64,000 bases of DNA from assembly GCA_031254035.1 (NCBI GenBank), contig JAIRVF010000042.1:80749-144748 (forward strand). The letters are read 5' to 3'. The DNA comes from Paenibacillus sp. (GTDB taxonomy: Bacteria; Bacillota; Bacilli; Paenibacillales; Paenibacillaceae). The translations under genes and the position numbers were made by a program. Under the pieces are notes generated by a model, which saw only the letters and a list, made by a program, of their open reading frames with translations, did no database searches and was not told the origin of the DNA. Below are positions 1-64,000 of this stretch, piece after piece. Within the stretch, counting starts at the first letter, position 1; every line of letters begins with the position of its first letter.

Positions 1-1695
1 ATGGTCATATACCATTTTAGCATGCTTTATGATTTCTGACTTTGCCAGATATTCCTGCAAATCTTCCTTCAACATCCGCTGAATCTGAATCGTGTCGGCA
101 CCACTGCGGCGTAGGAATCCGGCCGCTTCAAACGTGCGCGAACCGGTATGAAGCGCAAAATGCTTCGTATCCACCGCAATCCCGGCCAGCAGCATCGTGG
201 CCTCCATCGGCGTAAGCTGGACTTTTTCGTGGATATATTGCAAAAGTTCGGTAACGAGCTCACACGCCGAAGAAGCATACGGCTCCATATACACGAGCAC
301 CGCATCGTTGATAAATTCTTCGCCTCTGCGGTGATGGTCCACCACTACAATCCGGCTTGCATTCTGCACCAGCTTCGGCTCCATTGTCATAGAAGCCTTA
401 TGGGTATCAACCACTACAAGCAAGCTGTGCGGATTCAACATGGTGAGCGCTTGTTCCGGCGAAATAAAGCGCTCCATCAGCTTCTCGTCCTTCTGCACCT
501 GCGCCATCATGCGTTCAATGGATGGGTTGTTGCCGGGCAGGACGATATAAGCCTCCACATTGTATATTTGGGCAGCCTTCAGCACGCCAATGGATGCGCC
601 GATGACATCCATATCCGGCAACCGATGTCCCATAATGAACACCTTGTCGCTTTCCTGGATCAAATCGCGTAAGGCATGTGCGATAACCCTGGCCCGTACC
701 CGCGTACGTTTCTCGACAGCATTGGATTTCCCGCCATAGAAGGATAGACGCTGCCCTGCTTTGACGGCCGCCTGGTCGCCTCCGCGTCCAAGCGCCATAT
801 CAAGTGAAGACTGCGCCAACTCGCCAAGTTCGCTGATGCTTTCGGGTCCGAAACCAAGCCCAATACTCAGTGTCATCGGCACTTTCAGCTCGGCGGTCAT
901 TTCACGAACTTCATCCAAGATGACGAACCTGCTTTTCTCCAGCTCTTGCAGCGATTGATAATTCAGCATCATCAGGTAACGGTCCGAGGACAGCCGCCGA
1001 AGGTATACCTCATAATCTCTAGCCCATTCCGTAATCTCTGTCGTAACCTTGGCAATCAGGGAGGTGCGCTGTTGGTCATCCATCCCTTGGGCAGCCTCAT
1101 CGAGATTATCCATCATAATAATGCCGATCGCCAGCTTCTCCGCTTCGTATTTCTCACGTAGAACGACCATTTCGGTAATGTCATATAAATAAATCAGGCG
1201 TTCGTCCGTGTTCAGCATCAGATGAAAATAGGAATCTTCAATTTTGATTTCCGTTTGGATCTGCTTATGCCCGTCCTTGTGGCCGTCTTTATGTCCATCC
1301 TTCCTCTCGTTCACGAGGGATGACAGTGACGGAAAAAGATCTTGTAGCGAGACGCCGACCAGCGACTTTTGTCCGAATATATTACATACATAGCGGTTGT
1401 TCCATTCGATGGACTTATCCTCGCCATAGAGGACAATCCCGAATGGCAGGGCACTGATCGCTTCGCCTTCAACTCTTTTAACGCGGAAGGATAACCCGTT
1501 GATATACTCCAGCAGGTTCTTCCGGTACCGCATTTCCGCCTTCAACAGCAGATAGCTAAGCAGCCCGACAAGACATAGGCATATGATTCCAAGCGGCCAA
1601 TTGTACCGGGTCACAATAATGACTAAAAGCAGCATTAGCAAAAACGCCCAGACGGTATAATAGCCGTGCCAGCGCTGTTGTAGAAATTTTGGCAT
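1..1695 (-). CDS. gdpP: Cyclic-di-AMP phosphodiesterase GdpP, C-terminus cut by window edge
   Basis: Membrane-anchored phosphodiesterase that degrades c-di-AMP. The reading frame runs from an ATG at 1695 through 565 codons to base 1 without a stop; family members are about 650-670 aa, so roughly 100 residues are missing. Two N-terminal membrane segments (about residues 10-55) are followed by a PAS-like region, a degenerate GGDEF domain (about 175-300) and a DHH phosphoesterase domain. The DHH part shows GHRLPDMD, VVDTHK and VVDHH metal-ligand motifs. It lies 10 bp downstream of yybS, matching the yybS-gdpP-rplI order of Bacilli. An unusual triple DGHK repeat sits near residues 133-144. The identification is firm. 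Confidence 0.95.
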   Translation of the reverse strand, partial: MPKFLQQRWHGYYTVWAFLLMLLLVIIVTRYNWPLGIICLCLVGLLSYLLLKAEMRYRKNLLEYINGLSFRVKRVEGEAISALPFGIVLYGEDKSIEWNNRYVCNIFGQKSLVGVSLQDLFPSLSSLVNERKDGHKDGHKDGHKQIQTEIKIEDSYFHLMLNTDERLIYLYDITEMVVLREKYEAEKLAIGIIMMDNLDEAAQGMDDQQRTSLIAKVTTEITEWARDYEVYLRRLSSDRYLMMLNYQSLQELEKSRFVILDEVREMTAELKVPMTLSIGLGFGPESISELGELAQSSLDMALGRGGDQAAVKAGQRLSFYGGKSNAVEKRTRVRARVIAHALRDLIQESDKVFIMGHRLPDMDVIGASIGVLKAAQIYNVEAYIVLPGNNPSIERMMAQVQKDEKLMERFISPEQALTMLNPHSLLVVVDTHKASMTMEPKLVQNASRIVVVDHHRRGEEFINDAVLVYMEPYASSACELVTELLQYIHEKVQLTPMEATMLLAGIAVDTKHFALHTGSRTFEAAGFLRRSGADTIQIQRMLKEDLQEYLAKSEIIKHAKMVYDH

Positions 1696-1705
1696 GACTC
1701 CCACC

Positions 1706-2623
1706 CTAACGTTTTGATTTAGTCATAAATTGACGCAGCGGAAATGCCAGATCCAATATGCCAATAATCCGCATCGGCGGAAATAGCAAAATCGGAATCA
1801 CGATCAACAGCGGTACAATGGGATGCCATTTTCTCGTGTGTCCTAAGTAGTAGAAAAATCCGATGGCTTGAATCATAAAGCAAATATGCAAAAGCGGAAC
1901 AAAGTTGGCGGCAATCATCGTCAGGAACGAACTACTGGAACCTCGGGCAAACACTTCGATTACGACTCCAATCAAATAATACCAGATCAGTGATCGCGGC
2001 AGCATCCATTCCCGTGCCGGCTTCATTTTGGGTACATGGGATGCTGTACTTCCTATAATTGGGCGCGCCAGCGCATGCGTAATGACCCCCATCATGAAGG
2101 AGCTGACAATCATTGCAAACGGGATCCTCAGCATCGTTTCATCACTCAGCAACTGCATCTGTTCTGGCGTCCAGGTCATGTCGCTGATCAGCGGGTTGTT
2201 ACCGCCCACATCTTTCAGCGGGGACATCGTCATTTTTACGATATCATGTACATAACTAGATAGATCAAACTGTAAAAATACCGTGCCAATCAGCAGCAAA
2301 ATCAGCATTCCCGCCAAAATTGTGCCTGATCCGATCATAAGTGTTCGGAGTGCGGGATCCTTTTTTTTGTAACTCCGGCCAATGATGATCGATGGGATCA
2401 CAAAATATGCCGCCAAAAGCAAGTTGACCGGGTGCACGATAAAAGCGATGAGCCATACCGGCAGCACATGAAGCATAAAAGTCTTCAAATTCAAAGTTGC
2501 AAAAAGAATTGTGGCGGGTAATATCAGAAAAAACACCGTCACGATCGATAATGGAGTTAGCAAGGAGAGCAGCAGGAGCAGATACACAACGCTCCATACC
2601 ACCGATGTCCAGCGCATTTTCAA
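1706..2623 (-). CDS. yybS: YybS-family membrane protein (DUF2232)
   Basis: Polytopic membrane protein of about 305 aa with roughly eight hydrophobic segments and no catalytic motif. It matches the YybS/DUF2232 family, which precedes gdpP in Bacilli and has no established biochemical role. The start is uncertain. A GTG at 2632 overlaps the stop of the upstream MazG-like gene as GTGA. However, the best ribosome-binding site (AAGAGGTGA) overlaps that GTG and is spaced properly for a TTG at 2623, which I chose; an ATG follows at 2617. The gene is co-transcribed with the MazG-like gene and gdpP. Confidence 0.85.
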   Translation of the reverse strand: MKMRWTSVVWSVVYLLLLLSLLTPLSIVTVFFLILPATILFATLNLKTFMLHVLPVWLIAFIVHPVNLLLAAYFVIPSIIIGRSYKKKDPALRTLMIGSGTILAGMLILLLIGTVFLQFDLSSYVHDIVKMTMSPLKDVGGNNPLISDMTWTPEQMQLLSDETMLRIPFAMIVSSFMMGVITHALARPIIGSTASHVPKMKPAREWMLPRSLIWYYLIGVVIEVFARGSSSSFLTMIAANFVPLLHICFMIQAIGFFYYLGHTRKWHPIVPLLIVIPILLFPPMRIIGILDLAFPLRQFMTKSKR

Positions 2624-2628
2624 TGTCT

Positions 2629-2931
2629 TCACCTCTTACGCATATGTTCTTCAAGCGCGGAAATGTCTTGATACCAGTCCTCAAGCTGGTGGCCTTCCTG
2701 TTTGTGTTTCTTTAATTTATCGAGCAAAAGGTCATCCAAATCCCGATACGACATACCAAGCCTGCGAGCCAATATGTATGAACTCATAATCAAACTGGCG
2801 AGACTGTCACCCACACGGGTCGTGCTGCCTTCCCATAATGCCTTAAACAGCCTTGATACGTGGTCAACCACTTCGGTTTTCAACCATTCGATGACTTTTG
2901 CACGCTTGGCTACATCCAAATCCTTCGGCAT
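2629..2931 (-). CDS. MazG-like family protein
   Basis: Small soluble protein of 100 aa resembling the MazG-like family (Pfam PF12643) found upstream of yybS in Paenibacillus and relatives. It is short and helical, with many charged residues. The EXXE-type metal-binding motifs of true MazG nucleotide pyrophosphohydrolases are not clear, so enzymatic activity should not be assumed. It overlaps the extended frame of yybS by 4 bp, which suggests translational coupling and a three-gene unit with yybS and gdpP. The family is fairly certain; the function is unknown. Confidence 0.75.
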   Translation of the reverse strand: MPKDLDVAKRAKVIEWLKTEVVDHVSRLFKALWEGSTTRVGDSLASLIMSSYILARRLGMSYRDLDDLLLDKLKKHKQEGHQLEDWYQDISALEEHMRKR

Positions 2932-3064
2932 GTCTGAAGCTCACACTCCCTGAAAAAGCTTTATTCTCCATTATAACATAAAAAAATGCTGCTCACGAAA
3001 ACCGTCCTCCATGACCCCTTACTACTGCAACTGCGGCAAAAAAGACCTGCAAGTCAGTCCAATC
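2932..3064. other. Intergenic DNA upstream of the MazG-like gene
   Basis: This stretch should hold the promoter of the mazG-like/yybS/gdpP unit, but I could not assign -35 and -10 boxes with confidence. It contains the left arm (3040-3050) of an inverted repeat whose right arm lies at 3171-3181, beyond the palindromic element that starts at 3065. Confidence 0.4.
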
Positions 3065-3166
3065 AGGCGCGATCAAAAAAATAGTGAAACAGATTTGCAC
3101 GAAATCCGCCCTTCGATAGGCTACATTCGGCAAATCGAATGGTCTATTATTTTCTTGATCGCGCCT
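3065..3166 (-). repeat. Family-1 palindromic element, copy 1
   Basis: A 102-bp imperfect palindrome. The left end GGCGCGATCAAAAAAATAG is complementary to the right end TATTTTCTTGATCGCGCC. Inside lies a second inverted pair, GATTTGC and GCAAATC. It closely matches copies at 9239-9341 (same orientation) and 37560-37705 and 43176-43277 (opposite orientation). No coding capacity. Its size, termini and dispersal suggest a MITE- or REP-like element. It sits within the loop of an 11-bp stem (3040-3050 with 3171-3181). Confidence 0.85.
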
Positions 3167-3256
3167 TAAAGCAGGTCTTTTCCTATTCTATGCCTATTAG
3201 TTCTAAGGTAATCGCAGTCTTTTTCGGATTAAAATTCAAATAAGTCCTTGGACTGT

Positions 3257-3314
3257 AACTAGTTCGTTTTGCGAAAGTAGCGGAAGAACGATCCGTAACC
3301 GCAGCGGTCACCTT
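3257..3314 (-). repeat. Family-2 element, short internally deleted copy
   Basis: On the minus strand this reads CCGCTGCGGTTACGGATC followed by a TTCTTCCGCTACTTTCGC-like stretch. The two parts match the left and right portions of the 187-bp element at 47855-48041, with the central hairpin of about 90 bp missing. It also matches the element at 35713. It abuts the stop codon of the CBS-domain gene, so the last bases of that gene may come from the element. Confidence 0.65.
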
Positions 3315-3738
3315 ACAGCGTATTTATCGATTCCTTAGAAACAAACTTCTCGCAATATTCGATAATCTGGCTTCTGCGGACGATGCCGATAAAACGGTTC
3401 ATGTCATCCACAACTGGGACAAAGTTCTGAACCTTCGCCAAATTAATCAGATCCTCCATGTTAGCATCAATGGATACCGGCTTATTGTCCACTTTGAGCG
3501 GCACTTCCTTGAGCAGAAATTTGGACGCATTTTCAAAATTGACTTTTCCGTTCGAATTTTTCATATGCCACAGCAGATCGCCTTCCGTAACAGTTCCGGC
3601 ATATGTGCCATCCTTACTCAGAATCGGTACTGCCGTGTACCTGTGATACTCCATCCGCTCGAGCGTTTGCCTAAGCGTCGAGTCCAATGTAACCGTGATC
3701 ACTTCCTGTTTAGGTAGCAGAAAAAACGCTATATTCAT
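3313..3738 (-). CDS. CBS-domain protein, possible c-di-AMP-binding regulator
   Basis: Protein of 141 aa consisting of two CBS modules (about residues 12-70 and 80-135) and nothing else. Paired CBS domains bind adenine nucleotides. The size and layout resemble B. subtilis DarB/YkuL, a c-di-AMP receptor that controls the (p)ppGpp synthetase Rel, but the sequence is clearly diverged and orthology is not established. The start is the ATG at 3738 behind GAGGAGG. The position about 0.4 kb upstream of the mazG-yybS-gdpP unit, which encodes a c-di-AMP phosphodiesterase, makes a c-di-AMP link worth noting. The stop codon touches a family-2 repeat. Confidence 0.75.
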   Translation of the reverse strand: MNIAFFLLPKQEVITVTLDSTLRQTLERMEYHRYTAVPILSKDGTYAGTVTEGDLLWHMKNSNGKVNFENASKFLLKEVPLKVDNKPVSIDANMEDLINLAKVQNFVPVVDDMNRFIGIVRRSQIIEYCEKFVSKESINTL

Positions 3739-3820
3739 TCGGACTTATCCTCCTCTACCCTTTTTCAAGCTTCCCCTATCTTCATACGGTTCAATCCCGC
3801 CATTGTTTCAAGAGGACACA

Positions 3821-3846
3821 AAATCAGCAGCCGCACCTGTGGCTGC
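3821..3846 (-). terminator. Weak terminator after the LCP gene
   Basis: GCAGCC pairs with GGCTGC across an 8-nt loop, followed on the minus strand by TGATTTTG. It lies 36 bp past the stop of the LCP gene. The stem is short and the T-run imperfect, so confidence is moderate. Confidence 0.45.
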
Positions 3847-3881
3847 CGATCCTACTTCAATTATAAAATGTTTAAGCTTTC

Positions 3882-4889
3882 TTAATTGACTGTGCTTTTT
3901 TCCTTATCGTCCGGCAGCATGAGCTGATCAGAAGGTGTGTCGGGATTTTTCCAGCTGTCAATGAGCGCTTTCGCTTTCTTCACATCTTTCTGATTCGGCT
4001 CATCATAATAAATGCCGCCGATGCGCATTCCTTCACCCATTATCGTATAGCTTGAAATTTGGGCATCCGATCCGGTTAAAACCTGCTTCGCCAGGTCGAT
4101 AATAAACTTCGGCTGCATATCGGTATGGAAATTGTCGCCCATAATATCCAGAAGATCCGGGATTTTGGAGATTTGATTCAGATGGAGCATCCGGTTCGCG
4201 ACCGCATCCAGGAACACCTGCTGGCGCTTTGTGCGGTTAAAATCGCTATCTTCCCTGTAGCGCACGTAATTCAGAACTTCCTCTCCATTGTATATAGGCT
4301 TATTCGCTTTGACCGTAAACTTCTCATGATCGTAGCCTTTATTCACGATGTCCTTCTGGATCGGCAGCTCCACACCGCCAAGCTCGTTAACCGCATCCTT
4401 AAGACCTTGAAAATTAATCGTAGCGTAATAGTCCACTTTATGATCTAAGAAAGCTTCAACGGTATTCTTTGACATCTGCTCCCCGCCAAAAGCGTAGGCA
4501 TGTGTAATTTTATCTTTCTTTCCTTTGCCTACGATCTCCGTGTAAGTATCCCTTGGAATGGAGATGAGCAGCACTTTGGAATCCTTGGGACGTGCAACCG
4601 CATAAATCAGGGTATCTGAACGGCCCGGCTCGTTTTTCCGTTGGTCAGAGCCAAGCAGCAGCACCGAAAACGGCTTATTCTGATAGACCACAGGTTCGGC
4701 CGGTATAAGTGGCATTCTGTCCTGCGAGTCTAGCGGCTGATAGGATTTTTGCAGTGAGCTCTCCACCTGCTTGGAAAGAAATAAATCAAAGGCCATAACC
4801 GCCAACTCTTTACGGAAGGCCAAAGCGCTTCCTGCAACCAGAAAAATAGCTACAGCTATGGATATATATATTTTTGTTCTCTTTTTCAT
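3882..4889 (-). CDS. LCP family (LytR-CpsA-Psr) cell-wall glycopolymer transferase
   Basis: Membrane-anchored enzyme of 335 aa expected to transfer teichoic acid or another glycopolymer from its lipid carrier to peptidoglycan, acting outside the cell. There is one N-terminal membrane anchor (residues 6-25) and then the LCP core (about 75-240). Landmarks are LLGSDQR, GRSDTL, SIPRDTY and the Arg-rich VRYREDSDFNRTKRQQ, which supplies polyprenyl-phosphate-binding arginines. The start is the ATG at 4889 behind AAGGAATCATTGA. It appears monocistronic, with its own terminator-like hairpin downstream. The specific paralogue (TagT, TagU or TagV) cannot be told from sequence. Confidence 0.93.
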   Translation of the reverse strand: MKKRTKIYISIAVAIFLVAGSALAFRKELAVMAFDLFLSKQVESSLQKSYQPLDSQDRMPLIPAEPVVYQNKPFSVLLLGSDQRKNEPGRSDTLIYAVARPKDSKVLLISIPRDTYTEIVGKGKKDKITHAYAFGGEQMSKNTVEAFLDHKVDYYATINFQGLKDAVNELGGVELPIQKDIVNKGYDHEKFTVKANKPIYNGEEVLNYVRYREDSDFNRTKRQQVFLDAVANRMLHLNQISKIPDLLDIMGDNFHTDMQPKFIIDLAKQVLTGSDAQISSYTIMGEGMRIGGIYYDEPNQKDVKKAKALIDSWKNPDTPSDQLMLPDDKEKSTVN

Positions 4890-5156
4890 TCAATGATTCC
4901 TTCTTTTAATAGAATAAAAGTCCTAATCCCTAGAAAAACTGTATCCTTCGGCCTCCTTCCTTTTATAAAATGGATCATGGATTTGTTGACTCAACCACCA
5001 AAGGAATATCCATTGAGGCATAGCCAAACAACATTAAATATTGTAAACGCTAAGTTTATAAAAAGAAACTGTATAACAGTGTAAATTCATGAAAAAAAGG
5101 TTCCTTAACCGGCAATTATGTGCAGTTTTCCGTATTGCTCCGCCATCTCCGTAGGC

Positions 5157-5199
5157 AAAAAAAGCCCAGCAACCAGAATTTCAGGCGCAGGGCTTTTAG
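5157..5199 (-). terminator. Rho-independent terminator of the first opp operon
   Basis: On the minus strand AAAGCCCTGC pairs with GCTGGGCTTTT across a short loop and runs into TTTTTTT. It lies about 60 bp beyond the oppF stop. Confidence 0.85.
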
Positions 5200-5258
5200 A
5201 GTAATTCGTATTTAATTCAACGCTCAGGAGGACCCCAATCCTGCCTGTTCAGCAATTT

Positions 5259-6266
5259 TTAACGTTGCAACGAGTTTAAGTCGGAACCGCCCTCCACGCC
5301 GATTGGGAAGTGGCAGGCAACTTGTCTACCTGGCTTAACTTCTTCGAGCTTCGGTTCAACCTGGCTGCATTTCGCTTGTGCAAAAGGACAGCGAGTATGG
5401 AAACGGCAGCCTGATGGTGGATTGGCCGGTGAAGGCACATCGCCCTCGAGGACAATCCGGTCCCGTTTTTTGTTTGGCGTCGGCTTCGGAATCGCTGAAA
5501 GCAATGCCGCCGTATATGGATGCAGAGGTTCAGCATACAACGCTTCGGTCTCGCTGACCTCAACCATCTTACCCAGATACATAACCCCTACACGGTCGGA
5601 AATATGGCGAACGACGTTCAGCCCGTGCGCAATAAACAGGAACGTCAGTCCCATTTCCTTCTGCAGCTTCATCAGCAGGTTAATAACCTGTGACTGTACG
5701 GATACGTCAAGCGCAGATACAGCTTCGTCCGCAACGATGAATTTCGGTTTCAGCGCAATCGCCCGGGCAATTCCGATCCGCTGGCGCTGGCCGCCGGAAA
5801 ATTCATGCGGGTAACGATTGCGGCGTGTTGGATCTAGGCCAACCAGTTTCAATAATTCCACGACGCGGGCATCGATTTCCTGGGCTGACATATTTGTATG
5901 AATTTTGAGTGGTTCTCCGATAATATCCTTCACAAGAAAGCGCGGATTCAGCGATCCGAACGGATCCTGGAATATAATTTGCATTTCCTCGCGCATTTTG
6001 TTAAGCTCCCGGTTGCTTAATGCGTGCACATCGCGACCGTTAATTTTAACGGACCCCGCTGTCGCACCTTGCAAACGTAGAATCACACGTCCAAGCGTCG
6101 ATTTGCCGCAGCCGGATTCTCCTACGAGACCGAAGGTTTCACCTTCGCGAATCGTAAGAGAAACATCATCAACAGCTTTTACATTGCCGACAACGCGGTT
6201 GAGCAGGCCTTTGTGGATCGGGAAATACTTCTTAACGTTCTCAACTTCAACTAAATTTTTAGCCAT
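5259..6266 (-). CDS. oppF: Oligopeptide ABC transporter ATP-binding protein OppF
   Basis: One of the two cytoplasmic ATPases that drive peptide import through OppBC. It shows Walker [13 protein letters not shown], the Q-loop IFQDP, the signature FSGGQRQR, Walker [13 protein letters not shown] and the C-terminal oligopeptide/dipeptide extension with the Cys motif [14 protein letters not shown], which may bind an iron-sulfur cluster as in related importers. Walker B reads DEA rather than the usual DEP. I start at ATG 6266, giving 335 aa and an 8-bp overlap with the oppD stop, because GGGGAAAA is spaced for it; a longer frame begins 48 bp upstream inside oppD. Confidence 0.93.
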
Positions 6267-7278
6267 TGATGTTTTCCCCTTTCCCGGCAACTGCTGCTTT
6301 CTCTTGTTCTTCATACAGCCAGCATTTGGTGTAATGCTCGCTGCCGATTTGAATATCTGTCGGTTCTGCTTGACGGCATTTATCCATCACATGCGGGCAG
6401 CGCGGATTAAAACGGCAGCCCTTTGGCAGATTGCCCAGTCCCGGGATCGAACCTTTAATGGTATACAATTCGCCACCGCGTTCACCTTCAAAACCAGGGA
6501 TGGATTGCAAAAGGCCCGTTGTATATGGATGGGAAGGATTCGTGAAGATTTCTTCGACAGTTCCTTGTTCCACAATCGCGCCAGCATACATAACCGCAAC
6601 ATGATCGGCTACTTCCGCTGCGACACCCATATCATGGGTAATGAGCAGAATGGATGTGCCAAGTTTTTCTTTCAGATCCTGCAACAAATCCAGAATTTGT
6701 GCCTGAACCGTCACATCGAGTGCGGTTGTTGGTTCATCGGCGATCAGAAGCTCTGGTTTGGCTGCGAGCGCAATCGCGATGACGACGCGCTGACACATAC
6801 CGCCAGACAATTGGTTCGGATACTGTTTAGCCCGAATTTCAGGAGAAGGAATACCAACCATTCTTAGGAGTTCAATAGCTTCCTTCCAAGCTTCGTCTTT
6901 GCTCTTATTCTGGTGCAGACGTAAACTCTCAGCAATTTGCTCGCCTACGGTAAATACCGGATTTAACGCCGACATTGGATCCTGGAAAATCATCGAGATT
7001 TTATTCCCGCGGATATCCTTCAGTTCATCCTGCTTCTTGGCTGCCAAATCTTCGCCCTTAAAGTTGATGTTCCCCTCAAGAATGACACCACCGGCATAAT
7101 CGATCAAACGCATGATCGACAAAGAGGTAACGCTTTTGCCGCTGCCAGATTCGCCGACGAGACAAAGCGTTTTCCCTTTTTCAATATTCAGCGAGATGTT
7201 GTCCGTTGCCTTAACAAATCCTTTATCCGTCAAAAAACCTGTGGTTAGATTTCGGACTTCGAGAAGTCTTTCCGCCAT
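6259..7278 (-). CDS. oppD: Oligopeptide ABC transporter ATP-binding protein OppD
   Basis: Second ATPase of the first peptide importer, 339 aa. Motifs are Walker [11 protein letters not shown]-loop IFQDP, signature LSGGMCQR, Walker [13 protein letters not shown] and the C-terminal [14 protein letters not shown] cysteine cluster shared by peptide-transporter ATPases. The start ATG at 7278 lies behind GGAGG inside the last 34 bp of oppC, and the stop overlaps oppF by 8 bp, so the cassette is tightly coupled. The OppD/DppD distinction cannot be made from sequence alone. Confidence 0.93.
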
Positions 7279-8228
7279 TTCGCTAACCTCCTCCGCGTGT
7301 TTTTCTGTCTTGGATCGAGAGCATCACGGAGCCCGTCACCAATGAAGTTAACAGCAAGCACGACAATCAGGATACATAAGCCCGGATAAACGGCTTGCAT
7401 TGGGTTTGTCAGCATAAACTCCTGCGAATTGCTGAGCATAAGTCCCCAGCTTGTTGCAGGCGCCTGGATTCCGAGTCCAAGGTAGGAAAGAGCCGATTCC
7501 GACAAAATCGCCCCGCCTACCATCAGCGTTGCATTAACGATAATCGGGAAGCTTGCGTTGCGCATCAAATGTCTGAAGATAATTCCCCAGTTCGATACAC
7601 CAGTAGCTCTAGCAGCTTCCACATATTGCATTTCACGCAGCTGTAGGAAAGTACCACGTACAAGTCGAGCTACCCCTGTCCACATCGTGAATGCCAAGAT
7701 CATAATCATATACTTAATCTGCGTTCCAAAAATAGCCATAACCAAAATGTTCAGGAACAACGTAGGAATCGAGGTCATAACATCGACAAGGCGCATAAAT
7801 ACCGTATCGACCCAACCACCAAAATAACCGGAAACGGCACCAATAACGGAACCGATAATAACGGTCATCATTGCTACGGAGAAGCCGATAAAGAGCGAAA
7901 TACGGCTGCTGTAGACCAAGCGGGAGAAGATATCCCGTCCCATTTCATCTGTTCCAAACAGATGGTTGTCCGTACCCGGACTAAGGTTAGCAAGAAGAAA
8001 ATCAATCTTATCAGGTTTATACGGCGCAATCACCGGTGCTAGAATAGCAATTACAACAAAAACAAGAAGCACAATCAGCCCAGTCATAGCAAATCCATTA
8101 CGTCTAAACTTGCTCCATACCGTTCTCCACGGGCCCGGCGTTCTCTCTAAAGGAGGAAGAGTGTTTTCCGGGACCTGCGGCTCAGTCTGCTGCATATTTG
8201 GTGAAGACATCGCGTTCATGTCACTCAT
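7245..8228 (-). CDS. oppC: Oligopeptide ABC transporter permease OppC
   Basis: Membrane permease of 327 aa. A cytoplasmic N-terminal tail of about 45 residues is followed by six membrane segments. The binding-protein-dependent permease signature that contacts the ATPase is visible as EAARATGVSNWGIIFRHLM. It begins with the OppC_N-type segment ending in GTDEMGRDIFSR, characteristic of the OppC/DppC family. It overlaps oppB by 4 bp (ATGA) and oppD by 34 bp. Confidence 0.93.
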   Translation of the reverse strand: MSDMNAMSSPNMQQTEPQVPENTLPPLERTPGPWRTVWSKFRRNGFAMTGLIVLLVFVVIAILAPVIAPYKPDKIDFLLANLSPGTDNHLFGTDEMGRDIFSRLVYSSRISLFIGFSVAMMTVIIGSVIGAVSGYFGGWVDTVFMRLVDVMTSIPTLFLNILVMAIFGTQIKYMIMILAFTMWTGVARLVRGTFLQLREMQYVEAARATGVSNWGIIFRHLMRNASFPIIVNATLMVGGAILSESALSYLGLGIQAPATSWGLMLSNSQEFMLTNPMQAVYPGLCILIVVLAVNFIGDGLRDALDPRQKNTRRRLAKWRKDFSKSEI

Positions 8229-9196
8229 GCGGATTTTCCTCCTTTACGTCCAAGCTGTACACGCGGATCGACAATTTTATAAAGGATATCAGCGATCAGG
8301 TTGCCGAGTACGACCATAACGGCAGTAACTAGGACAATTGCCATCAAAACGGAATACTCCCTCGCTTTGGCCATATCAACATATAAGCGGCCCATACCTG
8401 GCCAGTTAAATACACTTTCGGTTAATGCGGCACCGGTGACGAGAGTAGGCAATTCCATACCTAACACTGTAATGATCGGAATTAGGGCGTTACGCAATGC
8501 GTGACGGAAAATAACCTTGCGTTCAGGTACGCCTTTCGCTCGGGCTGTACGGATATAATCCTGTTCCAGCACTTCAAGCATACTCGAACGGGAATATTTG
8601 GAATAGGCGGCCAGGTTGGCCAATATAAGTACCGTACACGGTAAAATCAAATGATATAACAAATCCGAAAAGTTACCTTGCTTATCCATGGCATACATGT
8701 CTGATAACGGAAGCCAGTTTAACTGAATTGCAAAAACTTGCTGCAATATAATACCGAACCAGAACGCCGGCATTGCAAATCCGACATAAGATATGAAATT
8801 GGATGTCTGGTCGGATAACCCATATGGTTTCGTACTGTTAAAAATCCCCCAAGGGATCGCAATCAGCATCGATATTACCCAAGCAAAGCCCATTAATGTA
8901 AACGTGTTTTTCATCGTCGGCCACAAAAGTTCGCCAACAGGAGTGTTGTTTTTAAATGTTTTGCCCAAGTCGCCTGAAAGCAGCCCTTTGATCCAAATCC
9001 AGTACTGCTCAGGAACCGACTTATCCAAACCTAAATTATGTTTTTGAATTGCTGCCGCTTCCGGAGACATACCAGGGGAGATCATCATTTGGGTAGGTCC
9101 GCCTGGAGCTGCATGAATAAGCCCGAATGTTACCAGCGAAATCAGGAATATTACAAGTATGGATTGCAGTATGCGGCGGATGAGATATTCAGTCAT
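8225..9196 (-). CDS. oppB: Oligopeptide ABC transporter permease OppB
   Basis: Permease partner of OppC, 323 aa, with six membrane segments and the coupling motif RTARAKGVPERKVIFRHALR. The N-terminus MTEYLIRRILQS is typical of the OppB family. I place the start at ATG 9196 because TAGGAGG is ideally spaced; the frame stays open a further 54 bp and runs into the neighbouring family-1 repeat, which is not expected to be translated. The terminator-like hairpin and repeat between oppA and oppB probably reduce expression of B-C-D-F relative to the binding protein. Confidence 0.93.
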   Translation of the reverse strand: MTEYLIRRILQSILVIFLISLVTFGLIHAAPGGPTQMMISPGMSPEAAAIQKHNLGLDKSVPEQYWIWIKGLLSGDLGKTFKNNTPVGELLWPTMKNTFTLMGFAWVISMLIAIPWGIFNSTKPYGLSDQTSNFISYVGFAMPAFWFGIILQQVFAIQLNWLPLSDMYAMDKQGNFSDLLYHLILPCTVLILANLAAYSKYSRSSMLEVLEQDYIRTARAKGVPERKVIFRHALRNALIPIITVLGMELPTLVTGAALTESVFNWPGMGRLYVDMAKAREYSVLMAIVLVTAVMVVLGNLIADILYKIVDPRVQLGRKGGKSA

Positions 9197-9238
9197 TATA
9201 GATCCTCCTAACAATTTTACACGCCAAAACCACGCATC

Positions 9239-9341
9239 AGGCGCGATCAAAAAAATAGTGAATCCGACTTGTACGAAAACTGCCCGTTCGTTGGGCTACT
9301 TTTGACAAATCGAATGATTTATTATTTTTTTGATCGCGCCT
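9239..9341 (-). repeat. Family-1 palindromic element, copy 2
   Basis: A 103-bp copy in the same orientation as copy 1, with ends GGCGCGATCAAAAAAATAG and TATTTTTTTGATCGCGCC, the cleanest terminal pair of the four copies. It lies inside the opp operon, 43 bp upstream of the oppB start and just downstream of the oppA terminator. Transcribed, it would form a long hairpin between the two cistrons. Confidence 0.85.
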
Positions 9342-9348
9342 ATAAAAC

Positions 9349-9386
9349 GCAAAAAAGGGAGAGGGGAAAAAACTCTCCCCTCCAGC
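9349..9386 (-). terminator. Terminator-type hairpin between oppA and oppB
   Basis: On the minus strand GGGGAGAG pairs with CCTCTCCC and runs into TTTTTT. It lies about 25 bp past the oppA stop and probably acts as a partial terminator, giving more binding protein than permease. Confidence 0.8.
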
Positions 9387-9411
9387 ACTGATTGTGCCTC
9401 TATTTTACATT

Positions 9412-11142
9412 TTATTTAGCGTCGTCCATCCACCAGTTATTAACGTGGAAGAATTCACCACGGGCCAAGTTCGTAATTGGAGCATCTTCTGGTTTGAACT
9501 TGATTTTTTTGTTGTGCGCTTGTGGTGTACCGTAAGAGTACATAAAGATATACGGCAGGTCAGTCGAGATTTCTTTAGCGACTTCCTTATAGATTTCTTT
9601 ACGTTTCTCTTGGTCTACAACCTTCGTGCCTTCTTCCCACAACTGGTCGAGTTTTTCGTTTTTATAGAATACGTTGTTTTGGCCTTTAGGAGTAAAGAAT
9701 TTGGAACTAAATGTCGATTCACCATTCGGATCTGGGGTATCGAGAGACCATCCCAGCAGGACCGCGTTAAATTTACCTGGTACCAGGTTTTGTTCGTTCC
9801 ATGCGGCAAAGTCAATGGCTTTCGGAACCATTTCGATACCGATGTCTTTGAAGTTTTGCTGCATGACTAGCGATACTTGCTCACGACGGCTGTTACCGGA
9901 GTTGTATTGCAGTTCGAAGGAGAAGCGATGCCCATCCTTTTCCAGGATACCGTCTTTGCCTGGCTTCCATCCGTCTTCAGCCAGCAATTGTTTTGCTTTT
10001 TCCGGATTGTAGTCATAGTTCACGGCTGCATCGCCTGGATCAGCCCAGGAATTAGGCATAAACGGAGCGTTCATCAATTTCCCGATGCCTTTCAGTACAT
10101 TGTCTACCATGCCTTGACGGTTGAGAGCATAAGCCATCGCCTGTCTTGCTTTTTGACCATCCCAAGGAACGAAATTGTCCTTGAAGTTTTCTGGCTTACG
10201 GTTCAGGCCTACATATTCATATTGCGGTCCTGGCTCGGATGCTACAGTAATCTTATCAACCTTCCTAACCGCTTCCAACTGAGTTACAGGGATACCACCT
10301 ACTACATCGACATCGCCTTTGATCAGCGCTTGTACTTCAGTGTTTTGGTCAGCATAGATTTTGTAGACTACAGTTTCAATATTCGGTTTTGGACCCCAAT
10401 ACTCAGGGTTTGCATCAAATTTCAAATATTGCTTTTGTTTCCATTCAGTCCATTTCCATGGTCCGCTTGTCACTGTTTTTGCAGGATTCGTGCCGTACTC
10501 ATTTTTCTGCATTTCAGTCACTTTAATATCCTTCAGCACGTGCTGAGGTGCAACTTGCATTCGAAGACTGTATCGGAAAGGAGCATATACTTGCTTCATT
10601 GTAATTTTCAGATTGTGAGGATCCACCACTTCAACTTTACTTACTTTGTCGAAGCTAGCGATACCAGGCGCACCCGTTTCAGGGTTCATAATCGTATCAA
10701 TCGTAAATTTCACGTCGTCAGCCGTAATTGGTTGTCCGTCGCTCCATTTTAGATTATCTTTCAGCTTGATCTCATAAGTAAGTCCGTCTTCGGAAATTTT
10801 CATCGGCTCAGCAGCAAGGGACCAAGGTTCGGCTATTACGTTGCCTTCCTTGTCATAGTCAAACAAAAACGAATAGATAAAATAATCAGCATCATTAGAA
10901 GCTGTGTCTTGCACATAAATCGGGTTCAAATTGACGACATCAGAGAAAGAACCTACCGTCAAAGTTCCGCCTTGCTTAGGCTCACCAGGGTTCTCAGCCG
11001 GCTTTTCCGTGCTACCTGCCTCTTCCTTCTTAGGCTCATCTTTAGGAGCTTCCGCTGTTTTGGAGTCGCCGCAACCTGCAAAAAGTGCACCGACAACAGA
11101 CAATGATACCAATAACGACAACCATTTTTTCTTATTTGCCAT
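9412..11142 (-). CDS. oppA: Oligopeptide-binding lipoprotein OppA (SBP family 5)
   Basis: Extracytoplasmic peptide-binding lipoprotein of 576 aa. The signal peptide ends in the lipobox FAGC (Cys24), followed by an Asp/Glu/Pro/Lys-rich linker to about residue 55 and the SBP_bac_5 domain. Landmarks include EPWSLAAEPMKISEDGLTYEIKLKDN (shown here in two parts: EPWSLAAEPM, then DGLTYEIKLKDN) and the conserved LKWSDGQPITADDVKF. The start is ATG 11142 behind GGGGAGG. It is first in the A-B-C-D-F operon and separated from oppB by a terminator and a repeat. A predicted promoter at 11584-11612 implies an untranslated leader of about 435 nt. Confidence 0.93.
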   Translation of the reverse strand: MANKKKWLSLLVSLSVVGALFAGCGDSKTAEAPKDEPKKEEAGSTEKPAENPGEPKQGGTLTVGSFSDVVNLNPIYVQDTASNDADYFIYSFLFDYDKEGNVIAEPWSLAAEPMKISEDGLTYEIKLKDNLKWSDGQPITADDVKFTIDTIMNPETGAPGIASFDKVSKVEVVDPHNLKITMKQVYAPFRYSLRMQVAPQHVLKDIKVTEMQKNEYGTNPAKTVTSGPWKWTEWKQKQYLKFDANPEYWGPKPNIETVVYKIYADQNTEVQALIKGDVDVVGGIPVTQLEAVRKVDKITVASEPGPQYEYVGLNRKPENFKDNFVPWDGQKARQAMAYALNRQGMVDNVLKGIGKLMNAPFMPNSWADPGDAAVNYDYNPEKAKQLLAEDGWKPGKDGILEKDGHRFSFELQYNSGNSRREQVSLVMQQNFKDIGIEMVPKAIDFAAWNEQNLVPGKFNAVLLGWSLDTPDPNGESTFSSKFFTPKGQNNVFYKNEKLDQLWEEGTKVVDQEKRKEIYKEVAKEISTDLPYIFMYSYGTPQAHNKKIKFKPEDAPITNLARGEFFHVNNWWMDDAK

Positions 11143-11583
11143 TTACCATTTTCCTCCCCTTTGAAAATAAAATGATGGATACCTGCATGTACTGCATTGA
11201 TCATTCGAAGACTTGCCAATAGTTCAAACAAAACTTGTCCGTTTAACTATCAGCGCCGTTGCACCTCTGCATTGAATTCGTTCTAGTGACCCCGAATTTG
11301 CTAGTAGTGACGATTCCCCCTCTTGTAATCAATCATTCTTAAAAACAAGACGTCGGCAACAGGTGAAACAATATATTAAAAATTAATATATCCAAATGTT
11401 AGGAAGCGAATGGTTCCGGCGATCACATTTCAAATCATTGAACTTGTGAACAGGCCGGACACATTCGCAAATACTCAATAAAGCAATAAAGCATTAATGC
11501 CATAAATGACCATCGGTCAATTGAATTCAGAAAACAAGGCATACATGCGCTGGTTAAAAATTCCTTGGGTAAATTTAATGTAA
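11143..11583 (-). promoter_or_regulatory. Predicted long 5' leader of the first opp operon
   Basis: About 435 nt between the predicted promoter and oppA. It contains a nested hairpin at 11406-11468 and a smaller AT-only stem-loop (ATATATTAA, three-base loop, TTAATATAT) near 11371-11392. I see no open frame with a convincing ribosome-binding site, and neither T-box nor SAM-riboswitch core motifs. Confidence 0.55.
11406..11468 (-). promoter_or_regulatory. Long nested hairpin in the oppA leader
   Basis: Four consecutive stems fit one inside the next: GCGAATG with CATTCGC, CCGGC with GCCGG, TCACA with TGTGA, and TTCAA with TTGAA around the loop ATCA. Only short internal bulges separate them. No T-run follows on the minus strand, so it is not a plain terminator. 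It may be a regulatory RNA structure, a processing site or a protein-binding palindrome. Confidence 0.6.
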
Positions 11584-11612
11584 ATGATACGTGTAAATTT
11601 ATATCACGTCAA
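11584..11612 (-). promoter_or_regulatory. Predicted sigma-A promoter of the first opp operon
   Basis: Minus-strand TTGACG (11612-11607), 17-bp spacer, TATCAT (11589-11584), preceded by an A-rich UP-like tract. The -35 context AAAAATATTGACGT is shared with the second opp operon's promoter at 17886-17914, which supports both calls. Confidence 0.7.
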
Positions 11613-11948
11613 TATTTTTTTTGGACGCATTTGATTAATTTTTTTTAACGATCTAAATCTAGTGATAGCAATGGATTCATAAAAAAAAAGAAGCCATTGC
11701 TGATTCAATTTTAATGTTAAAAGCAGGGGATGCCGGAATCAGGAAATGGCTTAGTTAGGCGCAACAAAACTATTAAGGCGCTTACATCGTTTCTATCTTA
11801 AATTTGATGTTATGTTAGTTAACATGGGTGAAAAAATATATTACGTACAAATTTACTGGAAACCAATAAATCTGTCAATGGCAAAGATATCAGAATAGCG
11901 TCTTTTTATCGGAAAATTTATATGGAATATATTAGATATATCCCTCTT

Positions 11949-12914
11949 TTAAGCAAAATGACATGCTACGAAATGATCCTGTCCCATATTCCGATATTGG
12001 GGGGCTTCTTCTCTGCAAATGTCTGATGCGAGCGGACATCTGGTATGGAACTTACACCCTGCAGGCGGGTTTGCCGGACTTGGTATGTCTCCTTGAAGCA
12101 CGATCCGATCTCTCTTGAACGTTGGATCCGGTATGGGAATCGCAGATAATAGTGCTCTAGTATACGGATGCAGAGGATTGCTAAATAATTTCTTTTTCTC
12201 GGCCATCTCTACCATCGAGCCCAAATACATGACTCCGATCCGATCGCATAAATGCTCTACCACACTCAAATCATGGGAAATAAACAAGTAGGTTAACTGC
12301 CGCTTCTCCTGCAAATCGCTGAGCAGATTGATAATCTGTGCTTGGATGGACACATCAAGTGCTGACACGGGCTCATCAGCCACAATAAAATCAGGATTTA
12401 ATATCAAAGCACGTGCTATACCAATACGCTGCCTTTGACCACCGGAAAATTCATGAGGAAAACGATTGTAGTGATAATCAGACAATCCACAAATTTTCAA
12501 GGTTTCGATAACCTTCTCCTTCAAATCGCCTTTTGTGACCAGCCCATGACCGAGCAACGCTTCTCCAATCGCTTCGCCAACTTTGATCCGGGGATTTAAC
12601 GAACTGTATGGATCTTGAAATACAATTTGAAGTTCGGGACGAAGCTCCCGAAGCTTATCTTTCGAAAGTTTATAGATATCCTGGCCTTTAAATATTACAT
12701 CACCGGCAGTTTTCTCATTCAGGCGCAATATCGTTCGCCCGATCGTGCTTTTGCCGCATCCCGATTCGCCTACCAAACCGAAGGATTCGCCGCGGTTTAT
12801 TTCAAAAGAGACGTCATCTACCGCTTTGACATACCCTACCGTACGCTGAAATACCCCTCCCGTAATCGGAAAGTACTTTTTTAAGTTGGTAACCTTCATC
12901 AACGGCTCGCTCAT
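11949..12914 (-). CDS. Second peptide ABC transporter, OppF-like ATPase
   Basis: ATP-binding protein of 321 aa from the second peptide-transport operon. It shows Walker [10 protein letters not shown], signature FSGGQRQR, Walker B FIVADEPVSALD and the C-terminal CKFHTRCPLASDIC cluster. It is the last gene of the operon, and its start overlaps the upstream ATPase stop as ATGA. It is clearly paralogous to the gene at 5259-6266 but diverged through most of its length, so the duplication is not recent. No strong terminator was found immediately downstream. Confidence 0.92.
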   Translation of the reverse strand: MSEPLMKVTNLKKYFPITGGVFQRTVGYVKAVDDVSFEINRGESFGLVGESGCGKSTIGRTILRLNEKTAGDVIFKGQDIYKLSKDKLRELRPELQIVFQDPYSSLNPRIKVGEAIGEALLGHGLVTKGDLKEKVIETLKICGLSDYHYNRFPHEFSGGQRQRIGIARALILNPDFIVADEPVSALDVSIQAQIINLLSDLQEKRQLTYLFISHDLSVVEHLCDRIGVMYLGSMVEMAEKKKLFSNPLHPYTRALLSAIPIPDPTFKRDRIVLQGDIPSPANPPAGCKFHTRCPLASDICREEAPQYRNMGQDHFVACHFA

Positions 12915-13900
12915 CGGTTCTGTTCCCCCTCTTTCTCAAATAGCCAGCACGCGGTTTTATGGCCTGTTTCATGCTCGCGCAGGGGAGGTTCTTGCATCTT
13001 GCAAATATCCATGCAGAACTCGCAGCGGTCATGAAAATGGCAGTTTTCCCCGAGCTCGATCGGATTAGGAACCTGGCCTGGAATGGTATACAGCCTTTCG
13101 CTCGTTTGATTAATAACCGGTTTGGCTTTCAGAAGGCCCATGGTGTACGGATGCTGGGGATTCTTGAACAGTTCTAACACCGAAGCCTCTTCTATGACCT
13201 TGCCCGCGTACATCACTACCACGAAATCCGCCATTTCAGCTACAACTCCCAGGTCATGGGTAATCAGCATGATGGACGTATTTAATTTTTTCTTAATGTC
13301 GCGCATGAGGTCCAAAATTTGAGCCTGGATCGTCACATCGAGTGCCGTCGTTGGTTCATCCGCAATAAGCAGTTTCGGATCGCAGCTGAGAGCGATGGCG
13401 ATCATAATCCGCTGGCGCATGCCGCCACTAAGCTCATGCGGATAGGAGTGGAAGATGTCCTCCGCCCGCGGTATGCCGACCAGATTGATCAGCTCCAAAG
13501 CCCGTTTCTTCGCTTCCTTACGATCCAGCATCAGATGAAGGATGATCGGTTCGGTAATCTGTTCGCCAATGGTAAGAACCGGATTCAAAGATGACATCGG
13601 CTCCTGAAAAATAATCGAGATGTCGTTGCCTCGTATTCTCCTCATATCGTTATTGTTCAGTTTCAGGATGTCCTTGCCTTCAAACATAATTTCTCCCCCG
13701 GCAATTCTGCCTGGAGGCGATTCAACAAGACGCATGAGCGACATTGCGGTTACGCTTTTTCCACAGCCCGATTCGCCGACAACGCAAAGCGTCTCCCCTT
13801 CACGGATGGTGAAGCTGACATCGTCAACCGCTTTAACGACGCCAGTAGAAGTATGGAAATGTGTTTGCAAGTTTCGAAATTCAACCAGATTTTTAGCCAT
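12911..13900 (-). CDS. Second peptide ABC transporter, OppD-like ATPase
   Basis: ATP-binding protein of 329 aa with Walker [11 protein letters not shown]-loop IFQEP (Glu where Asp is usual), signature LSGGMRQR, Walker [13 protein letters not shown] and the C-terminal [14 protein letters not shown] cysteine motif. It lies 12 bp behind the OppC-like gene with AGGAG upstream of the ATG, and overlaps the next ATPase by 4 bp. It forms the nucleotide-binding dimer with the OppF-like protein. Confidence 0.92.
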
Positions 13901-13912
13901 ATCCGAATTCTC

Positions 13913-14839
13913 CTACTTTTTCGTTTTGGGGTCCAGGGCGTCTCTAAGCCCATCACCAATCAAGTTAATGGCCACCACCGTGATGAGAATGCACATGCCC
14001 GGAGGAATCCAAAGCCATGGTCTTTTCTTGAAAACAATCATATCATTCGCTACTGAAATCATATTTCCCCATGAAGGCGTCGGTGGAACAACACCAATCC
14101 CAAGGTAGCTTAGTGCTGATTCAGTAATAATAGCACTAGCCACTCCGAGTGTCGCAGATACGATGATAATAGGGATGGTGTTGGGCAGCAGATGCCGGAA
14201 AATTTTGCGTTTGTCACGAATTCCGAGCGCTTCTACGGCTTGCATAAATTCCATCTCGCGCAATGAAAGGATTTGCCCCCGGATCAAACGGGACAAGCCC
14301 ATCCATCCCAGAACGCCGATCATCAGCATCAGGAAAAAAATCCTATATTTAGGGTCGACTTTCAAATCAGATAATATCGCACCCAAAATAATCAAGATCG
14401 GCAAGGTCGGTATAGCCAAGAAAATGTCGGCAATCCGCATAATGGCCGTATCGGTAAATTTTCGATAAAAACCTGCCAATGCGCCTAAAGTCGAGCCAAT
14501 AATAACGGCAATGGACGTAGAAACGATCCCTACCAGAAGCGAAATTCTGCCAGCGAGCATCATCCGCAGCAATATGTCGCGCCCGAGAAAGTCGGTACCC
14601 AGCCAGTGTGTACCGCTTGGCGGTTTGTTTTTCATCGTTACCTGAGTTTCATACAAGTCATACGGCGAAAAAAACGGGCCTAAGAAGCAGAGCAAAAACA
14701 TAAATGCCAATATAAAAAAGCCGATAAGCGCTAATTTATTCCTACTAAAACGGTGCAGTGCCATTCTCCACGGAGAAGCCGGAGCTTTCCGTGCCGTCTT
14801 GGCTACATGTTCCGCCTTGGTTATATTGATAACGGACAC
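13913..14839 (-). CDS. Second peptide ABC transporter, OppC-like permease
   Basis: Permease of 308 aa with six membrane segments. It shows the OppC-type GTDFLGRDILLRMM motif and the ATPase-contact loop QAVEALGIRDKRKIFRHLLP. It starts at a GTG (14839) with GGAGGGG correctly spaced, 12 bp after the OppB-like stop. Confidence 0.92.
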   Translation of the reverse strand: MSVINITKAEHVAKTARKAPASPWRMALHRFSRNKLALIGFFILAFMFLLCFLGPFFSPYDLYETQVTMKNKPPSGTHWLGTDFLGRDILLRMMLAGRISLLVGIVSTSIAVIIGSTLGALAGFYRKFTDTAIMRIADIFLAIPTLPILIILGAILSDLKVDPKYRIFFLMLMIGVLGWMGLSRLIRGQILSLREMEFMQAVEALGIRDKRKIFRHLLPNTIPIIIVSATLGVASAIITESALSYLGIGVVPPTPSWGNMISVANDMIVFKKRPWLWIPPGMCILITVVAINLIGDGLRDALDPKTKK

Positions 14840-14851
14840 CAGATCCCCTCC

Positions 14852-15814
14852 TTACTTCAAGCGAATTCTTGGATCTGCGGTGCCATACAGCATATCCGAC
14901 AGCAGATTGCCAAGCAGCGTGAGTATCGCGATAAACACCGTAAAGCCAAGCATAAATGGGTAATCCCGCATACTGATAGATTCAAGGTACACTTGGCCGA
15001 CCCCCGGCCATATAAATACCTTCTCGAGAATGATTGCTCCCCCAAAAAGTGCAGGCAGTTCAAAACCTAAAAGCGTAATGGCAGGCAGCATCGCATTCCG
15101 TAATGCATGTTTGAAGATAACGGTCCGCTCGTGTAGCCCTTTAGCCCGTGCCGTTCGGATATAGTCCATATGGATAACCTCAAGCATGCTTGTTCTAAAA
15201 TAACGTGTTAAGCTGCCAGTGCTAAGCATCGTTAAAACAATGATCGGTAACATCGAATGCTTAAGCACGTCCTTGATATAAGCCCAGCCTTCGGCATTCA
15301 GCCCAGCGGTTGTCATGCCGCCGATCGGGAACAGCTTAAATTGCAAAGCAAAAACCTTGATCAGTATCAGCCCTATGAAAAACGACGGCAGCGACATGCA
15401 TACAAAGATGAACAAGGTCACGATTTTATCAAAAACCGAGTATTGATATTTAGCCGAAAATACGCCTGCGAATATCGCAATAATCCAGCTTAATATCAGA
15501 GAGAATAAAGCTATAATAAATGAATTCCACACATAGGTATTTATAACTTTGGTCACAGGTTCCTTATGTACAAGGGAATCTCCCATATTGCCTTGAACCA
15601 TGTTTCCGGCCCAGGTAAAGTATCTCTGCGCCATTGGCTGGTCCAGCCCGTAAATGTGGCGGAGCTGCTCGGCCTTCTCCCGAGTCATCCTCGGGTTGTC
15701 TTGCGCAGTGATATAATCTCCGGGCACAAGCGCAGAGATCGTAAAAATAATGATCGATATCCCGATCAATGTCGGGATCATCTGCAGAAGCCTGCGGATG
15801 ATGTATTGTCTCAT
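14852..15814 (-). CDS. Second peptide ABC transporter, OppB-like permease
   Basis: Permease of 320 aa with the N-terminus MRQYIIRRLLQMIP typical of OppB/DppB, six membrane segments and the coupling motif RTARAKGLHERTVIFKHALR. AGGAGG precedes the ATG at 15814. A stable hairpin lies between it and the upstream binding-protein gene, as often seen where binding protein is made in excess over permease. Confidence 0.92.
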   Translation of the reverse strand: MRQYIIRRLLQMIPTLIGISIIIFTISALVPGDYITAQDNPRMTREKAEQLRHIYGLDQPMAQRYFTWAGNMVQGNMGDSLVHKEPVTKVINTYVWNSFIIALFSLILSWIIAIFAGVFSAKYQYSVFDKIVTLFIFVCMSLPSFFIGLILIKVFALQFKLFPIGGMTTAGLNAEGWAYIKDVLKHSMLPIIVLTMLSTGSLTRYFRTSMLEVIHMDYIRTARAKGLHERTVIFKHALRNAMLPAITLLGFELPALFGGAIILEKVFIWPGVGQVYLESISMRDYPFMLGFTVFIAILTLLGNLLSDMLYGTADPRIRLK

Positions 15815-15842
15815 ACAGATTCCTCCTGGTCATAAGCGGACA

Positions 15843-15876
15843 TGCTCAGCCTCCGAACTTCTCCGGAAGCTGAGCA
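15843..15876 (-). promoter_or_regulatory. Intercistronic hairpin, oppA2 to oppB2
   Basis: TGCTCAG pairs with CTGAGCA, with further pairing inside. No T-run follows, so it is more likely a 3'-end stabiliser or processing signal for the binding-protein message than a terminator. Confidence 0.55.
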
Positions 15877-15891
15877 CCTGAATTTTATGGG

Positions 15892-17661
15892 TTATTGCGC
15901 AATTTCCACGTTATACAATCCATAAGAGAAATCTTTGTAAGGAGCCAGGTCAAAACCTTTCAGCCGTGAATTTATTGCCCACATATCTTTTCTCTGGTAC
16001 ATAAAGATATATGGAACATCACTATTGAGCTCTTGATACACCTCTTTGTATAGTTCTTTACGTTTATCTTTATTGAGTTCCTTTCTTGCCTTTATCATCA
16101 AGTCATCAACCTTTTTGTTGGAGTAGCCTGTTTTATTCTGAACACCGTTTGTGATATAAATCGTATTATCCGGATCTCCAGTTAGTCCCCATGCGGCAAA
16201 GTACATCTCGAAATCGCCCTTATCCTTCTTATCCATAAGGGCATTAAAATCGATCGTTTCGGAAACCATATTAATGCCAAGCTCTTTATAGTTTTGGGTC
16301 ATAATCGGTATGAGAGCGTCTACAAGTTTGTTATCAGCCTGTCCGGTGAAATTGATTTTGAACTTCTCTCCGTCTTTCTCACGGATTCCATCAGCCCCAA
16401 CTTTCCAGCCTGCTTCATCGAGCAGCTGTTTTGCCTTATCCATGTTGAATTCATATGGGTTAATATTTTCATTCGTATATGCCCATGATACTTTGGATTC
16501 CGGAATATTGATGACATCGGCATATTTTCCAAAATAGCCTTCAACGATTTCTTTACGATTCAGGCCGTATGTGAGCGCTTGACGCACCTTCACGTCTTGG
16601 AATTTCTTCTGCTTGATATTAAACGCGCAATATCCATACAAGTTTGCAGGGGCAATATTGACATCAAGAAATCCATAGGATTTCAATTCTTCTACGTTCT
16701 CCTCACTTACCGTGACATTATTCATGTCGGTTTCACCTGTTTGCAGCATCGCCATTTTGGTTTCATCCGTTGTAGTTTTGAACACGACATTTTTAACTTT
16801 CGGAGCGCCTAGGAAGTAGTCCGGATTGGCCGTCAAATCCACCTCTTGGCCAGGGACAAACTTTGTCACTACATATTGGCCGCTGCCAATCGGCTTACTG
16901 TTCAAGGCTTTGATCGAGTCCATATCACCTTGTTTATATCCTTTGCCATAATACGATTCCGGTGCCATCCATACTGAGCCAAGACCCTCTTTCATCGTAG
17001 CCTGGGGCTCCAGTACAGTCACCTCAACGGTGTTATCGTCAATCACTTTAACTCCTGAAATGTCCTTAGCTTTGCCGTCGTGGTATTCCTGCGACCCTTT
17101 AATTTTCGCGCTCATCATGTCGCTTGGGCCGTCATAGTTTCCATCACACAATACTTTTAGGGCAAAAGCATAATCTTTAACGGTCATCGGCGTCCCATCG
17201 CTATATTTAATGCCTGGTTTCAGATGGTACGTGTATTTTAAGCCGTCATCAGACACATCAATTTTTTCAGCCAGCGAATTTTCGTATGTCCCATCTTTTT
17301 GAATCTCCATAAAAGCGCTGAACGTTGCTCTGAGCACATACTGGTCATAGACTGTCTCCCCATAAAACGGGTTAAATACTCCTTTTGGCGCAACCATGCC
17401 CACAATCAACGTATCCTTACGATTCGTTGCCAAAGCCGGGTTTGATGCAGGATCACTTGCTGGGAAGATTCCTTCGCTTTGGGTATCGTCTTGTTTCGCG
17501 TCATCTTGTTTTGCCGTATCATCCGTTTTCTTATCATCGGTGTTTTTGTTCTCTTGCTCCGTTGGCGCAGGTTCCGCTCCCTTATCTTCGCCTCCACAGC
17601 CGGACAAAAGTCCGCCAAACATCATAAGGCTCACTAGAAATAGCGATAGCTTATTCTTCAA
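15892..17661 (-). CDS. Second peptide-binding lipoprotein (SBP family 5)
   Basis: Extracytoplasmic substrate-binding lipoprotein of 589 aa. The signal peptide ends in the lipobox LSGC (Cys22). A long low-complexity linker rich in Asp, Lys, Gln and Thr (about residues 28-65) precedes the SBP_bac_5 domain, marked by YTYHLKPGIKYSDGTPMTVKDY. The start is a TTG at 17661 with AAGGGGG spaced in front. Sequence and linker differ strongly from OppA at 9412-11142, so peptide preference probably differs. Confidence 0.92.
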   Translation of the reverse strand: MKNKLSLFLVSLMMFGGLLSGCGGEDKGAEPAPTEQENKNTDDKKTDDTAKQDDAKQDDTQSEGIFPASDPASNPALATNRKDTLIVGMVAPKGVFNPFYGETVYDQYVLRATFSAFMEIQKDGTYENSLAEKIDVSDDGLKYTYHLKPGIKYSDGTPMTVKDYAFALKVLCDGNYDGPSDMMSAKIKGSQEYHDGKAKDISGVKVIDDNTVEVTVLEPQATMKEGLGSVWMAPESYYGKGYKQGDMDSIKALNSKPIGSGQYVVTKFVPGQEVDLTANPDYFLGAPKVKNVVFKTTTDETKMAMLQTGETDMNNVTVSEENVEELKSYGFLDVNIAPANLYGYCAFNIKQKKFQDVKVRQALTYGLNRKEIVEGYFGKYADVINIPESKVSWAYTNENINPYEFNMDKAKQLLDEAGWKVGADGIREKDGEKFKINFTGQADNKLVDALIPIMTQNYKELGINMVSETIDFNALMDKKDKGDFEMYFAAWGLTGDPDNTIYITNGVQNKTGYSNKKVDDLMIKARKELNKDKRKELYKEVYQELNSDVPYIFMYQRKDMWAINSRLKGFDLAPYKDFSYGLYNVEIAQ

Positions 17662-17885
17662 AATAAATCCCCCTTAAATTTTTTAGGCAAACTGTCGAAA
17701 AGGCTAAACTTAAGCAAATACTTCCCGGTCTCACTCCCTTACAAAAAAATAAATCCACGATCGCCAGGTGTAATAGTAAGTCCCAATAAATAACGCATTT
17801 AACGAATTAAATAACCGTTGGTTAATTGGGTTTGGCAACAATGGAATAAATTATGTATGGTTCATTATTATGTTAATTAATGAAA

Positions 17886-17914
17886 ATAATAATAGCACTT
17901 TTAAATAACGTCAA
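17886..17914 (-). promoter_or_regulatory. Predicted sigma-A promoter of the second opp operon
   Basis: Minus-strand TTGACG (17914-17909), 17-bp spacer, TATTAT (17891-17886), with an A-rich tract upstream. Its -35 context matches that of the first opp operon. The predicted leader is about 215 nt. Confidence 0.75.
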
Positions 17915-18135
17915 TATTTTTTTAGAATTTAATTAATAAAAATTTAGTAGGTGTATGTTGGATGAAGCCATCATATAAAAACACTTACATTTCCATTTTG
18001 TGATTTATTATGTTATATTGTTTGACAAGAAGATACATTAATCTCGTTTTTTTTAAATATGGTGGTTTTTAGGGGTAAATAGAGAATGTTTTGCTCCTGA
18101 GGAAATAATCCATTTATCAAAAAGATTGAAACAGC

Positions 18136-18164
18136 AAAAAGGGGTCTTGATTCAGACCCCTTCT
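18136..18164 (-). terminator. Terminator after the GH38 gene
   Basis: On the minus strand AAGGGGTC pairs with GACCCCTT around a seven-base loop and continues into TTTT. It lies 15 bp past the GH38 stop and ends the mannosidase operon. Confidence 0.85.
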
Positions 18165-18179
18165 AAGCTGCTCTATAGA

Positions 18180-20927
18180 TTAAGACTGGCGCCGAATTCC
18201 GATCGTCACAATTTCACAAGGACCTGCTGTCAGCTCTGCCTGTCCGGAACGGATGGTCAGCTGATCATCGCTTGCTTCTTCCAAAATGGTCGTCTTGTAT
18301 GCTTGTTCGACTTCCGCAGAAAGCTGCAATTCCAGACCGGATGTCTCCTGCTTCATGTTGTACCAACGCAGCATGTCGTCACCGGTACTTTCGCTCACTT
18401 TCCAAGCAGAGAAAGCAAAATTAGAAGCTTCAAACGCATAAGGAGCATATTCGGCAGGAATGCCACCTTCATGCAATCCGGTTTGGGTCACAGTCCAAGG
18501 AATTTGGAACTGGTAAGCCTCTTGGTACGCCCCGGCATCGATGCCACTGCTGTTATGCGGAATGATCTCCAGCTGTACACTATGATCTCCAAGGCATTGA
18601 GCGTCCGGCGTAGGGAAGTGTCCCCAATCCCCAAGCTCGCCTACAGAGCGAAGCAGTGTTACAGCAATCGTATTGCGGCCGTCACGCAGAACCTCGTATT
18701 CATTCAGACCGAAGTTAGCCACTGTAAGCCCTGCCCCTTCGCCGCTGACATCAACAAAAGCCTGCTGATGCTGCGTATTGCTAGGATTCTCCCATTCCTT
18801 CGAAGGAATGTTATTGCGGGTGGCAATTTCAAACATCGAATCAACACTATGATTGGAAGTCTGGATGTCGGTAGGCATGAGCATGCGTACGCGATGATCC
18901 TTCGCTTGGTTGTTAAAACTAGCATCGATACGGACGCCACGTCCGCTCCGTTCCAGACTAACCAAGGTGCGGATCTTCATCGGAACGGCCTCTTTGACCC
19001 GCTGCGCTTTGCGCTGAGGGTAATAGATCAATTCTAACTGCTCCTGATCAAGCAGCTTATCGGCGGAAGCCGGGATAGCCCAGTCATGAACGATTTCTAG
19101 TACGGCGCGGTAAGGCGTATCCTCAATCATGCGGATGGAGGCTTTCAAATCTTTGGTCGTTAGCGCCTCTTCACCTTCCGGCTGCTTGTACATATATTCG
19201 TTACCGATATCTCCGGTATTCTCATAAATCAGCAGATCGCTGTATACGCGTCCGTTATGTTTGTCTGTAATGGTAATGCTGCCGTTTGCCGCGGCTTCCA
19301 CACGAAGATTGTCATTCTCCATGACATGGCCGTCCTTGACAAGGGAGCTTCCTGCAACTTGCAAGCTTTCGGCTGCTTTGCCTCCAACGAGCGCAAAAGC
19401 TTGCAAGCCAAGCGCCTGAATTTGTTCCGCTTCAAACGTCACCCGTACGGCGCGGGCCATATACGGTTGACGGAATTTATCGTCCGGTAGATCGTAACCA
19501 AAACGCAGGCCGAGATCCTCAAGCTTAAATGCCAGCGGCTTCCCTTGCGCATCGACTACTGCGCGGGCGCCAAGGTTCAGTTCCTTCATTTGGCGGCTCA
19601 TCTCTTCAAGCGTACCTCCATCACGGAAATACACGCGTGCGACATCGAGATCAACCGATACGGTGCCGCTGCGTCTCCAGCCTGTTGTATTAAACACTAC
19701 AAACGGAACCGCATCGTCTCCAAACGTGCTGAATACGGATGTATCTACGCTATCAGCAACCGCTTGTTTGCTTTCCTCGATGATGGACTCAGCTACGTTA
19801 CGACTTTTTGCAAAACGGGTAACCATCTCGCGATGGACCTCATCTACACTACAGCCGCAAATGCTATCATGCGGATGGTTCTGCATCAACGTCTTCCAAG
19901 CGTAGGTCAGCTTATCATGTGGATACTCTTGACCCGCAAGACGGGCAAACGAAGCCAGCGGCTCGGCTACCTTTTCCAGCAGAACCTGCCCATGCTGATT
20001 CATTTGTTTCAGGTACACGCGTGCCGAAGCCGTATTCACAAGCGTCCCCCATCCATCGGTACGCTGGCTGCGGAGCTCGCCGCGAACTACGGACAACTCG
20101 CCTTCCTTCGCTTTCTTCACCGCATCTAGATATTTAGGGAAGTTGGAATGAACAAAATCGGTATCCGGGTATAGTTTCCGTGCTGTCTCCAGCCCCTCAG
20201 CCAAATCGGTTTGGATTGGCTGATGATCGCAGCCATTCATGTACAGAAGTTCCGAAGTCGAAGCGTATTTTTCGGCATCGGCCAGTTTTTTGTCCCAGAA
20301 AATCTTCGCTTCCTCTGGATCTGTTGGAACCTCGTTGCCGTTGCTATACCAGTTGGCGAACAAAATCCCGAGCACTTGCGAGCCGTCCGGTCCTTCCCAG
20401 ATTAGTTCGGAGAATGAAGATTCATAGTCGGAATCGGCCACCGTATTGTTAAAGCCCGTCGGTTTAACGCCGCGGCCGAATAACGCGTTATCGATGCCGG
20501 ATTGGCGCATCAGCTGTGGTGTTTGTCCGACAAGGCCAAACGTATCCGGGAAATAGCCGACTTTGGAAATCTGTCCATAACGCGCAGCGTCTTTATGCCC
20601 AACTTGCATGTTGCGGATATTGGCCTCGCCGCTCGTCAAAAATGCATCCTGCAAAATATACCATGGCCCAATAAAAATGCGTCCTTCATGGATATACCGC
20701 TCCAAACGTTCCTTTTGCTCTGGACGAACCTGCAAATAATCTTCCAAAATGATGGTTTGTCCGTCCAAATAAAAGCTTTTATACTCTGTATCGTTTTCGA
20801 TCGTATCCATCAACACATCCATTAGGCGGATCAAACGCATGTGATGCTTTTCGTACGGAAGATACCATTCTCTGTCCCAGTGGGTATGTGAAATAATATG
20901 CGCGGTTCTTTTAGATTGCGATGTCAT
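18180..20927 (-). CDS. Alpha-mannosidase, glycoside hydrolase family 38
   Basis: Cytoplasmic retaining alpha-mannosidase of 915 aa with no signal peptide. The N-terminal zinc-site motif HTHWDREWY (about residue 14), the FPDTFG motif (about 130), and the downstream HPHDSIC motif (about 355) are all present, followed by the C-terminal beta domains of GH38. Length fits bacterial MngB-type enzymes. I start at ATG 20927 because AAAGGGG is spaced for it; the frame also offers an ATG 21 bp upstream without a good site. Linkage preference (alpha-1,2, -1,3 or -1,6) cannot be read from sequence. Confidence 0.93.
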   Translation of the reverse strand: MTSQSKRTAHIISHTHWDREWYLPYEKHHMRLIRLMDVLMDTIENDTEYKSFYLDGQTIILEDYLQVRPEQKERLERYIHEGRIFIGPWYILQDAFLTSGEANIRNMQVGHKDAARYGQISKVGYFPDTFGLVGQTPQLMRQSGIDNALFGRGVKPTGFNNTVADSDYESSFSELIWEGPDGSQVLGILFANWYSNGNEVPTDPEEAKIFWDKKLADAEKYASTSELLYMNGCDHQPIQTDLAEGLETARKLYPDTDFVHSNFPKYLDAVKKAKEGELSVVRGELRSQRTDGWGTLVNTASARVYLKQMNQHGQVLLEKVAEPLASFARLAGQEYPHDKLTYAWKTLMQNHPHDSICGCSVDEVHREMVTRFAKSRNVAESIIEESKQAVADSVDTSVFSTFGDDAVPFVVFNTTGWRRSGTVSVDLDVARVYFRDGGTLEEMSRQMKELNLGARAVVDAQGKPLAFKLEDLGLRFGYDLPDDKFRQPYMARAVRVTFEAEQIQALGLQAFALVGGKAAESLQVAGSSLVKDGHVMENDNLRVEAAANGSITITDKHNGRVYSDLLIYENTGDIGNEYMYKQPEGEEALTTKDLKASIRMIEDTPYRAVLEIVHDWAIPASADKLLDQEQLELIYYPQRKAQRVKEAVPMKIRTLVSLERSGRGVRIDASFNNQAKDHRVRMLMPTDIQTSNHSVDSMFEIATRNNIPSKEWENPSNTQHQQAFVDVSGEGAGLTVANFGLNEYEVLRDGRNTIAVTLLRSVGELGDWGHFPTPDAQCLGDHSVQLEIIPHNSSGIDAGAYQEAYQFQIPWTVTQTGLHEGGIPAEYAPYAFEASNFAFSAWKVSESTGDDMLRWYNMKQETSGLELQLSAEVEQAYKTTILEEASDDQLTIRSGQAELTAGPCEIVTIGIRRQS

Positions 20928-21510
20928 TAGAGTTAATCCCCTTTCCATATGTCAGGCTCCTGCTCTGGGTCATTCCAGCCCAGAAATCCCTATAAGCCAG
21001 AAGTGTAGGTTTGGTTAAATTATAAGTCATGTTTCGATTCAAAAGGAGTAAACTTCCTTCCGGGCATCATGAAGACAACATTCTACTTGTCCATTCACAG
21101 TGAACATGTTAGATATTGCAACATCGTTCTGTGATGAATAAATATTGGTTGCTTCAAACCATCCCGATGGAAATCTGGGACGTGTTAAATCACGAACCTA
21201 TTATAATAGAAGAAACTCGATTTTTGAGCTCATGAAAAACAAATTATTTTCCAAAATAGGCCATAATAATAGAACACATATCGGAATTTGGATTGATAAA
21301 AAATTTACCACACCCAATTACTCCCGTGTACTTCCAGATGAGTGTTGTAGTCGGTGTTAGAACAAGTGTCCACTGTATATGGACATTTGTTTAACCCAGA
21401 AATGATCGTTTGATGCTCGGATAAAATGTTCGAATTACCTGCCAATTCCAAAATGGATTGATTTACGTCCCTGAAACTTATCCTGAACGAAGATCATCCA
21501 ATCATTTGCT
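20928..21510 (-). other. Long gap between the clan-A hydrolase and GH38 genes
   Basis: About 580 bp with no credible gene. It contains a 12-bp inverted repeat at 21361-21391. AT-rich stretches at 21195-21330 could hold a promoter for GH38 (minus-strand TATTATAATAGG resembles a -10 region), but I found no matching -35. GH38 may therefore be transcribed separately from the two upstream hydrolases. Confidence 0.4.
21361..21391. repeat. Inverted repeat, possible operator or hairpin
   Basis: Arms AACAAGTGTCCA and TGGACATTTGTT, with one mismatched position, surround the spacer CTGTATA. No T-run follows on either strand. It lies about 430 bp upstream of the GH38 start, just past the stop of the preceding hydrolase. 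Confidence 0.5.
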
Positions 21511-24500
21511 TTAGACGCCCTCTACCTTAATTTGGACTTCATCGGGACGATATACGGCTGTAATCCGTCCATTGCGGTCAGTGGCAAACAAGACGCTGCG
21601 ATCACTTTCCAGCATAAAGCTGTACGTAGATCCGGTTTGTGGGTCCTTAACCTGTACCGGTGCGTCCCAACCGAACTCGGACACAAATACGTACAGACTG
21701 CCGTCTTTAAAGCTTAATTTCCGTCCATATACGCCTGGAAGCTCTCCGCCAGCAATCCACTGCATATCCTGCTGTACACCAGCTGCTGCAGCCGCATAAC
21801 GGTACAATTCGATGATTGCTTCATCACGGCCGTTAAGCTCGAGTGGAAGACTGCTCCAAATCAGGCGCCCTTTGCCGAGCGGCATATCCACGACTTCATC
21901 CATGAAGCCGCCTGTTCCTTCGGCCGCAGCCGGAATTTCCTTGACCACTTCCGCGATCCGCCGGTCCCCAAAGGATACCGGTAGCACACGTCCGTTCAGG
22001 CCGAGCATTTCCTCTCTGCGGATGTTAGCCAGCATACGCTTGCCAAGTACGCCATCGAGTCGGTCGCTTGGTCGCCAGTAAGCATCGATACCCAGAGGTC
22101 CCGTAACCAGCAGTGTCGAGCCGGATTCCTTCACAAGCTCAAGCAGCTCATTCAGCGCTTTGCTATCCATGTTATGCGGACTTGGAACGATGATCAGCTT
22201 TGGCGTCTGCTGCCGCAGGGAGTCCAGATGATATTCAGATGCGGCTCTGAACGGCATCTTCAGATCATACGACAGATGGCGTGTCAGCCGCGTCGTGGAT
22301 TGGAATGCCAAGGCGCGGTTCGAGAAGTCATTCGAATACGGGAAGACAGCAACAATCTCCTCGAGCTCACGGTCCGTGAACAAATCACGGATTTCCCCGA
22401 TGAAATGGCCAAAGTCATAGGAAATATCAGCTTCCGGCTTTTCCGTACCGTCTGCGCGTAGAGCACCGATATGTGACTCGTTCGCATTGTCCATATAAAA
22501 GTTGGTGTTCCAGATCCAGTGGATTGCGCCGGCGCCTCCCGTGGAGAAGGCATACGCGTATTTCCGCTCCAGGATGTTACGCAGCTCCGCTTCAGACCGC
22601 TTAGCACGTCCATCCGGCGTTTCCACGTACATAATACCTGTTTCCTGAATCAGGTTTGGCTTATCCGGTGTTTTGGCGAAAATGCCGTCCCACACCAGGT
22701 AGTCGTTAAACCACCAGGAATGCACTGTCGTATAATCCACAGCTTTTTCATAGAAAAACGGAGACGGACGCTGAGCGCCAAGCGCCTCGTCTTGGCCGAC
22801 TGTTACCAAATGTTTCGGGCACAGTTCCTTAATCGTACTTACAAGCTGCTCTGCCCAGACATTATGCATATCCATGGAGAACAAGCAGTAGTCCAGCCAA
22901 CGCGTGCCCTTTTTAGCCTTATGCATATCCTGTACGTCAAAATTGATATCTTCCGCTTCCGGAATAACGACAGATGCGAAGTCCGGCAGCTGATCAGGTG
23001 TCATATTCCAGGCTCCTTGTAGCTTCCCGATGCTGCCATGCCGGCACTCAAGCCACTTAACAAATGCCTGAAGCTCAAACGGATCCCTAGCGGAACGCGG
23101 ACCTGATGAGAATATACGCGGCGGATCAAACATCGATGGTTCATTGATCAAATCCCAGTCCACATGTGTTGTTGCCGTATGGCGGCTGACAATGCTGCGG
23201 ATAAATCTTTTTTGAGCCTCTACGCTCTGCGGATCAAGGTAAGGGTTAAGACCCTCCCACGTTTCCGGTGTAAAGGAGAAGAACGTAAAAGTAACTTGCA
23301 GACCATGGCGTTTGGCCGTCAGGAAGAAGGCATCGATCGCCCGCAGGACTTCCTCTGACACATGCCCGTCGACCTGCATAATATTCCGGTACGCTGTCCA
23401 GATGCCGGTACGGATCCAGTTGATGCCGGCTTTGGCCATTTGGGCCATGTCCCGCTCCCAGACATCCACGTTCGGCAGGAACAGGAATTTCCGCGCTACA
23501 TCTGAGGTCATGTACGTCATGCCCACGACAGGTAAAGGTCGTCCATCTTTTATAAAATAGTCGCGGCTGCGGCTAATCGGCGTACCTTCGGCCAACAGCC
23601 GGTCGTCACGTCCCCAGAAGCCTTGGCGCAAAACCCGTACCTCGCCATCTGGCCCTTCTGCGCGGCAGACGATTCGGTACAAGCCGCTTTGCACAGCAAG
23701 CGAAACCGGAATGCGGATAAAATTCTGCTCTTTAGTAACCTGGGCTTGGAACTGATGATTCCAGCTCTCCCCGCTTCCGCCATCATGACGAACTTCAAGC
23801 TCAAAACTCCATGTTTCAGGAGCGAGAGCCCGTGATTCCCCGCGCTGCAAAATTTGCGTTTGCAAGGTGAGAACGGCATGCTCGCCAGCTTCATAAGAGG
23901 CATAATTCGGCTTCAGTGACAGCTCGGTAACCCCTTTGGCGCAGAAACGCGCCCAATCGCTCAAATGCGATGCACCGCCGCCCTTCCAAAACGCCTCCGT
24001 CAATGGCAGAAAAATAAACATCCAGCGCGAACCAGCAAAGGTGACGCGGGAGTTTTCCCATAGAACGATTGGTGCGGCAATATCTCGACCTTCGGCGGTA
24101 ACCCCTTTCAGCAGTGGATAGACTTGTGTGCTCATTGGACCGGCAGAGCCCATTTGATGTGGCAAATCACTGCTTTTGGTTGTATGCGGCACCAAATTCC
24201 AGACATCAGCCAGTTCAAACAGCTTCTCCTGGCCTTGAAGCAGAGGAATGCTGTCTGAAATCGTAAATGAAGCTACTTTGGATGTATCGACCCGCAGCGC
24301 TTCATGAATGTACAATTCCTGATGGTAAGCCGTTTGCTCTACTTCAGGGATCCAGACGCCGTTCTCTAGCGAAACTGGATATTTAAATGGTGCGCCCCAC
24401 ACACTAATCAGACTGCCTCCTCGATGCAAAAAGGCGGATATTTCTGTCCAGGCGATCTTAGGGAAATACGGAGCGTGCAAATTGACAAAACAGCCGTTAT

Positions 24501-24639
24501 CAAGCTCGCGGAGTGCCTCCGCCAGCTTCTCAGCGCATACGACTTCTATCTCCGCAGCTTCCTTGAATTCCCCGCCCTGCGGGAGCGTACCCGCAGCAGG
24601 GAAATTAGGATCACATAAAACAATAATCTTTAGGCTCAT
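21511..24639 (-). CDS. Large clan GH-A glycoside hydrolase, family not assigned
   Basis: Protein of 1042 aa with no signal peptide, so cytoplasmic. The central part (about residues 365-700) reads as a TIM-barrel retaining hydrolase: WDLINEPS near residue 495 would carry the acid/base Glu and LIQETG near 640 the nucleophile Glu. It is flanked by an N-terminal alpha/beta region, a beta-sandwich-like region (about 250-350), and a C-terminal glutamine-amidotransferase-like region (about 775-930) like that of GH42 enzymes. The nearest families are GH5, GH2 and GH42, but I cannot assign one. It overlaps the GH125 stop by 4 bp. A role on mannosides is inferred only from neighbours. Confidence 0.8.
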   Translation of the reverse strand: MSLKIIVLCDPNFPAAGTLPQGGEFKEAAEIEVVCAEKLAEALRELDNGCFVNLHAPYFPKIAWTEISAFLHRGGSLISVWGAPFKYPVSLENGVWIPEVEQTAYHQELYIHEALRVDTSKVASFTISDSIPLLQGQEKLFELADVWNLVPHTTKSSDLPHQMGSAGPMSTQVYPLLKGVTAEGRDIAAPIVLWENSRVTFAGSRWMFIFLPLTEAFWKGGGASHLSDWARFCAKGVTELSLKPNYASYEAGEHAVLTLQTQILQRGESRALAPETWSFELEVRHDGGSGESWNHQFQAQVTKEQNFIRIPVSLAVQSGLYRIVCRAEGPDGEVRVLRQGFWGRDDRLLAEGTPISRSRDYFIKDGRPLPVVGMTYMTSDVARKFLFLPNVDVWERDMAQMAKAGINWIRTGIWTAYRNIMQVDGHVSEEVLRAIDAFFLTAKRHGLQVTFTFFSFTPETWEGLNPYLDPQSVEAQKRFIRSIVSRHTATTHVDWDLINEPSMFDPPRIFSSGPRSARDPFELQAFVKWLECRHGSIGKLQGAWNMTPDQLPDFASVVIPEAEDINFDVQDMHKAKKGTRWLDYCLFSMDMHNVWAEQLVSTIKELCPKHLVTVGQDEALGAQRPSPFFYEKAVDYTTVHSWWFNDYLVWDGIFAKTPDKPNLIQETGIMYVETPDGRAKRSEAELRNILERKYAYAFSTGGAGAIHWIWNTNFYMDNANESHIGALRADGTEKPEADISYDFGHFIGEIRDLFTDRELEEIVAVFPYSNDFSNRALAFQSTTRLTRHLSYDLKMPFRAASEYHLDSLRQQTPKLIIVPSPHNMDSKALNELLELVKESGSTLLVTGPLGIDAYWRPSDRLDGVLGKRMLANIRREEMLGLNGRVLPVSFGDRRIAEVVKEIPAAAEGTGGFMDEVVDMPLGKGRLIWSSLPLELNGRDEAIIELYRYAAAAAGVQQDMQWIAGGELPGVYGRKLSFKDGSLYVFVSEFGWDAPVQVKDPQTGSTYSFMLESDRSVLFATDRNGRITAVYRPDEVQIKVEGV

Positions 24640-25955
24640 AGCAAACCTTCCTTCATCGCTTTATACACCAGCTGGGAGAACAGGCTGTTGGACCAGGCAA
24701 ACCATTTCCGCGTGAAAATGGTTGGATCGTCTACATGGAATCCTTCATGCATGAAGCCTGTGTCGGCATCAGTCGCTTCCAGCATCTTGATCATTTCCAG
24801 TTTTTCTTCACCCGTTTGAGCAGTTATCCCTTGCATGGACAATGCCATATGCCAAATGTAATTCTCAGGTGTATGCGGGCTGCCGATGCCTTTTGCCGCT
24901 TTTCCTTCGAAATAAAATGGATTTTCTTTGCTCAGCGCAAACCGTCTTGTATTTTGATAAATTGGATCTTCGGCCGTCGTGTAGCCCAGGTAAGGAATAG
25001 ACATCAGTCCTGGTGTACCTGCGTCATCCATCAAGCAGTAGTTGCCAAATCCGTCCGTTTCATATGCATAAATCGGTCCGAATTCCGGGTGACGGTAAAT
25101 ACCGTACAGCTGAATACCATAGTTGACTTCAATTTCAAGCTCCTTAAGCTCCTCAAGCAGGTCCATATCACGGAATACCCACTCGGCAAACTCTTGCATC
25201 TGGCGCAGAGCTACTACCGCGAACATATTGCCCGGAATGTTGTAATGGAAATCGCAGGCATCGTCGCTAGAACGGAAACCTGACCAGATCATACCTGTGT
25301 AATTGACCGGCATACCAAGTCCATTGTTGCGCAGCGAGTCGCATAAAATGCCGTTGTTCCGAGTAAAGCGATAAGGGGACTTTTCAAAATGATGCTGTTC
25401 AGTCTTAAATACGTCAATAATTGTCCGCAAAGCCTTTTTGAAGTTGGCGTCGAAAATATCTGTAAGTTCCGTCTCTTTCCAGTACATATAAGCTAGCCGG
25501 ATGACAAAACAAAGGGAATCAATCTCAAATTTGCGCTCCCACACCCAAGGGGACATTTCGGTCTTGTCCGTTGTATTCCAATGCCAGTCATTAGCCGACT
25601 CGTTAAAAGCATTCGCATACGGATCGATCTGCACATAATGAACATGGCGTTTGATCAGCCCGCTTATAATACGCTGCAAATCAGCGTCTTCCTTAGCGAA
25701 TGGCACGTAATGAATAACCTGCTCTACGGAGTCTCGCAGCCAGGAGGCCGGTATATCACCCGTGATGACAAAGGTTGTGCCATCGTCCATCAGTTTGGTT
25801 GTCGTTTCCAAGGTATTTGGAAAACAGTTCTTAAACAGCTCCAACAGCTTTGGACGATGCGCCAGCTTTTGCTCCGCTTCTTTCATTACGTCCTGGATTG
25901 CCTGTGGCAGTTCCAATTTCGGCATTGGTATTTTCGGAAGTCTAAATTGTTCCAA
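24636..25955 (-). CDS. Exo-alpha-1,6-mannosidase, glycoside hydrolase family 125
   Basis: Metal-independent inverting alpha-1,6-mannosidase family, 439 aa, cytoplasmic. Recognised from WLRDSVEQVIHYVP near residue 73, DPYANAFNESANDWHW near 112, the WERKFEIDSLCF segment near 140, GMIWSGFRSSDDAC near 225, and WFAWSNSLFSQLV at the C-terminus. It probably starts at a TTG (25955) with AAAGGGG about ten bases upstream. The stop overlaps the next hydrolase start as ATGA. GH125 enzymes trim alpha-1,6-mannose from N-glycan or yeast-mannan fragments and often sit beside GH38. Confidence 0.92.
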   Translation of the reverse strand: MEQFRLPKIPMPKLELPQAIQDVMKEAEQKLAHRPKLLELFKNCFPNTLETTTKLMDDGTTFVITGDIPASWLRDSVEQVIHYVPFAKEDADLQRIISGLIKRHVHYVQIDPYANAFNESANDWHWNTTDKTEMSPWVWERKFEIDSLCFVIRLAYMYWKETELTDIFDANFKKALRTIIDVFKTEQHHFEKSPYRFTRNNGILCDSLRNNGLGMPVNYTGMIWSGFRSSDDACDFHYNIPGNMFAVVALRQMQEFAEWVFRDMDLLEELKELEIEVNYGIQLYGIYRHPEFGPIYAYETDGFGNYCLMDDAGTPGLMSIPYLGYTTAEDPIYQNTRRFALSKENPFYFEGKAAKGIGSPHTPENYIWHMALSMQGITAQTGEEKLEMIKMLEATDADTGFMHEGFHVDDPTIFTRKWFAWSNSLFSQLVYKAMKEGLL

Positions 25956-26361
25956 TTGAAGAACGCCCCTTTACTAGAAAGTCTGTGTCATAAATTAAAA
26001 AATCTTCTTTAAAAAAGGTTCCCTTCCACTTGAGCAGAACCATTTTCTCTGCCTTACTTGAACATAAAGCCAAATGGCTATTTTGTCCATTCGGCCGATA
26101 TTACAGATTGGTGAAAAATATGTGGTTCCCTGCGGCAACTTAAGGGCATACAACATGTTCAGACTCTTTCGCTAGTTTAGCCCTAATTCCCTTCAAAACG
26201 GTTGCAACTTTTTCCGGCGGCTGCCGCAGTGGAGCCATTTATATATTTATAGGTCTGCTAGCCGAAGCGACTGCAAGAGCTGGCCACCTTTTCTTCCAAA
26301 GTCATTAGACCTAGCAAATGCCGGGTCCTCGCAGCAGGTTTCGTCTTATCTCTCTGTAACT
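25956..26361 (-). other. Gap between the permease gene and GH125
   Basis: About 400 bp without a supportable gene. It may carry a separate promoter for the three hydrolase genes, but I could not place one confidently. A short palindrome AGCCAAATGGCT lies near 26071-26082. Confidence 0.35.
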
Positions 26362-26402
26362 CAACATCTCCACTTCTCTCCTGTATGTTTAAAGAGATGT
26401 TG
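26362..26402 (-). promoter_or_regulatory. Hairpin immediately after the lplC-like stop
   Basis: CAACATCTC pairs with GAGATGTTG across a 23-nt loop, ending 5 bp from the stop codon of the permease gene. No T-run follows, so it may stabilise the transporter transcript rather than terminate it. Confidence 0.5.
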
Positions 26403-26406
26403 ATTG

Positions 26407-27324
26407 TTATTCTTTGACGGCACCTACAGTCAGACCTTGAACAAAGTAACGCTGGAAGAACGGATATGCAAAAATAATTGGCAGCGTCGCTAACACGACC
26501 ATCGCCATCCGGGAAGTATCCTGCGGAATGGATTGCAGCGCAGCCATACTGATGGAGCTGTTTGCCGAGTTCTGCTGAAGAAACTGGATGCTGGATTCAA
26601 TCCGCATGAGCATGGATTGCAGTGGTACCAGATTCGGATTCTCAATGTAAAGCAGGGCGTTAAACCAGTCGTTCCAGTAACCAAGCGTACTAAACAAACC
26701 GATCGTCGCCAGGCCTGGCAGAGACAACGGCAGCACGATGCGGAGGAAAATATAAAAATCGCCTGCTCCGTCAATCCGTCCCGACTCGATAATCGCCTCA
26801 GGAACACTCGTGCTGTAAAACGTACGGAGAATCATGATATAGAAGGCGTTCATAGCCAGCGGCAAAATAAGCGCCCAAAGTGTATCTTTCAAACCAAGCA
26901 GCTGCGATACGATCATATAAGTAGGGATCGTACCAGCGTTGAACAACATGGTCATAAGGGCAAACATGGAGAAAAATCTACGGTATCGGAAACTTTTCCG
27001 TGAAATGGCATAAGCGTAAAGCGAAATCAAGATCAAACTGACAAGGGTACCCAAGACAGTGACTAGAATTGTTACACCGTAGGAACGAAGAAGCGTGTCT
27101 CCGTTTTGAAATACGAATCGATAGGCTTCCAAACTCCATTTTGCCGGAAGAAGCCGGTAGCCGTCCGTCGCCAATGTTTTTTCATCTGTCAAAGAGATAA
27201 TAACGATGAATAGAAAAGGAAACACGCATATGAAAGAAAATAAGCCCGCGATGATGTTAAGAACGATGTTCCACCCCCGCGACACATTATGAAAATCCCG
27301 TTTATTTGTGGTGAGTTCCGCCAT
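26407..27324 (-). CDS. Sugar ABC transporter permease, LplC type
   Basis: Inner permease of a carbohydrate ABC importer, 305 aa with six membrane segments. The ATPase-contact motif is ESGRIDGAGDFYIFLRIVLP. The C-terminal ending FFQRYFVQGLTVGAVKE is characteristic of the LplC/YtcP group of complex-glycan transporters, which share a distant ATPase (MsmX-type) not encoded here. I use ATG 27324, which has AAAGGAG in front; a TTG 18 bp upstream would overlap that site. Confidence 0.92.
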   Translation of the reverse strand: MAELTTNKRDFHNVSRGWNIVLNIIAGLFSFICVFPFLFIVIISLTDEKTLATDGYRLLPAKWSLEAYRFVFQNGDTLLRSYGVTILVTVLGTLVSLILISLYAYAISRKSFRYRRFFSMFALMTMLFNAGTIPTYMIVSQLLGLKDTLWALILPLAMNAFYIMILRTFYSTSVPEAIIESGRIDGAGDFYIFLRIVLPLSLPGLATIGLFSTLGYWNDWFNALLYIENPNLVPLQSMLMRIESSIQFLQQNSANSSISMAALQSIPQDTSRMAMVVLATLPIIFAYPFFQRYFVQGLTVGAVKE

Positions 27325-27347
27325 AACTGACACTCCTTTCAACTTTT

Positions 27348-28277
27348 TTAGAACAGGGCGCTGTCTTTGTCAATTTTTCGTACAACAAAGTTGGACACCA
27401 TGACAAGTGCAAGACCGACGATCGATTGGTACAGACCTGCAGCCGCACTCATACCGATTTCCCCTGTTGTTTTCAAACCGCGGTAAACGTAAGTGTCGAT
27501 AACGTTCGTCACTGAATAAAGCGTACCTGAATTTCTTGGAACCTGATAGAACAGTCCAAAGTCCGCGTAGAAAATCCGGCCCACTGCAAGCAGCGTCATG
27601 ATAATAATAATTGGTGAAAGCATCGGAAGCGTAATGCTGCGGATTTGTTGCCATTTGCTGGCACCATCGATCATCGCTGCTTCATAAAGGGACTTGTCAA
27701 TGCCCATAATTGAAGCCAGATACACAACACTGCTGTAACCGACCCCTTTCCACAGACTGACGAAAGTCAATATATAAGGCCAATATTTAGGGTTGGAATA
27801 CCACTGGATCGGCTCCATGCCGAACCATCCGAGGACCTGGTTAAACATTCCGCGATCCATGCTTAGGAAGCTGAACGCAAAATATCCAACGATAACCCAA
27901 GAAAGAAAATAAGGAAGGAACATCCCTGTTTGATAAACCTTAGCCATCGTCTTGTTCACCAGTTGGGACAACAAAATCGCCATCGCTACCGAAAGAACCA
28001 GTCCGATAAAAATAAACGCAAGGTTGTATAACAACGTATTCCGTGTAATGACATAGGCATCGTTTGTATTGAATAGGTATTCAAAATTGTCCCAGCCTAC
28101 CCACTTACTTTTGGCAATACTAGCCCAGAAGCCTTCGCGATTAAAACGATACTGCTTGAAAGCCACAATCGTGCCTGCAAGCGGCAAATAGGAAAAGAAG
28201 AAAAACCAAATGGCGCCTGGCAGCACCATGAACAGCATGACCTTGTTCTTTACAAGGTTTTTAAAAAATGCGCCCAT
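27348..28277 (-). CDS. Sugar ABC transporter permease, LplB type
   Basis: Partner permease of 309 aa with six membrane segments and the coupling motif YEAAMIDGASKWQQIRSITL. It belongs to the LplB/YteP group, whose members import oligosaccharides and pair with an LplC-type permease. Two adjacent ATGs follow AGGAGG; the second, at 28277, has the better spacing of seven bases. A strong terminator-like hairpin separates it from the binding-protein gene. Confidence 0.92.
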   Translation of the reverse strand: MGAFFKNLVKNKVMLFMVLPGAIWFFFFSYLPLAGTIVAFKQYRFNREGFWASIAKSKWVGWDNFEYLFNTNDAYVITRNTLLYNLAFIFIGLVLSVAMAILLSQLVNKTMAKVYQTGMFLPYFLSWVIVGYFAFSFLSMDRGMFNQVLGWFGMEPIQWYSNPKYWPYILTFVSLWKGVGYSSVVYLASIMGIDKSLYEAAMIDGASKWQQIRSITLPMLSPIIIIMTLLAVGRIFYADFGLFYQVPRNSGTLYSVTNVIDTYVYRGLKTTGEIGMSAAAGLYQSIVGLALVMVSNFVVRKIDKDSALF

Positions 28278-28382
28278 CATATTCCCTCCTGACAATAGGT
28301 TATGAAAATTAAAATAACCCCACAAAGTGACGTGTCGACTTCAAAGCTTATTCCAATTACTTTGCGGGGACCCCGGAACTTG

Positions 28383-28418
28383 AAAAAGGATCGGGCGCTA
28401 TATCACCCGCCCGATCCT
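28383..28418 (-). terminator. Terminator-type hairpin between binding protein and permeases
   Basis: AGGATCGGGCG pairs perfectly with CGCCCGATCCT and runs into TTTTTC on the minus strand, 18 bp past the binding-protein stop. It probably attenuates permease expression. Confidence 0.85.
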
Positions 28419-28435
28419 CTAATTCCGTTTAATTG

Positions 28436-29929
28436 TTACTTGTTGTTCTCAGCTTTCCAGGCGTCGAGCTGAGACTGAGCTTCAGCAATGACCTTGTCCA
28501 GACCAGCTTGCTTGAATGCATCGATTGCTTTTGGAAGATAGCTTTCAGGATCTACGGTACCGGTCATCAGGGATGCCCAGAACTGTTCTTTCACGTTTTG
28601 AATTGCCGCCATTTCGGTAGCAACTTTCGTGCCGTCAAAGTTGAAGCTCAAGATTGGCGAATTTTTACCCGCTTCATTAAACTGCTTGAATTGCTCCCAT
28701 TTGTCATCAGGATCCCCTGGATTGAGGTAGAGCAGCATGTTGTTACCCAAAGAGTACGAAGGCATATCGTAATTTTTGGATTCTGGAAGGTTTTCCATAT
28801 GCTTGTCGTCAACCTTCTTGTAATGCTCACCTTCGATACCAGAGTCAACCATGTTGCGAAGCACAGGATCGGAATTGAGCAGGTTCAGAAACTCCATCGC
28901 CTTTTCAGGATGCTCAGAGTTCGAGGAAATCGCCATAACCGAACCTTGAACAGATGTGTTTGTAATAATTGGATCACTTGCTGGTGTAGAAACAACAGGA
29001 TAGCCGTAGCTTGTAGACCAAACGTTGTCAGCCAGTGGCTGGCTTTCCGCACGGTCCATGAACCATTTACCGGATACCATCAGGTCATTTGTGGAACCAG
29101 TGGTTGCTGCTTCAGACGCAACGTACCCTGCCTGATAGTATTTGTGCATTGTTTTTAAAGCTTCTTTCATTTCAGGTGTTTCGAGGACGTTTACGATTTT
29201 ATAATCCGTTGTATCCAATTTGACAGCTAGTGGCATGTTCTGGATCACATAATCGTAAGGAACATAAGGGACAAAGTTTTTGTCCACTGCAAACGGCGTT
29301 ATGCTAGACTCTTTTTCCTTAATCGTTTTCAAAAATGGCTCGATGCTTTCCAAAGAGCGGACTTTCGTGGTGTCGATGTTGTATTTATCAGCCAGGTCCT
29401 TGTTGAAACGCCATACGTAAAGCTGAGGCAGCTCTTTGTTGGCAGGAATGCCGTAGTTATGTCCGTCAACCTTGGAGCCTTCCAGGAACTTCGGATCGAT
29501 TGTGTCTTTAATTCCTTTACCATATTTATCAATGAGATCGTCGAGTTCCATGAACGCGCCTTTTCTTGCGTTTTGCACGTAATCGAATCCACCCGCCGAA
29601 GTAAACATGATATCCATTGGTTCGCCGGATGCGACGTTAACTTGCATCTTTTGCGCGTAATCGCCCCAGTCGACCATTTTCATCGTAACGGTTGCATTGA
29701 TTTTTTCAGTTGTATATTTGCTGATTTCAGCCATAACCTTATCTACGTCTTTTTGTGGTGTACCTACGGTATACCAGATTAGGTTAACAGGTTTGTCCGA
29801 TCCTTTTGAACCGGAATTGGAATCGCTTCCTTTTGCGTCGTCGTTTCCTCCTCCACAGGCGCTAAGAACAAGCGTCAAGGCCGTTACCATAGCCAGTGCG
29901 AATGAGAAACTTCTTTTTCTCTTGCTCAT
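28436..29929 (-). CDS. Sugar-binding lipoprotein, LplA/YtcQ type
   Basis: Extracytoplasmic solute-binding lipoprotein of 497 aa. The signal peptide ends in LSAC (Cys23), followed by a Gly/Ser/Asp linker and a family-1-type binding fold. The C-terminal half resembles the LplA/YtcQ proteins that bind complex oligosaccharides. I start at ATG 29929 because GGGAGG is ideally spaced; an in-frame codon 39 bp upstream has none. From its neighbours it probably binds mannose-containing oligosaccharides. Confidence 0.92.
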   Translation of the reverse strand: MSKRKRSFSFALAMVTALTLVLSACGGGNDDAKGSDSNSGSKGSDKPVNLIWYTVGTPQKDVDKVMAEISKYTTEKINATVTMKMVDWGDYAQKMQVNVASGEPMDIMFTSAGGFDYVQNARKGAFMELDDLIDKYGKGIKDTIDPKFLEGSKVDGHNYGIPANKELPQLYVWRFNKDLADKYNIDTTKVRSLESIEPFLKTIKEKESSITPFAVDKNFVPYVPYDYVIQNMPLAVKLDTTDYKIVNVLETPEMKEALKTMHKYYQAGYVASEAATTGSTNDLMVSGKWFMDRAESQPLADNVWSTSYGYPVVSTPASDPIITNTSVQGSVMAISSNSEHPEKAMEFLNLLNSDPVLRNMVDSGIEGEHYKKVDDKHMENLPESKNYDMPSYSLGNNMLLYLNPGDPDDKWEQFKQFNEAGKNSPILSFNFDGTKVATEMAAIQNVKEQFWASLMTGTVDPESYLPKAIDAFKQAGLDKVIAEAQSQLDAWKAENNK

Positions 29930-30273
29930 GTTGTAATCCTCCCTTTTTTCCGTATGTCTCTCCACCATGTGAATTAGTTCAAAGCCAGATCTATTCTCTT
30001 TTTATAATCGGCTTGTCTGTACTAACTAAATTAACCTTACCTGATGTAAGCAGTTTCAAAAAGAAGATAAACTTAATAAATCAGGGTACAAATTAAAGAA
30101 ATGATTTTACCCCATGGATGATATTGTAATTTGATGTAAAACGCTTACTTATATAGCTCCTTCTGTGTATGCTGTGGTTTTTCATCTCTCTGAGAGCAAA
30201 CAAAAATACTCCGAATCAGCACAGGCTCTTGTTCATAAAAGCCCATCCCTATCCAGAGTACCCATCTCGGCGG
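29930..30273 (-). promoter_or_regulatory. Upstream region of the mannoside transporter operon
   Basis: This 344-bp gap should hold the promoter driven by the YesN-type regulator. A cre-like site lies at 30135-30150. A minus-strand TATAAA near 30004 could be a -10 box, but its -35 is weak, as expected for an activator-dependent promoter. Confidence 0.45.
30135..30150. promoter_or_regulatory. Possible catabolite-responsive (cre-like) site
   Basis: TGTAAAACGCTTACTT resembles the CcpA-binding cre consensus around the central CG with about three mismatches. Its place upstream of a sugar-transport operon is sensible, but the match is imperfect. Confidence 0.35.
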
Positions 30274-31800
30274 TTAACCCAAACTTTTAAAATCGGTTGG
30301 AGAAATGCCGACGTATTTCTTAAATTGTTTATAGAAATATCCTGTTTCCCAATAACCTACGTTCCTTGCAATTTCTTGCACCTTCATATTCGTGTTTTTC
30401 AGCTGCTCCTTTGCTTTTTCAATCCGGTATTTATTGATATATTCTGCAAATGAGTCCCCGGTTTCCTTATGGAACAGCTGCCCCAAATAGACCGGATGAA
30501 TATGATATTGCGCGCCAAGGGTCTTAAGCGAAAGTTCATCGGCATAATGATCATGAATAAAGCCAAGCACTTGGTTGACCACGGGATTTTTGACATCCTG
30601 CAGCAACGAGGAAATCGTCTCATTAGCCACCTCTTGAAGTGAAACAACCAATTCCTCAATTGTGTCGCTGCTCCGAACGCTGCTAAGCCCTTTTGTGAAA
30701 ATATCGGATTCATCCGTATGTTTTATTTGCTCAAGTTCCATCTTGAATCTGATGACTAGCTCCAGCGCGGTGTTGCGCAAGTCCTCCGGCCGAACACCTT
30801 CCGCCTTCTGCATCTGCTCAAAGTAATCCCTGATTTTTTGCATCAGACCTTCCTGTTCCCTGGCCAGGATGAGTTTGGCATATTCCCCCCAATGCATCGG
30901 CAATCCGCCACCGCTGCGTTCTCGTTCCTCTTCAAGTAACTTGTAATCAATGATGCTGCGATCAGGATACACCATAAAATACTCTAGGGACTGTTTAGCC
31001 TCTTTATAGCTGAGCCGCGCTTCCTCGGGAAGCTGTACTACGCTGCCTATTCCTACTTGTAAGAGCTCTTTTAATCCTGACTGCTCATGCAAAATCCCTT
31101 CAAGCAAATCCACAAAATTTCTTTTTCCTTGGGTCCAATGCTGAAGATTACCAATCAAAACCAGATCTCCGTCCACATCACGAAACGACGTAATTTCCTT
31201 ATGATCCTCAAGTAGTCCACCAATCCGGTTCAAAACTTCAGCTGTCCCCTCCCCTTTGGATCTTAGAGCGGAAACAACCAGATAAGGGTTCTTCAAATCA
31301 AGTCCAAGCAAATCGACCCGTTCCTGAAATTCACTTTCTGCAATTTGCCCAGTGAGCCACCGGTAGAGTGTATTATCCTTTAAAATTTGAACATCAAACG
31401 CACGATATAGCTCGACGGATCTGGTGCTGTCCATTTTCTCCGTCGTGCTCCGCAGCGTGGATTCCAACTCCTCTATGTTAATCGGCTTCAGCAGATAATT
31501 TTCAATCCCCAGCATCATGCCTTGTTTTAAATAGTCGAACTCATTGAATCCGCTTAGGATAATTACCTTTAGCTCCGGATAAATCCTTCGCGCTTCCGCG
31601 ATCAGGCTGAGCCCATTCATGATCGGCATGGAAATATCAGTAATCAATAAATCTACGGGAATTGAAGCTAGCGCATCCAGCGCTTGCTGCCCGTTCTCCG
31701 CGTGTCCAACAATTTCCAGGCCAAGCGATGACCAGTCTAAAATATCGTATAACCCTTCAATAATAAAAGGCTCGTCATCAACAATAAATACTTTATACAT
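30274..31800 (-). CDS. Response regulator with AraC-type DNA-binding domain (YesN type)
   Basis: Cytoplasmic transcription activator of 508 aa. The receiver domain (residues 1-120) has the acidic pair VDDEP, phospho-acceptor Asp in LLITDISMP, and the KP lysine in YLLKPIN. A long linker leads to a C-terminal AraC-type helix-turn-helix pair (about 405-508) with the ending IARNVGYWETGYFYKQFKKYVG shown in parts: IARNVGYWETG, then YFYKQFKKYVG. It starts at ATG 31800 inside the last 8 bp of the kinase gene. It is predicted to activate the adjacent LplABC operon. Confidence 0.93.
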   Translation of the reverse strand: MYKVFIVDDEPFIIEGLYDILDWSSLGLEIVGHAENGQQALDALASIPVDLLITDISMPIMNGLSLIAEARRIYPELKVIILSGFNEFDYLKQGMMLGIENYLLKPINIEELESTLRSTTEKMDSTRSVELYRAFDVQILKDNTLYRWLTGQIAESEFQERVDLLGLDLKNPYLVVSALRSKGEGTAEVLNRIGGLLEDHKEITSFRDVDGDLVLIGNLQHWTQGKRNFVDLLEGILHEQSGLKELLQVGIGSVVQLPEEARLSYKEAKQSLEYFMVYPDRSIIDYKLLEEERERSGGGLPMHWGEYAKLILAREQEGLMQKIRDYFEQMQKAEGVRPEDLRNTALELVIRFKMELEQIKHTDESDIFTKGLSSVRSSDTIEELVVSLQEVANETISSLLQDVKNPVVNQVLGFIHDHYADELSLKTLGAQYHIHPVYLGQLFHKETGDSFAEYINKYRIEKAKEQLKNTNMKVQEIARNVGYWETGYFYKQFKKYVGISPTDFKSLG

Positions 31801-33628
31801 CTTCAACATCCGTTCCTTCCCGGCTTGGGTAACACACAGTAATTGCCGTACCTTCCCCCGGCCGACTTTCAATCTCAATTCCATAGGCTGGTCCGTACAG
31901 AAAACGGAGACGGCTGTGAACACTTCGGAGTCCAAACATCTTACCGGTCTCCTCCGGCTTTTCTAGCTCTTCGCGAATTTCCTTCAGGCGATTAGGCTCA
32001 ATGCCTTTTCCGTTGTCTGTGACCACCGCGATTAGCATCTCGTCTTCTTCCCTGACTTCTATGATCAGGTGATTATCAAATCGCTCCGTTTGTATGCCAT
32101 GAATAATGTAGTTTTCAATAATGGGTTGAAGTGACAGCTTTATCATCGATTTACCGGATAGTGCCGGGCCTGCGACGATCGTGTAATTGAATTTTTCCTT
32201 ATACCGGATCCGGAATAACTCAAGATACAGCCGGCAAGCCTCCAGTTCATCCTTAAGCGTGTAGTTTTTTTTCTGCTGTACCAAACTTTTAAACAGAACA
32301 GACAAGCTGTAAATCATCTCACCGACGTCCTTAGCCCCCTGTGAGATTGCCCGCATCCTGATAACCTCAAGTGTGTTGTACAAAAAATGGGGGTTAATCC
32401 GAGCCTGAAGCGCTACCAATTCCGTCTGCTTTTGTTTGATTTCAGCTTTATATACCCGGTCGATGTATAAATTTAGCTCGTCTAGCATATCATTAAAGCT
32501 TCGCGAAATTTGACCAAGCTCATCTTCACGTGAATCATCAATTCTCGCGGCGAAATCCCCGTTTTTAACCTTGCGCGTAAATTTGATAATCTGGTTGGTC
32601 CGTTTTGCAAATTTGATAATGAACAAAGCCGGGAGAAGGACAGCAAACAGAATACAAATCACGCTGATCGTAATGATCGTTTGACGTGTTCCTGTATAAC
32701 TTTCTGCTAATTTATTTTTAGGAACTGCACCAATCACTACATACCCTCCCTCTGTAGAAATCAGCTTATTGATATACATGTCTTTCCCGCTTTCCGTTAA
32801 TCCCGCATGGTGGTCATCAAAAAGAGAGTCTGAAATGTTAACGTAAGGATATTTTTTTCCGTAGTATTTCCCTTCTGAATCAAAAAGCACATTCCCCGAG
32901 GATGAGAGCACAACAATACTGCCTTTATAGTTGTTTTTGTAAGTATCAAGCGCATTTAAGATGCTATTCGAGTCCAGGTAGACCAAAAACTGACCGGCAT
33001 TTTTCAACTGCTTGTTGTTAATAGGAATCCGAATCGTGTAGAGCTCCTGATCCCATTGTTCAGCCGCCTTACGAACCCATATGTTTGGAGCGTTTATGCC
33101 GTTGGCTTCCATGGCCATCACTTCCGGGATATAAGAATTCAAATAATTGGCTGAAAGCTGCTTAAACTGTTTGTTAGGTTTGAATATGGATATATATTGA
33201 CTTTCTGAACTGTAGAGAATCATATTCCGGATGTCGCTGTTCTCATCCATTGTATTTTGAAAATACTGAAGTACATCCGTTGAATATCCATTGGTTTTAT
33301 TATTAAACTGGTCCATTCGGTGCTGCACATAATCAGGATATGGATGTTCCATCAAAAAGGAGATATTCGAGAACAGCGCTTCATTTCGGTACATGTCCCT
33401 TGCAATATTCTCCACTCCCTTATATCGGCTATCGATATAGTGACTTACGCTCTCCATGGCGGCCTTCTGATTGTCCAGCTCTTTGTTCACGATCGATTGC
33501 GACAAGGACATGTACATCAGGTATGATAAGATAACAATCGTTACAATTGCGATGAAAGTGAAGATCAACAGAATCCTCATGAACATATTGTTCTTAAAGT
33601 AGTTCCTGTATATTCTACCGATCCTCAT
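31793..33628 (-). CDS. Sensor histidine kinase, YesM type
   Basis: Membrane sensor of 611 aa. Two membrane segments (about residues 18-42 and 300-325) flank a large extracellular domain. They are followed by a HAMP domain and a His_kinase domain with the conserved ARINPHFLYNTLE (phospho-acceptor His) and an ATPase domain with VTDNGKGI. The start ATG 33628 has AGGAGG. It pairs with the overlapping YesN-type regulator and most likely senses an extracellular glycan signal for the mannoside locus. Confidence 0.93.
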   Translation of the reverse strand: MRIGRIYRNYFKNNMFMRILLIFTFIAIVTIVILSYLMYMSLSQSIVNKELDNQKAAMESVSHYIDSRYKGVENIARDMYRNEALFSNISFLMEHPYPDYVQHRMDQFNNKTNGYSTDVLQYFQNTMDENSDIRNMILYSSESQYISIFKPNKQFKQLSANYLNSYIPEVMAMEANGINAPNIWVRKAAEQWDQELYTIRIPINNKQLKNAGQFLVYLDSNSILNALDTYKNNYKGSIVVLSSSGNVLFDSEGKYYGKKYPYVNISDSLFDDHHAGLTESGKDMYINKLISTEGGYVVIGAVPKNKLAESYTGTRQTIITISVICILFAVLLPALFIIKFAKRTNQIIKFTRKVKNGDFAARIDDSREDELGQISRSFNDMLDELNLYIDRVYKAEIKQKQTELVALQARINPHFLYNTLEVIRMRAISQGAKDVGEMIYSLSVLFKSLVQQKKNYTLKDELEACRLYLELFRIRYKEKFNYTIVAGPALSGKSMIKLSLQPIIENYIIHGIQTERFDNHLIIEVREEDEMLIAVVTDNGKGIEPNRLKEIREELEKPEETGKMFGLRSVHSRLRFLYGPAYGIEIESRPGEGTAITVCYPSREGTDVEDV

Positions 33629-33692
33629 CTCACGCTACCTCCTGATGTCATTAGTCCATTAAACTAGACCTGTTCATAATCCATTTATATCA

Positions 33693-33706
33693 ATTACCCG
33701 GGAAAT
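33693..33706. promoter_or_regulatory. Possible Noc-binding site
   Basis: ATTACCCGGGAAAT differs at one position from the B. subtilis Noc-binding consensus ATTTCCCGGGAAAT. It lies in the gap upstream of the kinase gene, and a noc gene is present at 42250-43065. Confidence 0.4.
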
Positions 33707-33789
33707 TTATTTACTCTTCAGATAGAACTATGATAACTCTTTCATTTCATGATATTCAAATGGAATAATTATGCATAAGGGGAGAAACC

Positions 33790-33826
33790 AAAAAGCCAGC
33801 ACCCTGGTTTCCCAGAATGCTGGCTC
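33790..33826 (-). terminator. Terminator of the rpsF-ssb-rpsR operon
   Basis: On the minus strand AGCCAGCA pairs with TGCTGGCT around an internally paired loop and runs into TTTTTGG. It lies 26 bp beyond the rpsR stop. Confidence 0.85.
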
Positions 33827-33851
33827 TCTTTACTGTCCTAGGACACGGAAA

Positions 33852-34124
33852 TTATTCCGTTGTGTAAGGCAGCAATGCGATTTGACGGGAGCGTTTGATA
33901 GCAATCGTCAACATGCGTTGGTATTTTGCACTCGTGCCTGTTACACGACGTGGCAAAATTTTTCCGCGCTCGCTAATGAATTTTTTGAGCAGATCCGTGT
34001 CTTTATAATCAATGTGAGTAATTTTGTTCACAGTGAAGAAGCACACTTTACGACGTTTGTTACGGCCGCCGCGGCGAGCCGGTCTTTTATCGTTGTCTCC
34101 GCCTTCTCTTTGTTTAAAAGCCAT
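33852..34124 (-). CDS. rpsR: 30S ribosomal protein S18
   Basis: Small-subunit protein of 90 aa that binds S6 on the platform of the 30S particle. Recognised by [35 protein letters not shown] and RQIALLPYT. The basic, glycine-rich N-terminal extension is a little longer than in B. subtilis. It is last in the conserved rpsF-ssb-rpsR operon, 21 bp after ssb, and is followed by a terminator. Confidence 0.98.
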
Positions 34125-34145
34125 GCTGTTCAGTCCTTTCCATAA

Positions 34146-34625
34146 TTAAAATGGCAAATCATCATCCGAGATATCAATCGGTTTTCCGTCATCGGAAAAA
34201 GGATCTTGATTGGAATTGTTCCGGGAGTAATTATTATTCCCGCGGTTTCCGCCTCCAAAAGAGGTCTCTTCACGCGGAGCTTGACCAGCGCTGCCGCCGC
34301 TATCGCGGTTCGACTCCAGGAAACGTACATTATCGGCAATGACTTCGGTGACGTATACACGTTTACCTTCGTTATTTTCGTAATTCCGCACCTGAATGCG
34401 ACCTTCAACTGCCGTTAAACGGCCTTTGCGCAAGTAGTTTGCACAGGTCTCAGCAAGCTGTCTCCAAGTCACCACTGGAATAAAATCCGCTTCACGCTCT
34501 CCGCCTTGCGCCGTAAACGGTCTGTCTACAGCCAGCGTGAACTGCGTTACCGCAACTCCGGCAGGAGTATAGCGAAGCTCAGGATCCTTGGTTAAACGGC
34601 CAATCAAAATTACACGGTTCAACAA
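34146..34625 (-). CDS. ssb: Single-stranded DNA-binding protein
   Basis: SSB of 159 aa that coats single-stranded DNA in replication and repair. It has an N-terminal OB fold (residues 1-105, starting [20 protein letters not shown]), a Gly/Asn-rich flexible linker, and the acidic tip DISDDDLPF that recruits partner proteins. Located between rpsF and rpsR as in most Firmicutes. Confidence 0.98.
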
Positions 34626-34678
34626 TCTAATCCCCTCCTTCGAACGAATTCATCACTTAAGCCAAAGCTTGGAACTTA

Positions 34679-34966
34679 TTAAGCAACGTCAAGTGTAATG
34701 AGATAACGAATAGCTTCGTCAGAAATCTTCATGATACGCTCGAACTCGGCAACAACTTCAGGAGTTGCACTGAAGTTAACCAGAATGAAAGTACCATCAC
34801 GGAATTTCTTGATCTCATACGCAAGACGACGTTTGCCCATCACTTCATGCTTCGTGATTTCTCCACCGCCGTTGGAGATGATGCCTTGGAATTTTTCGAC
34901 TGCAGCTTGAACAGCTTCTTGTTCAATGTCCGGACGAATAATGTACATCACTTCATATTTGCGCAT
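34679..34966 (-). CDS. rpsF: 30S ribosomal protein S6
   Basis: Small-subunit protein of 95 aa that pairs with S18. It has the S6 signature MRKYEVMYIIRPDIE and YEIKKFRDGTFILVNF. I start at ATG 34966 because AAGGAGGTG is spaced for it; a GTG nine bases upstream overlaps that site. A sigma-A promoter lies 76 bp upstream, and the leader folds into a hairpin. Confidence 0.98.
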   Translation of the reverse strand: MRKYEVMYIIRPDIEQEAVQAAVEKFQGIISNGGGEITKHEVMGKRRLAYEIKKFRDGTFILVNFSATPEVVAEFERIMKISDEAIRYLITLDVA

Positions 34967-34987
34967 ATGTTTCACCTCCTTATGGAC

Positions 34988-35027
34988 TTAGGCCCCTGAT
35001 CAAGTCAGGAACAAGGAGCGAGCCTAA
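34988..35027 (-). promoter_or_regulatory. Structured rpsF leader, possible S6:S18 binding site
   Basis: TTAGGC pairs with GCCTAA and, inside it, CCTGA with TCAGG. Many bacteria autoregulate rpsF through an S6:S18-binding RNA motif in this position. I see the stems but cannot confirm the conserved bulge of that motif. Confidence 0.4.
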
Positions 35028-35041
35028 ACTCGCACCATATT

Positions 35042-35070
35042 AATATAACAAATTAACCTATTCAATGCAA
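35042..35070 (-). promoter_or_regulatory. Sigma-A promoter of the rpsF operon
   Basis: Minus-strand TTGCAT (35070-35065), 17-bp spacer, TATATT (35047-35042). The same hexamer pair and spacing occur at the rRNA promoter P2 near 63678. Confidence 0.8.
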
Positions 35071-35212
35071 GCAGATTCCAACCGATACCATGTCTTCATT
35101 CACGTTTCAAAAGGCTGCCCTATTATTGGAATCAAAAGTTTTTATACGTTCCCACTGAAGTGTAAACACTACAAAAGCAATCCATTTCTAATGCGATAGG
35201 AGGTCCTTGCGA

Positions 35213-35407
35213 ATGGGTGAAAAAACTGAATTTAGGTCTGGCGAAAAAGCGCCCAATGCGGGCGTATATATGGAGGTTGGCGAGGCCAGCTTTCATACCG
35301 AAATCCAAGATCCAAAGATGATTACATTGGAAAGAGGCGAAACCTTTCCGAAGAACACCAACAAAGACCGCAAGTGGAAAAAGAAAACCAAAGCTACGGT
35401 CCATTAA
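35213..35407 (+). CDS. yjzC: YjzC family small protein
   Basis: Protein of 64 aa matching the YjzC family: FRSGEKAPNAGVYMEVGE near the N-terminus, then KMITLERGETFP and a basic C-terminus. Function unknown; such small charged proteins are common in spore-formers. The ATG at 35213 follows AGGAGGT by eight bases; a TTG six bases upstream is less likely. It is on the plus strand against its neighbours. Confidence 0.85.
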   Translation: MGEKTEFRSGEKAPNAGVYMEVGEASFHTEIQDPKMITLERGETFPKNTNKDRKWKKKTKATVH

Positions 35408-35673
35408 TTTTTTTTAAAAACCATGTATATTTCTGCGTAATCTGCAGATAATACAATTAGACGGTTACGAGAGAGGTGTGGTTCCGTTGGGCTTAAAACG
35501 CGTAACAAATCACAGGAAGTCTGAAACAGCATAACATTAGAGAAGCGAGGGGACGTGCCAAAGACATTTTGTCTGGAGTAATTCCGAATTGCTCATCGGC
35601 TTAACCAAAGTTTCACGAGACATGTTTGTTGTAGAACGAATTCCAAAATCCATTTAAGTACCGTCTGCCAATT
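35408..35673 (+). other. Gap after yjzC, degenerate or unassigned
   Basis: About 265 bp with no convincing gene. A GAGAGGTG box at 35470-35477 precedes a frame of only about 18 codons, and a frame near 35540-35615 would encode about 23 residues. Both are too short to support. The strong terminator at 35674 suggests the region is transcribed on the plus strand. Confidence 0.35.
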
Positions 35674-35707
35674 AGGAGAACCTTCGGGTTCTCCTTTGGT
35701 TTTTTAT
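35674..35707 (+). terminator. Strong terminator with TTCG tetraloop
   Basis: AGGAGAACC and GGTTCTCCT form a perfect 9-bp stem closed by TTCG, followed by TTGGTTTTTT. It ends plus-strand transcription from the yjzC side. Confidence 0.9.
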
Positions 35708-35712
35708 TATGA

Positions 35713-35800
35713 AATTAGTTCTTAACATTATGCGAGGTCGCCGCTACGGTTACGGATCGCTCTTCCGATCGCTGCCCTCCTCCAAATTTCTTGATTTGTT
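35713..35800 (+). repeat. Family-2 element, partial copy
   Basis: Begins AATTAGTTCTTAAC and continues through GGTTACGGATC, TCTTCCGATCGCTG and TCCAAATTTCTTGATTT, matching the left half of the element at 47855-48041 almost base for base. The right end is unclear; a weak AACACTAG at about 35861 could be the decayed terminus. Confidence 0.7.
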
Positions 35801-35893
35801 TTTCTTATACAGCTCATAACGTCATCGATTTTATTTCTCCGTTCAACTTTCTCCATGCTCACCACGAACACTAGCCTTTGGGCGCTATAAAAA

Positions 35894-35930
35894 GCAAAAA
35901 ACCTCTGGCGATGACGGAGCCAAAGGTTTT
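35894..35930 (-). terminator. Terminator downstream of tRNA-Ser
   Basis: On the minus strand ACCTTTGGC pairs with GCCAGAGGT (one mismatch) and continues into TTTTT, 47 bp past the tRNA 3' end. Confidence 0.8.
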
Positions 35931-35976
35931 GTCTGTTACGTTATTCTATGAAGTATATTTGATAAAAAAGGGAATG

Positions 35977-36067
35977 TGGCGGAAAGAGAGGGATTCGAAC
36001 CCTCGCACGCCTTGCGACGCCTAACTGATTTCGAGTCAGCCCCCTTGGACCTCTTGGGTACCTTTCC
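35977..36067 (-). tRNA. tRNA-Ser, anticodon CGA
   Basis: The 91-nt gene folds as a class II tRNA: acceptor GGAAAGG with TCTTTCC, anticodon loop CTCGAAA with CGA at 36033-36031, a long variable arm, T-arm GAGGG-TTCGAAT-CCCTC, then discriminator G and an encoded CCA. It reads UCG serine codons. It stands alone between yyzM and the yjzC region. Confidence 0.95.
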
Positions 36068-36125
36068 GCAGCAAGGTCTATTTTATCATAACCCAATCAG
36101 ATTTGCAATATGCTTTGTTGTACTA

Positions 36126-36344
36126 TTATTTATCGTTGGTCTCTTCCCCCGTCTCTTTGGATTGAAGCACTTTTTTCATGTTTTTTTCGAATTTGGCTCG
36201 TGGAATTAAAACACTATGTTGGCATCCGACGCATTTAATTCGGATATCCATTCCCATGCGAATAATCTCCATTTCATTGCTGCCGCAAGGGTGGTTTTTT
36301 TTCATTTGAACGATGTCTCCCAACTGAAACACCTTCCGTTCCAT
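36126..36344 (-). CDS. yyzM: DUF951 family protein (YyzM)
   Basis: Small protein of 72 aa with the DUF951 pattern: LGDIVQMKKNHPCGSNEMEIIRMG (in parts: LGDIVQMKKNHPCG, then EIIRMGMDIRIKCVGC). Two spaced cysteines (CG and CVGC) could bind metal, but only three are evident. Function unknown. GGAGG overlaps the end of the mechanosensitive-channel gene and drives the ATG at 36344, so translation is coupled. In Bacilli this gene normally sits next to ychF and rpsF. Confidence 0.88.
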   Translation of the reverse strand: MERKVFQLGDIVQMKKNHPCGSNEMEIIRMGMDIRIKCVGCQHSVLIPRAKFEKNMKKVLQSKETGEETNDK

Positions 36345-36346
36345 GA

Positions 36347-37270
36347 CTACGCCTCCTCCTTTTGTTCTTCGGCTGCTGCCAGCTCAATCAGCGTTTGTTT
36401 CTGCATCTCGTCAATTTCCAACGCTTGTTTAATGTTCTCCATAATCATCCGTTCGACTCCCGCCCTTGTGTTTGGTGCGCATTGAGCCACGACGCGGATG
36501 ACATATTCACTGGTATTCAGCGACTGGATTCCAAGCACATCCGGCATAGCAATGACATTTTCATTCTGCTCCTGCAAGCCTACGATCGCCTGCTTGATTA
36601 AATTAACCGTTTCTTCAAGCGTACGTTCATTTTGTACTGGCAGATCCACCATCGCGAGCGCATTTGAAAATGAATAATTCGTAACGCTCGAAATCATACC
36701 GTTCGGAAGAATGTGGGTTTCCCCATTCATGCTTACAATCCGCGTGGAACGGAGCCCGATCAATTCAACTGTACCTTTGTAAGTCCCCGTCTGAATGACG
36801 TCCCCTACGGCAAACTGATCCTCCAATATAATGAAGAGACCTGTAATGACATCCTTTACCAAGCTTTGCGCGCCAAAACCGATGGCCAATCCTAACACTC
36901 CAGCCCCTGCAAGCAGTGGTCCTAAATCGAAATTAAATTCAGATAGGATCAGCAGCACCAACACGAAATTACAGACCACTGAGGTTATATTTCTTAAAAG
37001 TTCTCCCACTGTGGCGAGCCTACGCGAATTGACGTTAATCCGGCTTTGCTCATGACGTTCCAATGACTTGTCGATTACTTTGGAAACGACTCGGATGACG
37101 ATCCGGGTAACAATAAACAATACGATGATACGGATGCCTGCGAACAAAACATTTGTCCACATATCCACATTCGTAAACCAATTCCATGCTTTATCACTGA
37201 ACTTCACCGCTTCATCCACAGCCCCTTCCACATCGCCCGTTGCTGTTTCAAGCCATTGTGGACTCATCAT
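36347..37270 (-). CDS. Small-conductance mechanosensitive channel (MscS family)
   Basis: Membrane channel of about 307 aa that releases solutes on hypo-osmotic shock. Three membrane segments in the first 150 residues are followed by the pore-lining GAGVLGLAIGFGAQSLVKDV stretch (about 135-155), then the beta domain with VGDVIQTG and the C-terminal cytoplasmic domain. The family is clear. Three in-frame ATGs crowd the start; the one at 37270 has the best spacing from AGGAG. It forms an operon with DUF3343 upstream and yyzM downstream. Confidence 0.93.
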   Translation of the reverse strand: MMSPQWLETATGDVEGAVDEAVKFSDKAWNWFTNVDMWTNVLFAGIRIIVLFIVTRIVIRVVSKVIDKSLERHEQSRINVNSRRLATVGELLRNITSVVCNFVLVLLILSEFNFDLGPLLAGAGVLGLAIGFGAQSLVKDVITGLFIILEDQFAVGDVIQTGTYKGTVELIGLRSTRIVSMNGETHILPNGMISSVTNYSFSNALAMVDLPVQNERTLEETVNLIKQAIVGLQEQNENVIAMPDVLGIQSLNTSEYVIRVVAQCAPNTRAGVERMIMENIKQALEIDEMQKQTLIELAAAEEQKEEA

Positions 37271-37279
37271 TCCCATCTC

Positions 37280-37534
37280 CTATTCCTCGATGCTTATATA
37301 TCTCTCATGATTGTCTTTATAGTAGATTCCTCTGATCTCCACATGTTCTTGCACAATGATTTGCTGTACGAAGGCCAGATCCTCCTCTGGAAATTGAATG
37401 GATAACGCACAGCCTGCCGTAATCGCCTTCGGTGTAGGGCAAAGATCGATTTCAATATCGGCATACTCGAACAGCATTTCCGCCCGAAGCGCCTGCTGCG
37501 TCGAATCGAAGGCCATTAACATCCATGACTCCAT
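37280..37534 (-). CDS. DUF3343 family protein, putative Se/S carrier-like
   Basis: Protein of 84 aa matching DUF3343 (Pfam PF11823, annotated as putative Se/S carrier-like). The family core reads CPTPKAITAGCALSIQF, with a Cys at about residue 42 in the position of the expected functional cysteine. Its function is not established. It heads the operon with mscS and yyzM. The ribosome-binding site is weak. A family-1 repeat ends 25 bp upstream, so its promoter must lie in or beyond that repeat. Confidence 0.8.
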   Translation of the reverse strand: MESWMLMAFDSTQQALRAEMLFEYADIEIDLCPTPKAITAGCALSIQFPEEDLAFVQQIIVQEHVEIRGIYYKDNHERYISIEE

Positions 37535-37559
37535 CGCACTTCTAACCGCCTTCCGCCCT

Positions 37560-37705
37560 AGGCGTGATCAAAAAAATAATAGGGCGCGATCAAGACTATG
37601 GCTGTTATTTTCTTGATCGCGCCTAGATCATTCGATTTGCCGAAAGTAGCTTAGGCGACGGGCAGCTTTCGTGCAAATCTGATTCACTTTCTTTTGATCG
37701 CGCCT
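37560..37705 (+). repeat. Family-1 palindromic element, copy 3, with nested insertion
   Basis: Opposite orientation to copies 1 and 2. The outer element matches the family but is interrupted at 37582-37623 by a 42-bp palindrome with the same GGCGCGATCAAG termini. Removing the insert and one TA restores the family sequence AATAATAGATCATTCG. It lies between the divergent DUF3343 and yyaC genes. Confidence 0.85.
37582..37623. mobile_element. 42-bp palindrome nested in family-1 copy 3, flanked by TA
   Basis: Ends GGCGCGATCAAG and CTTGATCGCGCC are perfect 12-bp inverted repeats around an 18-bp centre. TA lies directly on both sides (37580-37581 and 37624-37625) where the other copies have a single TA-containing sequence, which is what insertion with target duplication would leave. 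It is too short to encode anything. Confidence 0.65.
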
Positions 37706-37729
37706 TAATAAATTGCTTGTCCCAAGGAA

Positions 37730-37759
37730 GTATAAAAACCTGCACCCTTCCATATACTA
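37730..37759 (+). promoter_or_regulatory. Possible forespore sigma promoter of yyaC
   Basis: GTATA (37730-37734), a 16-bp spacer, then CATATACTA loosely fit a sigma-F/sigma-G promoter. That would suit a spore gene, but the -10 match is partial. Confidence 0.3.
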
Positions 37760-37792
37760 GATACTACCAATCGTATTTGAAAGGAAGATTCT

Positions 37793-38398
37793 ATGACCCA
37801 GCTGCCTAATCCTTCCCAGCAACAGCAGCTTTCTTGCTTAAAAATACCACATACCGATCCTGAAATCCATTCCGCTATCATTCACCGTCTCTTGTTTTAC
37901 TTATCACAAGCTGAAGAAAAACAACAGGTGATTGTCGTTTGCATCGGAACCGACCGCTCTACGGGCGACTGCCTTGGCCCTTTGGTCGGTACGGCATTGG
38001 CACGTTATAAGAGTCCATGGTTCCATTTGTTCGGCACACTGGAGGAGCCTGTTCATGCCGTAAATCTGCAAGAGACCCTCTCCTCTATTTACGCCTTATA
38101 TAACAATCCCTTTGTCATCGGCGTTGATGCCTGTCTTGGACAGTCTTCTAGTGTCGGCTGTATCCAAGTGGCTAGCGGCCCTCTCAAGCCCGGCGCAGGC
38201 GTACATAAAGAATTGCCGCCGGTTGGCGATATCCATTTGACAGGTATCGTTAATGTCGGCGGCTTCATGGAATATTTCGTATTGCAAAACACACGGTTAA
38301 GTCTGGTTGTCCGTCTATCGGACATCATTGCATCCAGTCTTCACTCCGCGATTCAGGAATGGAAAACCCGCTCTACCCTTGTTGCACGGCTAGACTGA
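37793..38398 (+). CDS. yyaC: Spore protein YyaC (GPR-like peptidase fold)
   Basis: Protein of 201 aa of the YyaC family, related in fold to the germination protease GPR that cleaves small acid-soluble spore proteins. Conserved stretches include VVCIGTDRSTGDCLGPLVG, VHAVNLQE, VIGVDACLG and GIVNVGGFMEYFVLQNT. AAAGGAAG precedes the ATG at 37793. It is on the plus strand among minus-strand neighbours. Its last 26 bp overlap the end of the convergent DUF4446 gene. The family's own proteolytic activity is not well established. Confidence 0.92.
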   Translation: MTQLPNPSQQQQLSCLKIPHTDPEIHSAIIHRLLFYLSQAEEKQQVIVVCIGTDRSTGDCLGPLVGTALARYKSPWFHLFGTLEEPVHAVNLQETLSSIYALYNNPFVIGVDACLGQSSSVGCIQVASGPLKPGAGVHKELPPVGDIHLTGIVNVGGFMEYFVLQNTRLSLVVRLSDIIASSLHSAIQEWKTRSTLVARLD

Positions 38399-38873
38399 TT
38401 GCTTCCACTTCTTCCGGAGATAAAGCATACGTTGATTCGCCTGCCGCAAGCGGCTTGGCGTATACATAGGAGCTGTCACGGCTGTAAAGAGCTGAAATGA
38501 CGACTCCATTTTTCTTTTCATCCACAATGGCAATCGAAAAGCTCAAATCGCTGCCTTGATCACTGAAAGCATTGTAACGTTTGATGCCCACGTTCCCCTT
38601 CGCCTGCTTCAGCTTGGTCAAGATTATTTCCTGCGATTTACGCTGGTATTTTTGTTCATCGTCAATTGCATCCATTTGCACTTTCAAATCAATCAGTAAG
38701 GTTTCAAGGTTTTCGACTCCGCTGCCCGCCATCATCGTCTCATATGTCCGACGCATCTTTCTGAGCTTTGCACTTTGCGTAAACACCATAACGAGCAAGA
38801 TCAAAATGAGGAGTATGACTCCGCCGACAAACCACTGCAGCTGTTCCAATATTAAATTATTCAGATCCGACAT
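38373..38873 (-). CDS. DUF4446 family membrane-anchored protein
   Basis: Protein of about 166 aa. One N-terminal membrane segment (about residues 15-35) is followed by a coiled-coil-prone region and a C-terminal DUF4446 domain with GIKRYNAFSDQGSDLSFSIA. Function unknown; the gene is commonly found near soj-spo0J and yyaC in Firmicutes. The ATG at 38873 has AAAGGA eleven bases upstream; an ATG 24 bp further upstream is an alternative. The 3' end overlaps yyaC on the opposite strand by 26 bp. Confidence 0.85.
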   Translation of the reverse strand: MSDLNNLILEQLQWFVGGVILLILILLVMVFTQSAKLRKMRRTYETMMAGSGVENLETLLIDLKVQMDAIDDEQKYQRKSQEIILTKLKQAKGNVGIKRYNAFSDQGSDLSFSIAIVDEKKNGVVISALYSRDSSYVYAKPLAAGESTYALSPEEVEAISLAVQQG

Positions 38874-38972
38874 TGCTGTTTCATTCCTTTTCCTCATTCT
38901 TGATCTAACCGGCTATTTATTATTTTCCCATTATTGTAAAAGATCTATCCATATTCGTGTCCGTTAACCCCA

Positions 38973-40124
38973 TCACCTCCTGTTGCAAATACTTTTAACC
39001 GCTTCAATAAGTGCGTCCACCTCCGCAATTGTGGTATCCACCCCTACGCTTGCGCGTACTGCTCCTGTCTGCAGTGTCCCCATGGACTCGTGTGCCAACG
39101 GTGTACAATGCATACCAGCCCGCACAGCGATACCATATTCGCGGTCCAATCGAAAGGAAATTTCGCTGGCGTCCACCTTCACCGAGATGAAAGACGCTAT
39201 TCCACTTCTTGGTTCTCCCGCTTTCGGTCCTAATATTCGCATTCCCTGTATCCCCTGAATGCCTTCTATAATCCGTTGTGCAAGTTCCCATTCGTGCTGA
39301 TAGATCTGCTGCGGGGACCGTTCCAACACCCACTCGACACCAACCTTCAAACCGGCAATGCCAATGGTATTCGGCGTACCTGCTTCATAGCGATCCGGAC
39401 GCACCTTCGGCTGTTCCCTCTCCTCTGATTGACTCCCGGTTCCACCATGTAATAGGGGTTCCAACTCAATATTAGGGGATATGTATAACCCTCCGGTACC
39501 TTGAGGTCCAAGCAGTCCTTTATGCCCTGGAAAAGCAAGTAGGTCAATATTCATGCCAGATACATCAAGTTCTAGGCAGCCCACGCTTTGGGCTGCATCC
39601 ACCAGGAATACTGCACCAAATTGATGGGCTAGTTCCCCGATTTGCGCTATAGGCAAAATGCTTCCTAGCAAATTGGAGCTATGACTGCATACAACCAGCT
39701 TAGGGCGTCTCGATATGGCAGCCTTCAGCCTCATCATATCCAATTCCCCATATTTATTCACCGGAATATACTCCACTTGAATACCGAGAACGCGTTTCAA
39801 ATATTCCAAAGGCCTTCTGACAGAATTATGTTCGATCATCGTTGCGACAACCGAATCCCCTTTACGCAGCAGCCCCTTCATGGCTAAATTCAACGCTTCC
39901 GTCGTATTATGCGTAAAGATCATATCATTGGGGTTCCGAACATGAAATAACTGTGCCAATACCTTGCGGGTCCCAAACAACACCCTACTCGCTTCGATCG
40001 CCATTTGATGGCTTCCACGACCCGGATTGGCTGCGGCACCCGTCATAGCCTCCTGCATAGCCTCCATAACCTCGGGGGGCTTGGGCCAGGAGGTGGCTGC
40101 GTGATCCAAATATATAAGTGGCAT
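38973..40124 (-). CDS. Cysteine desulfurase family protein (class V aminotransferase)
   Basis: PLP enzyme of 383 aa expected to take sulfur (or selenium) from cysteine (or selenocysteine) onto an active-site cysteine. Visible are the N-terminal YLDHAATSWPKP, FTHNTTEALNLA, VDAAQSVG (PLP Asp), the PLP-binding Lys in FPGHKGLLGPQGTGG, and AGMHCTPLAH with the catalytic Cys. This pattern fits the TIGR01977-type group rather than housekeeping IscS/NifS. ATG 40124 follows GGAGG. Its substrate partner is unknown; a DUF3343 gene lies 1.4 kb downstream. Confidence 0.9.
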   Translation of the reverse strand: MPLIYLDHAATSWPKPPEVMEAMQEAMTGAAANPGRGSHQMAIEASRVLFGTRKVLAQLFHVRNPNDMIFTHNTTEALNLAMKGLLRKGDSVVATMIEHNSVRRPLEYLKRVLGIQVEYIPVNKYGELDMMRLKAAISRRPKLVVCSHSSNLLGSILPIAQIGELAHQFGAVFLVDAAQSVGCLELDVSGMNIDLLAFPGHKGLLGPQGTGGLYISPNIELEPLLHGGTGSQSEEREQPKVRPDRYEAGTPNTIGIAGLKVGVEWVLERSPQQIYQHEWELAQRIIEGIQGIQGMRILGPKAGEPRSGIASFISVKVDASEISFRLDREYGIAVRAGMHCTPLAHESMGTLQTGAVRASVGVDTTIAEVDALIEAVKSICNRR

Positions 40125-40257
40125 CACTACCTCCCCCTCCTTTCATAACACATCAAACTGTTGAACGTCCTTTAGAAAAAAGAGAATGACATATCCTCTT
40201 CCCCCATATCAGGGAACCAGCCGGACATGTCACCTTGGCACCACCATAAGATTACTC

Positions 40258-41097
40258 TTATTGCAGAAGTTCCAACAGCCGTTCCAAATCTTGCTTACTG
40301 TAATAATTCAGTTCGATTTTGCCCTTATCTTTGTTTTGTTTGATTTTCACCGTCGTTCTAAATCTATCACGCAATGATTCTTCCAGACTATCAATATAAG
40401 GGTCGCGCTTTTTCACTTTAACCTTATTTTTATCATCAGCTTTACGATCTAAGCTTTTCACGGCTTCCTCAAGATCACGAACACTCCACTCATTCGCTAC
40501 ACATTGTTTGGCAAGCTGTTTAATAAGCGCTGGGTCCTTTAATCCGACGATTGCACGAGCATGTCCCATGGACAATGTTCCACGTGAAACATAATCCTTG
40601 ACTTCCTCAGGGAGCGAAAGCAACCTCAAAAAATTTGCGATATGCGATCTTGATTTTCCTACCTTGAGAGACAATTCTTCCTGAGTAAGCGAATACTGGT
40701 CCATTAACCCCTGGTATGCAACCGCAACCTCCATCGCATTCAGATTTTCACGCTGTAGGTTCTCGATCAACGCTATTTCCATAACCTGCTGATCATTGAA
40801 GCTGCGAACAACCGCAGGAATCGTTGCTTTTCCGCAGTATTGAGATGCTCGGAAACGCCGTTCACCAGCAATAATTTCATAACCCTTCAATACACTGCGC
40901 ACAATAATCGGCTGAATAACGCCATGTTGCCGGATAGATTCCGCTAATTCTTGGATCGATTCCTCATTGAAATCTTTGCGCGGCTGGTACGGATTCGCAC
41001 GCAGTTGACTGAGTGAAATTTCCACGATTTTATCATCATCATTAATTGAAAGGGAAGGAATTAAGGCATCAAGTCCTTTGCCTAACCGTTTACTCAT
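40258..41097 (-). CDS. spo0J: Chromosome-partitioning protein ParB/Spo0J
   Basis: CTP-dependent DNA clamp of 279 aa that loads at parS, spreads, and recruits SMC. The N-terminal nucleotide-binding domain shows LRANPYQPR and GERRFRAS, then a helix-turn-helix domain with LSLKVGKSRSHIANFLRLL and a C-terminal dimerisation region. It overlaps soj by 8 bp. A perfect parS lies within its coding sequence at 40576-40591, as in B. subtilis. Confidence 0.97.
   Translation of the reverse strand: MSKRLGKGLDALIPSLSINDDDKIVEISLSQLRANPYQPRKDFNEESIQELAESIRQHGVIQPIIVRSVLKGYEIIAGERRFRASQYCGKATIPAVVRSFNDQQVMEIALIENLQRENLNAMEVAVAYQGLMDQYSLTQEELSLKVGKSRSHIANFLRLLSLPEEVKDYVSRGTLSMGHARAIVGLKDPALIKQLAKQCVANEWSVRDLEEAVKSLDRKADDKNKVKVKKRDPYIDSLEESLRDRFRTTVKIKQNKDKGKIELNYYSKQDLERLLELLQ
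40576..40591. promoter_or_regulatory. parS site inside spo0J
   Basis: TGTTCCACGTGAAACA matches the parS consensus (TGTTNCACGTGAAACA) at every position. It serves as a ParB nucleation site about 11 kb from dnaA. Confidence 0.93.
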
Positions 41098-41851
41098 AAG
41101 ACATCACTTCCTTTGCCAACTCTAAATAAACCTCTGCGCCTTTGGAACGCGGATCATAAGTCATAATCGATTGACCATGGGAAGGCGCTTCGCTTAAACG
41201 GACATTTCGCGGAATGATCGTTTGGTATACTTTCTCTTGAAAATACTTTTTAACTTCCTCAATCACCTGAATACCGAGATTTGTGCGAGCATCCAACATG
41301 GTAAGAAGTACGCCCTCAATCTGCAGTGATGTATTCAAATGCTTTTGAACCAAACGAACGGTATTGAGCAGTTGGCTCAGCCCTTCAAGCGCATAATATT
41401 CGCACTGGATCGGAATGATGACCGAATCGGATGCAGTCAAAGAGTTAATTGTCAAAATCCCCAAAGAAGGCGGACAGTCAATCAAAATATAGTCATAGTT
41501 CGCTTTCACAAGTTGAAGTGATTTTTTCAGACGGAGCTCCCGGGAGATTGTCGGCACCAATTCGATTTCAGCGCCAGCCAGTTGAATGGTAGCAGGAATA
41601 ATATGCAATCCTTCGACCTGAGTCTCAAGAATCGCTTCCTTGGGATGTACTTCATTGATAATGACGTCATAAATGCAATTGGCTACATCAGCTTTATTCA
41701 CGCCAACGCCACTCGTGGTATTGCCTTGCGGGTCAATGTCTACGAGCAGCACTCTTTTACCGAGGGTAGCCAATCCTGCACCGAGATTGACGGAGGTTGT
41801 AGTTTTACCAACTCCACCCTTTTGATTTGCTATGGCAATGATTTTAGACAC
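41090..41851 (-). CDS. soj: Chromosome-partitioning ATPase ParA/Soj
   Basis: Walker-type ATPase of 253 aa that acts with Spo0J in origin segregation and, in Bacilli, regulates DnaA. It has the deviant Walker A NQKGGVGKTT, Walker A' DIDPQGN and Walker B LIDCPPSLG. It starts at a GTG (41851) behind GAGGTG and overlaps spo0J by 8 bp. Confidence 0.97.
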   Translation of the reverse strand: MSKIIAIANQKGGVGKTTTSVNLGAGLATLGKRVLLVDIDPQGNTTSGVGVNKADVANCIYDVIINEVHPKEAILETQVEGLHIIPATIQLAGAEIELVPTISRELRLKKSLQLVKANYDYILIDCPPSLGILTINSLTASDSVIIPIQCEYYALEGLSQLLNTVRLVQKHLNTSLQIEGVLLTMLDARTNLGIQVIEEVKKYFQEKVYQTIIPRNVRLSEAPSHGQSIMTYDPRSKGAEVYLELAKEVMSYE

Positions 41852-42207
41852 TCAATTTCACCTCATTGTGTATGAAAACTCTTCTTGTAGGTCACGGGAT
41901 TTTGTAAATAGCAAAACAATCGACTGCACACACCCTGAAAGAAACATCTTGGGTTCTGTTACCCTTTACCAATTGGATAATCGGATATTACCCTTTCAGG
42001 TACAATCTTAACGGCTTCGCCTACACGAGTACATCTTTCCCTTTACAAAAAGGATACCCTGTGACTGGAACCACAAAGAGCGGCTTCTCCATCCGTTTCT
42101 TCATCATTTCCTTGATTTACAAAGCATCAACATAGCTCATACAGCAAAATGCAAACTGCCCCTCCCCAGCCACTCGGGGATTCACGAAAGTCGTTTGCCG
42201 CCATCCG
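41852..42207. other. Gap between noc and soj
   Basis: About 355 bp with no supportable gene, no repeat-family copy and no confident promoter. The soj-spo0J promoter must lie here. Confidence 0.4.
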
Positions 42208-42232
42208 CTAAAAAAGCGGCCTACAAGCCGCC
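42208..42232 (-). terminator. Terminator after noc
   Basis: On the minus strand GCGGCTTG and AGGCCGC form a short GC-rich hairpin followed by TTTTTTAG, 18 bp past the noc stop. Confidence 0.8.
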
Positions 42233-42249
42233 TGCAGCCACACCACGTA

Positions 42250-43065
42250 TTAACGCTTAGGGATCTGTATCACAATTTCATAATGATCCTCATGATCATT
42301 TTCGGTCGTTTTGATCGCCATTCCGGAATCGGATACCATATCAATAGATTGCCGGATGGTATTTAAGGCAAGACGGACATCCTTGGTAAAAGAGATCCGT
42401 TTGGATTTTTTAATTTTGGAAACCTCTTTATAGAAAGCAACTCGTGCTTCCGTTTGTTTCACATTTAAATCTTTTACAATAATTTCAGACAATAGCTTTA
42501 GCTGGAGCTCCTCTGTATCCAAAGACAACAGTGCACGGGCATGACGCTCCGTAATCTTGCGTTCCATGAGCGCTGCCTTCACTTCTTGGGGCAAATGAAG
42601 CAGTCGAATTTTATTCGCAATGGTCGACTGGCTTTTCCCGAGACGCTGCGCCAGACTTTCCTGAGTTAATTGATGAAGATCAATCAGCTTCTGGTAAGCC
42701 ACTGCCTCTTCAATCGAAGTCAAACCTTCACGCTGCAAATTCTCGATCAACGCAATTGAAGCCGCTTGGGAATCATTAAATTCACGAACAATTCCAGGGA
42801 TCGTCTCCATCCCAAGTTTTGTAACAGCACGCCAACGCCGTTCTCCGGCAATGATCTCGTATTTGGAATTGCGGATACGCACAACAATTGGCTGAATGAC
42901 GCCATGGGTCTTGATTGTCTGGCATAACTCATCAATTTTTTCGTCATCAAAAATCGTGCGGGGTTGATAGGGACTACTAACAATCTCCCCCACCGGAATT
43001 TGTTTTACTTCATCACTATTGTTGCGCTCCGTCAAACCAAACAATTTAGAAAATTGTTCTTTCAT
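42250..43065 (-). CDS. noc: Nucleoid occlusion protein Noc
   Basis: ParB-family, membrane-associated nucleoid-occlusion factor of 271 aa that blocks division over the chromosome. The N-terminus [11 protein letters not shown] fits Noc's membrane-binding amphipathic helix. It has SSPYQPR, GERRWRA and the DNA-binding [19 protein letters not shown]. Location between rsmG and soj-spo0J is the standard noc position and separates it from Spo0J. ATG 43065 is chosen over an in-frame GTG 15 bp upstream that overlaps the AGGTGG box. Confidence 0.95.
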
Positions 43066-43175
43066 TGCGTATATTACCACCTAATTTCGTAATAGCACTT
43101 TGGCAAAGCGCTTGGCCAGCATCATTAGTAAAATCGACTTACCTGCATTCTTAAGTATGATATAAATCTGCTATT

Positions 43176-43277
43176 AGGGCGCAATCAAAAAACGATAAAT
43201 CATTTGATTTGCCGAAGGTAGCTTAGGCGACGGGCCGTTTTCGTGCAAATCTGATTCACTATTTTTTTGATCGCTCT
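43176..43277 (+). repeat. Family-1 palindromic element, copy 4
   Basis: Same orientation as copy 3, sharing CATTTGATTTGCCGAAGGTAG-like and CGTGCAAATCTGATTCACT internal blocks. The ends GGGCGCAATCAAAAAA and TTTTTTTGATCGCTC carry more mismatches than the other copies, so this is the most decayed copy. It lies upstream of noc. Confidence 0.8.
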
Positions 43278-43669
43278 TGACTACCTTCAACATAGATTGG
43301 ATAAGAACGTTCACATTTGAAAAAAGTAGGCTGCCCTTCTCTAATTCATTTATGTATAGCTGCGAAAGTTATCTCATACCCCTACAAAAAAACAAATACT
43401 ATGGTCGCCTGCGCTCAGCTCCGCTTACCGCAAAATCAGCATGCTACAGCATAAATTTGTTTTTCAAGGATATGCTTTTCTCAATTCATCGCGCTATAAC
43501 AACTCTCTTTATTCTATCACTTTTTTTCATATAATCATATTCTCCAAAGTCCCCCTTTTTTCCTGCCAACCACTAATTTTTTCAATGAGAATACTGTCAT
43601 TCCGAGAGAAAAAACACCTCGGAGCGACATATTTCTACAGCGATTATAGCTAAAATAATTTCAGCAAGC
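43278..43669. other. Gap between rsmG operon and noc
   Basis: About 390 bp, AT-rich, with no credible gene. It may contain the noc promoter; none was placed with confidence. Confidence 0.35.
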
Positions 43670-43704
43670 AAAAAAGAGGAATGTTTCACGTGAAACATTC
43701 CTCT
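43670..43704 (-). terminator. Terminator of the rsmG operon built on a parS palindrome
   Basis: A perfect 30-bp palindrome (43675-43704) whose centre is the parS site. On the minus strand it is followed directly by TTTTTTGC, the form of a rho-independent terminator, 62 bp past the rsmG stop. Confidence 0.8.
43682..43697. promoter_or_regulatory. parS site between rsmG and noc
   Basis: TGTTTCACGTGAAACA matches the parS consensus at every position and is itself fully palindromic. It is embedded in the stem of the rsmG-operon terminator. Confidence 0.93.
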
Positions 43705-43766
43705 CCATTGATCAAACCTTTTATTTTCTTGTTCAACTCTGCTTTTACCAGAGATAAATCCTCTTA

Positions 43767-44486
43767 TTACAACGGTGTCTTCAGAGCTGTACCCGCTTTA
43801 CGCGGATACTTTCCAGGTGTCCCCGCTGTTTTATTTATAACGATGATATGCCGCTCCGATTCCTCAATAGGAAGGGTGAAATGCTCGACACGTTGGAGTT
43901 TTCCTTTTAGTTCTTTCAAGCTACGGGAAGCTTCTTTGATCTCATCATCAGGACTGCTTCCTTTCATAGCTGCGAATATGCCCCCCACTTTTACATAAGG
44001 AAGACAGAACTCATTGAGAACTGCAAGTTTGGCGACAGCTCTGGCAGTTACAAGATCATACTTGTCCCGGTGTTCCGGCTTTCGGGCCCAATCCTCGGCC
44101 CTTCCATGCAATAATTGCACATGCTGAAGGCCTGTTTCCTGCGCAATATGCTCCAAGAACTTAATCCGCTTATTGAGCGAATCGATAATGGTTAGTTCTA
44201 ATTGTGGAAAACAAATTTTTAGAGGAATACCGGGGAACCCAGCACCAGATCCAATGTCAGCCATCATTTTTACGTCGTTCATATTTACATAAAATGCAAG
44301 GGATACCGAATCATAAAAATGCTTCGTATACACCTGCTCCCGGTCCGTAATCCCGGTAAGATTCATCTTCTCATTCCACTCTACCAGTTCTTTGTAGTAG
44401 ATTTCGAACTGATCTATTTGGGATGAGGTGATCTCAATCCCTTTGTCATGCAGCCGTTGTTTAAATGCTTCCTGTATATGATCCAT
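43767..44486 (-). CDS. rsmG: 16S rRNA (guanine-N7)-methyltransferase RsmG
   Basis: SAM-dependent methyltransferase of 239 aa that modifies G527 (E. coli numbering) of 16S rRNA; loss gives low-level streptomycin resistance. It shows WNEKMNLTGI and the SAM-binding DIGSGAGFPGIPLKI. Three bases separate it from the mnmG stop, so the mnmE-mnmG-rsmG genes form one unit. Confidence 0.97.
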   Translation of the reverse strand: MDHIQEAFKQRLHDKGIEITSSQIDQFEIYYKELVEWNEKMNLTGITDREQVYTKHFYDSVSLAFYVNMNDVKMMADIGSGAGFPGIPLKICFPQLELTIIDSLNKRIKFLEHIAQETGLQHVQLLHGRAEDWARKPEHRDKYDLVTARAVAKLAVLNEFCLPYVKVGGIFAAMKGSSPDDEIKEASRSLKELKGKLQRVEHFTLPIEESERHIIVINKTAGTPGKYPRKAGTALKTPL

Positions 44487-44489
44487 AGA

Positions 44490-46376
44490 TTAACCTCTCG
44501 CAGCCGTTACCCGGTTGTAATGCTCCAGATAAACCAGCAGAATCGAAATATCCGCAGGCGTAACCCCAGAAATACGGGAAGCCTGGCCGATGGAAATCGG
44601 ACGGATACTGGAAAGCTTCTGACGCGCTTCGATGGCTATACCTTCAATTTCATTATAATTAATCGTATCTGGAATCTTTTTCTCATCCATTTTTTTCAGG
44701 CGCTCAACATGAATAAGCTGCTTTTCGATATATCCAGCATACTTGATTTGAATCTCCACCTGCTCCTTCATTTCATCGGTCAAATCAAATGGGGATGGGG
44801 AGATTTCTTCGATATGATCATGGCTCACTTCGGGACGACGCAAAATAGTAAGCAGATTGCTTCCATCCTGAATTGGAGCAGAACCCACTTGTTCCAGCAT
44901 TTCATTAACATGCGATGGCCCTACTTTGGTCGCCTGCAATCGTTCAATTTCTTGTTCCACTTTCCCTTTCTTATCCAGGAATGTAGTAAAACGTTCATCG
45001 GAAATCAAACCGATTTCATGTCCAAGCGGCGTCAAACGAAGATCCGCATTATCATGACGAAGAAGCAAGCGATATTCCGCACGTGAAGTCAGCAGACGGT
45101 ATGGCTCATTCGTACCTTTCGTGACCAAGTCATCAATCAATACGCCGATATAACCCTGCGAACGATCCAAAATAACAGGTTCCTTGTCTTGTACGCGACG
45201 TGCTGCATTAATGCCTGCCATAATACCCTGCCCGGCAGCCTCTTCATAACCTGAAGTACCATTGATCTGTCCAGCTGTGAACAAACCCGGAATCATTTTC
45301 GTTTCAAGTGAAGGCCATAGCTGGGTTGGAACGACTGCATCATATTCAATCGCATATCCGTTGCGCATCATTTCTACCTTTTCCAAACCTGGAATGGAGC
45401 GAAGCATAGCGAGCTGAACATCTTCAGGCATACTGGTGGATAGACCCTGGACATAATATTCAGAGGTATTCTTACCTTCTGGCTCAAGAAAAATTTGATG
45501 CTTTGGCTTATCGCTGAAACGCACGATCTTATCCTCGATGGATGGGCAATACCGTGGTCCTGTTCCTTCAATGATGCCGGAAAACATCGGTGCCCGATGC
45601 AAATTAGCATTAATAATCTGATGTGTTTCAAGCGATGTGTATGTCAGCCAGCAAGGAAGCTGCTCATTTTCAGAGCCTTTCGTTTCATACGAGAAAAACT
45701 TCGGCTTTTCATCACCAGGCTGAATTTCCGTTTTCGAAAAATCAATCGTTGATTTATGAACACGTGGAGGTGTTCCTGTTTTAAAACGAACCAGGTCAAA
45801 GCCAAGTTGACGCAGATTTTCAGCCAGTTTAATCGAAGGTTGCTGATTATTCGGACCGCTCTCGTACGTCATTTCGCCCATGATGACTTTGCCGCGCAGG
45901 TAGGTGCCTGTAGTCAGTACAACTGATTTGCCACGGTATGCGGTACCTGTTTTGGTGATCACACCCACGCATACGCCGTCTTCCACAATGAGCTCTTCCA
46001 CCATCCCTTGACGCATGGTCAGGTTCGATTCCATCTCCATCGTTTCTTTCATCGTGTGCTGGTACAGAAATTTATCCGCTTGAGCACGCAATGCGTGAAC
46101 CGCTGGTCCCTTTCCTGTATTCAGCATACGCATTTGGATAAAAGTCTTATCAATATTACGTCCCATTTCTCCGCCCAATGCGTCGATCTCACGGACTACA
46201 TGGCCTTTTGCCGGTCCTCCAATCGAAGGATTGCACGGCATGAAGGCAACCATGTCCAGATTAATCGTTATCATCAATGTACTGCATCCCATCCGAGCTG
46301 CAGCAAGGGCAGCCTCACAACCGGCATGACCTGCACCGATGACAATTACATCATAGCTGCCGCCATTGTAACTCAT
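44490..46376 (-). CDS. mnmG: tRNA uridine 5-carboxymethylaminomethyl modification enzyme MnmG (GidA)
   Basis: FAD- and NADH-dependent partner of MnmE in wobble-uridine modification, 628 aa. The Rossmann FAD motif [19 protein letters not shown] lies at the N-terminus, followed by [12 protein letters not shown] and the second GidA signature [11 protein letters not shown]-type region (here GYIEKQL). Start ATG 46376 follows GGGAGG; the frame extends 57 bp further without a site. Length is exactly typical. Confidence 0.97.
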
Positions 46377-46445
46377 GATTAAAACCTCCCTTTTATTTAA
46401 AAATTGATCTATATTAGCGGTTTGTCGATCCATATAAGCTATTCT

Positions 46446-47822
46446 TTATTTACCTAAGCAAAACTGCGAGAAAATTTGGTCCAAAAGCGAATCCGACGCC
46501 GTATCGCCAATGATCTCACCCAGCTGCTCCCATGCCAAACGAACATCAATTTGGATCATATCGATCGGAATGAACTGTTCAGCAGCCTCATAAGCATCCT
46601 GCAAAGATTTGTTCGCTTTCTTAAGCAATGCGATATGGCGTACATTGCTGACATACGTTAGATCTCCAGTTTCAATGCTGCCACTGAAAAAGAGCTGCGA
46701 TATCGCCTTCTCCAGTGCATCGATCCCCTCTTGGGTTTTCACGGACATCGGTACGATCAAGTCTTCCGAGTAATATCGAGCAAGAATATCTTGATCTAGC
46801 TGTGGAGGTAAGTCCATTTTATTCGTAATAACAATGGATTGTCTACCGCGGATTTGTTCCATTAATTTCAGTTCGTCTTCATGGAGGGGTTCGCTGGCAT
46901 TCAATACAAGCAAAATCAAGTCTGCCTCCGTCACAGCAGTTTTGGATCGCTCCACCCCGATTTTCTCTACCACATCCATCGTTTCCCGTATACCGGCGGT
47001 ATCGAGCAGCTTCAGCGGAATGTTGTTAATGGTAACAAACTCCTCAATCACATCCCGTGTTGTCCCTGGGATATCCGTTACAATCGCCCGATTCGTATGG
47101 GCTAAAGCATTCAGCAACGAAGATTTGCCCACATTTGGCCGTCCGACAATGGCTGTCGTGATACCCTCGCGCAAAATCTTGCCTTGCTCAGCAGTCTTCA
47201 GCAGTTTTGCAATGCCATGCATGACTTCTGTGCTTTTTTCTTTTATAAACTCAGCCGTGAGCGACTCCACATCATGCTCGGGATAGTCGATATTGACTTC
47301 GATATGAGCCATCGTCTCCACTAGTGTATGGCGCAGCTTTCCGATTTGATCGGATAAGGCTCCTTCCACCTGTTTCAGCGCCACAGAGAAGGCCCGGTCT
47401 GATTTGGACCGGATCAAATCAATAACCGCCTCAGCTTGCGACAAGTCAATCCGACCATTCAAAAAGGCCCGTTTGGTAAACTCGCCCGGTTCCGCCAGAC
47501 GGATATTCTGCTGAAGCAGCAGATCCATCACTCTTTTTACGGATATGACGCCACCATGCGTGCTGATTTCCACCACATCCTCTGTCGTAAAAGAGCGCGG
47601 AGCACGCATGACCGTAACCAGAACCTCTTCCACCCGCTCTTCCCGATCCGGATCAATGATATGTCCATAATGAACGGTATGTGTTGCAGCTTCGGCCAAC
47701 TTGGTTTTACTTTGAAAAATGTTGTCCACCTCGGCGATGGAACCGGGACCACTCACGCGGATTACCGCGATGCCTGCTTCTCCCACTGCTGTCGAGATGG
47801 CCGCAATTGTATCACTAAGCAC
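46446..47822 (-). CDS. mnmE: tRNA modification GTPase MnmE (TrmE)
   Basis: Potassium-activated GTPase of 458 aa that with MnmG modifies U34 of tRNAs. It has an N-terminal tetrahydrofolate-binding domain (IAVIRVSGPGS), G1 GRPNVGKSSLLN, G2/G3 TDIPGTTRD and DTAGIR, G4 TNKMDLP, and the C-terminal CLGK with the conserved Cys. I choose the GTG at 47822, which has AAGAGGTG in front; a frame extending 48 bp upstream runs into the family-2 repeat and is unlikely to be translated. Confidence 0.96.
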   Translation of the reverse strand: MLSDTIAAISTAVGEAGIAVIRVSGPGSIAEVDNIFQSKTKLAEAATHTVHYGHIIDPDREERVEEVLVTVMRAPRSFTTEDVVEISTHGGVISVKRVMDLLLQQNIRLAEPGEFTKRAFLNGRIDLSQAEAVIDLIRSKSDRAFSVALKQVEGALSDQIGKLRHTLVETMAHIEVNIDYPEHDVESLTAEFIKEKSTEVMHGIAKLLKTAEQGKILREGITTAIVGRPNVGKSSLLNALAHTNRAIVTDIPGTTRDVIEEFVTINNIPLKLLDTAGIRETMDVVEKIGVERSKTAVTEADLILLVLNASEPLHEDELKLMEQIRGRQSIVITNKMDLPPQLDQDILARYYSEDLIVPMSVKTQEGIDALEKAISQLFFSGSIETGDLTYVSNVRHIALLKKANKSLQDAYEAAEQFIPIDMIQIDVRLAWEQLGEIIGDTASDSLLDQIFSQFCLGK

Positions 47823-47854
47823 GTTATTCACCTCTTCTTTCGGCTCAATACTGA

Positions 47855-48041
47855 AATTAGTCCTTAACATTGTGCGTGGTGGCCGCTGCGGTTACGGATC
47901 ATTCTTCCGATCGCTGTTGTCTCCAAGTTTCTCGATTTTATTTTTCACAAAGGTAGAAATTTGGAGACAAAGGCGAACGCTACCGCTTCTTCAGAACGAT
48001 TCCGTCCCCTCCGCTACTTTCGCTTTTCTCAAGCACTAATT
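47855..48041 (+). repeat. Family-2 element, full-length copy
   Basis: Terminal inverted repeats AATTAGTCCTTAA and TTCTCAAGCACTAATT (imperfect, about 13 bp). Inside, TTGTCTCCAAGTTTCT and AGAAATTTGGAGACAA form a 16-bp hairpin with one mismatch. Shares the GGTTACGGATC block with copies at 35713 and 3257. Non-coding, 187 bp. It lies 33 bp upstream of the mnmE start and so occupies or displaced its promoter region. Confidence 0.75.
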
Positions 48042-48142
48042 ATGATATTGAGCTCTTCTTTCATGCTTTCTTTCCGCATTCTTACTCCTATCCTATCCAG
48101 ATAGTGAAATACCAAGACCTAATGTACAGCTCCTTATCTACG

Positions 48143-48190
48143 AAAAAAGCAATGACTTCATCAGCTAAGAAAGCTAAATAAAGTCATTGC
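48143..48190 (-). terminator. Terminator of the rpmH-rnpA-spoIIIJ-jag operon
   Basis: GCAATGACTT and AAGTCATTGC form a perfect 10-bp stem, with a small inner AGCT stem, and run into TTTTTT on the minus strand, 64 bp beyond jag. Confidence 0.88.
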
Positions 48191-48253
48191 ACAATCATTG
48201 CTCAATACAGGATAATTTAGAATCTCCCGGGTTCCGGTAATTCCTTATCCCAT

Positions 48254-48958
48254 CTACTTTAATGTAATGACAATGCGACGGTTGGGTTCTTCCCCTTTAC
48301 TGTACGTCTTCACCTGCGGATGATCCTGCAGTCTGGAGTGGATTACCTTCCGCTCCTGTGAAGACATCGGCTCAAGGACAACCTCCTTGCGAGAACGAAT
48401 TACGCGGCTTGCAAGGCGATCCGCCAAATCTTCCAGTGTTTTTTTGCGACGCTCACGGAAATTTTCAGCATCAAGCACAATACGAATGAAACTATCTGAA
48501 TAACGGTTGGCCACAATATTGGCCAAATATTGCAAGGCATCAAGGGTTTGTCCCCTTCTGCCGATGATCAAACCCAAATCGGGTCCCAATATATGAAGTG
48601 TTGTAATATCCTTGGCACGCTGTACGTCGACGGTAACATCCAATCCCATGCTTTTGCCGACATCTTTGATGAACTGAACAGCTTCTTCATAAGGATCAAT
48701 ATCTGACTGTGTTTCTTCGGCCTCCGGCAAAACCGGGTCTAAAGGCAATGTTGATGCCGTCTCAACTTGGACTGGTGTGGGCTCGGGCAGCAGTGTAAGC
48801 TCAACCTTTGCTTCCTTGACACCAATCAGCCCCAGGAATCCTTTTGACGGCTGTGATACGATATTGACCGATACGCGGTCCTTGCTTACCCCAAGTTGGG
48901 CCAGCCCATGTCTTACAGCTTCTTCAACGGTTTTTCCTGATGCGACGACTTTGCTCAT
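48254..48958 (-). CDS. jag: RNA-binding protein Jag (KhpB, SpoIIIJ-associated)
   Basis: Cytoplasmic RNA-binding protein of 234 aa linked to cell elongation and sporulation. It has an N-terminal Jag domain (about residues 1-50, ASGKTVEEAVRHGLAQLG), an acidic linker, a KH-II domain with LIIGRRGQTLDALQYLAN, and a C-terminal R3H domain ending SRLQDHPQVKTYSKGEEPNRR (core R...H). It overlaps spoIIIJ by 4 bp (ATGA), the usual pairing. Confidence 0.96.
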   Translation of the reverse strand: MSKVVASGKTVEEAVRHGLAQLGVSKDRVSVNIVSQPSKGFLGLIGVKEAKVELTLLPEPTPVQVETASTLPLDPVLPEAEETQSDIDPYEEAVQFIKDVGKSMGLDVTVDVQRAKDITTLHILGPDLGLIIGRRGQTLDALQYLANIVANRYSDSFIRIVLDAENFRERRKKTLEDLADRLASRVIRSRKEVVLEPMSSQERKVIHSRLQDHPQVKTYSKGEEPNRRIVITLK

Positions 48959-49839
48959 TTAGTTTTTTTGGCCCCCTTCTTGCCTTTTCCCGCATTTCCC
49001 TTATTGCCTTGGCTGCTGTTCTTGCCGCCCTTAGCATTGCCTCCACCGGCAGTGGATACAGCCGCTACGTTAGCGTTCGGATTTTTGCGGTATAGGAAAT
49101 AGTTCTGTACGATCGTGTACAGGTTACTGAAGAACCAGTACAATGGCAGTGCAGACGGGAACTGATAGGACATGAAAAAGATCAGTACCGGATACACAAA
49201 CATCATAAACTGCATTGCACCCTGCTGCGGGCTTGGATTCATTTTCATCATCATGCGCGTTTGCAGGAATGTCGTTGCCGCGGCCAGTATCGGCAGAATC
49301 ACTAAGTGATCCGGCTTACCAAGCTGAAGCCACAGGAATGAATGATCATACAAATACTTATTGTGAACAATCGAGTTATAGAGAGCGATAAAAACAGGCA
49401 TCTGCACAAGCAGTGGCAGACATCCCGCCATCGGGTTAACCTTATTTTCCTGGAATAAGCGCATCGTTTCCTGCTGCTGCTTTTCCGGATTATCTTTAAA
49501 CTTCTCCTTGATTTTGGCGAGTTCGGGCTGAATGGCCTGCATGGCTTTAGAGCTTCGAACTTGTTTGATGGACAACGGCAAAATTAGCGTACGCACAATA
49601 ATCACCATCACAAGTACGGCAATTCCGTATGCACCGTTAAACCAATGTGCAAACGTATCGAGTGCAAGCGAGAAATAATAGACAACGTTTCTCTGCCAGA
49701 AACCACCGGTGTTTTTCATGTCTTCAGTCGTTAACGTCGCTGCATTGGAACCACACGCCGTTAATACAGTCATTGCAAGCATCATTACAGCAATGAGGAG
49801 GATCCATTTCCTACCTCGTCTCGTCTTGAATAGCGACAC
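48955..49839 (-). CDS. spoIIIJ: Membrane protein insertase YidC/SpoIIIJ
   Basis: Oxa1-family insertase, 294 aa, needed for membrane-protein insertion and, in Bacillus, for sigma-G activation during sporulation. The lipoprotein signal ends in LTAC. Five membrane segments follow, with the hydrophilic-groove Arg in IIVRTLILPLSIKQ and a Lys/Gly-rich C-terminal tail. I start at GTG 49839 behind AGAGGGG; the long upstream frame crosses the rnpA gap and has no site. Confidence 0.95.
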   Translation of the reverse strand: MSLFKTRRGRKWILLIAVMMLAMTVLTACGSNAATLTTEDMKNTGGFWQRNVVYYFSLALDTFAHWFNGAYGIAVLVMVIIVRTLILPLSIKQVRSSKAMQAIQPELAKIKEKFKDNPEKQQQETMRLFQENKVNPMAGCLPLLVQMPVFIALYNSIVHNKYLYDHSFLWLQLGKPDHLVILPILAAATTFLQTRMMMKMNPSPQQGAMQFMMFVYPVLIFFMSYQFPSALPLYWFFSNLYTIVQNYFLYRKNPNANVAAVSTAGGGNAKGGKNSSQGNKGNAGKGKKGAKKTK

Positions 49840-49912
49840 CTTATAACCCCTCTCTGAACACTTCCGTTCAACGTAAATAATACCATAATTAATGGGACAA
49901 AGAAACCAGCCT

Positions 49913-50263
49913 TCACCGGCCTGGAGGCCGCAGCAGCGATGCTTTGCGCAGCACGTGAAGAACGCTCTTTTCCAAATCCTTATATGGCATATCAAGTGCG
50001 CCTTTGCGGACAATAAAAACAAGATCCACATGCTCGATCAGCTTATCCTCATGATGACGGACAATCTCCTTAACGAGACGGCGCATCCGATTGCGGACAA
50101 CGGCATTGCCCACTTTTTTGCTGACGGAAATCCCTACGCGAAATTTCTCTACCTCTTTTTTGCGGAACCAGTACACGACAAACTGATAATTCGCAAAAGA
50201 CTTTCCATGACGATATACGCGACTGAAGTCAGCGCGGTTTCGTAAACGCAAACTTTTCTGCAA
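49913..50263 (-). CDS. rnpA: Ribonuclease P protein component
   Basis: Basic protein subunit of RNase P, 116 aa, that helps mature tRNA 5' ends. It shows SLRLRNRADFSRVYRHGKS, VGISVSKKVGNAVVRNRMRR (the RNR signature) and LVFIVRKGA. I start at a TTG (50263) with AGGGG well placed, which gives the standard length and the usual KSLRLR beginning. Unusually, rpmH lies 0.68 kb upstream rather than adjacent. Confidence 0.94.
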   Translation of the reverse strand: MQKSLRLRNRADFSRVYRHGKSFANYQFVVYWFRKKEVEKFRVGISVSKKVGNAVVRNRMRRLVKEIVRHHEDKLIEHVDLVFIVRKGALDMPYKDLEKSVLHVLRKASLLRPPGR

Positions 50264-50324
50264 CCCTATCCCCTGCCTGCTCACCCGCTGGAATGTCCAT
50301 GCGGTCATTTATTGACAATAGTGC

Positions 50325-50606
50325 GTGTTCAAAAAGGTCGTTTTCAGCACCGAAGCTTATCCTTCCGATGTGCGTTTTTTCAAAACGCTTAAGTTGAATG
50401 AAGCTAGGGACTGAGGAGTGGAGCTACACGTTTTCGTAGAAAACGACTACGTAAGCATCTGCTTGTAGTGGGTACGTGAGCACCTAAGATGTTTCCGGAG
50501 GAAACATACTTCGTAAGCATCCGCTTAGGCCCGGCTAAATTCGAGATTCGATGTCGACTCTGCTTCCTGATTCACTTTGTGATCCAAAGCGGACTTCTTG
50601 AACAAC
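50325..50606. mobile_element. Family-3 MITE-like element between rnpA and rpmH
   Basis: About 282 bp bounded by imperfect inverted ends TGTTCAAAAAGGTCG and CGGACTTCTTGAACA (12 of 15 positions pair). Within it are two tandem related units, each a small hairpin (50429-50445 and 50489-50507) followed by CGTAAGCATCTGCTT or CGTAAGCATCCGCTT. No coding capacity. It interrupts the normally tight rpmH-rnpA pair. Confidence 0.65.
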
Positions 50607-50945
50607 CTCTAATAAGCAAGAGTCAAAATTTTGTTAAGACCCCTATTATCAGTGCCTTTCAATGGGAGAAATTTTAGCAAAAAGCGGGCATATTTCAGCG
50701 AACCGCAGCTATTTCTCATCATAATAAAAGGGCATTCAAAATTTTTGCTTCATATATATATAAGGGAAGTGCATCATTCAGTATTATCACTCCCACATCA
50801 TCATAAACTGCAGGCCGCTAAATACATTCTTCCCTCTTTTTTCTTTATTCATAGCTGATCGATTCGGAGCTAAAAAATATCCGACTCAGCTATTCCATCA
50901 AATTGAAGAAAAAAAGACCACCGCAGTGGTCTTTATGCACGAAAT
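50607..50945. other. Gap between family-3 element and rpmH
   Basis: About 340 bp, AT-rich, with no supportable gene or clear terminator for rpmH. Confidence 0.35.
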
Positions 50946-51080
50946 TTAAGCACTCAATACTTTTCTGCCCTTCAGACGACGAGCAGCCAGCACTTTACGG
51001 CCGTTTTTCGTGCTCATTCTTTTCCGGAAACCATGAACCTTTTTGCGTTTGCTCACATTTGGTTTAAATGTTGGTCTCAT
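50946..51080 (-). CDS. rpmH: 50S ribosomal protein L34
   Basis: Very basic 44-aa protein, [20 protein letters not shown] at the N-terminus and [11 protein letters not shown] at the end, matching L34 throughout. AGGGGG precedes the ATG at 51080, and a good sigma-A promoter lies upstream at 51159-51187. In nearly all bacteria it neighbours dnaA on one side and rnpA on the other; here the rnpA side is expanded. Confidence 0.98.
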
Positions 51081-51158
51081 GTATTTGCACCCCCTTACAG
51101 GATTTCATAACCTTTATGGTTAACTCATTTTCACTCAACACAGAAAATGCCTTTTTAC

Positions 51159-51187
51159 ATTTAACCATGTCAATGTTAAAAAGTCAA
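51159..51187 (-). promoter_or_regulatory. Sigma-A promoter of rpmH
   Basis: Minus-strand TTGACT (51187-51182), 17-bp spacer, TTAAAT (51164-51159), giving a leader of about 70 nt before rpmH. Confidence 0.75.
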
Positions 51188-51364
51188 CAGATCCCTTCCT
51201 CTATTTCGCATGGAAACTACAAAAAAAGGCTTGTCCTCTAATTTTATTCCGATCCCCGGTTCCATAAATATACGAAACTTCACAATATTCTTTCTAATGG
51301 CTCCTTAGCGCAATCAAAAAGGGGGACAATTAAAAAGGTCCATCATGTTTTCCACAGCCCCCAT

Positions 51365-51663
51365 TTATCCACTTGTTCACAACAACCGTCGCGGATTTCC
51401 GTTTTTCGGCACAAGCTGTGCACAACCGATTTTCCGTTTTTAGGTATACTGTCGAAACTTAAACAAATTATAAACAATATATAGTATTGTGAATATGATT
51501 TATACACAACTTATTGAATTTGTGGATAAAATGGACGCATACATTGATAAAAAGGGATTCTTTTGCTATGATTATATTACTTTTGGTTGTGAATATCTGT
51601 TTTCACCCATAATATTATCAACAAGCTGTGGATAAACTTGTGAACAATTTTAATTTATCCACT
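51365..51663. other. oriC, upstream DnaA-box cluster
   Basis: Five DnaA boxes lie in the rpmH-dnaA gap: TTATCCACT (51365), TTATACACA (51500), TGTGGATAA (51521, minus), TGTGGATAA (51627, minus) and TTATCCACT (51655). The surrounding DNA is AT-rich. This corresponds to the upstream half of a bipartite Firmicute origin and probably also autoregulates dnaA. Confidence 0.88.
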
Positions 51664-51785
51664 TTTTTTATTTTCTCCGAACGTGAAATTGGGGATAAAA
51701 TACTTCAAATTTCATTTTTTTTCGACAATCCACTCAAGTAGCGGAGGCTACGGCCGCATTTGGAAGATTAAAGGAGTGACATTCA

Positions 51786-53132
51786 GTGGACAGCCATACT
51801 TCCGAATTATGGCAGCAAATCCTATCTATTATTCATACCAAACTCAGTAAGCCAAGCTTCGACACCTGGTTTAAAGCAACGAAAGCAATTCAAATGAGTG
51901 ACCACTCCATTGTCATTTCCGCGCCTACGACTTTTGCCGTTGAATGGTTGGAAAGCCGCTATACCAAACTCGTCAGTTCGACGATCTTTGAAGTGCTTGG
52001 CAAGCAGGTTGACGTCAAATTTGTCATTGAAGATAACAAACCTGCAGAAGTCGTTCCCCAGCAGCCCGCTCCAATGCCTCAGGTGACCCAAGAAGAAGCA
52101 TTAACCCATATGCTGAATCCGAAATACACCTTTGATACGTTCGTTATTGGATCCGGAAACCGGTTTGCCCACGCGGCATCGCTTGCCGTCGCTGAAGCGC
52201 CAGCAAAAGCTTACAATCCTTTGTTTCTATACGGAGGGGTTGGACTGGGTAAAACGCACTTGATGCATGCCATTGGCCACTATATTCTGGAGCACAATCC
52301 TGCAAGCCGCGTCGTATATCTCTCTTCCGAGAAATTTACGAATGAGTTCATCAACTCGATCCGGGACAACCGGGCGGAAAGCTTCCGCAACAAATACCGC
52401 AACGTGGATATATTACTGATCGACGATATTCAATTCCTGGCTGGGAAAGAATCGACTCAGGAGGAATTTTTCCATACATTTAACGCGCTGCATGAGGAAC
52501 AGAAACAAATTATCATCTCCAGTGATAGGCCGCCCAAGGAAATTCCAACACTGGAAGATCGGCTAAGATCCCGCTTCGAATGGGGGCTTATCACCGACAT
52601 TCAGCCGCCGGATTTGGAAACGCGGATCGCCATTTTACGCAAAAAAGCGAAGGCCGAAAATCTCGACATCCCGAACGAAGCCATGATGTATATCGCCAAT
52701 CAGATCGATACCAACATCCGCGAGCTCGAAGGTGCCCTGATCCGGGTCGTCGCCTATTCGTCGCTTACCAATCAAGACGTCACAACTCATTTGGCTGCCG
52801 AAGCGCTGAAGGATATCATTCCTTCCAGCCGTCCGAGAATGATCACCATCCAGGACATTCAGCAAAAGGTTGGGGAGTACTACAATTTGAAGCTGGAGGA
52901 TTTTAAGGCGCGCAAGAGAACAAAAGCCGTTGCCTTCCCGCGGCAAATTGCCATGTATCTCTCACGCGAGCTGACGGATTTTTCACTGCCCAAAATTGGG
53001 GAAGCATTTGGAGGCCGGGACCATACCACCGTGATCCATGCGCATGAAAAAATATCCCAGTCGCTGAAAAATGACCAGGATCTCTTTAAGGTGATCAATA
53101 ACATTACAGAAAAAATCAAAAATCCAACCTGA
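51786..53132 (+). CDS. dnaA: Chromosomal replication initiator DnaA
   Basis: AAA+ initiator of 448 aa that binds oriC boxes and unwinds the origin. Domain I (1-85) binds helicase loader and regulators. The AAA+ core has Walker [11 protein letters not shown] and Walker [13 protein letters not shown], and domain IV carries the DnaA-box-binding signature [15 protein letters not shown]. It starts at a GTG (51786) behind AAAGGAG. Confidence 0.99.
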
Positions 53133-53165
53133 ACAAGTTAAAAGCCTATGCACAATCTATACACA

Positions 53166-53262
53166 TGTGGATAGGCTTAATTTGTTGAGGTTTGCCGGGC
53201 TTATCCACATATTCAGTGCCCCTACTGCTATTACTATATTTAAATATAAATAATATAACCAT
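53166..53262. other. oriC, unwinding region between dnaA and dnaN
   Basis: TGTGGATAG (53166) and a perfect TTATCCACA (53201) are followed by a GC-containing spacer, then CTA-CTG-CTA-TTA-CTA (53222-53236), and an A+T-only run to about 53258. Box, spacer, trinucleotide repeat and AT-rich element match the DnaA-trio unwinding module described for B. subtilis. Confidence 0.85.
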
Positions 53263-53332
53263 AAAAGCTGCGCAAACAGCGAGTTCCAAACCTGCTCGCC
53301 GTTAGCCCGAAATTCCTGCTAGGAGTGAAAAG

Positions 53333-54475
53333 ATGAAGATCAGCATTCTCAAAAATGTCCTTAACGAATCTATTCAACATGTATCGAAGGCGATTTCCAG
53401 TCGGACTACCATCCCGATTCTGGGAGGAATCAAATTGGATGTAACGCATCAGGGCGTCACTTTGACGGCAAGCGATACCGATATTTCTATCCAGTCATTT
53501 ATTCCGATTGAGGATGACAATCGTACGATCGTCCAGGTGGAGCAAACCGGTAGTGTTGTGCTGCCGGCCAAATTCTTTGTGGAGATCGTCAAGAAGCTTC
53601 CTTCCCAGGAAATCCAAATGGAAGTTAAAGAGCAGTTTCAAACCTTTATCTCATCTGGCGCCACGGAGATCCAAATGGTGGGCCTCGATCCGGAGGAATT
53701 CCCGGTAATGCCGGACATTGAGGGAAACCAAACCATCTCCCTCCCCGGAGTGCTTCTGAAAAACATGATCCGCCAAACGGTATTTGCCATTTCCACGCAG
53801 GAAACGACCCCTATTTTGACGGGCGTCCTGTGGAATTTGGAGCAAAATGACTTGAAATTTACGGCAACGGATCGGCATCGCCTCGCAACACGTTCTGCCC
53901 ACTTGGAAGGAACGGAGGAAGTGAAGTTCAGCAATATCGTCATTGCCGGCAAAACGCTGAACGAACTGAGCAAAATCGTCCCTGATCAAAATGCGCTGGT
54001 CGATATTGTCGTTGCGGACAACCAGGTACTGTTCAAGCTGGACCGCGTCTTGTTCTATTCCCGTATTCTGGACGGTATTTATCCGGATACTTCTAGAATT
54101 ATTCCGACAAGCTACAAAACAGAACTCATTTTGGAAACAAAAAAATTAAGCGAATCGATCGACCGAGCTTATTTGCTTTCCCGTGAGGAAAAAACGAATA
54201 TCGTACGTTTGCAGACAATGGAAAACGGAGGGATTGAAATCTCTTCTAGCTCATCCGAACTCGGCAAAGTGCGCGAAGAATTGGAAGTCATTGATTTTAA
54301 AGGGGAACCACTACGCATATCCTTTAATTCCAAATATATGCTCGACGTGCTAAAAATCGTGGAAAGCGAGCAGCTGATGATCGCCTTTACCGGCATGATG
54401 AGCCCAATTATCCTGAAACCGATGGATGACAGTCAAAGCTCGTATGTCATTCTTCCTTACCGGACAACAAATTAG
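53333..54475 (+). CDS. dnaN: DNA polymerase III beta subunit (sliding clamp)
   Basis: Ring-forming processivity clamp of 380 aa with three repeated domains of about 120 residues each. It begins MKISILKNVLNESIQHVSKA, shows FTATDRHRLA in domain II, and ends with the conserved hydrophobic-pocket region YVILPYRTTN. TAGGAGTG precedes the ATG. It is 200 bp after dnaA with the oriC unwinding region between. Confidence 0.99.
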   Translation: MKISILKNVLNESIQHVSKAISSRTTIPILGGIKLDVTHQGVTLTASDTDISIQSFIPIEDDNRTIVQVEQTGSVVLPAKFFVEIVKKLPSQEIQMEVKEQFQTFISSGATEIQMVGLDPEEFPVMPDIEGNQTISLPGVLLKNMIRQTVFAISTQETTPILTGVLWNLEQNDLKFTATDRHRLATRSAHLEGTEEVKFSNIVIAGKTLNELSKIVPDQNALVDIVVADNQVLFKLDRVLFYSRILDGIYPDTSRIIPTSYKTELILETKKLSESIDRAYLLSREEKTNIVRLQTMENGGIEISSSSSELGKVREELEVIDFKGEPLRISFNSKYMLDVLKIVESEQLMIAFTGMMSPIILKPMDDSQSSYVILPYRTTN

Positions 54476-54513
54476 GGAGCTTTCCAAACTTATGCACAGG
54501 AAGGGAGTTAGCG

Positions 54514-54732
54514 ATGAAAGAAATAGTTATCCACAGTGAATATATTAAACTTGACCAATTCCTGAAACTGGCTGACTGCGTATCCACAGGCGGGATGGCG
54601 AAGGCGTTGCTGCAGGAAGGCCAAGTGCTTGTGAACGGTGAACCTGAAGAACGCCGGGGGCGCAAGCTTTATTCGGGAGACCGGGTAAACGTGGAGGATT
54701 GCGGCGAATTTACCGTAACTCGGCAGTCCTAA
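54514..54732 (+). CDS. rlbA: S4-domain RNA-binding protein RlbA/YaaA
   Basis: Small protein of 72 aa made of one S4 domain, with YIKLDQFLKLADCVSTGGMAK and GQVLVNGEPEERRGRKLYSGD (core VNGEPEERRGRKL) as RNA-binding signatures. It is conserved between dnaN and recF in Firmicutes and has been linked to ribosome assembly. AGGGAG is spaced for ATG 54514. Confidence 0.93.
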   Translation: MKEIVIHSEYIKLDQFLKLADCVSTGGMAKALLQEGQVLVNGEPEERRGRKLYSGDRVNVEDCGEFTVTRQS

Positions 54733-54792
54733 ATATGCTCCTCACGAAGCCTCGGCTTAAAGTGACAGGCAGGAGATGAGGAGGAAGTCTAC

Positions 54793-55905
54793 GTGTTTGT
54801 AAAAAGTATCAGCCTGCAGCATTACCGTAACTATGAGGAGCTGCAGCTGGATTCTTTCGGTGATGTCAACTTGCTGATCGGGCAAAACGCCCAGGGTAAA
54901 ACCAATCTGTTAGAGGCGATTTTTGTACTCGCGCTGACCAAAAGCCACCGCACCTCCAGAGACCGAGAGCTCATCTCCTTTCAGGATAAAAGCGCGCAAT
55001 TGTCGGCGGTAGTGGAGAAAAAGTATGGACCGCTAACGCTCGACCTGAATTTATCTCCACAGGGGAAGAAGGCAAAAATCAACGGCCTGGAACAGCGGAA
55101 GCTGAGCGATTTTATCGGATCACTGAACGTGGTTATGTTTGCGCCGGAGGATCTGGAAATTGTGAAGGGAACGCCTGGCGTGCGCCGGCGTTTTCTTGAC
55201 ATGGAAATCGGCCAGGTTCACCCCGGATACCTGTATCATTTGCAGCAATACCAGAAGGTGCTGAACCAGCGCAATAACTTGCTAAAGCAGATGTGGGGCA
55301 AGGATACGTCGCAGCAGGGGCTGCTCGAGGTATGGGATCAGCAGCTGGTGGAGCATGGTGTTAAAATCATAAAAAAGAGGAAACAATTTATAATAAAGCT
55401 GCAGAGATGGGCCGAAAGCATCCACCACGGCATTACGAACGGCAGCGAAGACTTGAAGCTTGTCTATCTCCCGTCGTTCGGTGAAGAGGTGGAAGAAGAC
55501 GAAGCTTATCTTTTTGAACAATTTATGATAAAATTATCACAACTGAAAGATCAGGAGCTTCGGCGCGGTATGACACTTGCCGGGCCTCATCGTGATGATT
55601 TGGCCTTCTACATTAACGGCAGGGAAGTGCATACCTACGGATCTCAAGGACAGCAGCGCACCACGGCATTATCCCTAAAACTGGCGGAAATTGAATTGAT
55701 CCAGGAAGAGATCGGGGAGTATCCTGTCTTACTTCTGGATGATGTGCTGTCCGAGCTTGACCCTTATCGCCAAACGCAGCTGATCGAGACCTTTCAGAGC
55801 AAGGTGCAAACTTTTATAACAGCCACGGGGATCGAAAGCCTGAATGCGGATAAACTGAAAAAGGCCAGCATTTACCACGTCCACAGCGGACAGGTTGGCT
55901 CTTAA
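54793..55905 (+). CDS. recF: DNA replication and repair protein RecF
   Basis: SMC-like ATPase of 370 aa that loads RecA at single-strand gaps with RecO and RecR. Walker A LIGQNAQGKTNLLEAIF, the signature SQGQQRTTALSLKLAE and Walker B PVLLLDDVLSELD are all intact. It starts at a GTG (54793) behind GAGGAGG. Confidence 0.98.
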   Translation: MFVKSISLQHYRNYEELQLDSFGDVNLLIGQNAQGKTNLLEAIFVLALTKSHRTSRDRELISFQDKSAQLSAVVEKKYGPLTLDLNLSPQGKKAKINGLEQRKLSDFIGSLNVVMFAPEDLEIVKGTPGVRRRFLDMEIGQVHPGYLYHLQQYQKVLNQRNNLLKQMWGKDTSQQGLLEVWDQQLVEHGVKIIKKRKQFIIKLQRWAESIHHGITNGSEDLKLVYLPSFGEEVEEDEAYLFEQFMIKLSQLKDQELRRGMTLAGPHRDDLAFYINGREVHTYGSQGQQRTTALSLKLAEIELIQEEIGEYPVLLLDDVLSELDPYRQTQLIETFQSKVQTFITATGIESLNADKLKKASIYHVHSGQVGS

Positions 55906-55917
55906 GGAGTTGGGACT

Positions 55918-56169
55918 ATGTATATTCATCTGGGCGGTGAAAGAATTATCCGCTCCGCGGAATTGGTCGCGATTTTTGATATATCGATTGAGAAATCCTC
56001 AAAAATATCCAAACAGTTTGTCAACCACGCTTGTCAGCAAAAGAACGTGGAATATATCGGCGAAGAGGAAGCCAAATCCATCGTCGTAACGAAAAGCACG
56101 GTGTATTATTCCCCGATTTCATCATCCACACTCAAAAAGCGGGCGAAAGTATTCGTGGCCAACGCTTGA
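55918..56169 (+). CDS. remB: Extracellular matrix regulator RemB (DUF370)
   Basis: Protein of 83 aa, MYIHLGGERIIRSAELVAIF, matching YaaB/RemB, a regulator of biofilm-matrix genes in B. subtilis and a paralogue of RemA. AAGGAG lies seven bases before the ATG, 12 bp after recF. Its position between recF and gyrB is standard. Confidence 0.93.
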   Translation: MYIHLGGERIIRSAELVAIFDISIEKSSKISKQFVNHACQQKNVEYIGEEEAKSIVVTKSTVYYSPISSSTLKKRAKVFVANA

Positions 56170-56365
56170 TATATAGAAAAATAAAAGCCCGTGTTTAGTA
56201 GGATTTTCTCTTGATTCAGGATGGTTCAGCTGTACTGGGATTTATAAAATATTCTGAACGTTAGGATGGCCCCTTTGAAGCAAGAAGCCGCTTTGAATGG
56301 GAGTTTTTGTTGCGATAAGGATGCAGTGATTTGTAACAGGGTATATAGAATTTATAGAGAAGTAG

Positions 56366-58294
<1,929 letters not shown>

Positions 58295-58304
58295 AAAGAA
58301 CGCC

Positions 58305-58337
58305 AAGAAGGTGCCTGAGCAGGCACCTTCTTTTTTC
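58305..58337 (+). terminator. Terminator after gyrB, possibly bidirectional
   Basis: AAGAAGGTGCC and GGCACCTTCTT form a perfect 11-bp stem followed by TTTT. The left side also carries an A-rich tract, so it could serve the convergent YheC/D gene. Confidence 0.9.
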
Positions 58338-58349
58338 ATCCGGAGCTTA

Positions 58350-59165
58350 TTAGACCTTGGCTTTACGGCTCCTTTTCCTTGATCCCTGGATTCGCCCGTA
58401 TGCTATAGCGTAACGCTCAATCCGGCGGTAAATGTCCTTATTCTTAACAAACTTTTTGAAGGGGAAAATAGCGGGGAGCGTATTCACTTCCAAAATCCAA
58501 GGGTGCAAGTCTTTGCTAATTGCAATATCCAACCCAATTTCCTTCAGTTTAGGATATTCTTTTTGCAGTTGTCTGGCAGTATCTTCACCGAGCGCGTACA
58601 GTTGCCTTTCAAGAACGTTAATTTGCGAACGGGAGGCATGAACACTCAGCACCTCGTCCATCATTTTCACCATTCCACCGCCACCATGGTAGTTGGTAGT
58701 GATTTTGTTTTTGGCTCCCACTCGGGCGACAATACCTGTCGTTTCCCAGTTTCCGGAGGGTGTTTTTTGCGTTAATACTCTAAAATCAAATGCCCGATCG
58801 TTATATTTTAGCTTGGGAATGCCCTTCTGTATGAGAAAAAGCTTGTTCTGGGTGCGGCTTACGACTGACCGGTGCAGATTTTTCAGGGAATCAAATTCTT
58901 CGCTATGGGTTCCATAGTGCAAACTGTAACGTTCTGGACTTACATTTTCCCCGGATGCCTGTTCGGGCAGACGCTCCACGCACATCACACCGTTGCCATA
59001 GGTGCCAATATCAGGCTTAATGTAAACCAGTGCGTTATCTTTCAGCATATCGATCAGCGTATCCTGCGAATATTTTAAAGTATGGGGAATATATTGTGCG
59101 ACCTGCTTATTACGTAGAAGAACTTTGGTTTTATCCCATTTACTCGAAACACGCTGTATGGGCAA
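58350..59165 (-). CDS. YheC/YheD family ATP-grasp protein (spore-coat associated)
   Basis: ATP-grasp enzyme of about 271 aa. Motifs include VYIKPDIGTYGNGV near the N-terminal ATP-binding lobe, FDFRVLTQK, GGGGMVKMMDEV, and the metal/ATP motif LEVNTLPAIFPFKK. The family is named for endospore-coat-associated YheC/YheD. I start at a TTG (59165) with GGAAAGGA about nine bases upstream; the frame is open for 81 more bases without a site. It is transcribed against gyrB and gyrA, a position seen in Paenibacillus. Confidence 0.88.
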   Translation of the reverse strand: MPIQRVSSKWDKTKVLLRNKQVAQYIPHTLKYSQDTLIDMLKDNALVYIKPDIGTYGNGVMCVERLPEQASGENVSPERYSLHYGTHSEEFDSLKNLHRSVVSRTQNKLFLIQKGIPKLKYNDRAFDFRVLTQKTPSGNWETTGIVARVGAKNKITTNYHGGGGMVKMMDEVLSVHASRSQINVLERQLYALGEDTARQLQKEYPKLKEIGLDIAISKDLHPWILEVNTLPAIFPFKKFVKNKDIYRRIERYAIAYGRIQGSRKRSRKAKV

Positions 59166-59778
59166 GTCATCCCATCCTTTCCGAGAAAGTTGAAGTATAT
59201 AGCTGCAGAACAGTTTAAAGGGGCAATAAATGGTTAGGGAATGCACAAAATATAGGACAAGGGAGCAAATGAATGGTATAATATAAAGATATGGATATGC
59301 GAAATTGGGGCGTGGAAATAGGCTCCTTTTGTATACCAGTATATGTCCATGTAATAAAGATGGTAGGGCGAATCACCAGTTCATAGTGCAAATTGGGCAA
59401 TTATAAAACGGAGATTGAACCCAAACGTTTAATTGTGCTCTTTTTGTGAAAGTAATATAATAAAGATTGGTGGTTTTATCATATTTTTGTTTCTTTGACG
59501 GTACTGCTTTCTCCGGGAACAGGTGGATTGCGGCTTGCCGTTTTATGCCTGTAAAGAACTAAAATCCACGTAGTGGTAAGTTTTCAACGAAGTTATGTAC
59601 GGAATAGGTTGAGAAGGCGCCTGGACGTAATATCATTCATGAAGGTAGATTGAACTGATTTCCGTTTGCTCATCTTGCTAATCTGTGCAGCACTTTAAGG
59701 AGAGTCGTTTTCTTGTATCATTAGTTCATTCTATATAGATGAGTATGCTGTTTGTGAGGGAAATGGAGGAGGTCCACC
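59166..59778 (+). promoter_or_regulatory. gyrA upstream region
   Basis: About 610 bp without a gene. An extended -10 promoter candidate, TGGTATAAT, lies at 59274-59282 with only a weak -35. That would give a leader of nearly 490 nt. A closer promoter may exist but I could not define one. Confidence 0.4.
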
Positions 59779-62334
59779 ATGGCGGAAGAAAAAAATCCCC
59801 AGATTAAGGAACGGGACATTGGTGTTGAAATGCGCGAGTCCTTTATGGATTATGCGATGAGCATCATTGTGAGCCGGGCTTTGCCGGATGTGCGTGATGG
59901 ACTTAAGCCGGTACACCGGCGTGTGCTCTATGCGATGTCCGAGCTTGGTTTATCACCGGATAAGCCTTTCAAAAAATCGGCAAGAATCGTCGGTGAAGTC
60001 ATCGGTAAGTACCATCCGCACGGTGACGCGCCTGCTTATGAAACTATGGTCCGTATGGCCCAGGATTTTTCGATGCGTTACATGCTTGTCGAAGGGCACG
60101 GCAACTTTGGCTCCATCGATGGTGATGCTCCGGCTGCTATGCGTTATACCGAGGCGCGTCTCTCGAAGATTGCCCAGGAGATGCTGCGCGATATCAACAA
60201 GGAAACCATCGATTTTACGGAAAACTATGACGGTGAAGAGCTAGAGCCAGTTGTGCTCCCTGCCCGGTACCCGAACCTTTTGGTCAACGGTGTTTCGGGT
60301 ATTGCTGTCGGAATGGCAACCAATATCCCGCCTCATAATCTCGGAGAGGTTATTGACGGGGTGCTAGCCCTGATCGAAAATCCTGATATAACTTCAATGG
60401 AATTGATGGAATACATTCAAGGCCCGGATTTCCCGACTGCTGGTTATGTGCTGGGGCGTCATGGGATTCGCCAGGCTTACGAAACAGGACGCGGCTCCGT
60501 GACCATGCGTGCCAAAGCCGAGATTGAAGAGAATAACGGCAAGGCGCGGATTATTGTAACAGAGCTTCCGTACCAGGTTAATAAAGCCCGTTTGGTTGAG
60601 AAAATCGCTGAGCTAGTGCGTGAAAAAAGAATTGACGGTATTACCGACCTTCGGGATGAATCGGACCGTACAGGTATGCGGATTGTCATCGAGCTGCGCC
60701 GTGACGTGAATCCAAGCGTGATGCTGAACAATTTGTATAAACATACAGCGATGCAATCCACCTTTGGTATTAACATGCTGGCAATTGTGAAAAATGAACC
60801 AAAAGTTTTGAGCTTGCGGGATGTGTTGGGCTATTACCTGGAACATCAGATTGAGGTTATTCGCCGGCGGACGGAATACGATCTGAAAAAGGCTGAAGCC
60901 AGAGCTCATATTCTCGAAGGTTTGCGTGTGGCTTTGGATCATCTGGATGAAGTTATTTCGATTATCCGCTCTTCGCAGACGACCGATATTGCACGTGAGC
61001 GTTTGATTGAACGTTTCGGTTTGAGCAATGAGCAGACGCAGGCGATCCTCGAGATGCGTTTGCAGCGCCTGACCGGACTGGAACGCGAGAAAATCGAAAA
61101 TGAATACCAGGAATTGATGGTCAAAATTGCAGAGTATAAAGAAATCCTGGCTAATCAGCATCTGGTGCTGGAAATCATCAGCAACGAGCTGCTCGAAATT
61201 AAGGAGCGTTATGCTGACGAACGTCGGACTGAAATTACGGTTGGCGAAGAAAGCATTTTGGATGAAGACCTGATTCCGCGTGAGGAAGTAGTTATCACCA
61301 TTACGCATACAGGTTACATCAAACGCCTGCCGGCAAACACCTACCGCAGCCAAAAACGCGGCGGACGCGGGGTTGTGGGGATGGATACGAAGGATGAGGA
61401 CTTTGTCGAGCATCTGTTTGTAACCAATTCTCACCATTACCTGATGTTCTTTACCGACAGAGGTAAGGTATACCGGCTTAAAGCGTATGAGATTCCTGAT
61501 CTCAGCCGCACCGCCCGGGGAACGGCGATCATTAACCTGATTCAAATCGAACAAGGGGAAACGATCAATGCGGTTATTCCGGTGGAGGAATTCGAAAGCG
61601 ACAAGTACTTGTTCTTTGTCACACGAAGCGGGATCGTCAAGAAAACGCCGCTTGAGGACTACGTGAATATCCGCAAGGGCGGTCTGATCGCGATTAACCT
61701 CCGTGAAGATGACTCGTTAATTGAAGTCAAGCTGACGGATGGCCAGCAAGAGCTGATTATGGGTACATCACAGGGCATGTCGATCCGATTCTCGGAAAAC
61801 GACGTTCGTTCGATGGGTCGAAGCGCTACCGGCGTCAAAGGTATCACGCTGGATGATGGTGATCAGGTCATCGGCATGGATGTCGTTGACAAAGACCTGG
61901 ATATTTTGATCGTAACGGCCAAAGGCTACGGTAAACGGACGCCTCTTAGCGATTACCGTTCGCAGACTCGCGGCGGTAAAGGAATTAAGACGCTGAATGT
62001 GACCGATAAAAATGGTCCGATCGTAGGTCTAAAGGTTGTAAAACCGGATGAGGACCTCATGATCATTACATCCAGCGGTACGCTGATCCGTACAAGCATC
62101 GAAGGTATTTCCATCATGGGCCGTTATACGCAAGGTGTAAAACTTATTAACATCCGTGAGGATGACTCTGTAGCTACGGTATGCCGCGCTGATAAGAGTG
62201 AGGAGCCGGAGGAAAGCGAAGAAGGGGCCGAGTTCGAAGAGAATGGCATGACCTCCCCAACTGACGGAAACGAGCCTACAGAGGTAGCAGAGCATGAGGA
62301 TGGCGGCACGGAGGATTCTCCGGAAGAGGTTTAA
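59779..62334 (+). CDS. gyrA: DNA gyrase subunit A
   Basis: DNA cleavage and rejoining subunit of gyrase, 851 aa. The N-terminal breakage-reunion domain carries the catalytic Tyr in [11 protein letters not shown]. The C-terminal domain contains the GyrA-box [11 protein letters not shown] and several six-bladed-propeller repeats, and the protein ends in a strongly acidic tail of about 45 residues. At the quinolone-sensitive position equivalent to B. subtilis Ser84 this protein has Ala84, followed by Glu88. GGAGGAGG precedes the ATG. Confidence 0.99.
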
Positions 62335-62345
62335 GCGATAAATCC

Positions 62346-62389
62346 AAAGGGCGTAGCTTTTGAGTAATCAAGAGCTATGCTCTTTTTTT
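62346..62389 (+). terminator. Terminator after gyrA
   Basis: AAGGGCGTAGCTTTT pairs with AAGAGCTATGCTCTT (two G-U pairs in RNA) and is followed by a run of seven T, 12 bp past the stop. Confidence 0.8.
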
Positions 62390-62479
62390 GCGCGCTAATA
62401 TGGATAAGGCCTACCATACGTAATATAATGGAGTAAATTCCCATTACTCTAGGTGAAAGTTAGCGAGGTAATCATCATT

Positions 62480-63577
62480 ATGGCCAGTATATCGATTATG
62501 GAATTGAAACCTGGTGTTAGGTTATCAAAAGATGTGCACACTCCACTGGGAGGGCTGCTGTTTCATAAGGGTAAGGTTCTGCTCCCGCGAGATCTGGACA
62601 TCCTAACGGCTTTTATGGTGCAGAATGTCGAGGTGGGTACAAGTGAAGCAGATAATAAAAAATCAGTGAAGTCCACTGCCCCAAAAAGTGCTGTAAAAGA
62701 GCCAATCCCGGTTGAGCAAATAGGGCCGAGCAAAGTTTCCGTTTTTTATGATAAGTATGACAAGCTCATCTCCATTGTAAAAAGTACGTATCAATCGGCT
62801 GTTGCAGCTGAGTTGCCGATCTATGAGCTCCGAAACCAGCTAGAAGCGATAATTGTACACATCAATGAATATAATCCATTGACATTCACCCCAAGATTAA
62901 TGAATGAGTATGATTACATTTATCATAATAGCGTGTTGTGCGCGCTTTCTTCTTATTTACTTGCCAAGTGGAGCGGACTTCAACAAAAGGATTGGATGCA
63001 GGCCGCTTTTGCCGGTCTATTTCATGATATTGGGAATACTAAAATCGATCCGGCAATTTTGCTCAAGCCCAGTCCGTTGTCCGCTGCGGAGGTTGAAGAG
63101 ATGCGCAGCCATACAACGTACGGTTATCAGATCCTTAAGAACGTCAGGGCCATCAATGAAGGGGTCAAACTCGCTGCACTACAGCATCATGAGAAAGTAG
63201 ATGGATCTGGGTATCCATTACGTCTTGACGGAAGCAAAATCCATATCTATGCCAAAATTGTGGGGATCACGGACATATTCCATGCCATGACGCTCAACCG
63301 GGTCTATAAGAAGGCTCAGTCACCATATCTGGTATTGGAGGAGATTAAAGCAGAAGCATTTGGCAAGCTGGATCCCGCATTGGTTCAGCTTTTTATTCAA
63401 AAATCAACTGATTTCCATAACGGTACGATTGTGCGCTTAAGTAATGATAAGGTTGGCGAGATCGTTTTTACGGACCGAAATCATCCAACACGTCCTATGG
63501 TTTCCGTTGGGGGAGATATCGTTAATTTAATGCAGCAGGGGCAGCTGTATATTGAGGAAGTATTATCTTCAAATTAA
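62480..63577 (+). CDS. HD-GYP domain phosphodiesterase
   Basis: Cytoplasmic protein of 365 aa likely to hydrolyse cyclic di-GMP. The C-terminal HD-GYP domain is intact: HD at about residues 182-183 (LFHDIGNTKI) and HHEKVDGSGYP at about 236-246. The N-terminal part (1-150) has no recognised sensor domain. I use ATG 62480 with GAGGTAA about ten bases upstream; an in-frame GTG 27 bp earlier (AGGTGAAAG context) is possible. It lies between gyrA and the rRNA operon. Confidence 0.88.
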   Translation: MASISIMELKPGVRLSKDVHTPLGGLLFHKGKVLLPRDLDILTAFMVQNVEVGTSEADNKKSVKSTAPKSAVKEPIPVEQIGPSKVSVFYDKYDKLISIVKSTYQSAVAAELPIYELRNQLEAIIVHINEYNPLTFTPRLMNEYDYIYHNSVLCALSSYLLAKWSGLQQKDWMQAAFAGLFHDIGNTKIDPAILLKPSPLSAAEVEEMRSHTTYGYQILKNVRAINEGVKLAALQHHEKVDGSGYPLRLDGSKIHIYAKIVGITDIFHAMTLNRVYKKAQSPYLVLEEIKAEAFGKLDPALVQLFIQKSTDFHNGTIVRLSNDKVGEIVFTDRNHPTRPMVSVGGDIVNLMQQGQLYIEEVLSSN

Positions 63578-63581
63578 ATAG

Positions 63582-63611
63582 TTGACTTAATTAATAAAGC
63601 TGTGTTATATT
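63582..63611 (+). promoter_or_regulatory. rRNA operon promoter P1
   Basis: TTGACT (63582-63587), 18-bp spacer, TATATT (63606-63611), immediately after the HD-GYP gene. Confidence 0.75.
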
Positions 63612-63677
63612 ATTACTTGTCTTTCCGAGAGCGAGTTTTTAATAGAATACAGCTTTTAAAATGCTTCAAAAAAAAGC

Positions 63678-63706
63678 TTGCATTAAAACGGAAAACATGG
63701 TATATT
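63678..63706 (+). promoter_or_regulatory. rRNA operon promoter P2
   Basis: TTGCAT (63678-63683), 17-bp spacer, TATATT (63701-63706), preceded by an A-tract. Tandem promoters about 95 bp apart are typical of Firmicute rrn operons. The leader contains TTTGAAAACTGAACAACGAG, commonly seen before 16S genes. Confidence 0.85.
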
Positions 63707-63931
63707 ATAAGAGTTGCTGCTGAGACAAAATAGCGGCGCTGAAAACGAAAGAATTTGATCTTTGAAAACTGAACAACGAGTGAGATAAAGGTTTCGGTAA
63801 CGAAACTAAAAAGCGAGATTATCGGAAACGATGATCGAGCAAATTGAGAATTAATTTCTCGTCAGATTCAAAATGAGCTACAAACTTTCGTTGGAAAGCT
63901 ACTCCCCTTCGGGTGAGCAGATTCTTCCAAC

Positions 63932-64000
63932 TTTCTTGGAGAGTTTGATCCTGGCTCAGGACGAACGCTGGCGGCGTGCCTAATACATGCAAGTCGAGCG
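63932..64000 (+). rRNA. 16S ribosomal RNA, 5' end only
   Basis: Begins TTTCTTGGAGAGTTTGATCC, continues through the universal GGCTCAGGACGAACGCTGGC and ends at the window edge within TGCAAGTCGAGCG. Only about 69 nt are present. The exact mature 5' end is estimated from B. subtilis. Confidence 0.97.

Follow-up and report, generated by a model that had tools for sequence, protein, structure and literature searches.

The nested element and its genomic setting

The window, by which we mean the whole stretch of 64,000 nucleotides of Paenibacillus sp. DNA analysed here, carries a 144-bp composite element on the plus strand at 37561..37704, located between an 84-codon minus-strand reading frame (37280-37534) and a plus-strand gene of the DUF1256 family (37793-38398). 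The surroundings of both flanking frames are conserved in relatives. Two ParB-domain genes are present on the minus strand (40258-41097 and 42250-43080), 3-5 kb from the composite, and their proximity suggests that the window is situated near the chromosome origin.

The composite is a plain element of about 100 bp with a 41-mer inside it and comprises, all on the plus strand, a 22-bp left module of the outer element with TAG at its end (37561..37582), the near-palindromic inner short form of 41 bp (37583..37623) and an 81-bp remainder of the outer element (37624..37704). The inner 41-mer is bordered by TAG on the left (37580..37582) and on the right (37624..37626), a putative target duplication, and the composite as a whole is flanked by CTA (37558..37560) and TTA (37705..37707). 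A preliminary description of this DNA had placed the outer copy at 37560-37705, which takes in the flanking A and T, and had reported within it a nested 42-bp palindrome with TA on both sides. The nested palindrome is real, with TA at 37580-37581 and 37624-37625; the stretch 37582-37623 is a G followed by the 41-mer GGCGCGATCAAGACTATGGCTGTTATTTTCTTGATCGCGCC, so that a 42-bp palindrome plus TA and a 41-bp palindrome plus TAG are the same bases, and the second description agrees better with the remaining genomic copies. The 41-mer consists of two 17-bp ends and a 7-bp middle, is identical to its own reverse complement over the first 13 bases and agrees with it at 32 of 41 positions in all, and as single-stranded DNA it folds 6.4 SD better than shuffles.

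Removal of the palindrome together with one TA had been said to restore the plain sequence, and this was confirmed: once 41 bp and one TAG are taken away, the composite is reduced to 100 bases, which were aligned end to end with the three plain copies of the window, namely copy 1 (100 bp, 3066..3165, minus strand), copy 2 (101 bp, 9240..9340, minus strand) and copy 4 (100 bp, 43178..43277, plus strand), copies 1 and 2 being read on the minus strand. The composite itself contains direct repeats of the element ends. In the window, nine matches to GGCGCGATCAA were found at up to one mismatch against 1.7 expected, and none of 100 shuffles reached nine. Hereafter, G000 denotes the genome to which the window belongs (the own genome), other G numbers denote other genomes, and L numbers denote loci read in the own genome or in relatives.

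Other repeats were observed in the same setting. A second repeat family occurs in the window at 35710-35774, 47852-47916 and 3281-3312 (65 nt at 89%; an inverted piece of 32 nt at 94%), and L033 and L200/L202 are among the own loci that have related stretches in their flanks. A further repeat of about 80 bp that ends in a terminator-like hairpin occupies at least 25 places in G007 and is also present inside L275; it is matched by the flank of composite L012 (query 438-517), and L012 sits in the hairpin loop of one copy of this repeat. A minority of elements are located between the arms of terminator-like hairpins, copy 1 and L194 being the clearest cases, together with L001 and L012. Among 79 rows (78 plus L194, which was dropped by the composition filter and added by hand), 3 such insertions were counted at the strictest score against 0.4 expected (P 0.01) and 8 at the loosest against 14.7 expected, and an earlier version of the test at score 10 gave 3 against 0.9 (P 0.06). 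Terminator loops as a general target were rejected, and the feature is that of a minority.

Size and distribution of the family

The ends of the family are written GGCGCGATC. A scan for the end pattern at up to three mismatches counted 95 + 100 places in the own genome, where the reversed control gave 1 + 4, and 40 + 48 places in G007, where the control gave 2 + 5. The members have terminal inverted repeats of at least 11 bp, occur in forms of 41-148 bp (below 500 bp) with no coding capacity, are dispersed in many copies (195 end matches against 5 in the control), show a target duplication, apparently of 1-3 bp, and have element-free alleles. The nested hairpin thus belongs to a large MITE-like family of the own genome, made up of short mobile elements that encode nothing.

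When 100 genomes of the genus were searched, the strict pattern of the short form turned up in the own genome only, at 8 places, and the sister element discussed below was matched in four (G000, G007, G036 and G011). Copy 2 is common to the own genome and G007 at the same place. A related 55-bp element occupies the same locus in G000 (L297) and G036 (L276), and the family therefore seems older than the split of these two genomes. Beyond the sampled genomes of the genus, genome contigs, from which records at or near the own genome may have been excluded, were scanned for exact 28-mers and 20-mers and gave no match, nor did a scan of plasmid and phage sequences. Five single-end matches to a degenerate 20-mer in viral contigs had no partner end and were taken as chance. 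Rfam returned no match at E<=1, and a literature search found no paper on this element family, for which the print record may still hold one.

Composite forms, their recurrence and descent

The preliminary description had read the nested copy as a local insertion into the outer copy at this locus, a view that the recurrence of the composite does not support. The junction between the 41-mer and the outer element was found, on one or both sides, at 14 own-genome loci (the window, L006, L008, L012, L026, L034, L039, L041, L103, L106, L121, L130, L314 and L315), while a single left junction was seen in the nearest relative, G007 (L181/L307), and not one in 98 other genomes (control 0). Five further own-genome rows from a loose scan of the right junction proved not to be composites. 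In all 15 composites the position of the 41-mer is the same to the base and its orientation does not vary. Composites with both outer ends measure about 144 bp; where the left module is missing the form has about 124 bp (L026, L103), and where the right part is missing about 63 bp (L034, L041 and L181 of G007). With the solo 41-mer added, these forms exhaust the end pairings that one composite offers; the likeness of inner and outer ends allows a derivative to be bounded by any two of them, which would account for the four lengths.

Relatives were compared at these loci. At the window locus the eight best-matching genomes (G036, G011, G007, G012, G016, G073, G015 and G003) are without the element; the junction itself was aligned for G036, G016, G073, G003, G012 and G007, and in G011 and G015 the absence rests on the short distance between two flanking matches. 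The alleles without the inner form that the preliminary description had proposed to look for do exist in relatives, at the window locus as well as at solo 41-bp loci. None of the eight closest relatives has an outer-only allele at the window locus; what they lack is the whole composite, so the nested state probably arrived there as one piece. The refuting case named in the preliminary description, that the interrupted form might prove ancestral, was borne out by half, since the composite appears to be older than the window insertion; at the locus itself the relatives have neither the interrupted nor the outer-only form, and no relative examined shows there any step of the order of events proposed below. 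The composite loci L006, L008, L121 and L130 are also element-free in G007, and the empty counterpart of L012 lies in a G007 repeat.

A tree of outer right halves was constructed from 40 rows scoring 50 or more, 9 of them composites, with weak branches and bootstrap values that had not settled. Five composites were left out: L130 scored too low, L034 and L041 have no such half, and L314 and L315 came to light only afterwards; L015 is a plain copy and was counted as such in the clade test. The composites do not group in this tree and fall into both outer subtypes, and a single origin of all composites was rejected on their outer halves (one clade, p-AU 0.018). Since the outer halves form no single clade, exchange between copies or repeated insertion is needed in addition to descent. 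Taking this tree together with the constant base and orientation at the 15 places, we read the composite as an element that probably moves as a unit, with exchange between copies, the main rival being repeated insertion at one base. According to that rival, the 41-mer would have inserted several times independently into resident plain copies, always at a hotspot; it agrees with composites in both outer subtypes and with the rejected clade, but the base and orientation are the same at all 15 places and no outer-only allele was seen in relatives at the alignable composite loci, and we consider it unlikely.

Short forms and their origin

The 42-bp form was indeed found elsewhere in the own genome, at 14 places on both strands at up to three mismatches (control 0), so that the other refuting case of the preliminary description, a lack of further copies, does not apply. 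When 85 loci of the own genome (875,599 bases including overlaps) were read for short forms, 35 candidates of 39-46 bp were obtained, of which two were taken as chance (L117 17607 and L124 7870), 11 were in composites and 22 were solo, the latter comprising 18 of 40-41 bp and four of 42-46 bp. The 41-mer, present in exact form in L008 and L035, corresponds exactly to the first 22 and last 19 bases of a 79-bp sister element (C141:20822-20900) whose middle 38 bp are missing from it, and from this match we infer that it was left by internal deletion of the longer sister element. The short forms of G007 are 43-47 bp long and have other junctions, so short forms seem to arise repeatedly.

At nine solo loci (L009, L033, L035, L038, L040, L043, L114, L117 and L133) those relatives whose sequence could be aligned over the junction have no short form. 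At L007, by comparison, 41 bp in the own genome stand against 63 bp at the same place in G007 (L181), an in-place change of form; forms can change in place, and the 41-mer at a given locus may have shrunk there. A reading built on such changes denies the nested form any mobility of its own: only long forms would insert, and the 41- and 63-bp forms would be products of deletion between the direct repeats of the ends, which the composite indeed contains. We are doubtful of it: the 18 solo 41-mers are more numerous than the composites, and the aligning relatives at the nine solo loci are empty and not longer, a point that is weak as these relatives are distant. We regard the movement of the 41-bp form by itself as likely, short of proof.

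Target duplication and the search for a mover

Flanks were compared for 94 elements (73 of the own genome, 21 of G007) with end pairs at up to three mismatches, some of these rows being chance. Flanking 3-mers are identical in 18 of the 94 against 8.7 expected, and 4-mers in none. The signal is strongest at the middle of the 3-base frame, where the second base out from the element agrees in 52 elements, with 32 expected, and none of 20,000 shuffles was as high; the base adjoining the left end matches the third base on the right in 50 against 44 expected (P 0.045), and the remaining position does not match above chance. With the 62 good-end rows the middle base matches in 37 against 22, and the 3-mer signal is weaker (12 against 7, P 0.025).

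Two readable empty sites, at L012 and L033, are both TTT, the flanks of L023 are TCA/TCA, and at L012, L033 and L038 the base by the left end differs from the target, which is kept in the right copy. Comparison with empty alleles gave a net gap of 3 at the junction for L012 against two G007 repeat copies, for L033, L038 and L001 against G007, for the window locus against G036 and G016, and for L043 against G073. A net gap of 2 was obtained for the window locus against G012, G003 and G007, and gaps near the junction of 2-3 at L035, 1-3 at copy 1 and 1-2 at L006 and L117; for L043 against four other genomes the values were 1, 9, 0 and 0. Several alignments, among them those of copy 2, L023, L040, L041, L098 and L130, were too gapped or displaced to be read. 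The flanks fit a duplication of 1-3 bp in a T-N-A context, and the strict TA duplication originally proposed does not fit L012 and L033. Either the duplication is of 3 bp (T-N-A) with decay, or the tip bases are carried by the element and fewer bases are duplicated.

Palindromes of the REP/BIME kind, mobilised by a Y1 (RAYT) transposase that makes no target duplication, would also be small and present in high number, and the flanking A and T by the ends look partly element-borne; the match two bases out, the net gaps of 3 at L012, L033, L038 and L001 and the symmetrical ends make this origin very improbable.

The own genome has a single DDE_3 match, a broken IS630-type remnant with an internal stop, and its 3.3-kb locus contains no family end at one mismatch, one at two and one more at three, with no pair around the gene. 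An IS630/Tc1-mariner derivative with two-base TA duplication, the system named in the preliminary description, is likewise very improbable, for although TA stands on either side of the inner copy and TA flank pairs exceed expectation (16 of 94 against 9.6 in this register, 14 of 94 against 7.2 in the other), the TTT empty sites, the TCA flanks of L023 and a sole, broken DDE_3 gene with no such ends beside it all speak against it.

For DDE_Tnp_1, 29 loci (10 matches in G000, 19 in G007) were scanned at up to two mismatches and showed no family ends at their boundaries; L207 has two ends 3.3 kb apart at two mismatches, which are off the IS boundaries and of a kind common by chance. DDE_Tnp_1_2 gave two matches in G000, two in G007 and none in G036 and G011, and its four loci have no end pair. 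An autonomous transposon sharing the family ends was not found in the three transposase families searched (DDE_3, DDE_Tnp_1 and DDE_Tnp_1_2), which is compatible with a mover that was lost or is foreign. Four multicopy IS types of G007 have ends that differ from those of the family. L195, L197, L199 and L201 of G007 are four near-identical IS copies of about 1.25 kb with the ends ACGCCTGTTGAT, which are unlike the family.

Comparison with known systems

IS1031 prefers T-N-A. Compared with the PIF/Harbinger-IS5 group, the flanking 3-mers here agree above expectation as given above, with only the middle base clearly duplicated, and the family ends are absent from the IS5-type genes that were examined in G000 and G007. 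Canonical Harbinger elements make 3-bp duplications and their relatives 0, 2 or 3 bp (PMC12730594).

Prokaryotic MITEs are described in a review as shorter than 500 bp, with terminal inverted repeats, AT-rich, mostly intergenic and flanked by repeats that fade with age (PMC10969869). The family shares these traits, and differs in its 41-bp short form, which is little more than two ends, and in that no mobilising IS was found in the three transposase families searched. The Correia elements of Neisseria occur in forms of about 150 bp and, internally deleted, about 105 bp, show strain-specific insertions and insert mostly at TA, with some at CA (PMC2649163); longer and internally deleted forms and strain-specific insertions are found here too, whereas the sites here are TTT and T-N-A and the deletion forms go down to 41 bp. 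The pneumococcal repeats RUP, BOX and SPRITE are inserted into one another, and for RUP mobilisation by IS630-Spn1 has been proposed (PMC3049150). Nesting of small repeats in repeats is common to both cases, but here insert and host share their ends, the nested unit recurs at 14 loci, and no partner IS was found in the three transposase families searched. TIME elements are Tn3-derived, 262 bp long, with 5-6 bp duplications and Tn3 ends, and their composites flank genes (PMC4133298); like the family here they are short non-autonomous elements that build larger composite mobile units, and they differ from it in size, duplication length and ends as well as in the flanking of genes.

Proposed origin and implications

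Plain forms of about 100 bp, 41-bp forms and 144-bp forms occur with the same ends at many separate places, and relatives are without them at many. As a whole, these data are in our view best explained, with good though not full confidence, by a MITE-like family. It would have been moved by a transposase encoded elsewhere or now lost, presumably a DDE-type enzyme whose insertions would duplicate 1-3 bp in a T-N-A context. The order of events may have been that the middle of the longer sister element was lost to give the 41-mer, that the 41-mer then landed at a TAG within a plain copy, and that the resulting composite was from then on mobilised whole, copies exchanging some sequence among themselves. 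The window copy would be one landing of this composite, at a site in the gap from which two reading frames diverge.

A bolder proposal, which we put forward tentatively and which is to be taken jointly in its three parts, concerns the mode of movement. Transposition of the 41-bp form alone would place it among the smallest transposable DNA units on record. The two ends of this form would be too close for ordinary double-stranded looping and might instead be paired between molecules or in an extruded hairpin. As the inner and outer ends would be interchangeable, the nested copy could serve as a kit giving units of 41, 63, 124 and 144 bp.

Should only the composite move, this would be an ordinary nested MITE family. 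If the 41-bp form does move alone, it would set a lower size limit for transposase-mobilised DNA, which could be tested with a synthetic hairpin. The family, in which nested forms, alleles without the element and in-place changes make up a natural series, also lends itself to the study of the origin and spread of tiny elements.
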